Shown: positions 1 through 40,417 of the stretch, piece by piece
How positions within the stretch are numbered: the stretch's first letter is position 1
Layout of the letters: each line of letters starts with the position of its first letter
Assembly: GCA_016939365.1 (NCBI GenBank)
Contig: JAFGHD010000019.1
Location: 1-40,417, forward strand
Length of the DNA: 40,417 bases
Source: Bacteroidales bacterium
Lineage (GTDB): Bacteria > Bacteroidota > Bacteroidia > Bacteroidales > JAFGHD01
Reading direction: 5' to 3'
Notes under the pieces: generated by a model
What the model was told of the DNA's origin: nothing
What the model saw: the letters and a program-made list of their open reading frames with translations, nothing else
Databases searched by the model: none
Translations under genes and position numbers: made by a program

Positions 1-1
1 C

Positions 2-115
2 GGTCTAAAGCGCACAAGGGTGAAGCAGGATTCTGAAATCAGGAATTTATTGTTACATTCGTTGGCCGATATAAGAGATAAAGTGATTGATCCTGTCGTC
101 ATTTCTGATGCATAA
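2..115 (+). CDS. C-terminal tail of an upstream gene (partial, uncertain)
   Basis: Frame 2 is open from the window edge to a TAA at 113-115. It encodes 37 residues that are charged and look helical, ending in DPVVISDA. There is no recognisable motif. It is the only long open frame entering from the left on this strand, so it may be the end of a gene on the same strand as the next one. It could equally be chance, because 37 codons is short. Confidence 0.3.
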   Translation, partial: GLKRTRVKQDSEIRNLLLHSLADIRDKVIDPVVISDA

Positions 116-168
116 CATTACAATCAAACAGCCATACAAGATATTTTCATCCTAACCAACGTAAAAAA

Positions 169-1437
169 ATGAAAAAAGTCACGCTTCAATTAGCCGTTTA
201 TTTTTATGCAACGACATTGATTGCACAGTGGGTTCCGATAAACAACGGGCTCAACGGATTTCCACCCACAGCCTTATGGCCATCAGGGGATGCCTTGACA
301 ATGGGCACATATGGCGGAGGAGTGTATATAACTTATGATCAAGGAGATATCTGGGTTGATTTCAACGGAGACCTGCCAAACCTTTTTGTGAATGATATCC
401 GGACACATCTGGGGCTATTGGTGGCAACGGAAGGAGGCCCATTTGCCACATACGACGGAACGACCTATTTTGATTGTACAGGAACAGGATTGACCAATAC
501 CGACATCAACTTTTTTACATTTGGCAATGAAGGTATAACTGGTGAATTCATGGTGGGCACAGACGGAGGAGGAGTATTTGCCGGTGATCACACCAGTCCA
601 TGGATCCTTGATTGGACTCCCGCCAGTACCGGTTTATCAGGTGCGGGGTTAACCGTAAATGATGGAGCCGGCATTACCGGTGGCTGGGCCATGATAGCAA
701 CCGATGGCGGTGTATACAGGGCATTGCCAGGCGAAACAGAATGGACACCAGTTAACAACGGATTAAGTGGAGATGCCCAAAAAGTGCGAAAATTTGGAGG
801 ATTCGGAGGAAATTCCATGCTGATTGCCACTCACGGCGGCTTGTATTCCACTTCTAATATTGGGGATAACTGGGCGCCAATGATAGCGGACGAAAAACTC
901 AATACTGTTCTAATTCATATGAGCGCCATATATCCAAATGGTGCAATGGTTTACACTTTTGGTGAAAAGGGATTTTATTCTGATGACTTCGTAAACTGGA
1001 CCCAAATGGATTTCGAAGGTATTGAAGGAGAGGTAACTGCCGCCCAGGTTGATTCTGTAAACCTTTACCTCGGTTTTACAGTCACACGTAAAAACAGTGC
1101 GGATGAAGGTGCTGTATACCGAAAGCCTATCCAACAGGTAGTTGCCATAGAAGAAAATCTTTCCGCTCCTGAGGAAACCATTTTGTATCAGAACTTTCCC
1201 AATCCTGTAAGCGATAACGCCAATATCACCTTTACCCTTTCACGACCAGGCATCATCACCTTGACGGTATTCAATATCACCGGTGAAAAAATTCAAACGT
1301 TAATCAGCAGTTACCATAATACTGGAACACACACCATATCATTTGACGTAAACCAATATGCAAAAGGGATTTACTTCTATTCACTGCAAATTGATGGCCA
1401 TATCATAGAAACCAAGAGAATGCTTATCGTCCACTAG
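169..1437 (+). CDS. T9SS type A-sorted secreted protein, beta-propeller-like
   Basis: This is a 422-residue exported protein of unknown function. Residues 1-20 form a Sec signal peptide (MKK, hydrophobic stretch, LIAQ). Residues about 21-320 carry repeated blocks of the type 'GTxGGGVxxxxDxGxxW' and 'ATDGGVYR', which resemble the BNR/sialidase-like or Ycf48-like blades of a beta-propeller. Residues about 340-422 form a T9SS type A sorting domain: NFPNPVSDN, then a beta-sandwich with 'FNITGEKIQTL' and 'KGIYFYSLQIDG'. The product should cross the outer membrane by T9SS and be released or anchored at the surface. The gene is AT-richer than the genes from 2047 onward. It seems to stand alone, with a decayed stretch downstream. 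A sialidase activity should not be inferred from the blades alone. Confidence 0.85.
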   Translation: MKKVTLQLAVYFYATTLIAQWVPINNGLNGFPPTALWPSGDALTMGTYGGGVYITYDQGDIWVDFNGDLPNLFVNDIRTHLGLLVATEGGPFATYDGTTYFDCTGTGLTNTDINFFTFGNEGITGEFMVGTDGGGVFAGDHTSPWILDWTPASTGLSGAGLTVNDGAGITGGWAMIATDGGVYRALPGETEWTPVNNGLSGDAQKVRKFGGFGGNSMLIATHGGLYSTSNIGDNWAPMIADEKLNTVLIHMSAIYPNGAMVYTFGEKGFYSDDFVNWTQMDFEGIEGEVTAAQVDSVNLYLGFTVTRKNSADEGAVYRKPIQQVVAIEENLSAPEETILYQNFPNPVSDNANITFTLSRPGIITLTVFNITGEKIQTLISSYHNTGTHTISFDVNQYAKGIYFYSLQIDGHIIETKRMLIVH

Positions 1438-1439
1438 GA

Positions 1440-2046
1440 TTTTTACGGAAGGCAATTTTCATGATTGTATCATCGCTGATCTTGCCGGCTTTTGCAGGGA
1501 ATATTCGTATGGGCTATCAATCGTCCGGGCTGTTTTTGAAAAGTGAAGCCGCCACCACGATCTCCGGTTTAACCATTGGGCTGATATGATTTTTCACCCT
1601 TGTTATGGATTACTATCACTGCAGTTAATCGGATTTTGCTTCACACATCAGGATGGAAGTGCTGCACGTAAGATCAGAATTACGGTTTATCATTCTGAAG
1701 CCAAACAGGTGAATGGTGTGGTTGATATCCGGATCAATGAAGAAATATTACATCTTGGACGTTCTGAGGAATATATCTTAATCCAGCTTCAGTTTTTCAG
1801 ATGATAAAGCATATGGTTCTGCCAACCTCGTTGGCGGTAAATCGCCTTATTGCGTAGCGAGTTACATTGAGCTGCAAAAACACAGATAACATTCATGGTT
1901 TAAAAGGAAATCAGGCTGCCCCAAAAGGCAACAGGACCCTGTTGATGATCATTGGTATGGGGTTCCACAAGCCCCCTTGGTACTCATTACAACAGCAAAT
2001 GAACTTTTGATATTTTTGACCTGAAATTCCCAATCCGCCTCACGGT
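1440..2046. other. AT-richer intergenic stretch, possibly a decayed gene
   Basis: About 600 bases without a convincing gene. A 42-codon frame at 1461-1589 starts like a signal peptide (MIVSSLILPAFAG). It overlaps by ATGA a 72-codon frame at 1586-1804 with the protein-like run KIRITVYHSEAKQVNGVVDIRI. A third frame continues past about 1790 with SDDKAYGSANLVGG and stops at a TAA near 1890. Protein-like text that hops between three frames fits a gene broken by frameshifts, but chance is also possible. I see no homology I can name. A -7-like TATTTTTG lies at 2011-2018, just before the next gene. Confidence 0.35.
2011..2018 (+). promoter_or_regulatory. Possible -7 box for the nucleoside phosphorylase gene
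   Basis: TATTTTTG matches the Bacteroidota -7 consensus TAnnTTTG and lies 28 nt before the ATG at 2047. No good -33 TTTG is visible at the usual spacing, so this is tentative. Confidence 0.3.
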
Positions 2047-2865
2047 ATGACGGTGTTAAAAAACATTCAGCAAGCCAGGGACTTTCTCATGGAGAGGGGT
2101 ATGGTGGCGCCTGTGACCGGGATCATACTGGGAACCGGGCTGGGGAAACTGGTGGAGCATATAGATATCCATCAGGTGGTGGAATACCATGAAATACCGC
2201 ATTTCCCCGTTTCGACTGTTGAATTCCACAAAGGCCGTCTGCTGTATGGGAAACTCGGAGGGAAGATGGTGCTGATCATGCAGGGCAGGTTCCATGTGTA
2301 TGAGGGTTACGATCTGCAGCAGATCACCTTTCCGGTGCGGGTAATGAAATATTTGGGGATCAGGCATCTGCTGATATCCAACGCCGGTGGTGCCATCAAC
2401 CTGGATTTCAAAAAGGGTTCCCTGATGCTCATCAATGATCACATCAACCTGCTGGGTGGCAGTCCGTTGACCGGAAAGAATGAAAATAAGCTGGGTCCAC
2501 GGTTCCCGGATATGAGCCGGCCTTACTCGGCCTTCCTCAATGAGATGATGGAGCGTATCGCACAGCAGAACGGGATCACCCTCCACCAGGGGATTTATGC
2601 AGCCTTACCGGGACCTCAGCTTGAAACACGGGCGGAATACCGTTTCCTGAGAACCATCGGGGCGGACGTCGTCGGGATGTCCACTGTCCCCGAGGTCATT
2701 GCAGCGAATCATATGAGATTACCCTGTGCAGCTGTTTCCGTACTTACCGATGAATGCGATCCCGATCACCTCGAGCCCATCGATATCCGCGATATCCTTG
2801 ATACAGCTGCCATGGCAGAAGAGGACCTTATCCGTCTGTTCTCAGGGGTCGTGGCGGAGATATAA
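2047..2865 (+). CDS. punA: Purine nucleoside phosphorylase (trimeric class)
   Basis: This 272-residue cytoplasmic enzyme of purine salvage cleaves (deoxy)inosine or guanosine with phosphate to the free base and (deoxy)ribose-1-phosphate. It shows the phosphate-binding loop GIILGTGLGKL (residues 24-34), GRFHVYEGY, SNAGGAINLDFKKG, the HINLLGGSPLTG block, the base-site stretch ALPGPQLETRAEYR and the sugar-site block GADVVGMSTVPEVI. These are hallmarks of the trimeric PNP/MTAP branch of the PNP_UDP_1 family, not the hexameric DeoD branch. The length is typical. The base-site residue after VSVLTDECD is not enough for me to separate guanine/hypoxanthine preference from wider preference. It appears monocistronic, since 104 nt separate it from the next gene. 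Confidence 0.93.
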   Translation: MTVLKNIQQARDFLMERGMVAPVTGIILGTGLGKLVEHIDIHQVVEYHEIPHFPVSTVEFHKGRLLYGKLGGKMVLIMQGRFHVYEGYDLQQITFPVRVMKYLGIRHLLISNAGGAINLDFKKGSLMLINDHINLLGGSPLTGKNENKLGPRFPDMSRPYSAFLNEMMERIAQQNGITLHQGIYAALPGPQLETRAEYRFLRTIGADVVGMSTVPEVIAANHMRLPCAAVSVLTDECDPDHLEPIDIRDILDTAAMAEEDLIRLFSGVVAEI

Positions 2866-2969
2866 CCCCCACTCCTGGCCGCCATGAAGGCATTCCATCT
2901 TGAGTGTAAAAAATTTTTTTACTTTTACTTCCTTCCGTAGAAAACTCCTGTTAGAGCGCTTTCACTTGG

Positions 2970-4319
2970 GTGAATGATAACGGTAAAGACCAACTGCAAG
3001 ACTTAATGACATCCCGGCAAGGCAAGAGGGATTTCCTGATCAGTGTGACCGTATGGGGATTGCTGGTGGTATTTACCTTGATCACCGGCATTTTGCTTAT
3101 CTGGTTTGGCTGGATCCGCTTCCCATGGACCGATCAGATCCTGCAGAAATTCAATTACCAGAGGAACAAGAGCCGCTCCTTCAGGGTACTTGTCCTGGGC
3201 GATTCGCAGCTTGAGGAGTGGCCGATGGAACATTGCCTGTATAAGGACATGGAACGGTTCTGTGCCCAAAACCGCTGGGGTTATGTGAACCTTGCCCATC
3301 ACGGATTCGGCCCTCTGGAATACAGAAACCGGTTCCGGGAGTTCGCCACCGATTACAAACCGCAACTCGTCCTGGTGTTCTATTATGCAGGAAATGACCT
3401 GACAGATATGGCCTACCGGCAGTACCGGAAACCCAGCCAACCTCAATATGGGTATGTCCTTACCGGCAGCCGGATCAGGTATCTCCCCAGAGAAGGATTC
3501 AAAAATGACCGGGAGGAAAACAACATGGATACAGGTTCAGGGTTTGGTGGACATTCATGGGATGAATTCATTGAAAATGGCATAGACCCTGTAATGATCG
3601 AATACGCAAAAAACAGGATCAGGCATCCATACCGTATCGGTGCGGAGTATGTCAATCCCCACCTGCTGGTCATGGGTTATTGGAAACCCGAGTACCTTAC
3701 GGATAATATCCTGAGGGAGACATTACCGATGAAACATGCCTGTTATCAAACCCTCAGGGAGTTTGAGGGGATGCTCGGGCTGGCGGATTTCCTGGCCGCC
3801 CGGGTCTGGTTCGTCTCCATTCCTTCACCCGTCCAGGTTGACACCGTCCACAACGGATTCTTCCGAAAACTCAACTTCCGGGTCCCGGAACATCTGATCC
3901 ATTCGTCCAGGCCGCAGGAACTTCTCCGGGAGTACGCCGAAGCCTCCGGATGTGATCATCTCGACCTGTTGCCCCATTTCAGACAACATGCCGAAGCATC
4001 ATCCCTCTACTTCGAAAACGATGATCACCTCAGTGAAGCAGGGCATATGCTGGCATACTCCCTGATAGAATCGATGATCCTTGATCGGATGTCCTCTGGT
4101 CATGAAAAAACAGCCGGGGGATGGTACCGTCCCGGAGCCCATCTGGAATACCGGCACTGGGAGGTGGAATACCAGATGGAACGCATCAGGCAGGACAGCA
4201 CCTGGCTGGCAGCTGTGATCCGGAAGGCTGCAGATCGTTCCATCAGTGTCGACTCCATGTTACAGATAGATGCAGGGTATTTGGTGGATCAAGAGGAATC
4301 GTCGAGTGTCATCCGCTAG
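2970..4319 (+). CDS. Membrane-anchored SGNH/GDSL-like hydrolase
   Basis: This 449-residue protein starts at GTG 2970; an in-frame ATG at 3006 (MTSRQGKR) is an equally good start. One transmembrane segment lies near residues 24-45. The rest looks periplasmic. It carries SGNH signatures: block I LVLGDSQLEEW (Ser in GDSQ), block III-like YYAGNDLTDM (Asn), and block V DDHLSEAGHMLA (Asp-x-x-His type). The usual Gly block is not obvious. The family contains esterases and AlgX/DltD-like enzymes that handle acyl groups on polysaccharides; the substrate here is unknown. The last ~80 residues (after SLIESMILD) form a charged helical extension. It lies 81 nt before a small unknown gene and near the TonB receptor, with no clear functional link. 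Confidence 0.72.
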   Translation: MNDNGKDQLQDLMTSRQGKRDFLISVTVWGLLVVFTLITGILLIWFGWIRFPWTDQILQKFNYQRNKSRSFRVLVLGDSQLEEWPMEHCLYKDMERFCAQNRWGYVNLAHHGFGPLEYRNRFREFATDYKPQLVLVFYYAGNDLTDMAYRQYRKPSQPQYGYVLTGSRIRYLPREGFKNDREENNMDTGSGFGGHSWDEFIENGIDPVMIEYAKNRIRHPYRIGAEYVNPHLLVMGYWKPEYLTDNILRETLPMKHACYQTLREFEGMLGLADFLAARVWFVSIPSPVQVDTVHNGFFRKLNFRVPEHLIHSSRPQELLREYAEASGCDHLDLLPHFRQHAEASSLYFENDDHLSEAGHMLAYSLIESMILDRMSSGHEKTAGGWYRPGAHLEYRHWEVEYQMERIRQDSTWLAAVIRKAADRSISVDSMLQIDAGYLVDQEESSSVIR

Positions 4320-4382
4320 TTGTATGCAGAAGCCTTGTTTATCCGTTACTGGTGAATGATGCGCTCAGCAGAAATAACTTGC

Positions 4383-4390
4383 TAAATTTG
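4383..4390 (+). promoter_or_regulatory. Possible -7 box before the 177-residue gene
   Basis: TAAATTTG is an exact TAnnTTTG match, 10 nt before the ATG at 4401, implying a very short leader. A matching -33 is not clear. Confidence 0.35.
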
Positions 4391-4400
4391 CATTTTTCCG

Positions 4401-4934
4401 ATGAGGCGGTTACTCTCCATTATAGCTATCCTGGTGGTGCTCCTGCAATCAGCATGTCCTCTGCTGGTATTGCAGGTCCGGCAAACCGTGATACGCAGTC
4501 AGGTCAGGGATCAGATACGGAGAGGTGTCAACGAAAAAGATATTGTGTTGATCAAAGTACCCTGGCATCTGCAGCGGGGTCATCCTTCCGTCTTCCGCAT
4601 GGTGGCCAAAAATGAATTCCGTTATTTCGGCAGGATGTACGACGTAGTCAGGACGGAGGAGCGGGGTCAGACCATCTGGTTCTACTGTATCCCGGATGAC
4701 AAAGAGACGGCCTGTCGGGCCCGCATGAATGAGATCGCCGGGCAGGGAATGGATCACCGGCCCCTGGCCAGGAGCATCATTCAAAATCCTTCACAGCTTC
4801 TCAGCACCTACTTCCACACGCTGTGGCATCCGCCGGACTATTATGATGCAAAAGCGGAGGATCTGATAAGCCGTAATGAATTCCCTGTAACGGAATGGAT
4901 CCCCGAGACCGGCACTCCCCCACCCAAATCATGA
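4401..4934 (+). CDS. Small exported or membrane-anchored protein of unknown function
   Basis: This 177-residue protein is not recognised. Residues 1-25 are a hydrophobic leader (MRRLLSIIAILVVLLQSACPLLVLQ); 'LQSAC' could be read as a lipobox, but a plain signal peptide or a single anchor is also possible. The remainder is soluble, with WFYCIPDDKETACR in the middle and a proline-rich end (PETGTPPPKS). The TonB-dependent receptor begins less than 100 nt downstream on the same strand, so the two are probably co-transcribed. The protein may then be an accessory of that receptor, which is inference from position only. Confidence 0.65.
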   Translation: MRRLLSIIAILVVLLQSACPLLVLQVRQTVIRSQVRDQIRRGVNEKDIVLIKVPWHLQRGHPSVFRMVAKNEFRYFGRMYDVVRTEERGQTIWFYCIPDDKETACRARMNEIAGQGMDHRPLARSIIQNPSQLLSTYFHTLWHPPDYYDAKAEDLISRNEFPVTEWIPETGTPPPKS

Positions 4935-5026
4935 GATCCTTTTTGTGACATCTGACCGGCAGGGTCTCCCATTTGACGACCTGCCGCATTTCTTATACCC
5001 TTATTGTTCAACCCATCTGTCATGCA

Positions 5027-7435
5027 ATGAGATCAATATATTTATTATGTGCATTTCTGGTGATTTGGGGCCATATGAAAGGCCAGACCGTCACTGTGAG
5101 GGACGATGTGACCCGTCAACCCCTGGAATTCGTTACCATACATAGCGGGAAGCCATCAGCTTCTGCGCTTACCGACGTCAAAGGCAGGGCAGATCTCGCC
5201 GGTTTCACGCAGGCCGGGAAGATCGAGTTCCGGCTGATCGGATACAAGCCTTTGACCCTCAGTTACAAACAGGTGTCAGAAGCGAGGTGGGAAGTATTCA
5301 TGTCGCAGTCGGATATTTCCCTGGATGAGGTGGTGATCTCCACGAACCGCTGGGAGCAGGAGAAAAGGGACGTACCGAACATGGTCACAACGATACGGCC
5401 CATTGATGTGACCCTGCAGAATCCGCAAACGGCCGCCGATATGATCTCCACATCGGGCTATGTTTTCATGCAGAAGAGCCAGCTTGGAGGGGGCAGCCCG
5501 ATGATCCGCGGCTTTGCCGCCAACAGGGTGCTCATCGTGATGGATGGCGTCCGGATGAATACCGCCATATTCCGGAGCGGGAATCTTCAGAACGTCATCT
5601 CCCTGGATCCCTTTGCCGTTGAAAAAACAGAGATGGATTTCGGACCGGGATCGGTGATCTACGGCAGCGATGCCATCGGCGGAGTGATGAATTTCTACAC
5701 CCTCAGTCCTAAGTATTCCAGCGGAGACAAGCCCCTTTTCAGGGGGAGCGCCACTGCGCGGTGGTCCTCGGCCAACGTGGAAAAAACAGGACACCTCGAC
5801 TTCAACATCGGACTCAAAAAGTGGTCGTTTCTTTCCAGCATCACCTGGTCAGACTTTGATGACCTGAAGATGGGCAGCAACGGGCCTGACGATTACAAAC
5901 GGCCGGAATACGCCGGCAGGATCAACGGGCAGGATACCGTCCTGGTCAATGAGGATCCCCTGGTACAAAAACCCAGCGCCTATGACCAGATCAACATCAT
6001 GCAAAAGATCGGTTTCATGCCCCGTGAATCACTCAGATTCAATTACGGCTTTCACTACTCAGCCACTTCGGACTATTCACGGTATGACCGTTTGATCCGC
6101 TACCGCAAGGACACATTGCGGTCTGCAGAATGGTATTACGGCCCACAGGTGTGGATGATGAATACGCTGAACATCAGTCACAGCGGAGAAAACGGTCTCT
6201 ATGACAATCTCAGCGTTACCCTTTCCCAGCAGTACTTCGAGGAGAGCCGCCATGACCGTGACTTCGGGGACACGAAACTCATGCACCGGACGGAGCAGGT
6301 GGAAGTGTTTTCGGTCAATATCGACCTGGAAAAGAACCTGGGCGACCGGCACCGTCTTTTTTACGGTCTGGAGGGGTTGCTCAACAATGTGTCGTCGGCC
6401 GGAACCGACGGGGATATTGTCACTGGCACGGAAGTGCCCGGCCCGGCCCGTTACCCCGATCCGTCCACCTGGAATTCCTTTGCGGGTTACCTAAACTACA
6501 GGTACAAACCCACGGAGAAAATGACTATACAGACCGGGCTGAGGTATAACCTGGTTACGCTGGATGCCACCTTCGACACCACTTTTTATCCCTTCCCGTT
6601 CACTTCGGCTGACCTGTCGACGGGAGCAGTGACGGGCAGCGCCGGGCTGGCATGGAGACCTTCGGAACGATGGCAGGTCAATCTCAACCTCTCGACCGGT
6701 TTCAGGGCGCCTAATGTGGATGACCTGGGCAAGGTTTTTGATTCGGGCGACAAGCAGGTGATCTTACCCAATCCCGGTCTGAAGGCTGAATATGCCTGGA
6801 ACGCCGAGGCCGGGATCACCCGGATATTTGCCGACAGGATTCGTATCGACATCACCGGTTACTACACATTGCTTGACAATGCCATGGTACGCAGGGATTT
6901 CACACTCAACGGCCTCGATAGCCTGGTCTATGACGGAGAAATGAGCCGCATACAAGCCATACAGAATGCAGCGCAGGCATTTGTTTACGGTGTCCAGGCA
7001 GGTGTGGAGATGAAGCTTCCCTATGGGATCGGTTTCATTTCCAGGTTCAATTACCAGAAGGGAGAAGAAGAGCTGGATGACGGCAGCACGGCTCCTCTGA
7101 GGCATGCCGCACCGTGGTTTGGCAGCACACACCTTACCTGGAAAGCCGACCGCGTCAAGGTGGATATTTACGGTCTCTACAACGGGGAGGTAACGTTCGA
7201 CGATATGGCCCCATCAGAGCAGGACAAAACCTGGCTGTATGCCCTCGATGAAAACGGCAATCCCTGGGCACCCGGATGGTACACCCTGAATCTGAAGGCA
7301 ATGTACCAGGCCACCGATTTCCTGATGGTCAGCGCAGGACTGGAAAACATCACCGATCAGCGTTACCGGCCTTACTCATCCGGGATCACAGCGCCGGGAA
7401 GAAACCTGATCCTGGCATTGAAGGCCACTTTCTGA
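5027..7435 (+). CDS. TonB-dependent outer-membrane receptor, substrate unknown
   Basis: An 802-residue outer-membrane active transporter. The start ATG at 5027 is preferred over the in-frame codon at 4973 because it begins a clean signal peptide (MRSIYLLCAFLV...KGQ). Then come a carboxypeptidase-like regulatory domain (about 20-95, LEFVTI...LTDVKGRADL...LIGYKP), a TonB-box-like DEVVISTNR, and the plug (about 115-230, with GGGSPMIRGFAANRVLIVMDGVRMN and SDAIGGVMNF). A 22-strand-type barrel ends in ALKATF with a terminal Phe. FRAP (559-562) and NPGL (582-585) motifs resemble those of heme receptors, but no histidine lies between them, so heme is not assured. The sequence is closest in style to BtuB/HmuR-like receptors. 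Confidence 0.88.
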   Translation: MRSIYLLCAFLVIWGHMKGQTVTVRDDVTRQPLEFVTIHSGKPSASALTDVKGRADLAGFTQAGKIEFRLIGYKPLTLSYKQVSEARWEVFMSQSDISLDEVVISTNRWEQEKRDVPNMVTTIRPIDVTLQNPQTAADMISTSGYVFMQKSQLGGGSPMIRGFAANRVLIVMDGVRMNTAIFRSGNLQNVISLDPFAVEKTEMDFGPGSVIYGSDAIGGVMNFYTLSPKYSSGDKPLFRGSATARWSSANVEKTGHLDFNIGLKKWSFLSSITWSDFDDLKMGSNGPDDYKRPEYAGRINGQDTVLVNEDPLVQKPSAYDQINIMQKIGFMPRESLRFNYGFHYSATSDYSRYDRLIRYRKDTLRSAEWYYGPQVWMMNTLNISHSGENGLYDNLSVTLSQQYFEESRHDRDFGDTKLMHRTEQVEVFSVNIDLEKNLGDRHRLFYGLEGLLNNVSSAGTDGDIVTGTEVPGPARYPDPSTWNSFAGYLNYRYKPTEKMTIQTGLRYNLVTLDATFDTTFYPFPFTSADLSTGAVTGSAGLAWRPSERWQVNLNLSTGFRAPNVDDLGKVFDSGDKQVILPNPGLKAEYAWNAEAGITRIFADRIRIDITGYYTLLDNAMVRRDFTLNGLDSLVYDGEMSRIQAIQNAAQAFVYGVQAGVEMKLPYGIGFISRFNYQKGEEELDDGSTAPLRHAAPWFGSTHLTWKADRVKVDIYGLYNGEVTFDDMAPSEQDKTWLYALDENGNPWAPGWYTLNLKAMYQATDFLMVSAGLENITDQRYRPYSSGITAPGRNLILALKATF

Positions 7436-7453
7436 TTGAAGTCTGAGGAGATG

Positions 7454-7492
7454 GATCCGCAGGGACAGGCGAACAGCCCATCCCTGCGGATC
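7454..7492 (+). terminator. Strong hairpin after the TonB receptor gene
   Basis: GATCCGCAGGGA (7454-7465) pairs perfectly with TCCCTGCGGATC (7481-7492), a 12-bp stem. A small internal loop and a GGC/GCC inner stem extend it. It starts 19 nt after the receptor stop codon. No T-run follows, so it may act as a terminator or a 3'-end stabiliser. Confidence 0.5.
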
Positions 7493-7608
7493 ATCATCCG
7501 CTTGAAATTCCTTACTTTTATCATCCGGTAAGCCGTGATGCCCGGGAACATACCGTGCCATCCGGCGAATACCGGTGCGGACTGTTCCTGTAAAACCGGT
7601 TCCACAAC

Positions 7609-9018
7609 ATGCCCGAGATCATACAGGACAAGAAGGTTTTTACGCTCAGGGAGGTGACGCTGAGCATCCAACGGACACTTGCCGGACGGTATCCCACACC
7701 CTTCTGGGTCAGGGCAGAGATGAACAAGCTCAACCTCTATTCCCATTCCGGCCATTGCTATCCTGAACTCGTTGAAAAGGCCGAAGGGAAAATAGTGGCC
7801 CAGATCAAGGCGGTGATGTGGAAGAGCGATTTCATGAGGATCAATGCAGCGTTTCTCCGCCTGGTCGGGGAGCCCCTCCGGGACGGGATCACCATCATGT
7901 TCTCCGCCACGGTGAGTTTTGACCCGGTGTACGGGCTCAGCCTGAGGATCATCGAGATCGATCCCGGCTACACCCTGGGGTTATTGCAGATTGAGAAACA
8001 GCAAACCCTGGAGCGGTTGACACGGGAAGGGATCATACATCGCAACAGGGAAGCAAAGCTGGCTTTACTGCCAAAACGGATCGCCGTCATTTCGGTTGAG
8101 ACCAGCAAGGGTTACGCCGATTTTACGCAGATCATCTCCCGGAATCGCTGGGGATACCGGTTTTTCCATATGCTCTTTCCCGCGATCCTGCAGGGCGACA
8201 AGGCTGCCGAATCCATCATCCTGCAGATGAAGCGGATCAGGAAAGCGATCCGTCATTTTGATGTGGTGACCATCATCCGTGGGGGTGGCGGCGATGTGGG
8301 GCTTTCCTCATTCAACAGCTACGACCTGGCTCGTGAGATCGTCCTCTTCCCGATCCCCGTCATCACAGGGATCGGGCACTCTACCAATGAGACGGTGGCG
8401 GAGATGGTGGCTTATAAAAACGCCATCACCCCCACCGAACTGGCCGATTTCCTGATCCAGCGGTTCCATAATTTCTCAGTCCCGATGGAACGGGCCGCAG
8501 AGCGGATGGCCGGGTCGGCACTCAGGGTGCTGGCATCCGGAAAAAACGAGCTTTACCACACCGCCAGGTACCTCCGTTCGGTCATCCAGAGGCAGATCAT
8601 CCGGCATGCCGGAGCCATCCGCAGCCTGTCCGGCTCCATGATCCAATCGACCCGGTTCCGGCTTCGGAAAGAGACGAGCCTTTTACAGAGTATCCCGGAA
8701 GACCTTACAAAAACGGCGTCATCCCTCGCAGACCGGGAACAGTTATCCCTCCGTTCGATCACAGCCGGTCTCCTGAGGGAGGCGAGACTGGTTACCGAGC
8801 GGACCGGGATGAAACTTTTCATTGCAGAAAAACTCATTCACGCAATGGACCCTGCCGCGATACTGAAACGGGGATTCAGTATCACCCTGCACCAGGGTAA
8901 GGCGATCAGGGATATCAATGCCCTGGCAAAAGGGGAAGAACTGACCACCCTTACGCTGCAGGGCCGGATCACCAGCACAGTTGAATCAATCAAGACAGAT
9001 GATGAAGACAAAACCTGA
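7609..9018 (+). CDS. xseA: Exodeoxyribonuclease VII large subunit
   Basis: The 469-residue catalytic subunit of exonuclease VII, a single-strand-specific DNase that degrades single-stranded DNA in both directions. The N-terminal OB fold is at about 10-120 (WVRAEMNKLNLYSHSGHCYPELVEK). The core has the family signatures LPKRIAVISVETSKGYADF, VVTIIRGGGGDVGLSSFNSYDLAREI, PVITGIGHSTNETVAEMVAYKNAITPTELADFLI and the C-terminal block DPAAILKRGFSIT. The long helical stretch between about 285 and 410 matches the coiled-coil arms that bind small subunits. It overlaps xseB by about 20 nt, so the subunits are translationally linked. Length is normal to slightly long. Confidence 0.96.
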   Translation: MPEIIQDKKVFTLREVTLSIQRTLAGRYPTPFWVRAEMNKLNLYSHSGHCYPELVEKAEGKIVAQIKAVMWKSDFMRINAAFLRLVGEPLRDGITIMFSATVSFDPVYGLSLRIIEIDPGYTLGLLQIEKQQTLERLTREGIIHRNREAKLALLPKRIAVISVETSKGYADFTQIISRNRWGYRFFHMLFPAILQGDKAAESIILQMKRIRKAIRHFDVVTIIRGGGGDVGLSSFNSYDLAREIVLFPIPVITGIGHSTNETVAEMVAYKNAITPTELADFLIQRFHNFSVPMERAAERMAGSALRVLASGKNELYHTARYLRSVIQRQIIRHAGAIRSLSGSMIQSTRFRLRKETSLLQSIPEDLTKTASSLADREQLSLRSITAGLLREARLVTERTGMKLFIAEKLIHAMDPAAILKRGFSITLHQGKAIRDINALAKGEELTTLTLQGRITSTVESIKTDDEDKT

Positions 9019-9223
9019 CTACACCGAAGCCTTTGAGGAACTCCAGAAGATCGCCAACGAGATCGAGACGGGGGAGATATCCGTCGATGAGCTCTCCGGC
9101 AAGGTAAAAAGAGCCGCTGACCTGATCAGGATATGCAGGGACAAGCTCCGCAGTACTGAGGAAGATGTGAACGAGATTCTGAAGGATCTTGAAAAAGCAG
9201 AGGGAACAGAGGATGAATTATAG
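8999..9223 (+). CDS. xseB: Exodeoxyribonuclease VII small subunit
   Basis: About 74 residues, nearly all helical. The signature is YTEAFEELQKIANEIETGEISVDELSGKVKRAADLI, followed by CRDKLRSTEEDVNEIL, which is typical of XseB. Several copies bind the coiled-coil arms of XseA. ATG codons at 8999 and 9002 both lie inside the end of xseA and fit the family length; an upstream in-frame codon at 8981 would add six unneeded residues. Coupling by overlap suggests co-translation with xseA. Confidence 0.93.
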   Translation: MMKTKPDYTEAFEELQKIANEIETGEISVDELSGKVKRAADLIRICRDKLRSTEEDVNEILKDLEKAEGTEDEL

Positions 9224-9275
9224 GAAGGAGGTCATGATTTCAATGTACCGAGGATGTTCCCACACATATCTATGC

Positions 9276-9283
9276 TATCTTTG
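9276..9283 (+). promoter_or_regulatory. Possible -7 box for the glycosyltransferase pair
   Basis: TATCTTTG matches TAnnTTTG exactly, 21 nt before the ATG at 9305 and in the only gap between xseB and the glycosyltransferase. The -33 region is weak. Confidence 0.35.
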
Positions 9284-9304
9284 AAGGATTAATATCATGC
9301 CACC

Positions 9305-10297
9305 ATGTCATCCGGTGACCACACGCTGATCAGCATCGTACTGCCCTGTTACAACGAAGCAGACTCCCTTCCGTCATTCCGTGAATCACTCATTTATGTT
9401 TTAAAGGGGATGAGCGGCATAGACTGGGAACTCATCTGGGTGGATGACGGCAGCACGGATGAGACTTCCAGGCTGATCGGCGAAATGATCGACAGGGAGA
9501 CGGGTTCCCGGATTCAATCCGTTTTTATCCGGTTGTCGCGTAATTTCGGACATGAGGCGGCCATGATCGCAGGCATTGATGCCGCCAACGGAGAAGCCGT
9601 GGTATGCATGGATACCGACGGCCAGCACCCGCCGGGAATGATACCGGAAATAATCTCCGCCTGGAGAAAAGGCTTCCAGGTGGTCACCATGAAGCGGTCA
9701 GCACGACATGACCAATGGGGACAGAACCGTATGTCAGGCCTGTTCTACACCTTCCTCAACCAATTATCTGACTTCCGTTTCGATAAAAACGCCTCTGATT
9801 TCTTCCTTATCTCCGCACCGGTAATTACGATCCTGAAAAACCACTTCCGGGAAAGGAACCGATTCCTCCGGGGTTATATTCAGGTGATCGGGTTCGACCG
9901 GGTGACGCTGAGTTTCGACGCCCCTCCCCGACTGGCCGGGAAAAGCAAATACAATTACCGGAAACTGCTACGGCTTGCAGGAGTGGCTGTCTTCTCCTTC
10001 TCAAACCGCCCCCTGAAATTTGCACTGTACACTTCGGTCATTTTCGCCCTTTTCACAATGGCTGTGGGCATTTACAGCCTGCTGGAGTTTCTCTTCGGAG
10101 AGACACCCCCGTCAGGATATACCACGCTCATCATTTTCCTGAGCATCTGTTTCACCATGGTGTTCCTGCTCATCGGGGTACTTTCGGTTTATTTCGGAAA
10201 GGGGCTTGATGAGATCAGGCAGCGGCCCCTTTATATCGTCAGGAATCTCCGGCGGAAAAAAACCTCTCAGGAAGGCGGAAAAAGCACGGACCAGTAG
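9305..10297 (+). CDS. GtrB-like polyprenyl-phosphate glycosyltransferase (GT2)
   Basis: 330 residues with a cytoplasmic GT-A catalytic domain and a C-terminal membrane anchor. Motifs: SIVLPCYNEADSLP at the start, WVDDGSTDET, LSRNFGHEAAMIAG, and the metal-binding DTDGQHPPGMI (DxD type). RFLRGYIQVIGF and the amphipathic region before KSKYNYRKLLRLA are typical of the GtrB/DPMS branch, which loads a sugar onto polyprenyl phosphate. Two transmembrane helices follow (about 235-260 and 275-300). The activated sugar is normally consumed by a polytopic GT-C transferase on the far side of the membrane. The next gene begins 7 nt downstream and is polytopic, so it is a candidate partner. The sugar and acceptor are unknown. 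Confidence 0.87.
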   Translation: MSSGDHTLISIVLPCYNEADSLPSFRESLIYVLKGMSGIDWELIWVDDGSTDETSRLIGEMIDRETGSRIQSVFIRLSRNFGHEAAMIAGIDAANGEAVVCMDTDGQHPPGMIPEIISAWRKGFQVVTMKRSARHDQWGQNRMSGLFYTFLNQLSDFRFDKNASDFFLISAPVITILKNHFRERNRFLRGYIQVIGFDRVTLSFDAPPRLAGKSKYNYRKLLRLAGVAVFSFSNRPLKFALYTSVIFALFTMAVGIYSLLEFLFGETPPSGYTTLIIFLSICFTMVFLLIGVLSVYFGKGLDEIRQRPLYIVRNLRRKKTSQEGGKSTDQ

Positions 10298-10304
10298 TAG
10301 GTAA

Positions 10305-11780
10305 ATGGAGAAAACCAATACGGGATATCCGGTCAAACCGGCATCCATCCGATGGGTCATACTGATCGCCATTTTGTTGGTCATCACTTATTGTGCAGGG
10401 ATGTACATCCGGCCGGATAAATATCCTGTTATGGAAATCCAGAAAAGATGTGTAACCACAGGTTTTGCCCATAGCACAGGTCATAAATTCCTTTACTTCT
10501 ACTACTATAAAAAACTGTTTCCCGTTGCCACCCTCCAGGGTGAACCGGAGTACAGCCCGGAAGGAGCCGAAAAGGAGATCAGGCAGCAAGGTGACCAGCT
10601 GATCATGGAGTACTTTCACTGGAGCCGGCTGGGAGAGAATGCCCGAATCTGGGCCTATATGCCTGATGCGTGGTTGCGCGGCACGCCGGAAAATCCCTCC
10701 ATCCGGCTTTTCAACACGGTAGTCTTCGGCCTTGGGATCATCATCATGCTGGTGGGATTTGCCTCAGCAGGGCTGGCATTCCCGGGCCTTATCCTGGCAG
10801 TCATCATGTGCCTGACGCCTTATTTCCGGTATGAGGTGTTCGGCAACCAGAACATCTTCGCCCTGATGGCCTCGGGCTTCATGCTCATTGCCGGGCTCAA
10901 CCTCCCGCTGACCAACGGCAGGATGAAGGCCACAGCTGTGATTCTTCTGCCAGTGATTACCGGCGCCATATCAGGATTCTTCTCCGAGATCCGCGGTGAA
11001 GTGGGTGTTCTGGCAGTATCAGCAGCCTTGATATACCTGCTGTCGCACGGTTACCCCATCTGGAAGCGTCTGATGATGATCGTTCTTATGGCAGTGGCTT
11101 TCTGGATGGTCAAGCAATCCATCCGGAGTTACTTCGACCGGAAGTGGGAAGAGGCGGCCGAAGTGGTTGCAGTGAACGGGGGACATGTCTACACAGGCAA
11201 GAGGATATACAGTCATCGCTTCTGGCATCCGGTTTTTTGCGGCTTGGGCGATTTCGACACCAGATACGGATGTGTCTGGGATGATACCCTGGCTTATGCC
11301 TATGCGCTACCCGTCATGAAGGAAAAATGCGGGATCGATCTGGAATACTCCGGTTACAAGTACCACCCCGAACTCTGGTATGATTCCGCCCGGCTCTATT
11401 ACGTCAAGTTTGACGAGATCGATGAATATGAGGAGGTGATCAGGGAAAAGGTCTTGAATGACATCACCTCCGATCCGCGATGGTATGCCGGCATCCTGGC
11501 AAAACGGACGCTTGCCGTGATGACGCACACCCTGCCCTTTGAATATGCCGGGTGGCTTCTGATCCCGGTGGCTGTCATCCTCTGGATCAGAAGAAGCAGG
11601 ATACCCGGGGTACTGCTGATCGCTTCACTGCCCTTGTCATTTACGCCTTTGCTGATCTTCTCCGGAGGCAACAACACCTATAACTCCTTCTTCCCGCTGC
11701 TGAGCCTGGCACTGCTGATCTCCATCCCCGCCAACATACTTTTCCATGCACGCAAAGGAGCAGGTAAGGATAAACAATAA
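10305..11780 (+). CDS. Polytopic membrane protein, candidate GT-C partner
   Basis: 491 residues. One transmembrane helix lies near 20-38 and is followed by a large extracytoplasmic loop (about 40-135). A cluster of hydrophobic helices spans about 138-270, a second soluble segment about 275-405, and further helices run about 415-485. I see no family signature with certainty. The topology (loop after TM1, many helices) resembles GT-C glycosyltransferases or O-antigen-type membrane enzymes. Its start lies 7 nt after the GT2 gene, implying one operon, and GtrB-type enzymes usually act with such a protein. A catalytic acidic pair in loop 1 (the GT-C hallmark) is not evident, so function is inference. 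Confidence 0.7.
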   Translation: MEKTNTGYPVKPASIRWVILIAILLVITYCAGMYIRPDKYPVMEIQKRCVTTGFAHSTGHKFLYFYYYKKLFPVATLQGEPEYSPEGAEKEIRQQGDQLIMEYFHWSRLGENARIWAYMPDAWLRGTPENPSIRLFNTVVFGLGIIIMLVGFASAGLAFPGLILAVIMCLTPYFRYEVFGNQNIFALMASGFMLIAGLNLPLTNGRMKATAVILLPVITGAISGFFSEIRGEVGVLAVSAALIYLLSHGYPIWKRLMMIVLMAVAFWMVKQSIRSYFDRKWEEAAEVVAVNGGHVYTGKRIYSHRFWHPVFCGLGDFDTRYGCVWDDTLAYAYALPVMKEKCGIDLEYSGYKYHPELWYDSARLYYVKFDEIDEYEEVIREKVLNDITSDPRWYAGILAKRTLAVMTHTLPFEYAGWLLIPVAVILWIRRSRIPGVLLIASLPLSFTPLLIFSGGNNTYNSFFPLLSLALLISIPANILFHARKGAGKDKQ

Positions 11781-11841
11781 AGGCTTTCAAGCGACTCATT
11801 GACCGCTGCCTGACCGGTCTGAGCCGATAACTGATTTGTTC

Positions 11842-11872
11842 TTGATCAACAAAAATTCATAATTTACATTTA
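11842..11872 (+). promoter_or_regulatory. Putative promoter of the C10 protease operon
   Basis: TTG (11842-11844), 20 nt, then TACATTTA (11865-11872), one mismatch from the Bacteroidota TAnnTTTG -7 box. Transcription from here gives a leader of about 185 nt before the ATG at 12063. Confidence 0.4.
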
Positions 11873-11945
11873 TGCACCGGATGAATTTTTTTACGATGAT
11901 CGACCTGTATTTCTGCTTTATCCTTTCATTCAACTTAACCGAATA

Positions 11946-11979
11946 TAAATACCGCAATTGCGGAGAGCGCCGGTATTTA
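11946..11979 (+). repeat. Inverted repeat in the leader of the C10 protease gene
   Basis: TAAATACCG (11946-11954) pairs perfectly with CGGTATTTA (11971-11979) around 16 nt. A second palindrome, CCGCAATTGCGG (11952-11963), overlaps the left arm, so two alternative hairpins are possible. No T-run follows. It could be a leader structure or a protein-binding site. Confidence 0.4.
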
Positions 11980-12062
11980 GCCAGGTTTCCCAGAGCCGGC
12001 TATGCTTCATTGTCAATATCAACAACAACCAAACAGTAGCGCATACTTCCAAATCCAGAAGG

Positions 12063-14576
12063 ATGATCAAATTTTACCATCTGCACATCACATCATCTTC
12101 ATTTTTGGGCTGTTCCCATGCGGGCATCTTCACCGCCCTTTTAATCTTGTTCTTTCTGAGACAGGGGCATTCGGAGGTCATTGACCAGCATCAGGCCTCC
12201 TCATTTGCAGTTGCATTTTACAGCAGCCATGCACCCGCAAGCCTGATTGCCAGGGATGCACCTTCCGTCGAAATGATCCGGCTGGTTGAGTATTCCGGTA
12301 TGCCGCTCTATTATCATATCCGGATGATCCCGGCCGGATTTGTCATCCTTGCCGCCCATGACAACGTGTTTCCCATCCTGGGTTATTCTTTTGAAGAATC
12401 CCCCGACACATTGTGGAATCCCGGATACCAGCGGTGGATGGAACGTTGCGGGATTCAGATCAGGCAGGCAGTGAAGGAGAAACTTCCTTCCTCAGCCCTG
12501 ATCAGGGATGCCTGGGAGCGATACCTTGAGTCGAAGCCTGTTACCGGGCATTACAGGTCACGTGTCAAGGGTGTGGAACCGCTCATGTATTCCAAATGGG
12601 GACAGAAAACCTATTACAATGCCTTATGTCCGGCCGATCCGGCCGGGCCGGGAGGTCATGCATATGCGGGCTGTGTCGCCATTGCCACCGCCCAGGTGAT
12701 GTTCCATTTCAGGCACCCGGCCCAGGGCAGCGGATCTCATGGTTATTATTCCGACTACGGTTTCGAGTATGCTGACTTCGGCAATACCAGCTATGAATGG
12801 AATGAAATGGTGACAGCCATACACCAGATGGAGAATCCGGCCATTGCGCAACTGATATATCATGTAGGCGTTTCCGTTGAAATGGATTACAGTGCGCAGG
12901 GATCGGGCGCCAGCACGGCCGATGTGGGTTATGCCCTGGAAACCTATTTCGGTTACGCCCCGGGAATATCATATATCGTCAAATCAGACAGCTCCAATGC
13001 CTTCCGTGACTCTGTCATCAGTTGTCTTTCCCGTGGGCTTCCGGTCATTTACCGCGGCGGCGACATGGGCAGCGGACATGCCTTCGTGTGCGACGGGTTC
13101 CAGGACAGCTGCTTTTTCCATTTCAACTGGGGCTGGTATGGTGATCATGACGGGTATTATTACATGGAAAACCTGAACCCCGCCAATCACAACTTCAATT
13201 TCTACCAGTGTGCGCAGATCAACATCCGGCCCGACCAGCCCTATCCGCCCAATTGCGGTGGTATCAGCCTGTTATCAGCACCCAGAGGCACCGTTTCCGA
13301 CGGCAGTGGTCACCTGAAATACCCGTCCGGCGCAGAATGCCGTTGGCTGATCGGAACAGGGACGGATAACGGCGAAAGGGTATGGATCAGATTCCATCAG
13401 TTCGATACCGATCCGGTGCATGATTTTGTCCGCATCTATGATGGAACAGATGAAACGGCTCCGTTGCTTGCCGGGTTATCCGGGCATTCCATTCCTCCTG
13501 CGGTCACCTCCACCGGAAGTTACCTCTGCATCATATTTGAAACCGATGACAGTTGTGAGTTTGGAGGCTGGATGGCGGACTACATGGTCTTCAGCGAACC
13601 CTTCTGCCTGGAAAACCAGGTTATGCATGCCCTGGAGTGCGGCTATTTCGACGACGCCAGTGGACCTTACCATTACATGAACCAGACTCACTGCCAATGG
13701 GTGATCGCTCCGTCTGATGACGATATCGACTCCATCGCTTCCGTCACTTTATATTTCAGGACCTTCCGTCTGGCCGAGGGTGACACACTGCATATCCATG
13801 ACGGGCCGGACCCCGGGTACCCGGTTCTCGCCCGCCTGACCGGAAGCCAGGTTCCGGAAGATATCACATCCGGCCGGAACCGGGTGTGCCTGGTATTCAG
13901 TTCAGATAACCAGTCAACTGATGAAGGATGGAGCGCAGGTTATTATTCCAACCTCCCCGTCTATTGCCAGGACACTGTGATCCTTACCCAGGAACAGGGA
14001 TACCTGGAGGACGGAAGCGGGGCCAGGAACTACATCAGCGACTCGGAATGTTACTGGCTGATCGCACCGTCCCAGGCCCAATCCATAACGATGGAATTCA
14101 CCAATTTTGACCTGGAGTATGGATACGACCGCCTCACCCTGTTCGATGCAGCCGTTGAACCCCATGAAGAGCTGCAGACCCTGACCGGAGATGACCTGCC
14201 GCCGCCCATAAGCATTCCCTCAGGAAAAGTGCTGCTGCGCTTCACCACCGATGAATCCGTTGTGTCTGACGGCTGGTCTGCACAGTATACAACCGTTGGA
14301 CCCGGGACTGGTGAATCATACGAAGAAGACTTCATTTCCATTTTCCCCAACCCGGTTTCCGGCACGCTGAGTCTGCATACCGGGTTGGATATACCTGAAG
14401 GACTTGACATCACACTTCGGTCGGTTGACGGACAAACGGCATGGCATTCAAGGCTTCCTGCCATCACGGCCAATTCCTCATTGTCATTCGATCTGACCGG
14501 AATACAACGCGGGATCTATATCCTGACCTTATCCGATGGGCTCATGGTCTCACATCAAAAACTTGTTGTTCAATGA
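12063..14576 (+). CDS. C10-family (streptopain-type) cysteine protease with CUB domains, T9SS-sorted
   Basis: 837 residues from ATG 12063. An in-frame TTG at 11958 would add 35 unlikely residues before the signal peptide (about 10-35). The SpeB/Spi-like propeptide is at about 40-125 (GFVILAAHDNVFPILGYS). The C10 catalytic domain (about 165-390) has the nucleophile Cys204 in AGCVAIATAQVM, His339 in GSGHAFVCDGF, and the HFNWGWYGDHDGYY block. Three CUB-like domains follow (about 398-512, 515-630, 635-743), each with paired cysteines or DGxxxxxPLLAxLxG motifs. The T9SS type A sorting domain (about 758-837) contains SIFPNPVSG and RGIYILTL. The protein is expected at the surface or outside the cell, self-activated by propeptide removal, with the CUB modules giving substrate or surface binding. 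Its stop overlaps the next start (ATGA). Confidence 0.92.
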   Translation: MIKFYHLHITSSSFLGCSHAGIFTALLILFFLRQGHSEVIDQHQASSFAVAFYSSHAPASLIARDAPSVEMIRLVEYSGMPLYYHIRMIPAGFVILAAHDNVFPILGYSFEESPDTLWNPGYQRWMERCGIQIRQAVKEKLPSSALIRDAWERYLESKPVTGHYRSRVKGVEPLMYSKWGQKTYYNALCPADPAGPGGHAYAGCVAIATAQVMFHFRHPAQGSGSHGYYSDYGFEYADFGNTSYEWNEMVTAIHQMENPAIAQLIYHVGVSVEMDYSAQGSGASTADVGYALETYFGYAPGISYIVKSDSSNAFRDSVISCLSRGLPVIYRGGDMGSGHAFVCDGFQDSCFFHFNWGWYGDHDGYYYMENLNPANHNFNFYQCAQINIRPDQPYPPNCGGISLLSAPRGTVSDGSGHLKYPSGAECRWLIGTGTDNGERVWIRFHQFDTDPVHDFVRIYDGTDETAPLLAGLSGHSIPPAVTSTGSYLCIIFETDDSCEFGGWMADYMVFSEPFCLENQVMHALECGYFDDASGPYHYMNQTHCQWVIAPSDDDIDSIASVTLYFRTFRLAEGDTLHIHDGPDPGYPVLARLTGSQVPEDITSGRNRVCLVFSSDNQSTDEGWSAGYYSNLPVYCQDTVILTQEQGYLEDGSGARNYISDSECYWLIAPSQAQSITMEFTNFDLEYGYDRLTLFDAAVEPHEELQTLTGDDLPPPISIPSGKVLLRFTTDESVVSDGWSAQYTTVGPGTGESYEEDFISIFPNPVSGTLSLHTGLDIPEGLDITLRSVDGQTAWHSRLPAITANSSLSFDLTGIQRGIYILTLSDGLMVSHQKLVVQ

Positions 14577-16459
14577 ATACAAAAATGAAGAACTTCCTGA
14601 TGCATCTGTTCAGTTTATCGCTTTTGATCAGCGGGCCGCTTTCCGGTCAGCAGAAACCTCCGGTGGCTATGGACGATTATGCCTCGGTCCTGGCCGGTGA
14701 GACGGTACAGGTCCATGCCACCCAGAACGACTGGTGTATGGAAGGCCATACCTTCAAGATCGTCATTGCATTTTCCAATCTGGGCGATGTGACCTTCAAT
14801 GACAGTATTATCACGTACAATGCATATTACTTTCAGAAATACAACGACACGGCCTTTTACAGGATCATGGATCTGGATAACGGGCTGATTTCCGAACCGG
14901 GCAGGTTGATCATGACGGTGGAAAATGAAGGGCAGCAAGTGCTGGAGATCAATAACATCAGGGCGATGTTCAATGCTTACGGGATGCACTTCTGGGCGGT
15001 CAACGGTGATCACCTGTTTGAGGCACCCATCGGGGGTGGTGCCATGACGGTTTTCAACTCGACGTTATGGGCCGGCGCCATGGACAATACCGGGATACTC
15101 CATCTGGCAGGGGAACGTTACCGGCAGACAGGCATCGACTTCCGGCAGGGACCCGTCTCCGGCATCTATCCCGAAAACTACCTGATCGACTGGAACAGGA
15201 TATGGATCATCGACCGGGCAGATGTCGAATACCACAAAGCACACTGGTTCGAGCCGGGATATGTCCTGCCGGAGGCAATAGACCAATGGCCTGCGCATGG
15301 GAATACCGGTATAGGGCAGGCTGGCATGCTTGCCCCCTTTTCCGACCTGGACAGCAACGGGATATATGATCCGGCCCACGGTGATTATCCGCTCATCAGG
15401 GGTGACCGCACCCTGTTTTTCCTCTTTAACGATGACATGCAGGAGCACTCCGAATCCGGAGGAAAAAAATTGGGTATCGAGGTTTCCGGTATGGCATATG
15501 CCTTTGATTGCCCAGAGGACTCTGCGTTTCATAACTCCCTGTTTCTGCACTATGATGTGATCAACCGGTCGGATACTTCATATTACGGATTCTTCCTCGG
15601 GATTTACACCGATATGGATATCGGAAATGCCTGGGATGACTATATCGGGTGTGACACAATCCTGCATGCCTTTTACGGATATAATGGCGACGGTTATGAT
15701 GAATATCATGGATACGGGAATCCTGAAAACTGTTACCTGGATCATCCGCCGGCTCAGGGCGTCGTCTTTCTGAACCGGGAGATGGATCATTTCATGTGCC
15801 TGCAGAATGCGTTCTCGGGTACGACCGGCGATCCCTCGACACCCAGACAGTATTACAATTACCTCACGGGGCTCTGGAGGGACAGCACCCATCTCACTTA
15901 CGGGGGCAACGGTTACGGAGGCCTTAATCCGGTGGATCATATCTATCCGGGAGACCCTTTATCAGGTGCAGGATGGAGCGAGGTTTCCGAACAAAACGAA
16001 CCCGGCGACAGGAGGGGAATTGCCTCCTCCGGGCCGAATACACTCCTTCCGGGAGACACCCTGTCATTCGATCTGGCATATGTATTTGCGCAGGATATGC
16101 AGGGAGATCAACTGGACGCCGTGAATATGCTCAGGTCCAGGATCAGTCACATACGAGCGCATTTCACAAACCAGACCACTCCCTGCGGGACACCCTGGTC
16201 GGTGATCCGCTACAACCCGGCTGCACCGGAGTTGAGGGTATTTCCCAATCCGGCCTGTGACCGGATTCATATCTCTCTTCCCGGAGTGCCAGATGGATCC
16301 ACATACCAGGTCATTGATCTCATGGGGCAGGTGGTGCTGCAAGGCATGCTGGACCAACATCAAACCGGCATCCTCGTATCCGGTTTGCAAGACGGGTTAT
16401 ATATACTCAGACTTTCATACAAAAAAGGAGTACTGTCCTCAAAATTCATCAAAGGTTGA
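14573..16459 (+). CDS. T9SS type A-sorted exoprotein with Ig-like N-terminus
   Basis: 628 residues. The start at 14573 overlaps the protease stop by ATGA; ATG 14585 (MKNFLMHLF) is an alternative, and the in-frame codon at 14441 lies inside the protease gene. A signal peptide ends near SGQQ. Residues about 25-115 look like a bacterial Ig/cadherin-like fold (AMDDYASVLAGETVQVHATQND). A long central region (INNIRAMFNAYGMHFW to about 540) is of a type common in Bacteroidota exoproteins, with many Asp/Gly-rich loops such as DLDSNGIYDPAHGDYP that could bind calcium. The C-terminal sorting domain has LRVFPNPACDRIHISL and DGLYILRLSYKKG. No enzyme motif is seen. It is co-transcribed with the C10 protease and may be a surface partner. 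Confidence 0.82.
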   Translation: MNTKMKNFLMHLFSLSLLISGPLSGQQKPPVAMDDYASVLAGETVQVHATQNDWCMEGHTFKIVIAFSNLGDVTFNDSIITYNAYYFQKYNDTAFYRIMDLDNGLISEPGRLIMTVENEGQQVLEINNIRAMFNAYGMHFWAVNGDHLFEAPIGGGAMTVFNSTLWAGAMDNTGILHLAGERYRQTGIDFRQGPVSGIYPENYLIDWNRIWIIDRADVEYHKAHWFEPGYVLPEAIDQWPAHGNTGIGQAGMLAPFSDLDSNGIYDPAHGDYPLIRGDRTLFFLFNDDMQEHSESGGKKLGIEVSGMAYAFDCPEDSAFHNSLFLHYDVINRSDTSYYGFFLGIYTDMDIGNAWDDYIGCDTILHAFYGYNGDGYDEYHGYGNPENCYLDHPPAQGVVFLNREMDHFMCLQNAFSGTTGDPSTPRQYYNYLTGLWRDSTHLTYGGNGYGGLNPVDHIYPGDPLSGAGWSEVSEQNEPGDRRGIASSGPNTLLPGDTLSFDLAYVFAQDMQGDQLDAVNMLRSRISHIRAHFTNQTTPCGTPWSVIRYNPAAPELRVFPNPACDRIHISLPGVPDGSTYQVIDLMGQVVLQGMLDQHQTGILVSGLQDGLYILRLSYKKGVLSSKFIKG

Positions 16460-16466
16460 CCGGCAT

Positions 16467-17280
16467 ATGTCTGGGGGACGGTTCATATGGCTTTTGCCGG
16501 TCGTTTTGGGATACGCATCACTAACGGTCACAGCCCAGAAGGAGGGATTGGTATGGTATTTCGGCGATCTGGCAGGGCTGGATTTCCGGCCAGGTTATCC
16601 TGTTCCCCTGTCCGATGGGGCATTATCCACCATTGAAGGATGCGCTACCATTTCGGACAGTGAGGGTCAATTGCTTTTCTACACCGACGGGATCACCGTG
16701 TTCAACAGGAAGCATCAGGTGATGCAGGGAGGCACGGGGCTTTTCGGGGATCCATCCGGAATACATTATTTCTGATGTGGGACTTTCGCATCATGACAGT
16801 ATCAACAACGGCAAGGGCACCATGAAGGTTGCACCGGGCGGGGAGAAACTGGCCGTGGCCATGCAGGAAGCGGGGCTTGTCCAGGTCTTCGATTTCAATG
16901 ATTCCACGGGTGTGATCTCCAACCCCGTCACCTTACCGGGGGTCGTTTCCGCATATGGAATAGAGTTCTCAAGGGATACGCGTTTCCTTTCGGTGCACCT
17001 TCCGAACGCCTTTACGCCTGATGGCAACGGTATCAACGACCTGTTCATGGCAAAAGCTACTTACGATGTAAATATCCGTTTCATCATGCACGTTTTCAAC
17101 AGGTGGGGCGAAACGGTTTTTGAATCGACAGACATAAGCAAAGGCTGGGACGGCAACTTCCGCGGTATTCCATGCCCGACAGATGTTTATATCTGGACGG
17201 CGGATGTGGACCCGGAGGAGGTCAATGCCTTTTTCACCGGTCCGTTCCGCCAGTCCTGCAACGTAACCCTGATCCGTTAG
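16467..17280 (+). pseudogene. Collapsed T9SS type B (CHU_C) cell-surface protein
   Basis: Two adjoining frames encode the start, middle and end of one protein. Frame A (16467-16775) gives a signal peptide and then WYFGDLAGLDF and SEGQLLFYTDGITVFNRKHQVMQGG, the opening blade of a beta-propeller common in such proteins. From about 16750 the sense continues in another frame (IISDVGLSHHDSINNGKG, then MKVAPGGEKLAVAMQ...VQVFDFNDSTGVISNPVTL). At about 17000 it jumps directly into a gliding-motility-associated C-terminal sorting domain (LPNAFTPDGNGINDLF, FNRWGETVFES, GWDGNFRGIPCPTDVYIW). Intact relatives, as I recall them, have several hundred more residues between these parts. I read this as internal deletions, one causing a frameshift. 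An assembly collapse is the main alternative. It follows the T9SS cargo gene by 7 nt. Confidence 0.8.
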
Positions 17281-17382
17281 ACGCGCGATCCCTGGAATTT
17301 CCTGCAACGGGGAACTTTTGCATTTGCATGTGAAGGTTGAACAATACATCCGTGCAGTTGTTGAAAGGTAAAAGCACTACCC

Positions 17383-17934
17383 ATGGCAGCAGAAAGCAAG
17401 AACATTCAGTTGGGTTTCACAGCCCCCGGATTTCGGCTCAAAGATGTAACCAGCGATCGCATCCGCACGCTTGACGAAATGAAGTCCGCCAAAGCAACGG
17501 TCATCATGTTCATCTGCAACCATTGCCCGTATGTGAAGCATGTGGTCAACGGCATCGTGAAACTTGCCGATGACTACCTTCCCAGAGGGGTATCCTTCAT
17601 CGCTGTAAATTCAAACGACGTGGAGAAATATCCCGAGGATTCGCCGGAAAAGATGATGGAATTTGCCCGGGCACACGGATTCCGGTTCCCTTACCTTTTC
17701 GATGAGACCCAGGAAGCGGCCCGTGCCTATGATGCCGCCTGCACACCCGATTTCTATGTTTTCAACCGGGAGATGAAATGTGTCTATCATGGCCAGATGG
17801 ACAATGCCCGGCCAGGCAACAATGCAGAGGTCACAGGCAGCGACCTGAGGGCTGCTCTGGATCACATACTGGCCGGCAGGGAGGTCCCGGCAGACCAGAA
17901 AGTCAGTATCGGGTGCAGCATCAAGCGGAAATAA
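17383..17934 (+). CDS. Thioredoxin-fold redox protein (redoxin/AhpC-TSA-like)
   Basis: 183 residues with no signal peptide, so cytoplasmic. The thioredoxin fold carries the redox pair Cys45-Asn-His-Cys48 in FICNHCPYVKHV and the cis-proline stretch ACTPDFYVFNRE. It opens with LGFTAPGFRLKDV, as in peroxiredoxin/TlpA-type proteins, and the CNHCPYVK form marks the widespread 'thioredoxin family protein' group of about 185-200 residues. The partner and substrate are unknown; thiol-disulfide exchange or peroxide reduction is likely. The gene stands alone between the T9SS cluster and the DUF3332 gene. Confidence 0.88.
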   Translation: MAAESKNIQLGFTAPGFRLKDVTSDRIRTLDEMKSAKATVIMFICNHCPYVKHVVNGIVKLADDYLPRGVSFIAVNSNDVEKYPEDSPEKMMEFARAHGFRFPYLFDETQEAARAYDAACTPDFYVFNREMKCVYHGQMDNARPGNNAEVTGSDLRAALDHILAGREVPADQKVSIGCSIKRK

Positions 17935-18136
17935 GAATCCCAAAACCAGGAAAGTCTGATCAAGGAGGGGTCATTTGATTGACACTTTCCGTTTACGGTC
18001 ATTTGAAAAAATCCGGGAAAAGGGCTGAACGGCTGGAGCAGTAAAGAGATGTTGATTGGAACAGGAATTTTCATTATTATTGTAAATTGTTAGTAATGAA
18101 AGTCGCACGATCCATCCATCCACTAAAAATATTGTC

Positions 18137-18715
18137 ATGAAACGCATCAAAAGAACTGCCATCATCGCCCTTTTTCTGGCCTGGGCGGCCATCCAGAGCG
18201 GCTGCATCGGCTCATTCAGGCTGACGACCAACCTGTATGATTGGAACCGGAATGTAGGCGGCAAAGCGGCACAGGAACTGGTATTCCTGGCATTCATCAT
18301 TCTTCCGGTTTACGGAGTCACAACCTTCATTGACGCAGTGATCCTGAACACGATCGAATTCTGGGGCGGGGCCAACCCGGTATCCATGAATGAAGGTGAA
18401 TCCGATGTGCAGATCGTTCAGAGCGGTGAAGAAACCTACCGTATAACGGCCACAAAACATTGTTACCATCTGGAAGCGCTGGCAGGAGAGCGGGCGGGTG
18501 ATTCCTGCGATCTGGTCTGGAGTCCTGAGGAACAGGCATGGTACATGGAATACCATGGAGACCGCAGCAAGCTGGCCTGTCTGGGAGCAGATGGCATGCT
18601 CATGACCTTTTTCAGGCCTGACGGCAGGCAGATCAATGTGAATCCAGGTATGGTCAGCCGGAGTGCGATTGAGGCTGCGATACATCTCGAGACAGTCACC
18701 TTGCCGGCGCTGTAA
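18137..18715 (+). CDS. DUF3332 family lipoprotein
   Basis: 192 residues. The lipobox IQSGC puts the acylated cysteine at position 23. The conserved block GSFRLTTNLYDWNRNVGGKAAQELVFLAFIILPVYG...DAVILNTIEFWGGANPV is the DUF3332 signature. A beta-rich C-terminal half follows, with one hydrophobic segment near 50-70. No biochemical function is established for the family. Its last 20 nt overlap the 3' end of gldH on the opposite strand. Confidence 0.85.
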   Translation: MKRIKRTAIIALFLAWAAIQSGCIGSFRLTTNLYDWNRNVGGKAAQELVFLAFIILPVYGVTTFIDAVILNTIEFWGGANPVSMNEGESDVQIVQSGEETYRITATKHCYHLEALAGERAGDSCDLVWSPEEQAWYMEYHGDRSKLACLGADGMLMTFFRPDGRQINVNPGMVSRSAIEAAIHLETVTLPAL

Positions 18716-19235
18716 CCGGTTCAATGCTCCGGTCCCTCTCAATCCGTATTCCGATATCGGCGATCCCCTGCAGGGCAGTGTCACGCATGGCTTGCTGCAG
18801 CGTGAATGTGTAAGTGCCGGCTGAGGGAAAGATCACATCCCTTTTCAGGAGCACCTGCAGATTCCTGACATTTCCCATTCCCGATCCGAGCCATCGGCCA
18901 TCCGGGGATGCCAGTATACATTCCACCGTATCACGGGATCTTTTTCCGTCCGGATAACGGATCCCTATGAAAAGGAAAAGGTTGCTGTAACGGTAGGATG
19001 TGGTGTTCCTGATGTTGATGTAAAACATATGGGGAAAGAGAGTGTCCCTGATCTCTGTTGTAAAAGAGACAGGTTGATCAGGATACCATATTTCACCGGA
19101 TATGTGTTGGTATTCTTCATACATCCTGCCGGAATGACAGGCAGGCAGCAGGAGGCAGGCGAACAGAATGGGAATGAAGACCCGGGCCGGATCTGGTAAT
19201 GCCCTGCGATACCGGTTATATAATGAGATCTTCAT
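18696..19235 (-). CDS. gldH: Gliding motility lipoprotein GldH
   Basis: 179 residues from the ATG at 19235 (a TTG one codon upstream is the longest frame). The signal peptide ends in the lipobox LLPAC (ACHSG). The mature part is a beta-sandwich with YEEYQHISGEIWYPDQPVSF, YINIRNTTSYRYSNLFLFI and the C-terminal IADIGIRIER, matching GldH. GldH is required for gliding in Flavobacterium and occurs widely in T9SS-bearing Bacteroidota even where gliding is absent. It overlaps the end of ricT by 20 nt, the conserved ricT-gldH arrangement. The 3' ends of gldH and the DUF3332 gene overlap convergently by 20 nt. Confidence 0.87.
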   Translation of the reverse strand: MKISLYNRYRRALPDPARVFIPILFACLLLPACHSGRMYEEYQHISGEIWYPDQPVSFTTEIRDTLFPHMFYINIRNTTSYRYSNLFLFIGIRYPDGKRSRDTVECILASPDGRWLGSGMGNVRNLQVLLKRDVIFPSAGTYTFTLQQAMRDTALQGIADIGIRIERDRSIEPVTAPAR

Positions 19236-20334
19236 CAAAACGGCGGAGGTCTTCTTCGTCTGCCTGTACTCCCCAGTCGGTCTTTTGCTCTTTCTTCTCC
19301 GAGAAATCCTCCAGCTGTTCGGGGATATTGCCCGCGCGGTTCATCTTTATGATATCCCATGCTTTGGCGACAGGGATAGCCATCATGCTGGCGGAATCGG
19401 ACAGATAGGAATACCAGGCGATGCCTTTGAAAACATCCGCTTTCTGGAATTCCGCATCCCCTTTCCGGGTCTTCAGGATGATCTTTGAGTCCGGGAATTC
19501 CTTCAGGGCTTCCTGGTAAATATCGTTTTCGAAGTTCAGGCAACATTTCAGTTTACTGCACTGTCCGGCCAGTTTCTGGGGATTCAGGCTAAGTTGCTGG
19601 ATACGTGCATTATTGGTGGACACCGATTTGAAGCGGGTGAGCCATGTAACACAGCAGAGTTCCCTGCCGCATGAACCGATGCCACCCAGACGTGCGGCCT
19701 CCTGTCGTGCACCGATCTGCTTCATTTCAATACGAACCCGGAACTGCTCGGCAAGGACTTTGATCAGTTCCCTGAAATCCACGCGTTCATCAGCGGTATA
19801 GTAGAATATCGCCTTGGTCTGATCTCCCTGGTATTCCACATCATTCAGCTTCATCCTGAGCCCAAGGTCCTTAATGATCCCACGTGTTTTAAGCATCGTC
19901 TGGTCCTCGCGCCTCACTGCATTCACCCACTTCTCAATATCCACTACACGTGCATGGCGATAGACACGTTTCATATCCCCGACAGGGACGTCGAAGGCCT
20001 TTTTCCGCATCTGAAGCCTGACCACCTCGCCGGTCAGCGTAACGATTCCGATATCATGTCCGGGAGTAGATTCGACTGCTACCAAATCCCCCACAAGAAG
20101 CTTCATCCCTTTCGGTGATTTAAAGAAATCCTTTTTGCTGTTTTTAAACCTGACCTCCACGAAATCAAGGCTTTCACTATCGACAGGCAGGCGGATTTCC
20201 TTAAGCCAGTCCATGGCATCCAGCTTGACACTGCTGGAATGATATCTGAACTCTGTGGGTTGTTCTGAGGGTTCACCGCTGCAGCCCCGCGAAAAAAAAG
20301 GATTGTCATTCCAACCACACCGGTTTTTATTCAT
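19216..20334 (-). CDS. ricT: PSP1-domain protein RicT (YaaT-like)
   Basis: 372 residues. In Bacillus, RicT belongs to the RicA-RicF-RicT (Y) complex that carries Fe-S clusters and aids RNase Y maturation of mRNAs; its role in Bacteroidota is not defined. Family marks are VEVRFKNSKKDFF near the start, MKLLVGDLVAVES, the PSP1 domain (YTADERVDFRELIKVLAEQFRVRIEMKQIGARQEA), then GSCGRELCC and LAGQCSKLKCCLNFEN with cysteine pairs. The start at 20334 is chosen because the alternative ATG at 20355 lies inside the likely -7 box. The C-terminus is Lys/Glu-rich. Its end overlaps gldH; holB lies upstream. Confidence 0.92.
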   Translation of the reverse strand: MNKNRCGWNDNPFFSRGCSGEPSEQPTEFRYHSSSVKLDAMDWLKEIRLPVDSESLDFVEVRFKNSKKDFFKSPKGMKLLVGDLVAVESTPGHDIGIVTLTGEVVRLQMRKKAFDVPVGDMKRVYRHARVVDIEKWVNAVRREDQTMLKTRGIIKDLGLRMKLNDVEYQGDQTKAIFYYTADERVDFRELIKVLAEQFRVRIEMKQIGARQEAARLGGIGSCGRELCCVTWLTRFKSVSTNNARIQQLSLNPQKLAGQCSKLKCCLNFENDIYQEALKEFPDSKIILKTRKGDAEFQKADVFKGIAWYSYLSDSASMMAIPVAKAWDIIKMNRAGNIPEQLEDFSEKKEQKTDWGVQADEEDLRRFDEDLII

Positions 20335-20352
20335 TTCAACTCCAATTTTGTG

Positions 20353-20385
20353 CAAATGTATCCCAAATTGCGAACATCTGCCAAA
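20353..20385 (-). promoter_or_regulatory. Promoter of ricT-gldH
   Basis: On the minus strand, TTTG (20385-20382), 21 nt, then TACATTTG (20360-20353), an exact Bacteroidota -33/-7 pair. Transcription would begin about 12-15 nt before the ATG at 20334. The element covers the upstream ATG at 20355, so that codon cannot be the start of a transcript made from this promoter. Confidence 0.55.
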
Positions 20386-20519
20386 AAAAACAGTTATCCG
20401 CCCAATGATCCCTTGTCAGGATAAACAGTTCCCCTGGTCATTTGAACGACAATTTCAGATGGCGGATTGGGGTTGATGTTATCAGAATACAGCACCTCTT
20501 CCGGATCACAGGGATTTCA

Positions 20520-21656
20520 TCACCCACTTACTTCATGCAGGATATTTCCAATTTTAAGTGTCAGGTCAGTAAAGAGGATACCGGGATTTGCATTCCTTTC
20601 AACATGATGGATGGCCATTTGTACCTCTTGGGACAAGTGTGAAACATTTCCCGGGTGGACAAACTTCCTGAACTTTGACAGGAATTCCGTTTCCGAAGGT
20701 GACAACCTGACGACAGAGTCACCGGCTGCATGCAGGAGGAAGCTGTTCCTGAATACTTCGAGGGTATACTCCAGCAGGCTTTTTTGTCTTTCCCTTCCGA
20801 GTGCCGATATCTCCTGCACGAAATCCAGTATCTTTCTCACATTCCTGCTGTATGAGAGCCTCATCCACCGCTCGAACATCTCCTGATAGGGTTCCCCGGC
20901 CGTCTCCATTGAGGATCTGAGCACTGCCTCCCGGACATTTCCGCCGGCCTGGTCTGCGATGTTCCAGGCCTGCTGATCGGACAGTCCATGCACAGATTTG
21001 AGGAATGATGACAGGTCGGTTGTGGCCACCCTGGGAAACTTCATTTCCTGTGTCCGGGAAAGAATGGTGCTGATCACGAGTTCAGGATGCTCTGAAATCA
21101 GAATAAACAGGGTACTGTCGGGAGGCTCCTCCAGAATTTTGAGCAACCGGGGAGCGGCCTGGTGAAAGAGCTTTTCGATCATCCATACAACCATCACCTT
21201 ATAATTCCCTTCATAGCTTGTGTAATTCAGCAAACGGATGATTTCCTGGCAGTCCTCCGTATTGATATAAGCCTGTTTCCGGTCAATACCCGAATGGTCA
21301 TACCAGTCGTGAAGGTTGATGTATGCTTTCTGCTTCAGGAGCAGTTCCCGCCATTTGTGGATGAAGTAGCGGCTTGCAGGATCTTCCACCTCCCTGGTGG
21401 AAGTTACGGGAAAGATAAAATGAAGGTCGGGGTGCACCAGTTTATTGTATTTGATACAAGAGGGACACACCCCGCAACTGTCTCCATCAGACCTTGCGGT
21501 ACAGTTGAGATACTGCCCGTAAGCCAGTGCCGTGGCCAGCTTACCGCTGCCTTCCGGCCCCGTAAAAAGCTGTGCATGAGGCACCCTTCCGGACCGGATG
21601 GTGTTCAGCAACCGTTCCTTCACCTGTTTCTGGCCGACAACATCTGAAAACTTCAT
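20520..21656 (-). CDS. holB: DNA polymerase III subunit delta prime
   Basis: 378 residues, the clamp-loader subunit that helps place the sliding clamp during replication. The AAA+ domain has a Walker A-like GPEGSGKLA (33-41), a four-cysteine zinc module (Cys52, 61, 64, 67), LLKILEEPPDSTLFILISE and sensor-region ISTILSRTQ. The C-terminal helical collar begins near 215. The length is typical. It is followed by ricT on the same strand with 185 nt between, where ricT has its own promoter. The holB-ricT-gldH order is common in Bacteroidota as far as I recall. Confidence 0.9.
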   Translation of the reverse strand: MKFSDVVGQKQVKERLLNTIRSGRVPHAQLFTGPEGSGKLATALAYGQYLNCTARSDGDSCGVCPSCIKYNKLVHPDLHFIFPVTSTREVEDPASRYFIHKWRELLLKQKAYINLHDWYDHSGIDRKQAYINTEDCQEIIRLLNYTSYEGNYKVMVVWMIEKLFHQAAPRLLKILEEPPDSTLFILISEHPELVISTILSRTQEMKFPRVATTDLSSFLKSVHGLSDQQAWNIADQAGGNVREAVLRSSMETAGEPYQEMFERWMRLSYSRNVRKILDFVQEISALGRERQKSLLEYTLEVFRNSFLLHAAGDSVVRLSPSETEFLSKFRKFVHPGNVSHLSQEVQMAIHHVERNANPGILFTDLTLKIGNILHEVSG

Positions 21657-21788
21657 CCTTATCTGCTTAACAGGTACAATGCGAATTCAACAGACTTCCG
21701 ATGGAAATGTGACTTCATTCAACCCGCCGGTCTTTCTGCAACCGAAACCGGAACGGGTGAGGAATATTTTCCATACCGGCAGAATGTA

Positions 21789-24617
21789 TTACGGGATGAT
21801 CAGGCTGCCGCTTTTCCGGTAGCTTCCCGCAACCAGGCGGTACACAAAAACACCTTTCGTCAGTTTCCTGCCCGCTTCATCACAAGCATCCCAGAATATC
21901 TTCCCATCTCCCTGCATCCATTCATTTGCCAGCAGGTTCCTGACCAGGTTCCCGTTGGCGGAAAAAACATCAAGATTTACCTGAACCCGCACAGGAATAT
22001 GAAATGAAAATGTGAAACCTTCACGGGAGGGGTTCGGGAAAACCACTGCATCCAATTCCCTACGGGAGGTTGCATGGCCAGGTATGCCCAATCCGATGAG
22101 AGGCGTTTCAAGCTTCTTGTCGGTATAGATATGGCTTTCGCCGGGCTGCAGTGTCAGTATTTCAGTGGTGGTGGACACGGTGATGGAATCTCCGCTGAAA
22201 TAATCGTACCATTTGCCAGGGTGCTGAAAACCCGAAATGATCTCTTTTTCCACCACATCAAAATTTCCCAGGATGGTCACGTTCATATCCGGGTGGTTCA
22301 GATTGATGCGTTTTACAGCTCCAGATACGGCGAGGGTAAAGTCTTCAGTCCGGAAGGCAGGTTCGTTCACTTTAAGCCGGATCAGTTCAGCATAGAAATC
22401 ATGGAGGTACTTTCTCCGGGCATCCTGGTAATAATCCCACCGGATGGGTTTCGGGCCGGTTCGGCCGTTGAAGTCTATCGTATAATCGTAACCCATTTCA
22501 CCGAACTGCCAGATCATCTTCGGTCCCGGTATGGTAAAGAAGAAGCTTGCGGCCAGTTGCATCCGCCTGAGGGCCAGGGTGGTGTCACGTGTATCGTGTG
22601 AGGGATTGCTGAAGTTGCCGTAGACATAGTTTTTATACATCAGCCGTTCTTCATCATGGCTTTCCATATAGGTTACCAGATGCGGGTCATCCCAACCCCT
22701 GGCTTCATAGGAACCCCAGGTGAGATCCGATCCTCCCGTCCAGCCCATGGCGGCATCCGAATACTCGGAGTTCATTTTGCCCCAGGTCATCATACCATAA
22801 TCAGCCAGGATCTTCTCCTCGCTGTTATCGGCGAAATGCTCCAGGATCACATAGGCATCAGGGTTAACCGCCCATACCGTGTCTGCATAGGCTTTCAGGA
22901 TACTCACCCTGGTCGGGTCATACTGGCCCCACAATCCGGTGTTTCCCAGTGTATTGGTCTGGGTGAAACCCTTTGAGAGATCGAAACGGTAGCCATCGAC
23001 ACGATACTCTTCCAGCCAGTATCTGAGCGCCCTGCCGATATACTTCCGTGTAGCGAGGCTTTCATGGTTCATGTCATAGCCGACATTAAAATCGTGCTTC
23101 GGAACAGGATTGTAATAGGGGCTGTTCTGGGCAGGCCGGTTGTTCTCTGCATCCCAGTATAGTTTCACATAAGGCGAAGTGCCGAACGAATGGTTGTAAA
23201 CCACATCGAGTATTACTGCAATTCCTTCAGAATGGCATACATCAATGAAATGCTTGAGATCACTGGCGGGGCCGTAATACTTATCCGGTGCAAAATAGTA
23301 ATTGGGATTATATCCCCAGCTGATATTTCCCTCGAATTCGTTTACAGGCATTAGTTCAATAGCATTGATACCCAGATTCTTAAGATACCCAAGAGTGTCG
23401 ATGAGCGATTGCCAGGTATGTTCTTCCGTGAAATCCCTCAGCAACAGTTCATAGATCACCAGATCGGTCACATCGGGAGGTGTAAAATTCTGTACCGCCC
23501 AGTTGTAGGATTCCTGTTCCGTCTGCAGGACAGTAGCCACACCGGTTGTTTTACCGAAGGGATAAGGCAGGATACCCGGGTAGGTCTCCCCGCCGATCCA
23601 TTTATCATTCCAGGGATCGCTCACTTTTGTGGCATAAGGATCGCCGATCCGGATCTCACCGTCCACCCAGTACTGGAAAATATACTCCTTTCCCGGTTCG
23701 AGGTCATCGAGCTGGACCCAGTAACGGTAACCGTCGGAAGTGCGGTACATATAGTTGGAGGAATCCACTTCCCAGTCACTGAAGTCTCCGATGGCAAAGG
23801 CATATTCATGGTAAGGCGCGTACAGGGAGAGTATCACGGTCTGGTCATCAAGATAGTTAATTCCGTCAATGATGTCTGCCGGGGGGTCCTGAACAACGAC
23901 GGGCTTCCTGACGTAGTAATAAAACGAATCGGCCACCCATCCTGTATCATTGCTGGCTTCCACCCTCACCCAGTACTTTCCGTAATCGAACGCAATAAGG
24001 GTATCGGATATCTCATCCGTGCCGTTCACCTGCTGGATCAGGGTGTTGTTGACGAAGAGGGCAAGTGTATCGGCAAAAGAGGCCTTTGCCACAACCTCAA
24101 TAGTGTCATTCAGTTCAACCAGAAGGGATTCTTCGGGTTTGGAGAAATAGACATTCAGACCTGGTTCAAAAAGGTCAATAAAAATATCTCCTCCATCGGA
24201 TGTTTTCCCTTCGAGCCACTGCCCGTTGACCTGTTCGGAGCTTCTGAACACAAAGGCCATCTGCAGGATGTCCTCACCGGCAGGCACCCCATAGTAATCG
24301 ATGATGCTGGGGCCGATCTCGAGTTCATAAAGGTCGGTTCCGATCCGGTTCAGTTTGGTATCGGGGGTGTTCTGGCCCCATTGGGTCTTGACATATTTCC
24401 AGTCGGACGGTGTGGTGCTGAATTCGGTGATCACGCCCGTATGGGCATATACATCCCCGGTATAACCTGCCAGACCGCCGCTGCCCTGTGTGGCATCAAA
24501 GGTTAGGGTTACCGGCATGCTTGTTACCGGGAAAGGTGGTTCCGTTGTAACGATCTGCGCGGAAAGGATGATGGGGATTATCGCTGAAATGAAGAATGAG
24601 CATATTTTTGTTATCAT
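21789..24617 (-). CDS. Secreted GH13 alpha-amylase-type enzyme, T9SS-sorted
   Basis: 942 residues. Signal peptide 1-20; N-terminal beta-sandwich about 24-150 that resembles the first domain of the neighbouring modular protein; Ig-like linker about 155-240; CBM48/E-set-like domain about 255-345; GH13 barrel about 385-745; C-terminal beta domain to about 835; T9SS type A sorting domain from VVFPNPSREG (858) with GVFVYRLVAG. Catalytic residues: Asp546 (DGYRFDLSK), Glu593 (ILEHFADN), His654-Asp655 (MESHDEERL); region I is DVVYNHSFG (471-479). It should hydrolyse alpha-glucans outside the cell. The E-set domain and YYGVPAG-type N-terminus suggest branched or long glucans, which is inference. It is transcribed leftward with the modular protein, 196 nt apart with a terminator between. 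Confidence 0.92.
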   Translation of the reverse strand: MITKICSFFISAIIPIILSAQIVTTEPPFPVTSMPVTLTFDATQGSGGLAGYTGDVYAHTGVITEFSTTPSDWKYVKTQWGQNTPDTKLNRIGTDLYELEIGPSIIDYYGVPAGEDILQMAFVFRSSEQVNGQWLEGKTSDGGDIFIDLFEPGLNVYFSKPEESLLVELNDTIEVVAKASFADTLALFVNNTLIQQVNGTDEISDTLIAFDYGKYWVRVEASNDTGWVADSFYYYVRKPVVVQDPPADIIDGINYLDDQTVILSLYAPYHEYAFAIGDFSDWEVDSSNYMYRTSDGYRYWVQLDDLEPGKEYIFQYWVDGEIRIGDPYATKVSDPWNDKWIGGETYPGILPYPFGKTTGVATVLQTEQESYNWAVQNFTPPDVTDLVIYELLLRDFTEEHTWQSLIDTLGYLKNLGINAIELMPVNEFEGNISWGYNPNYYFAPDKYYGPASDLKHFIDVCHSEGIAVILDVVYNHSFGTSPYVKLYWDAENNRPAQNSPYYNPVPKHDFNVGYDMNHESLATRKYIGRALRYWLEEYRVDGYRFDLSKGFTQTNTLGNTGLWGQYDPTRVSILKAYADTVWAVNPDAYVILEHFADNSEEKILADYGMMTWGKMNSEYSDAAMGWTGGSDLTWGSYEARGWDDPHLVTYMESHDEERLMYKNYVYGNFSNPSHDTRDTTLALRRMQLAASFFFTIPGPKMIWQFGEMGYDYTIDFNGRTGPKPIRWDYYQDARRKYLHDFYAELIRLKVNEPAFRTEDFTLAVSGAVKRINLNHPDMNVTILGNFDVVEKEIISGFQHPGKWYDYFSGDSITVSTTTEILTLQPGESHIYTDKKLETPLIGLGIPGHATSRRELDAVVFPNPSREGFTFSFHIPVRVQVNLDVFSANGNLVRNLLANEWMQGDGKIFWDACDEAGRKLTKGVFVYRLVAGSYRKSGSLIIP

Positions 24618-24770
24618 GGTCAGATAAATAATAAATCATTAATTATTGATAATCAGTGTAATATATGGTAAAAAATATCCCTCCATGAGGGTAGTCAATG
24701 ATTGAACTGATTGACACAGATTAATCAAGTTTATGGGAGGGCAAAAATAGTACCATTTTTCACAATATAA

Positions 24771-24795
24771 AAAGCCCGGTTTATGGCCGGGCTTT
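24771..24795 (-). terminator. Intrinsic terminator after the modular T9SS protein gene
   Basis: AAAGCCCGG (24771-24779) pairs perfectly with CCGGGCTTT (24787-24795) around a 7-nt loop. On the minus strand the stem is followed by TTTTTATATT. It lies 19 nt past the stop of the 665-residue gene, and so limits read-through to the amylase gene behind it. Confidence 0.8.
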
Positions 24796-24813
24796 CCATT
24801 CATCAGAAAAGTG

Positions 24814-26811
24814 CTAATTTTTAATGATCTTAAATGTTCTGGATGAGTTGTCCTTACTTACGATCACAACGAAATATATTCCCGGGTTCCAGTTTGAAGT
24901 GCTGACAGTGAACTGGTCACTATGAAGTTTTTCGAGCGATTCAACTTCCTGTCCAAGAATATTATGCACATTGACAACGGTAAGGTTTCCTGCATTTTCA
25001 AAATAAAGGTTATTCTGAACGGGATTGGGAAAGATGGTCACCTCATCGAGTGTAATTTTACCCAATCCGGCAGTACCAACCTGATAAGAAACGACTGACA
25101 CTTGAAGACCGGTGTCTGGCCAAATGGTAGAAACCGGTGTAACCTCAAACACCAGGTACTTTCCTTCATCGTCAGTGGCCACGTCATAGGTAATTGATGT
25201 GGCACCTGTAATGGCCACCTTGTCGCTGCCATCCGGTTCAAGGGCGATATACCACTGGTAAAGTGAAGTGCCTTCCGGATCGCCGTTGGGATCGAAATAG
25301 GTGTATACACCGGTTATGGTGTTACCCGGATCCACCGCGCCGTCGATAGAAAGTTCGTACGCATAGGGGGCATAGGGTTCTGCGATGATGTTGTACACTA
25401 CCTGCACCAGGTTCTGTACGCCACCGGTGGTGTCCTGGGCGGTGAACTGCCGGTTGGGTCCTCCCGATGGAAACTCGGAAGTGGCCCAGTCGCCATTCAT
25501 TCTGAACTTGAATTCAATGAAGGGGAAGGCAGTATCGATCAGCATGTTGATCGTGTAAACCCCTGCAGGAGTCCAGTCGCGGTCGAACAGCACGCTATGG
25601 CCACCCCATCCGTTCATGCTGCCTGCAATATCGAGGTAGTCGGTGCCGGGGACAAAATTTCCTGCTGTGATCTCGGTGTTCATGTCCACCTCGAAGGTGA
25701 CAGGCCAGGTGTTCGGATTGTAATCATTGTAGACATGATCCAGGGTGAGCGGGTAGTCGGTCGCCCAGGTCATCCTGTTGGGACCGCCGTTCGGAAATTC
25801 AGATGTATTCCAGTCGCCGTTGATGCGGAACTTGTATTCAACGACACTGTTGGCATCCACGGAATATGTGATGGAGAAGACATTATCGCCGATATCCGTC
25901 ATGGGTTCGGAACCGCTCCATCCGTTTATGGTGCCGGCAATATCCACAAAATCAGCCGGCGGATCGAACAGACCCTGGTCCATCCAGTAAGTCATATCGA
26001 CATTGAAGGTGATCTGTCCCAGGGCTTCATCATTCCACCAGACATCAATGGTCACCGTGCCGGCCACCGCCGTGAACTGACGCTGTACCGTTTCATACTG
26101 ATCGGCATTGATCCTGAATTTGAACTGATAAAGGGTTCCCTCTGTAAATCCTTCCTCAACCAGCACTTCGTAGATCTTGTCCTGGTCGAAATCGACGAGC
26201 TCGGTGACTCCCACGTCGGTGATATCCACATACAAGGCATCGCTGACCGGGTCGAAATTACCGTCATTGATCATCTTGGTCATGTTGCAGATGAACTTAG
26301 CCTTGGGGGTTCCGGCCTCATAGTTCAGGGGGATGAAGAAATCCTTGCATCCGCCGTTGACCAGGTCGAAGTCACGGCCGTCCTGGTCCCAGTTGGTCCC
26401 ATTGTTGAACACGGCACAGATCTGCGTTACCACAGTGCCTTCCTCGATATTATAGTAGGCTGCGGCCGATGGTGAAAAGGTGATGGAGTATTTGCCGTCG
26501 CCTGTAGGTTCCAGGGTGGTTGCCTGACCGTTGGCGCCGGTGCTGTTGAACTCGATCACATTTTGCCAGTTTAATCCTGATATCAGTGTGACGCCGGAGT
26601 GAATGGCAACCGAAGGAAGACCGGTAAGGGGGGCATTCAAATAACATGCTTCTGCCGGATCAAAGATAAGGGTCAGCTCATCGAAGATGGTGGCATCCGG
26701 CGGCTCGATGGTAATGGCCGCTGGCATCTGCGCATAAACGCCGGAGGCTGCCCACATGACCGCCAGGGTCATGACCAGCCTGCCCAAATGGTTTGAAATC
26801 GTTCTCTTCAT
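24814..26811 (-). CDS. Modular secreted glucan-binding-like protein, T9SS-sorted
   Basis: 665 residues. Signal peptide 1-27. Residues 33-163 share the layout of the N-terminal domain of the neighbouring GH13 enzyme (EPPDATIFDELTLIFD at the start, IPL at the end). Three related beta-sandwich repeats follow: about 169-260, 265-365 and 369-475. The last two contain the near-identical 16-residue motif NGDW(N/A)TSEFP(N/S)GGPNR (331-346, 439-454) and DFVDIAGTINGW / DYLDIAGSMNGW, which recall starch-binding CBM20/48-like folds and the SusE/SusF style of repeated binding domains. An Ig-like domain (about 478-580) and a T9SS type A domain (VTIFPNPVQN, GIYFVVIV) end it. No catalytic motif. Its likely role is binding glucan at the surface; direct binding is inference. 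Confidence 0.85.
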   Translation of the reverse strand: MKRTISNHLGRLVMTLAVMWAASGVYAQMPAAITIEPPDATIFDELTLIFDPAEACYLNAPLTGLPSVAIHSGVTLISGLNWQNVIEFNSTGANGQATTLEPTGDGKYSITFSPSAAAYYNIEEGTVVTQICAVFNNGTNWDQDGRDFDLVNGGCKDFFIPLNYEAGTPKAKFICNMTKMINDGNFDPVSDALYVDITDVGVTELVDFDQDKIYEVLVEEGFTEGTLYQFKFRINADQYETVQRQFTAVAGTVTIDVWWNDEALGQITFNVDMTYWMDQGLFDPPADFVDIAGTINGWSGSEPMTDIGDNVFSITYSVDANSVVEYKFRINGDWNTSEFPNGGPNRMTWATDYPLTLDHVYNDYNPNTWPVTFEVDMNTEITAGNFVPGTDYLDIAGSMNGWGGHSVLFDRDWTPAGVYTINMLIDTAFPFIEFKFRMNGDWATSEFPSGGPNRQFTAQDTTGGVQNLVQVVYNIIAEPYAPYAYELSIDGAVDPGNTITGVYTYFDPNGDPEGTSLYQWYIALEPDGSDKVAITGATSITYDVATDDEGKYLVFEVTPVSTIWPDTGLQVSVVSYQVGTAGLGKITLDEVTIFPNPVQNNLYFENAGNLTVVNVHNILGQEVESLEKLHSDQFTVSTSNWNPGIYFVVIVSKDNSSRTFKIIKN

Positions 26812-26832
26812 ATTGCTTTGCTTTAAAAGTGA

Positions 26833-26860
26833 TTGAAATAATGATTAATTGCTAACTTTG
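26833..26860 (+). promoter_or_regulatory. Putative promoter of the barrel-susC-susD-GH13 operon
   Basis: TTG (26833-26835), 17 nt, TAACTTTG (26853-26860), an exact -7 box in the 151-nt divergent gap of the glucan locus. It implies a leader of about 95 nt before the ATG at 26963. No binding site for a known regulator can be named. Confidence 0.45.
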
Positions 26861-26962
26861 CATCTCATACCAATTAAAACCCAAAAGCCTGATTACATGA
26901 TGGATGATCATTCTTTCAGTTTTGGATTATGATACACAAAGATAACCAAATAATTAGTATTT

Positions 26963-27637
26963 ATGAAAAAATCGCTGCTTTTATTCACCCTGGTGATCAT
27001 GGGCACAACCCTTGCCGCCCAGATCGCATTCGGTCCACGAGTGGGTTATAACATGTCGTTCTGGCCCAGGTATTACGATGGATTCGATAAAAAGGAGGCA
27101 GGCGGGATTTTCGGCGGCCTTGCACTGACTCTGGAAATCAGGGACAAGCTGATCAACAGTTATTCCAGGCGAAATCCCGTTTCACTTCGTTCTGAGCTCT
27201 ATTACCAGAAATCGGGAATGCAATATTCGCATGTGTCGGGGAATTACAGTTTTGACCTGAGTATGGATTATGTCCATCTGCCCCTGATGCTGGAATATGG
27301 ATTCGAAGCTGCGCAGAATCTATTTCTGAGAGTGACGGGAGGTTGTTATACAGGTGTCTGGGCCTCCGGGAAATGGACCTTCGGAGAGATGATCGACGAC
27401 TACAATCCCCTGCCGAAACACTGGACCTATGAGGAAGAGATCGAATTCGACCAGCGTTTCCAGAATACCTGGGAATGGGGTGTCAATGCGGGAATCGGTA
27501 TTGAGTATCGTTCGGGTGCCCATGGATTCGGGGCGGATTTCCAGAGGGTCTGGGCGCTCACCAGTCCGTTCAATGAGGACACCGATATCAGGAACCAGTC
27601 CAGTCAGATATCGGCCAGCTACCTCTATTATTTCTGA
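26963..27637 (+). CDS. Outer-membrane beta-barrel protein (PorT/OmpW-like size)
   Basis: 224 residues. Signal peptide 1-19 (MKKSLLLFTLVIMGTTLAAQ), then alternating amphipathic strands (FGPRVGYNMSFWP, SLRSELYYQKSGMQYS, VHLPLMLEYGFEA, LFLRVTGGCYTGVWASG, EWGVNAGIGIEY) that end in SASYLYYF with a terminal aromatic. This fits an 8- to 10-strand outer-membrane barrel of the 'outer membrane beta-barrel/PorT family' type. It is the first gene of the susCD operon, 30 nt before susC. Its role in glucan uptake is unknown. Confidence 0.8.
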   Translation: MKKSLLLFTLVIMGTTLAAQIAFGPRVGYNMSFWPRYYDGFDKKEAGGIFGGLALTLEIRDKLINSYSRRNPVSLRSELYYQKSGMQYSHVSGNYSFDLSMDYVHLPLMLEYGFEAAQNLFLRVTGGCYTGVWASGKWTFGEMIDDYNPLPKHWTYEEEIEFDQRFQNTWEWGVNAGIGIEYRSGAHGFGADFQRVWALTSPFNEDTDIRNQSSQISASYLYYF

Positions 27638-27667
27638 TGGTTATAAGAAATTAACAACAAGAAGAAT

Positions 27668-30600
27668 ATGAAACAGGCGATACGATTCATTTGGCTTTTC
27701 CTGTTCAGTACAGTGGTGATGGCGGCGGTGGGACAGACCACCGGAACCCTCACCGGTACGGTAACGGATGAACAAACAGGCGAAACGCTTCCGGGTGCCA
27801 ACGTGGTCATTCAGGGCACCACCATCGGGACGGCAACGGACATCAACGGCACATACACCATTCCCGGTGTTCCTGCCGGAGAACATGTGGTGATGGCTTC
27901 TTTTATAGGATTCCAGGATGTCACGAAAAAAGTGACCATTGTTGCAGGCGAGACCTTAACCGTCGGCTTCGTACTGTCGGAGGACATGATGATGCTGGAC
28001 GAAATGGTTGTGATCGGTTACGGCACGAAGCGGAAAAGGGATATCACCAGTTCGATCTCGAAAGTGCCCGTTGAGGAGATCAGGAACATTCCCACCACCT
28101 CTTTCGAGTCGACGCTTCAGGGCAAGGCGGCGGGTGTACAGGTGACACAGGACAACGGTCTGGCCGGCGGTTCGGTGACCATCCGTGTCAGGGGTACCGG
28201 ATCGGTCATGTCAAGCAGCGAACCACTCTATGTGCTCGACGGTGTCCCCATCATCACCGGACGGTACACCACTACCAGCGGTTACCCGGACCGGTCCAAC
28301 GCCCTGAGCCTGATCAATCCGGAAGATATCGAGTCGATCGAGATACTCAAGGACGCAGCTGCACAGGCCATCTACGGCGCCCGTGGCGCAAACGGGGTGG
28401 TACTGATCACGACCAAAAAGGGTAAGGAAGGGGAAACCAAGTACGACTTCAACTTCTCATCAGGCTTCTCGCAGGTGACCAACAAACTGGACATCCTGAA
28501 CGGTTCGGAATACCTGATGCTGGCCAAGGAAGCCTGGAACAACTCCGGTGAAGGCACCGAACGCGGATTCTACGAACAGCTTCCTTACGGCATCTACAAT
28601 ACCAATCTGTTGTATGAAGGCAACTACAGCGATTTCACCGAGGAACAGATCGAGGAGACTTACCAGGCGAACAAAAAGATCATTGACAACACCCACACCG
28701 ACTGGGTCGACCACATGCTCCGCACGGGCTACCAGCACAACGCCAGTCTGTCGGCCAGCGGTGGCAACCAGCGTCTGACATATTATGTGGGTGGTTCATA
28801 CAGCAACACCAGCGGTGTCATCATCGGCAACGATTTCGAGAGGATCAGCGGCCGTACCAACCTGGAGATCAAAGCCACGAAAAAGCTGAAATTCGGAATG
28901 AACCTGGGTGTGACGGGCAGCCAGTTCGTGAATGTACCTACCGGGTGGGCCGGCGGACTTGGAACAGCCCAAAGCCGTTCGCTGCCTGTCATGCCGGTAT
29001 ACAATGCCGATGGCAGTTACTTCGCGCCGCGCAGCGGCGTCAATGTGGTGGCCGATTATGAGGACAGGAAATACAAAGCCTACAGCACGTCGATGCTCAC
29101 CAACATCTATGCGGATTACCAGTTCCACCCGGGATTCAACTACCGGCTCGATTTCGGTCTCAACAATCTCTACCAGCGGGAGCGGAAGTATGAGGGCACT
29201 ATCACCCGCGAAGAGGCCAACGCCACCGACCGGAGGCTGACGGTAAACAACTGGAATGTGAGTAATACGCTTGGCTACAACAAGACATTCAACGACATCC
29301 ACCGTGTCACGGCCATGACCGGGATGTCATACGAACGCAACGGCCAGTATGGTGTCGAGTTCAACGGAAGGGACTTCCCGAACCCCTCGCTGGAAAATCC
29401 GACCAACTCGAACCAGGACAAGCAGTTCCCCTCGGCATGGCAGGAGGACTATGCATTCCTCTCCTTCTTCGGCAGGGCGGAATATGCCTTCAGGGAACGG
29501 TATATCGTATCGGCCAGTGTGCGCCACGACGGAAGCTCCCGGTTCGGCCCGGACCAGAAATGGGGTACCTTCCCCTCGGCCACCGTGGGCTGGATCCTTA
29601 CGGAAGAGCCCTTCATGGACAACATCTCCGTGCTGAGCTTCTTCAAGCTGAGAGGCAGCTGGGGCATCACCGGAAACTCGGAAATAGGCAACTACCGTTA
29701 TGTGGGACTTTACTACACCACGCAATATAACGGTGAATCGGGCATCGGACTGCAACAGATACCCAATCCCGAGCTGCACTGGGAGGTCTCCAACCAGTAT
29801 GACATCGGTATCGATTTCGGTCTCTGGGAAGGAAGGGTGGCAGGCGGCATGGACTATTATCTTACACAATCGGAAGATCTTCTGCTGCTCAAGCAGATAC
29901 CCCTGACCACCGGGGCCCGTTCCTATACAGCCAACCTGGGAGAGATCAAGAACCAGGGATTCGAGCTCTTCCTGAACAGCAAGAACCTGGTCAGGAAATT
30001 CAAATGGAACACCGACATCAACCTGGCCACCAACAGGAATGAGATCATCAACCTGGAAGGGCAGATCATATCGGGGCTGGATGTCGGAGGCAACTATGGC
30101 AACAACTTCGCGCAGGAAGGTCATCCCATCGGGGCCTGGAGGCTGGTGGAATGGTATGGTGTGGATCCCGGGACCGGGGTGGACCTCTTTGTTTTGAATG
30201 ACGGCAGCATCGCACCCTGGGACGACACCGATCCCGAGTTCTTCGACAAGCACTCCAAGGTGACCGGCAATCCGTATCCTGATTTCTTCGGAGGCGTGAA
30301 CAACTACTTAGAGTATGCAGGATTCGACCTCGGCATTTACTTCACCTTCGTGGTCGGCAACGAGGTTTACCGCGATGACGGCAAGTTCTTTGAGGGCGGT
30401 AACCTGGGCAGTAACTGGAACCAGATGGCCACGATCCTCGACCGCTGGCAGAACCCGGGCGATGTGACCGACCAGTCGAAGCTTCTCTGGAACAGCAATG
30501 TCTCCACCATCAATTCCACGAAGTATCTGGATGACGGTTCCTATCTGAGGCTCAAGAGCCTCACCTTCGGCTACACGCTGCCCCCTGAAAAGACCAGGAA

Positions 30601-30787
30601 GCTGAAGATGGAACGGGTGCGCATCTATTTCACGGCCTCCAACCTGTGGACCATCACCAATTACAAGGGCTGGGATCCCGAGGTGAACAGGGACTACAAC
30701 TATGCATCCAACGTGACCCAGAGCGTCACATACCTGAGTCCCCCGCAGGCGAAAACGTTTAATGTTGGCCTCAGTCTTAACTTCTAA
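27668..30787 (+). CDS. susC: SusC/RagA-type TonB-linked outer-membrane transporter
   Basis: 1039 residues. Signal peptide 1-22; carboxypeptidase-like regulatory domain about 28-105 (GTVTDEQTGETLPGANVVIQGT...DINGTYTIPGV); TonB box region DEMVVIGYGTKRKRDITSS; plug with LQGKAAGVQVTQ, IRVRGTGS, PLYVLDGVPI, SIEILKDAAAQAIYGARGANGVVLITTKKG; a 22-strand barrel ending in TFNVGLSLNF. It imports oligosaccharides together with its SusD lid. With two GH13 enzymes in the locus the likely cargo is malto-oligosaccharides. Codon use is strongly biased to G/C at third positions, as in highly expressed genes. Confidence 0.95.
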   Translation: MKQAIRFIWLFLFSTVVMAAVGQTTGTLTGTVTDEQTGETLPGANVVIQGTTIGTATDINGTYTIPGVPAGEHVVMASFIGFQDVTKKVTIVAGETLTVGFVLSEDMMMLDEMVVIGYGTKRKRDITSSISKVPVEEIRNIPTTSFESTLQGKAAGVQVTQDNGLAGGSVTIRVRGTGSVMSSSEPLYVLDGVPIITGRYTTTSGYPDRSNALSLINPEDIESIEILKDAAAQAIYGARGANGVVLITTKKGKEGETKYDFNFSSGFSQVTNKLDILNGSEYLMLAKEAWNNSGEGTERGFYEQLPYGIYNTNLLYEGNYSDFTEEQIEETYQANKKIIDNTHTDWVDHMLRTGYQHNASLSASGGNQRLTYYVGGSYSNTSGVIIGNDFERISGRTNLEIKATKKLKFGMNLGVTGSQFVNVPTGWAGGLGTAQSRSLPVMPVYNADGSYFAPRSGVNVVADYEDRKYKAYSTSMLTNIYADYQFHPGFNYRLDFGLNNLYQRERKYEGTITREEANATDRRLTVNNWNVSNTLGYNKTFNDIHRVTAMTGMSYERNGQYGVEFNGRDFPNPSLENPTNSNQDKQFPSAWQEDYAFLSFFGRAEYAFRERYIVSASVRHDGSSRFGPDQKWGTFPSATVGWILTEEPFMDNISVLSFFKLRGSWGITGNSEIGNYRYVGLYYTTQYNGESGIGLQQIPNPELHWEVSNQYDIGIDFGLWEGRVAGGMDYYLTQSEDLLLLKQIPLTTGARSYTANLGEIKNQGFELFLNSKNLVRKFKWNTDINLATNRNEIINLEGQIISGLDVGGNYGNNFAQEGHPIGAWRLVEWYGVDPGTGVDLFVLNDGSIAPWDDTDPEFFDKHSKVTGNPYPDFFGGVNNYLEYAGFDLGIYFTFVVGNEVYRDDGKFFEGGNLGSNWNQMATILDRWQNPGDVTDQSKLLWNSNVSTINSTKYLDDGSYLRLKSLTFGYTLPPEKTRKLKMERVRIYFTASNLWTITNYKGWDPEVNRDYNYASNVTQSVTYLSPPQAKTFNVGLSLNF

Positions 30788-30793
30788 CACGGA

Positions 30794-30799
30794 AAGGAG
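30794..30799 (+). promoter_or_regulatory. Strong Shine-Dalgarno sequence before susD
   Basis: AAGGAG ends 6 nt before the susD ATG at 30806. Bacteroidota genes usually lack such a sequence, so it is unusual here and supports the chosen start. Confidence 0.5.
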
Positions 30800-30805
30800 C
30801 GAATC

Positions 30806-32179
30806 ATGAAATTCAAAACGACATATATCGCAGCGTTGGTCCTTCTGACAAGTCTCCTGTTCACTTCATGTGAAAAATGGATTGACTTTGAACCGACCAC
30901 CTCCATCAACAGCGACAACGCGCTGACCTCCACACAGGGTCTTCAGACGGCCCTGATCGGATGCTACGACCGCATGCAGTCGGGCGACCTCTTCGGAGGG
31001 TATCTCTACGTCTCCGGCGACATGCTGGGCTTCAACGTGAAGAAATCCGGGGAGTATGCACTGGTTTACGAAGAAATACAGATGATGAACCGCAACATGT
31101 CGCCCGACAACCGCATCGTGAACAGCATGTGGGAGCAAGCTTTCTGGACGATCAATCAGGCCAACACGATACTGCAGGCCATTCCGGAGGTGAAGGATGC
31201 GGATATCGAGGCCAACCGTGACCGGATCCGTGGGGAATGCCTCTTCATCCGCGGGCTGGTATATTTCGAGATCATGCGGTACTGGGGCAATCCCAACACA
31301 GGCGAAGCGGTGCCTTTGCTCACCGAGCCGACCGGCATTGAGGGAAAGCCCTCGCGTGCCACCATCGAACAGGTCTACAGCCAGGTGATCGCCGACCTGA
31401 CCGAGGCGGCCGGCCTGCTGCCCGAGAACAACAACCGCCGGGCTACGAGTAAGGCAGCGAAAGCAATTCTTGCAAGAGTTTATTTCTACCACAAGGATTA
31501 CGAAAATGCCAGGCTTATGGCTTCAGAAATTCTACCAATTGATCCATCAACAACTCAAACTGATGGCTTGCAGGATGATGTCACCAATATTTACCATTCT
31601 GATCCCACAGATGAGACCATCTTCGCCATCATGGGCAACACGGCCGACCGGACGGCAGGCACCCTCAACGGATGCTTCCGCAAGGCCAGCTCGGCCAAGT
31701 TCAGCCCGGAGAACACGCTGATCAAGGCCTTCATCTTCACCACCGGCCATCCCGACTCAGTGGACCAGCGCTATGAAAAGCTCTTCACCTCCATCGAGGG
31801 AAAGATATTCACCACCAAGTTCGACGACCTCGACATGAGCGTGCCGGTGATCCGGCTGGCCGAACTCTACCTGATCCGGGGCGAATCCAGGCTGAATGAA
31901 GGCGACGTGAACGGCGCCCGTGAAGACATCAACGTGGTACGTACCCGTGCCGGGATCAAACCCATCGAAGGTACACCCACCTACAACGATTTCTATTATG
32001 AACGGTTCAAGGAGCTTTTCTATGAAGGCGATTATTTCCACAATGTGAAGCGTCTGGAGCGCACTTTCGTGAATCCCGACCCGAATGTTTCGGAGGAGAT
32101 ACCCTGGAACTCCAGGTCGCTACTCTTCCCGATCCCTCAGAGGGAGATCGATGTCAACCCGAAGCTGACGCAGAACTGA
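30806..32179 (+). CDS. susD: SusD/RagB-type surface glycan-binding lipoprotein
   Basis: 457 residues. Lipobox LFTSC (Cys22) followed by EKWIDFEP. The SusD fold has DNALTSTQGLQTALIGCYDRM, a TPR-like region (IRGECLFIRGLVYFEIMRYWG; TSKAAKAILARVYFYHKDYENARLMASEIL) and the C-terminal signature RLAELYLIRGESRLNEGDVNGAREDINVVRTRAGI, PIPQREIDVNPKLTQN. It caps SusC and binds the glycan. Codons 31442-31618 differ sharply from the rest: 20 of 59 third positions are G/C, against about 57 of 61 in the flanking codons. The stop overlaps the GH13 start by one base (TGATG). Confidence 0.94.
   Translation: MKFKTTYIAALVLLTSLLFTSCEKWIDFEPTTSINSDNALTSTQGLQTALIGCYDRMQSGDLFGGYLYVSGDMLGFNVKKSGEYALVYEEIQMMNRNMSPDNRIVNSMWEQAFWTINQANTILQAIPEVKDADIEANRDRIRGECLFIRGLVYFEIMRYWGNPNTGEAVPLLTEPTGIEGKPSRATIEQVYSQVIADLTEAAGLLPENNNRRATSKAAKAILARVYFYHKDYENARLMASEILPIDPSTTQTDGLQDDVTNIYHSDPTDETIFAIMGNTADRTAGTLNGCFRKASSAKFSPENTLIKAFIFTTGHPDSVDQRYEKLFTSIEGKIFTTKFDDLDMSVPVIRLAELYLIRGESRLNEGDVNGAREDINVVRTRAGIKPIEGTPTYNDFYYERFKELFYEGDYFHNVKRLERTFVNPDPNVSEEIPWNSRSLLFPIPQREIDVNPKLTQN
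31442..31618 (+). other. Patch of foreign codon usage inside susD
   Basis: By hand count, 59 codons have 20 G/C third positions (34%). The 31 codons before have 29, and the 30 codons after have 28. Both borders are sharp and the frame is kept. The patch encodes the TPR-like helix pair AAKAILARVYFYHKDYENA and the loop after it. Recombination with a diverged susD copy, or a chimeric assembly, would explain it. Confidence 0.75.
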
Positions 32180-33750
32180 TGGAACCCTGTACCCACCCAC
32201 GGGTTGGCTTCCAGCCAACCCGTGGGTTATTTGTTTTCCTCATCGCCCTCCTCTTCATCCCGGTCTCCTGCCAGCGGCAGCGGACGGGTGTCTCGTCAGG
32301 CCCTGATCTGACCCAAAGAACTTACTATGAGATCTTCGTGCAGTCCTTTGCCGATTCAGATGGTGACGGCATCGGCGATATCCAAGGGCTGACCAACAAG
32401 CTGGAGGGGATCCGGGATATGGGCATCGGGGGCATCTGGCTGATGCCCGTGCATCCCTCCCCCTCCTATCACAAGTATGATGTGACCGATTATTACGGCA
32501 TTCATCCGGATTACGGCACCATGGAGGATTTCAGGGAGATGCTGGAGGAGGCCCATTCAAGGGGTATCGCCGTGATCATCGACCTGGTGGTGAACCATAC
32601 CTCAGACCGGCATCCCTGGTTCACGGAAGCCGCCAGGGGTGCGGACAATCCATACCGCGACCATTATGTCTGGACGGAAGACACCAACCTCATTACACGG
32701 GAGCCGGAACACTGGCATACAGTGCCGGGTGACACCTCCGGACTGAAGTATTATGGCTTTTTCTGGCACGGAATGCCTGATCTGAATTTCAGCCATCCCG
32801 GCGTCAGGGAGGAGATCAAAAAGATCGGCCGGTTCTGGCTGGAGGATGTGGGCGTGGACGGTTTCCGTCTCGATGCGGCACATTACCTGTTCCCCGAGGA
32901 TGACAAAGAGAAGAACCATGCCTGGTGGAGGGAGTTCAGGGAAGCGATGGACGGAACCGGAAGAAGATATTTCATGGTGGGCGAGGTCTGGGGCAGCCGA
33001 AACATCATTGCACCTTACCTCAGCAAGGGGTTGCACGCCTGCTTCAACTTCGACCTGGGATTCAGGATCATACACATCCTGCAACACGGAAAGGACACGG
33101 ACCTCGCTTCATGGCTGGCCGGGACCAGGGAAGTCTACAGCCAGGCTGACAACGGTTACGCAGATGCCATATTCCTCACCAACCATGACCAGGAGCGCAT
33201 CATGAGCCGGTTGGACGGAAACCTTCAGAAAGCACGTGTGGCCGCCTCCCTCCTGCTCACCCTGCCCGGCATTCCCTTCATCTATTACGGAGAGGAACTG
33301 GGCATGCGTGGCAAGAAACCCGACGAGCAGATACGGGAACCCTACCTCTGGGGAGACAATGACCCGGCACAGACCTCGTGGGAGGAAGCGGTCTACAGCA
33401 CACCGGCAACGGTTGCCCCGCTGGTACTTCAGGAAAAAGACGAAGCCTCGCTTTACTATCATTACCAGAAGCTCATTCATCTCAGGAATGAATATCCGGA
33501 GTTCAACAGCGGAACATTCACTCCCATAGAGTCCGGTGATCAGAGGCTGATCGCATTTTCAAGAAGCCATGAGGGGCACAGGGTTCTTGTCCTGCACAAC
33601 GTCTCACAGGAGCCGGTCATTCCGGTATCGGAGCTGGCCCAAATGACCAGCGGGAAGGTCATCTTCTGCGATCCCCCCGATTCCAGGGATCAGATCAGGG
33701 ACGGTGTCATTCAGCCATTGACGTCAGCAGTATTGAGAATCACCTATTAG
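32179..33750 (+). CDS. susG: GH13 alpha-amylase-family lipoprotein (SusG-like)
   Basis: 523 residues. Signal peptide with lipobox IPVSC (Cys31), so anchored to a membrane, probably the outer. The GH13 barrel begins at TYYEIFVQSFADSDGDGIGDIQGL and has DLVVNH (135-140), nucleophile Asp232 (GFRLDAAH), acid Glu269 (MVGEVWG) and Asp337 (TNHDQER). PGIPFIYYGEELGMRG and a C-terminal beta domain follow. The DGDGIGD loop is the usual calcium-site pattern of this subfamily (oligo-glucosidase/amylase). No inserted CBM58 is seen, unlike Bacteroides SusG. ATG 32179 is the only usual start that keeps the signal peptide. A 33-nt palindrome sits in codons 6-17. Specificity between alpha-1,4 and alpha-1,6 bonds cannot be fixed by eye. 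Confidence 0.92.
   Translation: MEPCTHPRVGFQPTRGLFVFLIALLFIPVSCQRQRTGVSSGPDLTQRTYYEIFVQSFADSDGDGIGDIQGLTNKLEGIRDMGIGGIWLMPVHPSPSYHKYDVTDYYGIHPDYGTMEDFREMLEEAHSRGIAVIIDLVVNHTSDRHPWFTEAARGADNPYRDHYVWTEDTNLITREPEHWHTVPGDTSGLKYYGFFWHGMPDLNFSHPGVREEIKKIGRFWLEDVGVDGFRLDAAHYLFPEDDKEKNHAWWREFREAMDGTGRRYFMVGEVWGSRNIIAPYLSKGLHACFNFDLGFRIIHILQHGKDTDLASWLAGTREVYSQADNGYADAIFLTNHDQERIMSRLDGNLQKARVAASLLLTLPGIPFIYYGEELGMRGKKPDEQIREPYLWGDNDPAQTSWEEAVYSTPATVAPLVLQEKDEASLYYHYQKLIHLRNEYPEFNSGTFTPIESGDQRLIAFSRSHEGHRVLVLHNVSQEPVIPVSELAQMTSGKVIFCDPPDSRDQIRDGVIQPLTSAVLRITY
32195..32227 (+). repeat. Perfect 33-nt palindromic hairpin inside the GH13 signal-peptide codons
   Basis: ACCCACGGGTTGGCT (32195-32209), loop TCC, AGCCAACCCGTGGGT (32213-32227): a 15-bp perfect stem, followed by TATTTGTTTTC. 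It starts 16 nt after the A of the start codon and adds 11 codons in frame. It resembles a REP-type palindrome or an intrinsic terminator/attenuator placed between susD and the amylase. Confidence 0.85.
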
Positions 33751-33760
33751 ACACCCGGGG

Positions 33761-34228
33761 CTATACAAACCGGATATCGTCCTTCTTGGTGGTTTTCTCA
33801 CAGTAATGGCAACGCAGTTTCAGATCCTCCTTGTCCAGGACGTAGAACAGGGTGGGAATGTCCTGGTGGTTGGTGATGCAGTTGGGATTGAAGCACTTCA
33901 CGATGCGGTTGATCCGGTCGGGTATCTCCACCTTCGACTTGTACACCACCGTGTAGTCCTTGATCACAATAAGTGTGGCCGTAGGTGCCACAAGCGCAAT
34001 CTTATTGATCTCCTCGCTCTCGAAATACTTGTTGCCCACCTTGATGATCCCTTTCTTCCCGTATTTCTGGCTGTCGAGATTGGTACCGAACAGCACCTGG
34101 TGGTCGATCTGGTCAAGGTTCAGGATACGGATGACCTGAAAAAGGCTTTTAGGGGGGATATGGTCGATGACCGTTCCGTTCTCTATCGCCGAGACCTTGA
34201 GCTCTTTCCTGATACTCTGCTTCGCCAT
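33761..34228 (-). CDS. pyrI: Aspartate carbamoyltransferase regulatory subunit
   Basis: 155 residues, the allosteric chain of aspartate transcarbamoylase that binds nucleotides and passes CTP/ATP control to PyrB. The N-terminal allosteric domain has VSAIENGTVIDHIPPKSLFQVIRIL. The C-terminal zinc domain has four cysteines in KCFNPNCITNHQ and LRCHYCEK (C-x4-C ... C-x2-C). Length is standard. It follows pyrB by 24 nt in one minus-strand operon. Its 3' end faces the amylase gene with 10 nt between and no visible terminator. Confidence 0.95.
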   Translation of the reverse strand: MAKQSIRKELKVSAIENGTVIDHIPPKSLFQVIRILNLDQIDHQVLFGTNLDSQKYGKKGIIKVGNKYFESEEINKIALVAPTATLIVIKDYTVVYKSKVEIPDRINRIVKCFNPNCITNHQDIPTLFYVLDKEDLKLRCHYCEKTTKKDDIRFV

Positions 34229-34252
34229 GAGCTTCGGATTTTGAATTTTGGA

Positions 34253-35173
34253 TTATTTCATTGGAATGGCACCCAGAATGGCTGAGAGAATGGCCTGCCG
34301 CACATACACACCGTTCTGCATCTGCCGGTAATAATATGCCTTGGGATTATCGTCCACATCGGTATGGATCTCACTCACCCTGGGAAGCGGATGCAGAATG
34401 CGCAGGTTCTTCCGGGAATGATCCAATAAGGCATTGGTGAGGACATATGAATTCCTGACCCGCTCAAACTCCAGCGGATCGGCAAAACGCTCCTGCTGGA
34501 TACGGGTCATGTACAGGATGTCGACCTTGCCGGCCACCTCCGCCAGATCGGTGTACTGGAAATATTCCAGGTTCCGCTCCTTGATGTAAAGCTTCACAGC
34601 ACTGGGCAGTTTCAGCTCCGGCGGGGAGACCAGGTGAAAGGTGGTATTGTACTGTGTGAGCGCAATGACCAGTGAATGCACCGTACGTCCGTACTTCAAA
34701 TCGCCCACAAAGGCTATGTTGAGGTTCTCCAGGGTCTTTTGCGTCTTGCGGATGGAATAGAGATCCAGCAGGCACTGGGTGGGATGCTGGTTGGAACCGT
34801 CACCTGCGTTGATCACGGGTACGGGCGACACTTCGCTGGCATATCGGGCGGATCCCTCCTGCGGGTGCCGCATCACAATGACATCGCAATAGTTGCTCAC
34901 CGTCAGGATGGTATCCTTGAGACTTTCGCCCTTTTTGACGCTGGTGCTGGCTGCGTCGCTGAAACCGATCACCCGCGCACCCAAGCGGTTGGCGGCACTC
35001 TCAAAGCTCAGCCTCGTCCTTGTGGAAGGCTCGAAAAAGAGCGTGGACACAACAAAATGTTCCAGGATTTTCTGATTGGGTCGCTTCTCAAATTTTTCAG
35101 CTTCGTCCAGAATAAATAGGATCTCCTCCCTGCTGAAATCGCTGATGGAGATTAAGCTTCTGTTCTTCATCAA
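34253..35173 (-). CDS. pyrB: Aspartate carbamoyltransferase catalytic subunit
   Basis: 306 residues, making carbamoyl-aspartate from carbamoyl phosphate and aspartate, the first committed step of pyrimidine synthesis. Carbamoyl-phosphate loop [22 protein letters not shown] (active-site loop), [38 protein letters not shown], the aspartate-binding RIQQERF and HPLPRVSEI with the 240s-loop proline pair. The pyrB-pyrI pair shows a class B enzyme (c6r6). Cytoplasmic. A start ATG at 35173 (MMKNRSL) fits the family. Confidence 0.96.
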
Positions 35174-35273
35174 ACTTCGGGATTAATGCGCCCCTAAAAT
35201 TATCAAATTTTCCGCCTCAGGATGAGGTTGTGAATTCATTGTGAATAATTCTGTATTCGGAATTCTCGTTAAC

Positions 35274-35301
35274 AAAAAAAGCCCCTGCACATAGCAGAGG
35301 C
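35274..35301 (-). terminator. Intrinsic terminator after the GTPase gene
   Basis: On the minus strand GCCTCTGC, loop TATGT, GCAGGGGC (one G-T wobble), then seven T. It ends transcription of the minus-strand gene that stops at 35330, before the start of pyrB. Confidence 0.75.
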
Positions 35302-35329
35302 CTTGAAAAGAATATCCACATCCTGTTGA

Positions 35330-36673
35330 TTACTTTTTAATCATTTTTTTGACGAGAAACTCATCAATCACATTTTCCAGTGTGGGATACCCGATCTCCT
35401 GAAGGTCATAATAGACGCGGGTGTTGGGTTTGTTGATCTTCACCACGCGGTTCAGGTCGATGGGGGTTCCGATGACCACGGAATCGCAGTCAGTTTTATT
35501 GATGGTAGCTTCAAGGTCCTTCAGTTGCTGGTCGCTGTACCCCATGGCAGGCAGGAGTGTGCCGATGTTGGGGTAGATGCGGAATGTCTCGGCCAGTTTT
35601 CCGACGGCAAAGGGTCTGGGATCGACCAGTTCCGTGGCTCCGAACTTACGTGCGGCGACCACGCCCGCCCCCAATTTCATTTCTCCGTGTGTCAGGGTGG
35701 GGCCGTCTTCGACCACCAGCACGCGTTTGCCCCGGATCACCTCCGGTTTGTCCACCATGATCGGAGAAGCTCCGTCGATGACGACGGCCCGGGGAGCCAC
35801 CTTTGCGATGCTTTCCCGTACCTGCTGGATGCCCTCCGGGGAGGCGCTGTCCATCTTATTGATCACCACCACATCGGCGATACGCAGGGTGACCTCTCCC
35901 GGATAATAACCCAACTCATGACCCGGCCGGTGGGGATCTACGACGGTGATGCACAGATCGGGAGTGTAGAACGGAAAGTCATTGTTCCCGCCATCCCAGA
36001 GGATCACATCACACCCATCCGGGTCCTGTTCGGCAGCCCTGAGGATGGCCTCGTAATCCACTCCCGCGTAGATCACATTGCCTCTCACCACGTGGGGTTC
36101 ATATTCCTCCATCTCCTCGATGGTGCACTTGTGCTTCTTCAGGTCTTCCAGGGTGGCGAAACGCTGCACCTTCTGGGCCGCCAGATCCCCGTATGGCATG
36201 GGATGCCGGATGGCCACCACCTTCAATCCTTTCTTCATCAGGTATTCAATAACCTTACGTGAGGTCTGGCTCTTACCGCAACCGGTTCTGACCGCACCCA
36301 CGGCGATCACCGGCCTGGTGCTTTTCACCATCGTCTCGCCAGGGCCGAGCAGCATGAAATTGGCGCCGGCCGCATTCACAACGGCACTTATCTGCATCAC
36401 CTTCTGGTAGGTCACATCGCTGTAAGCGAAAACACAATCATTGACATTATGGGCTTTGATCAGCTCCGGGAGCTCCTTCTCCGCATAGATGGGTATCCCG
36501 TCGGGATACATTTCCCCGGCCAGCACAGCAGGGTATTTTCTGCCATCAATATCCGGAATCTGCGCGGCCGTAAAGGCGACTACCCGGTAGTTCGCGTTGT
36601 TGCGGAAAAAGGTGTTGAAGTTGTGAAAATCCCTTCCCGCAGCCCCAATAATGATCACATTTCGCTTATCCAT
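35330..36673 (-). CDS. cpgS: Cyclic 2,3-diphosphoglycerate synthetase-like GTPase
   Basis: 447 residues, cytoplasmic. The N-terminal domain (1-115) begins MDKRNVIIIGAAGRDFHNFN, a Rossmann-like start, and has VFAYSDVTYQ. The P-loop domain has GAVRTGCGKSQTSRKV (126-141) with the phosphate loop GCGKS, WDGGNNDFPF (226-235), DPHRPGHELGYYPGE and the guanine motif NKMD (272-275). This matches the family named for the archaeal cyclic-diphosphoglycerate synthetase. In bacteria the family is widespread and the function is not established, so the symbol is by similarity only. It lies downstream of the GNAT/deacetylase gene (136 nt) but has its own good promoter. Confidence 0.82.
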   Translation of the reverse strand: MDKRNVIIIGAAGRDFHNFNTFFRNNANYRVVAFTAAQIPDIDGRKYPAVLAGEMYPDGIPIYAEKELPELIKAHNVNDCVFAYSDVTYQKVMQISAVVNAAGANFMLLGPGETMVKSTRPVIAVGAVRTGCGKSQTSRKVIEYLMKKGLKVVAIRHPMPYGDLAAQKVQRFATLEDLKKHKCTIEEMEEYEPHVVRGNVIYAGVDYEAILRAAEQDPDGCDVILWDGGNNDFPFYTPDLCITVVDPHRPGHELGYYPGEVTLRIADVVVINKMDSASPEGIQQVRESIAKVAPRAVVIDGASPIMVDKPEVIRGKRVLVVEDGPTLTHGEMKLGAGVVAARKFGATELVDPRPFAVGKLAETFRIYPNIGTLLPAMGYSDQQLKDLEATINKTDCDSVVIGTPIDLNRVVKINKPNTRVYYDLQEIGYPTLENVIDEFLVKKMIKK

Positions 36674-36737
36674 GTCTCTTTATTTTTATTTTTATTGATG
36701 AATGATGATTTTCAGCGACGGCCGGAAAAAATTTTTG

Positions 36738-36767
36738 CAAAGGTAAACCTTTAAGTATTCCTGTCAA
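36738..36767 (-). promoter_or_regulatory. Promoter of the cpgS-like gene
   Basis: Minus strand TTG (36767-36765), 19 nt, TACCTTTG (36745-36738), an exact Bacteroidota -33/-7 pair. It gives a leader of about 60 nt before the ATG at 36673. Confidence 0.6.
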
Positions 36768-36809
36768 GCCCGTCTGTGATTTTCACGTGGTTATTTATAC
36801 TGACGGAAA

Positions 36810-38582
36810 TCAGGTTTGCAAATTTAAACTGTCTGATTTCGTCAGTATACTCCGGGATCCGAAGAAGCCTGTAAAGAATGCCCTGGCATTGCTGCCCAGG
36901 GCCTGGATACGGTAACCACCTTCCTGTAGCACGAGGGTTGGGTGGTTCAGGTTTCCGATCATCCTGCCATTCTGTGTAAAATCACCAGAGGTGAGACCCC
37001 AGGTGCCGGTAGGATCGCTTTTCGCAGTATCCAGGCCGAGGGCAATCACCAGGAAATCGGGACCAAATCCCGACACTATCTCCAGTGCCCGGCCTAGGAC
37101 TTTCCGGTATTCTTCCGGGCGGGTTTGCTCCGGTAAAGGGAAATTCACATTATAACCGTATCCTGCTCCCTCTCCCTTCTCCTCCCGGAATCCTGAGAAA
37201 TAAGGGTATGCAAAGGAAGGATGGCCATGGATGGAAATGGTCAGCACATCATTCCGGTCATAAAAGATCTGTTGCTGGCCGTTGCCGTGGTGGAAATCGA
37301 TGTCCAGGATCGCCACCCTTCCAAACCGGCTCAGGTAGTTGGCTGCGATGGCGCAATTGTTGAAGTAGCAGAAGCCTCCGAAGACGAATTTTTCAGCATG
37401 ATGGCCCGGAGGCCGGGTCAGCACATATGCAGCCATGGTACCTCCCAGTATCTCGTCGGAGGCAGTCAGGACGCAATTCACCCCCCAGCGGGCAGCCAGG
37501 TAGGCATTCTGGTTGAGCGGAGTAAAGGTATCAATGCAATAGTAACCTGCTCTTACCGACAGCTCCTTCGGCGGACGGGCAGCATTCCGGATCGGGAAAA
37601 CATAGGGATACACCGACTTCCCCGGCGGAAGGTTGCGGCATACCCTTTTGAAATAACTGACATAACCGGAATCGTGCACATCAAGAATGAACTTTTCCGG
37701 GTATTCCTTCACTTCCCCCAACCGGAACAATCCGGTTTTTTCCAGCTCCCTGCGGATCCCCGCCACCCTGACCGGGGATTCCACGTATCCCCTTTCCCTC
37801 ACATGGTGGATCATGTGCTGATCATTGATAATCCAGAAGATCTTCCGTCTTTCAGGCAGAGTGGTTCTTACATTGAGGGCTTCTTCCTTTTTTCTGTAAC
37901 GGAACGGCCTGAGCCTTACCGGGTCCTCCCGGATGCTGTTGACCACTTTGCTGATGTATTCCACCGGACAGTAGTCTCTGTATTTCCGTTCCAGTATGGC
38001 CCTGACCACTTTCCGGGCGGTTTTTCCGGGAATGGAATCCCTTACCCCCAGGCCGTCGAACACAAGATACGGTGGGCCGTCGTCTTCGGGCTTCACCGGA
38101 GTCTCATACAGGGTATTTGCAATGGGTCGGGCGCCGTACCGCTCATAGAATGCCAGGCGCTTTTTGTTCTGGGTTATGGGGCCGGGATCCCTGTATAACG
38201 CCGGGTCGTCCGGAAGACACTCCAGGAAAATCCCAACGGAGCCCAGCGATTCAGCCTCCTCCCTCAGCCTTTCATAAAGAGATCCTCCTACGCCGGAAGA
38301 TGTCTTCCCGGGAGTCACCGCCAGAAAGTCAAGAAAACAGATTTTCAGGTCAGGCATGTGGAGAAAGAGGGCAAATCCACGTATGGCTTCATTCAGGTCA
38401 TCGGCAATAAACAAAATGGCCTGAAATTTATATTTGAGTGGATTGACCAGTTGCTCTTCCACCTCCTGTATCTTCTCCTCCCGAATATCGGGGAACTGCT
38501 CCCTGATGATCTGCCGAACCTTTTCCATGGCCCGGATATTGACATCCAGGTATGGATTCGAAATCTTACGGATTCTGAACAT
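36810..38582 (-). CDS. GNAT acetyltransferase - histone-deacetylase-superfamily fusion
   Basis: 590 residues from ATG 38582 (an in-frame codon at 38642 would add 20 unlikely residues). Residues about 45-165 look like a GNAT acetyltransferase (KYKFQAILFIADDLNEAIRGFALF, FLDFLAVTPGKTSSGVGGSLYERLREEA, RLAFYERYGARPI), with the SSGVGG loop in the acetyl-CoA position. Residues about 245-580 are a zinc deacetylase of the HDAC/acetylpolyamine-amidohydrolase/AcuC type: RPPGHHAEKF (His394, His395), ILDIDFHHGNGQQQIFY (Asp428, His430), IHGHPSFAYPYFSG with GEGAGYGYN, GLDTAKSDPTG (Asp518) and LQEGGY (Tyr557). All expected catalytic and metal residues are present. The substrate is unknown; the IHGxPxxxYPYFSG and GxGxGYNxNxPLP stretches lean to the polyamine-amidohydrolase branch. 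Confidence 0.88.
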   Translation of the reverse strand: MFRIRKISNPYLDVNIRAMEKVRQIIREQFPDIREEKIQEVEEQLVNPLKYKFQAILFIADDLNEAIRGFALFLHMPDLKICFLDFLAVTPGKTSSGVGGSLYERLREEAESLGSVGIFLECLPDDPALYRDPGPITQNKKRLAFYERYGARPIANTLYETPVKPEDDGPPYLVFDGLGVRDSIPGKTARKVVRAILERKYRDYCPVEYISKVVNSIREDPVRLRPFRYRKKEEALNVRTTLPERRKIFWIINDQHMIHHVRERGYVESPVRVAGIRRELEKTGLFRLGEVKEYPEKFILDVHDSGYVSYFKRVCRNLPPGKSVYPYVFPIRNAARPPKELSVRAGYYCIDTFTPLNQNAYLAARWGVNCVLTASDEILGGTMAAYVLTRPPGHHAEKFVFGGFCYFNNCAIAANYLSRFGRVAILDIDFHHGNGQQQIFYDRNDVLTISIHGHPSFAYPYFSGFREEKGEGAGYGYNVNFPLPEQTRPEEYRKVLGRALEIVSGFGPDFLVIALGLDTAKSDPTGTWGLTSGDFTQNGRMIGNLNHPTLVLQEGGYRIQALGSNARAFFTGFFGSRSILTKSDSLNLQT

Positions 38583-38721
38583 ACAGAGTATTTTAAAAAT
38601 ATGATTCCAGTGATAAAGATATAACAACCCACCGTGTCCCACGGATGATCATTCCACTCTCATAGCCAATCAGAAAATTCATCTGGTATCGGGTCATTAT
38701 TTCTATATCTCCCGCCTTGTT

Positions 38722-38729
38722 TATTTTTG
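38722..38729 (+). promoter_or_regulatory. Possible -7 box of argS
   Basis: TATTTTTG matches TAnnTTTG and lies only 7 nt before the ATG at 38736, so the transcript would be nearly leaderless. A near match, TTTC at 38700-38703, stands 18 nt upstream. Confidence 0.35.
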
Positions 38730-38735
38730 TGCACC

Positions 38736-40417
38736 ATGAGCGCGCCTGATTTCAAAAGCATCATAGCCGGAACCATCGCTGAGGCCATTTCTGAAGTATA
38801 TAGCGGGCAGGTGGATATTTCCGCTGTCTCACTGGAAAACACCCACCCTGGATTTGAGGGTGATTTTACCCTGGTGGTCTTTCCGTTACTGAGATTTTCC
38901 CGTAAACCGCCGGAAACCACTGCCGGTGAGATCGGCGATTATCTCCTGAGCCATCTCGATTTCATCGAAACGTTCCAGGTAATCAAAGGTTTTCTGAACA
39001 TCACACTGAAGCCACAGGCCTGGCTGGAATTCTTTATGGCCCATGCCACGGATGACTCTTTCGGGTATTCAGAATACCAGGGCGATGCGCCTGTCGTGAT
39101 CGAATACTCCTCACCCAACACGAACAAGCCGTTGCACCTGGGCCACATCCGGAACAACCTGCTGGGCTTTTCGCTTTCGCGCATCCTTCAAGCCACAGGA
39201 TGGAAGGTGGTCCGGGTCAACCTGGTGAATGACCGGGGGATACACATCAGCAAATCGATGCTGGCCTGGAGCCTCTGGGGTGAGGGCGAAACACCGGAAT
39301 CGGCAGGCATGAAGGGTGATCACCTGGTGGGAAAGTACTACGTGATGTTCGAGCAGGAGCAGCGCCGGCAGGTGGCAACACTCGTAGACCAGGGAGTTGA
39401 TCCCGAAGAGGCTCCCCAGAAGACCTCGCTCATGCAGAGCGCCCGGGATATGCTGCGCCGCTGGGAACAGGGCGAGCCGGAAGTGGTGGAGCTCTGGAAA
39501 ATGATGAACAGCTGGGTATATAAAGGCTTCGATGAAACCTACCGGAGGCTGGGCGTAGCATTCGATTATACCGATTATGAGTCGGAGACTTATCTGCGCG
39601 GAAAATCACTGGTGGACGAAGGTTTGGGCAAGGGTATTTTTAACAGGAGGGAGGACGGCTCTGTCTGGGCCGATCTGACCGCTGCCGGCATGGACGAGAA
39701 ACTGCTGCTGCGCTCCGATGGCACCTCGGTATACATCACCCAGGACCTGGGAACGGCACAGCTGAGGCACGACCGCCTCCACCCGGACATGCTCATCTAC
39801 GTGGTGGGCAATGAACAGATCTACCACTTCGATGTCCTGAAGCAGCTCCTGCGTATGCTGGGCCGCGGCTGGGCGGACGGCGTGCACCACCTCTCCTACG
39901 GGATGGTCGAGCTGCCGCACGGCCGGATGAAATCCCGCGAAGGCACCGTGGTGGATGCCGACGACCTGATGGACGAGATGACCCGCACCGCCCAAAAGAC
40001 CGCGGAAGAGCTGGGCAAGCTGAAGGATTTTAGCAGCGAGGAGCTGAAGAACCTCTACCGGATGGTCGGCCTCGCCGCACTGAAATACTTCATCCTGAAG
40101 GTTGATCCCAAAAAAAACATGCTGTTCAATCCCGAGGAGTCGATCGACTTCGACGGCAACACCGGACCGTTCATCCAGTACACATATGCCCGGATCCGTT
40201 CCCTGTTCCGGAAAGCCGGAAAGGATGACGGGAACTTCCTGCAAGATGTCAATCCGGAGGTGATCGATCTGCTGCCTGTGGAACGGGAGATGCTCCACCT
40301 CATATACGACTTTCCGCAGACGGTCAGGGCAGCGGCAGATGCGCTGAATCCGGCCCTGATCGCCAACCACTGCTATGATCTGGTGAAGAAATACAACAGC
40401 TATTACCAGGACAACCC
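38736..40417 (+). CDS. argS: Arginyl-tRNA synthetase (3' end outside the window)
   Basis: A class I synthetase charging tRNA-Arg, cytoplasmic. 560 codons are present before the edge; family proteins are about 580-600 residues, so only a short C-terminal piece is missing. The N-terminal Arg-specific domain (about 1-110) has GDFTLVVFPLLRFSRKPPE. The active site has YSSPNTNKPLHLGHIRNN (HIGH-type HLGH, residues 134-137), VNLVNDRGIHISKSM, TQDLGTAQLRHDR, VVGNEQIYHF and GRMKSREGTVVDADDL (the KMSK-like loop, near residue 396). The anticodon-binding region begins at IDFDGNTGPFIQYTYARIRSLFRK. The start codon follows the box above by 7 nt. Confidence 0.97.
   Translation, partial: MSAPDFKSIIAGTIAEAISEVYSGQVDISAVSLENTHPGFEGDFTLVVFPLLRFSRKPPETTAGEIGDYLLSHLDFIETFQVIKGFLNITLKPQAWLEFFMAHATDDSFGYSEYQGDAPVVIEYSSPNTNKPLHLGHIRNNLLGFSLSRILQATGWKVVRVNLVNDRGIHISKSMLAWSLWGEGETPESAGMKGDHLVGKYYVMFEQEQRRQVATLVDQGVDPEEAPQKTSLMQSARDMLRRWEQGEPEVVELWKMMNSWVYKGFDETYRRLGVAFDYTDYESETYLRGKSLVDEGLGKGIFNRREDGSVWADLTAAGMDEKLLLRSDGTSVYITQDLGTAQLRHDRLHPDMLIYVVGNEQIYHFDVLKQLLRMLGRGWADGVHHLSYGMVELPHGRMKSREGTVVDADDLMDEMTRTAQKTAEELGKLKDFSSEELKNLYRMVGLAALKYFILKVDPKKNMLFNPEESIDFDGNTGPFIQYTYARIRSLFRKAGKDDGNFLQDVNPEVIDLLPVEREMLHLIYDFPQTVRAAADALNPALIANHCYDLVKKYNSYYQDN

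Follow-up and report, generated by a model that had tools for sequence, protein, structure and literature searches.

A single-chain GNAT acetyltransferase and ApaH-type deacetylase fusion, associated with a predicted beta-lysine/ATP-grasp gene set

Analysis of a 40,417-nucleotide stretch of DNA from a Bacteroidales bacterium (contig JAFGHD010000019.1 of assembly GCA_016939365.1; hereafter the window) revealed on the reverse strand, at positions 36810..38582, one gene that encodes an acetyltransferase domain joined to a deacetylase domain, with both folds and their residues intact. The open reading frame starts with ATG at position 38582 and encodes 590 amino acid residues; a longer frame from an alternative GTG start at 38642 is unlikely, because the start methionine is invariant across 74 aligned homologues. 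The protein consists of an N-terminal GNAT acetyltransferase domain (residues 1 to ~182; 38037..38582, reverse strand), recognized by Pfam Acetyltransf_1, AlphaFold2 and Foldseek; a two-helix segment plus linker (residues 183-266; 37785..38036, reverse strand), with model confidence low from about residue 230; and an ApaH-type zinc deacetylase domain (residues 267-575; 36858..37784, reverse strand), assigned from Pfam, structure matches and residues. In the window protein, Pfam Acetyltransf_1 was matched at residues 20-127 (E = 3.2e-5, 24.6 bits against a cut-off of 20.7) and Hist_deacetyl at residues 267-571 (E = 2.3e-73), and single-sequence Pfam scans found the two families in 67 (at E ≤ 0.1) and 74 of the 74 fusion homologues, respectively. 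The AlphaFold2 model of the whole chain, built from the 74-row alignment, had a pLDDT of 86. The union of a GNAT-like domain and a zinc deacetylase in one chain, as claimed in the original prediction, is borne out by Pfam, AlphaFold2 and Foldseek; acetyl transfer and deacetylation are the activities predicted for this protein. A GTPase-like gene (35330..36673, reverse strand) follows the fusion 136 bases downstream in the same orientation; its product resembles CobW weakly, with no curated family above cut-off, and it is not a conserved neighbour in the other loci.

When modelled alone with AlphaFold2, residues 1-227 gave a pLDDT of 93.8 and a pTM of 0.90, the strands and helices following one another as in a GNAT, and the top Foldseek matches of this model were all GNATs (GCN5, AAC(6'); best E = 1.5e-8). 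An N-terminus of another fold is ruled out by this model, its Foldseek matches and the Pfam scans of the homologues, and the domain boundaries first proposed (residues 45-165) proved too tight, the fold extending over residues ~1-176. The acetyl-CoA loop T-S-S-G-V-G-G (residues 94-100; 38283..38303, reverse strand), described initially as only loosely conserved from its SSGVGG, is better kept than that: the consensus of the family is T-G-x-G-x-G-G, and G97 and G99 are invariant in 74/74 fusions (scored on the loop motif Q/R-x-x-G-x-G/A); what is missing is the usual Q/R at the third position ahead of G97, mostly replaced by Thr. Y146, the tyrosine of an FYxxYG motif, is likewise invariant in all 74 homologues; E121-P124 are invariant too, but lie inside the search pattern, which inflates their invariance, and were not counted. 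Since the loop glycines and the FYxxYG tyrosine are invariant in all rows, a working enzyme is favoured over a pure sensor, and judging from these residues the GNAT domain is more likely to be catalytically active.

The catalytic residues H394, H395, D427 and Y557 and the zinc ligands D429, H431 and D518 are all present in the window protein and invariant in the 74 fusions, except D429 (73 of 74), in agreement with the intact zinc deacetylase (HH pair, DxH, second Asp and Tyr) seen at the outset. In comparisons of the whole fusion model with known structures, the ApaH entries 3men, 6phr and 3q9b were matched with E values of about 1e-27. Bacterial ApaH (cluster 4 in PMC11532494, which surveyed the classical deacylases of bacteria in 2024; PDB 6phr, 3q9b, 9gkz) are marked by the motifs RPPGHH and EGGY, a specificity-loop Arg95, a PIS gatekeeper, a head-to-head dimer and activity on acetylpolyamines. 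The fusion resembles these enzymes in its deacetylase domain, in its catalytic and zinc residues, and in the invariant RPPGHH (R390-H395), EGGY (E554-Y557) and R332, the counterpart of Arg95. It differs from them by the GNAT domain in front, by its place in a KamA/ATP-grasp gene set, and by the gatekeeper, where P524-T525-G526 (37005..37013, reverse strand) stands at the place of PIS in bacterial ApaH or PEG in HDAC10, PTG being found in 74/74 fusions. Moreover, the Glu/His of ApaH position 106 is mostly Pro, Ser or Ala in the fusions, and ApaH D163 is not conserved. The gatekeeper replacement and the change at position 106, together with the genomic context, argue for an amine other than a polyamine as the substrate. 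Some stand-alone ApaH-like proteins also vary at the PIS site (DPLG, DPIG).

A GTDB scan in which only the GNAT part served as query (the first 246 residues from each of three homologues) yielded 80 loci and revealed no free-standing version of this GNAT. At 77 of these loci a single open frame covers the entire fusion, the others being two contig ends (L015, L063) and L087, and in the deacetylase-domain tree all fusions form one clade (branch support 98), separate from ApaH and HDAC-like proteins that stand alone. The identical single frame at 77 loci rules out an assembly joint, and the doubt raised originally, that the homologues might be two separate genes, is settled in favour of a true fusion. 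The carriers are spread over more than 12 phyla by record (Bacteroidota, Thermodesulfobacteriota, Myxococcota, Pseudomonadota, Chloroflexota, Acidobacteriota, Planctomycetota, Synergistota, Ignavibacteriota, Calditrichota, Spirochaetota, Fusobacteriota, Lentisphaerota, and others) and include two isolates, Desulfuromusa kysingii and Desulfoferrobacter suflitae. In Bacteroidota the fusion is rare, being present in 3/60 relatives, 1/295 genomes in the class and 2/395 in the phylum. Two loci recorded as Proteobacteria and Desulfonema limicola (L014, L018) encode fusion proteins that fall inside the Bacteroidota group, as would be expected of misnamed or misbinned MAGs or of transfer. L087 (3894-5171, forward strand) carries a 426-aa version without the part matching residues 366-518, which has lost its zinc ligands and kept the GNAT domain; it is a lone case from a MAG, where an assembly deletion is possible. 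A match on a plasmid (H1) that appeared to reach into the GNAT part turned out to be an unremarkable ApaH of 344 aa, encoded next to a glutamine-synthetase-like gene. The window's genome encodes, on another contig (C69, L002), a second, stand-alone HDAC-like protein of ~300 aa with 40% identity over residues 383-573, and a gene of this kind is also present in G001 (L010), one of the other two fusion-carrying genomes in the order.

Clustering of the genes neighbouring the fusion at the 80 loci revealed two dominant families, KamA-type radical SAM aminomutases and Ddl-like ATP-grasp ligases, with a small GNAT gene as a further recurrent neighbour, a four-gene context missed in the original prediction. 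By tblastn, one or more of the four partner genes were found at 35/80 loci (KamA at 31, ligase 1 at 32, ligase 2 at 31 and the small GNAT at 29), and KamA, a ligase and the small GNAT occurred together at 27/80. The genes of these sets mostly overlap or lie close together and run in the same direction, in varied orders: KamA-ligase-ligase-fusion-GNAT, KamA-ligase-ligase-GNAT-fusion, KamA-fusion-ligase-ligase-GNAT, and ligase-ligase-GNAT-KamA either preceded or followed by the fusion; two loci have operon and fusion in divergent orientation. Linkage to the operon changes at least 14 times on the deacetylase tree and is therefore not one inherited arrangement. In a Desulfobacteraceae MAG (L076, 5238-7487, forward strand), the small GNAT forms the C-terminus of a 750-aa triple fusion, GNAT-ApaH-GNAT. 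Beside the operon lie a Na/Ca exchanger and a further GNAT in L035 (6100-7828), and an M20 peptidase, an MgtE transporter and a further GNAT in L039 (937-3994), the only two loci with ion transport next to the gene set. A comparison with PADLOC gave no match that would link the fusion to anti-phage defence.

In the window itself none of the four partner genes stands beside the fusion. They are encoded head to tail (KamA, ligase 1, ligase 2, small GNAT) on another contig of the same genome (C56, L101, 4728-8543, forward strand), and the operon is likewise on a contig separate from the fusion in the other two fusion genomes of the order (G001, G027). Among the 42 genomes with an unlinked fusion, a ligase 1 homologue was found in 37 at E ≤ 1e-40, of which 11 have E values from 1e-40 to 1e-80, a range shared with the general Bacteroidota background, and in 26 at E ≤ 1e-80, compared with 3/395 Bacteroidota at the latter threshold, a comparison that mixes phyla and serves as a guide, not a probability. 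The 5/42 genomes with no ligase 1 may be incomplete MAGs. Conversely, ligase 1 is present in 9/60 relatives and the fusion in only 3/60, and fusion-free operons, common in Bacteroidota, were read directly in L120, L121 and L125. Because the operon often exists without it, the fusion is an accessory of the predicted pathway and not a requirement. The raw count of this ATP-grasp type in Bacteroidota (53/395) is misleading, since 50 of the matches form a second group (up to 41% identity), some members of which lie in the same kind of operon without the fusion.

The partner KamA aligns to 2a5h with E = 3e-121 and keeps, in 28/28 sequences, the three cluster cysteines, the PLP lysine and the residues corresponding to R134, D293 and D330 of LAM (lysine 2,3-aminomutase), which hold lysine there by its carboxylate and epsilon-amine. 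The retention of these residues points to lysine as the likely substrate of KamA and to beta-lysine as the likely first product of the pathway. KamA is nearer to AblA than to EpmB (452 against 243 bits), and its score against the AblA model TIGR03820 lies below the curated cut-off of 525. Ligases 1 and 2, encoded by tandem genes, share the ATP-grasp fold and Dala_Dala_lig_C domain of Ddl, which suggests that amide bonds are made in the predicted pathway; unlike Ddl, they lie below all NCBIfam Ddl cut-offs (ligase 1 with 144 bits, under a cut-off of 243; ligase 2 without a match at 1e-35), and the true housekeeping Ddl of the window's genome is a separate gene. The small GNAT of the operon has a canonical acetyl-CoA loop. 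In the EpmB/EpmA system, which beta-lysylates elongation factor P, a KamA-family enzyme also feeds beta-lysine to a ligase, but there the ligase is tRNA-synthetase-like and not an ATP-grasp enzyme. A lysine 2,3-aminomutase is found together with a GNAT in the AblA/AblB pathway of the osmolyte N-epsilon-acetyl-beta-lysine (PMC3543383, PMC9337991); that pathway has nothing corresponding to the two ATP-grasp ligases or the deacetylase fusion.

The best explanation, which we hold to be about as likely as not, is that the fusion acts as a bifunctional enzyme and determines whether a beta-lysine-derived metabolite, made by the ATP-grasp ligases, is acetylated. KamA would convert L-lysine to beta-lysine, the two Ddl-like ligases would couple other building blocks to it, with beta-lysine as the acid or the amine partner, and the small GNAT would acylate an amine; the N-terminal GNAT of the fusion would add an acetyl group from acetyl-CoA to an amine of an intermediate or product, and the ApaH-type domain would remove it from an amine of the same compound. 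Both the shared substrate of the two domains and the direction of flow are parts of this proposal. Such a cycle could serve the tailoring and turnover of a finished compound or the blocking and unblocking of a second amino group during ligation, the former being somewhat more likely since operons that lack the fusion occur as well. This explanation draws on linkage, co-occurrence, the operon in the window's own genome, the triple fusion, the KamA residues and the intact catalytic features, and has against it the frequent operons without the fusion, the GNAT loop without Q/R and the five genomes without ligase 1. More tentatively, the set may constitute a previously undescribed, widely scattered pathway that makes a beta-lysine amide or peptide with paired ATP-grasp ligases, one protein acetylating and deacetylating the product in a block/unblock or on/off cycle.

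The original prediction had envisaged that a single small substrate, such as a polyamine, is acetylated and deacetylated in a closed cycle. The cycle stays plausible, but its polyamine version, with spermidine, putrescine or a similar amine acetylated by the GNAT and deacetylated by the ApaH domain and with an indirect connection to the KamA operon, now seems rather unlikely: the nearest solved relatives are acetylpolyamine amidohydrolases and RPPGHH, EGGY and the Arg95 counterpart are kept, yet the PTG gatekeeper, the altered position 106, the loss of D163 and the beta-lysine/ATP-grasp gene context all weaken it, and no recurrent polyamine gene family was found among the neighbours at the 80 loci. 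The idea of a GNAT domain that binds acetyl-CoA or substrate without transfer and controls the deacetylase, also raised originally, retains the replaced Q/R and the presence in the operon of a second GNAT with a canonical loop, but we hold it improbable, as the invariance of G97, G99 and Y146 exceeds what a mere binding domain needs.

Bacillus AcuA (a GNAT) and AcuC (a deacetylase) unite opposed activities in one genetic system, as predicted for the fusion, although there they are two proteins, the deacetylase is not of the ApaH type and the gene neighbours are different. That the fusion would similarly modify a partner protein, e.g., a ligase of the operon, is very unlikely; the GNAT fold is nearest to GCN5, and PsApaH, an ApaH, also deacetylates an acetylated protein in vitro (PMC11532494), but the best matches of the deacetylase are of ApaH and not AcuC type, and neighbour clustering at the 80 loci revealed no recurrent acetyl-CoA synthetase. 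Control of an osmolyte, where the set would make N-acetyl-beta-lysine or its peptide as a compatible solute and the fusion would add or remove the acetyl group as salt changes, is an unlikely alternative that accords with the AblA/AblB logic of KamA plus GNAT (PMC3543383, PMC9337991) and with the marine or saline record names of several carriers; against it, AblA/AblB needs no ligases, the fusion has no AblB model match, and no sodium riboswitch or other Rfam element was found upstream of the operons in nine loci.

Searches of an open-access library yielded no account of either the fusion or the KamA/ATP-grasp/GNAT set, an earlier notice being possible, e.g., in ATP-grasp surveys; the words "fused" and "two-domain" are absent from the 2024 deacylase survey (PMC11532494), and the sections of it considered here contain no mention of a GNAT fusion. 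It is unusual for one conserved protein to combine predicted opposed acetylation activities, and the fusion offers a way into a set of four to five genes resembling an undescribed beta-lysine pathway, carried by many sediment, groundwater and marine bacteria. The two isolates among the carriers make its product and function directly testable. Elsewhere in the window, a protein with a Peptidase C10 domain and three CUB domains (11958-14576, forward strand) is a secreted protease by its domains, and a SusC/SusD pair followed by an alpha-amylase family protein (27668-33750, forward strand) represents an ordinary glycan utilisation locus.
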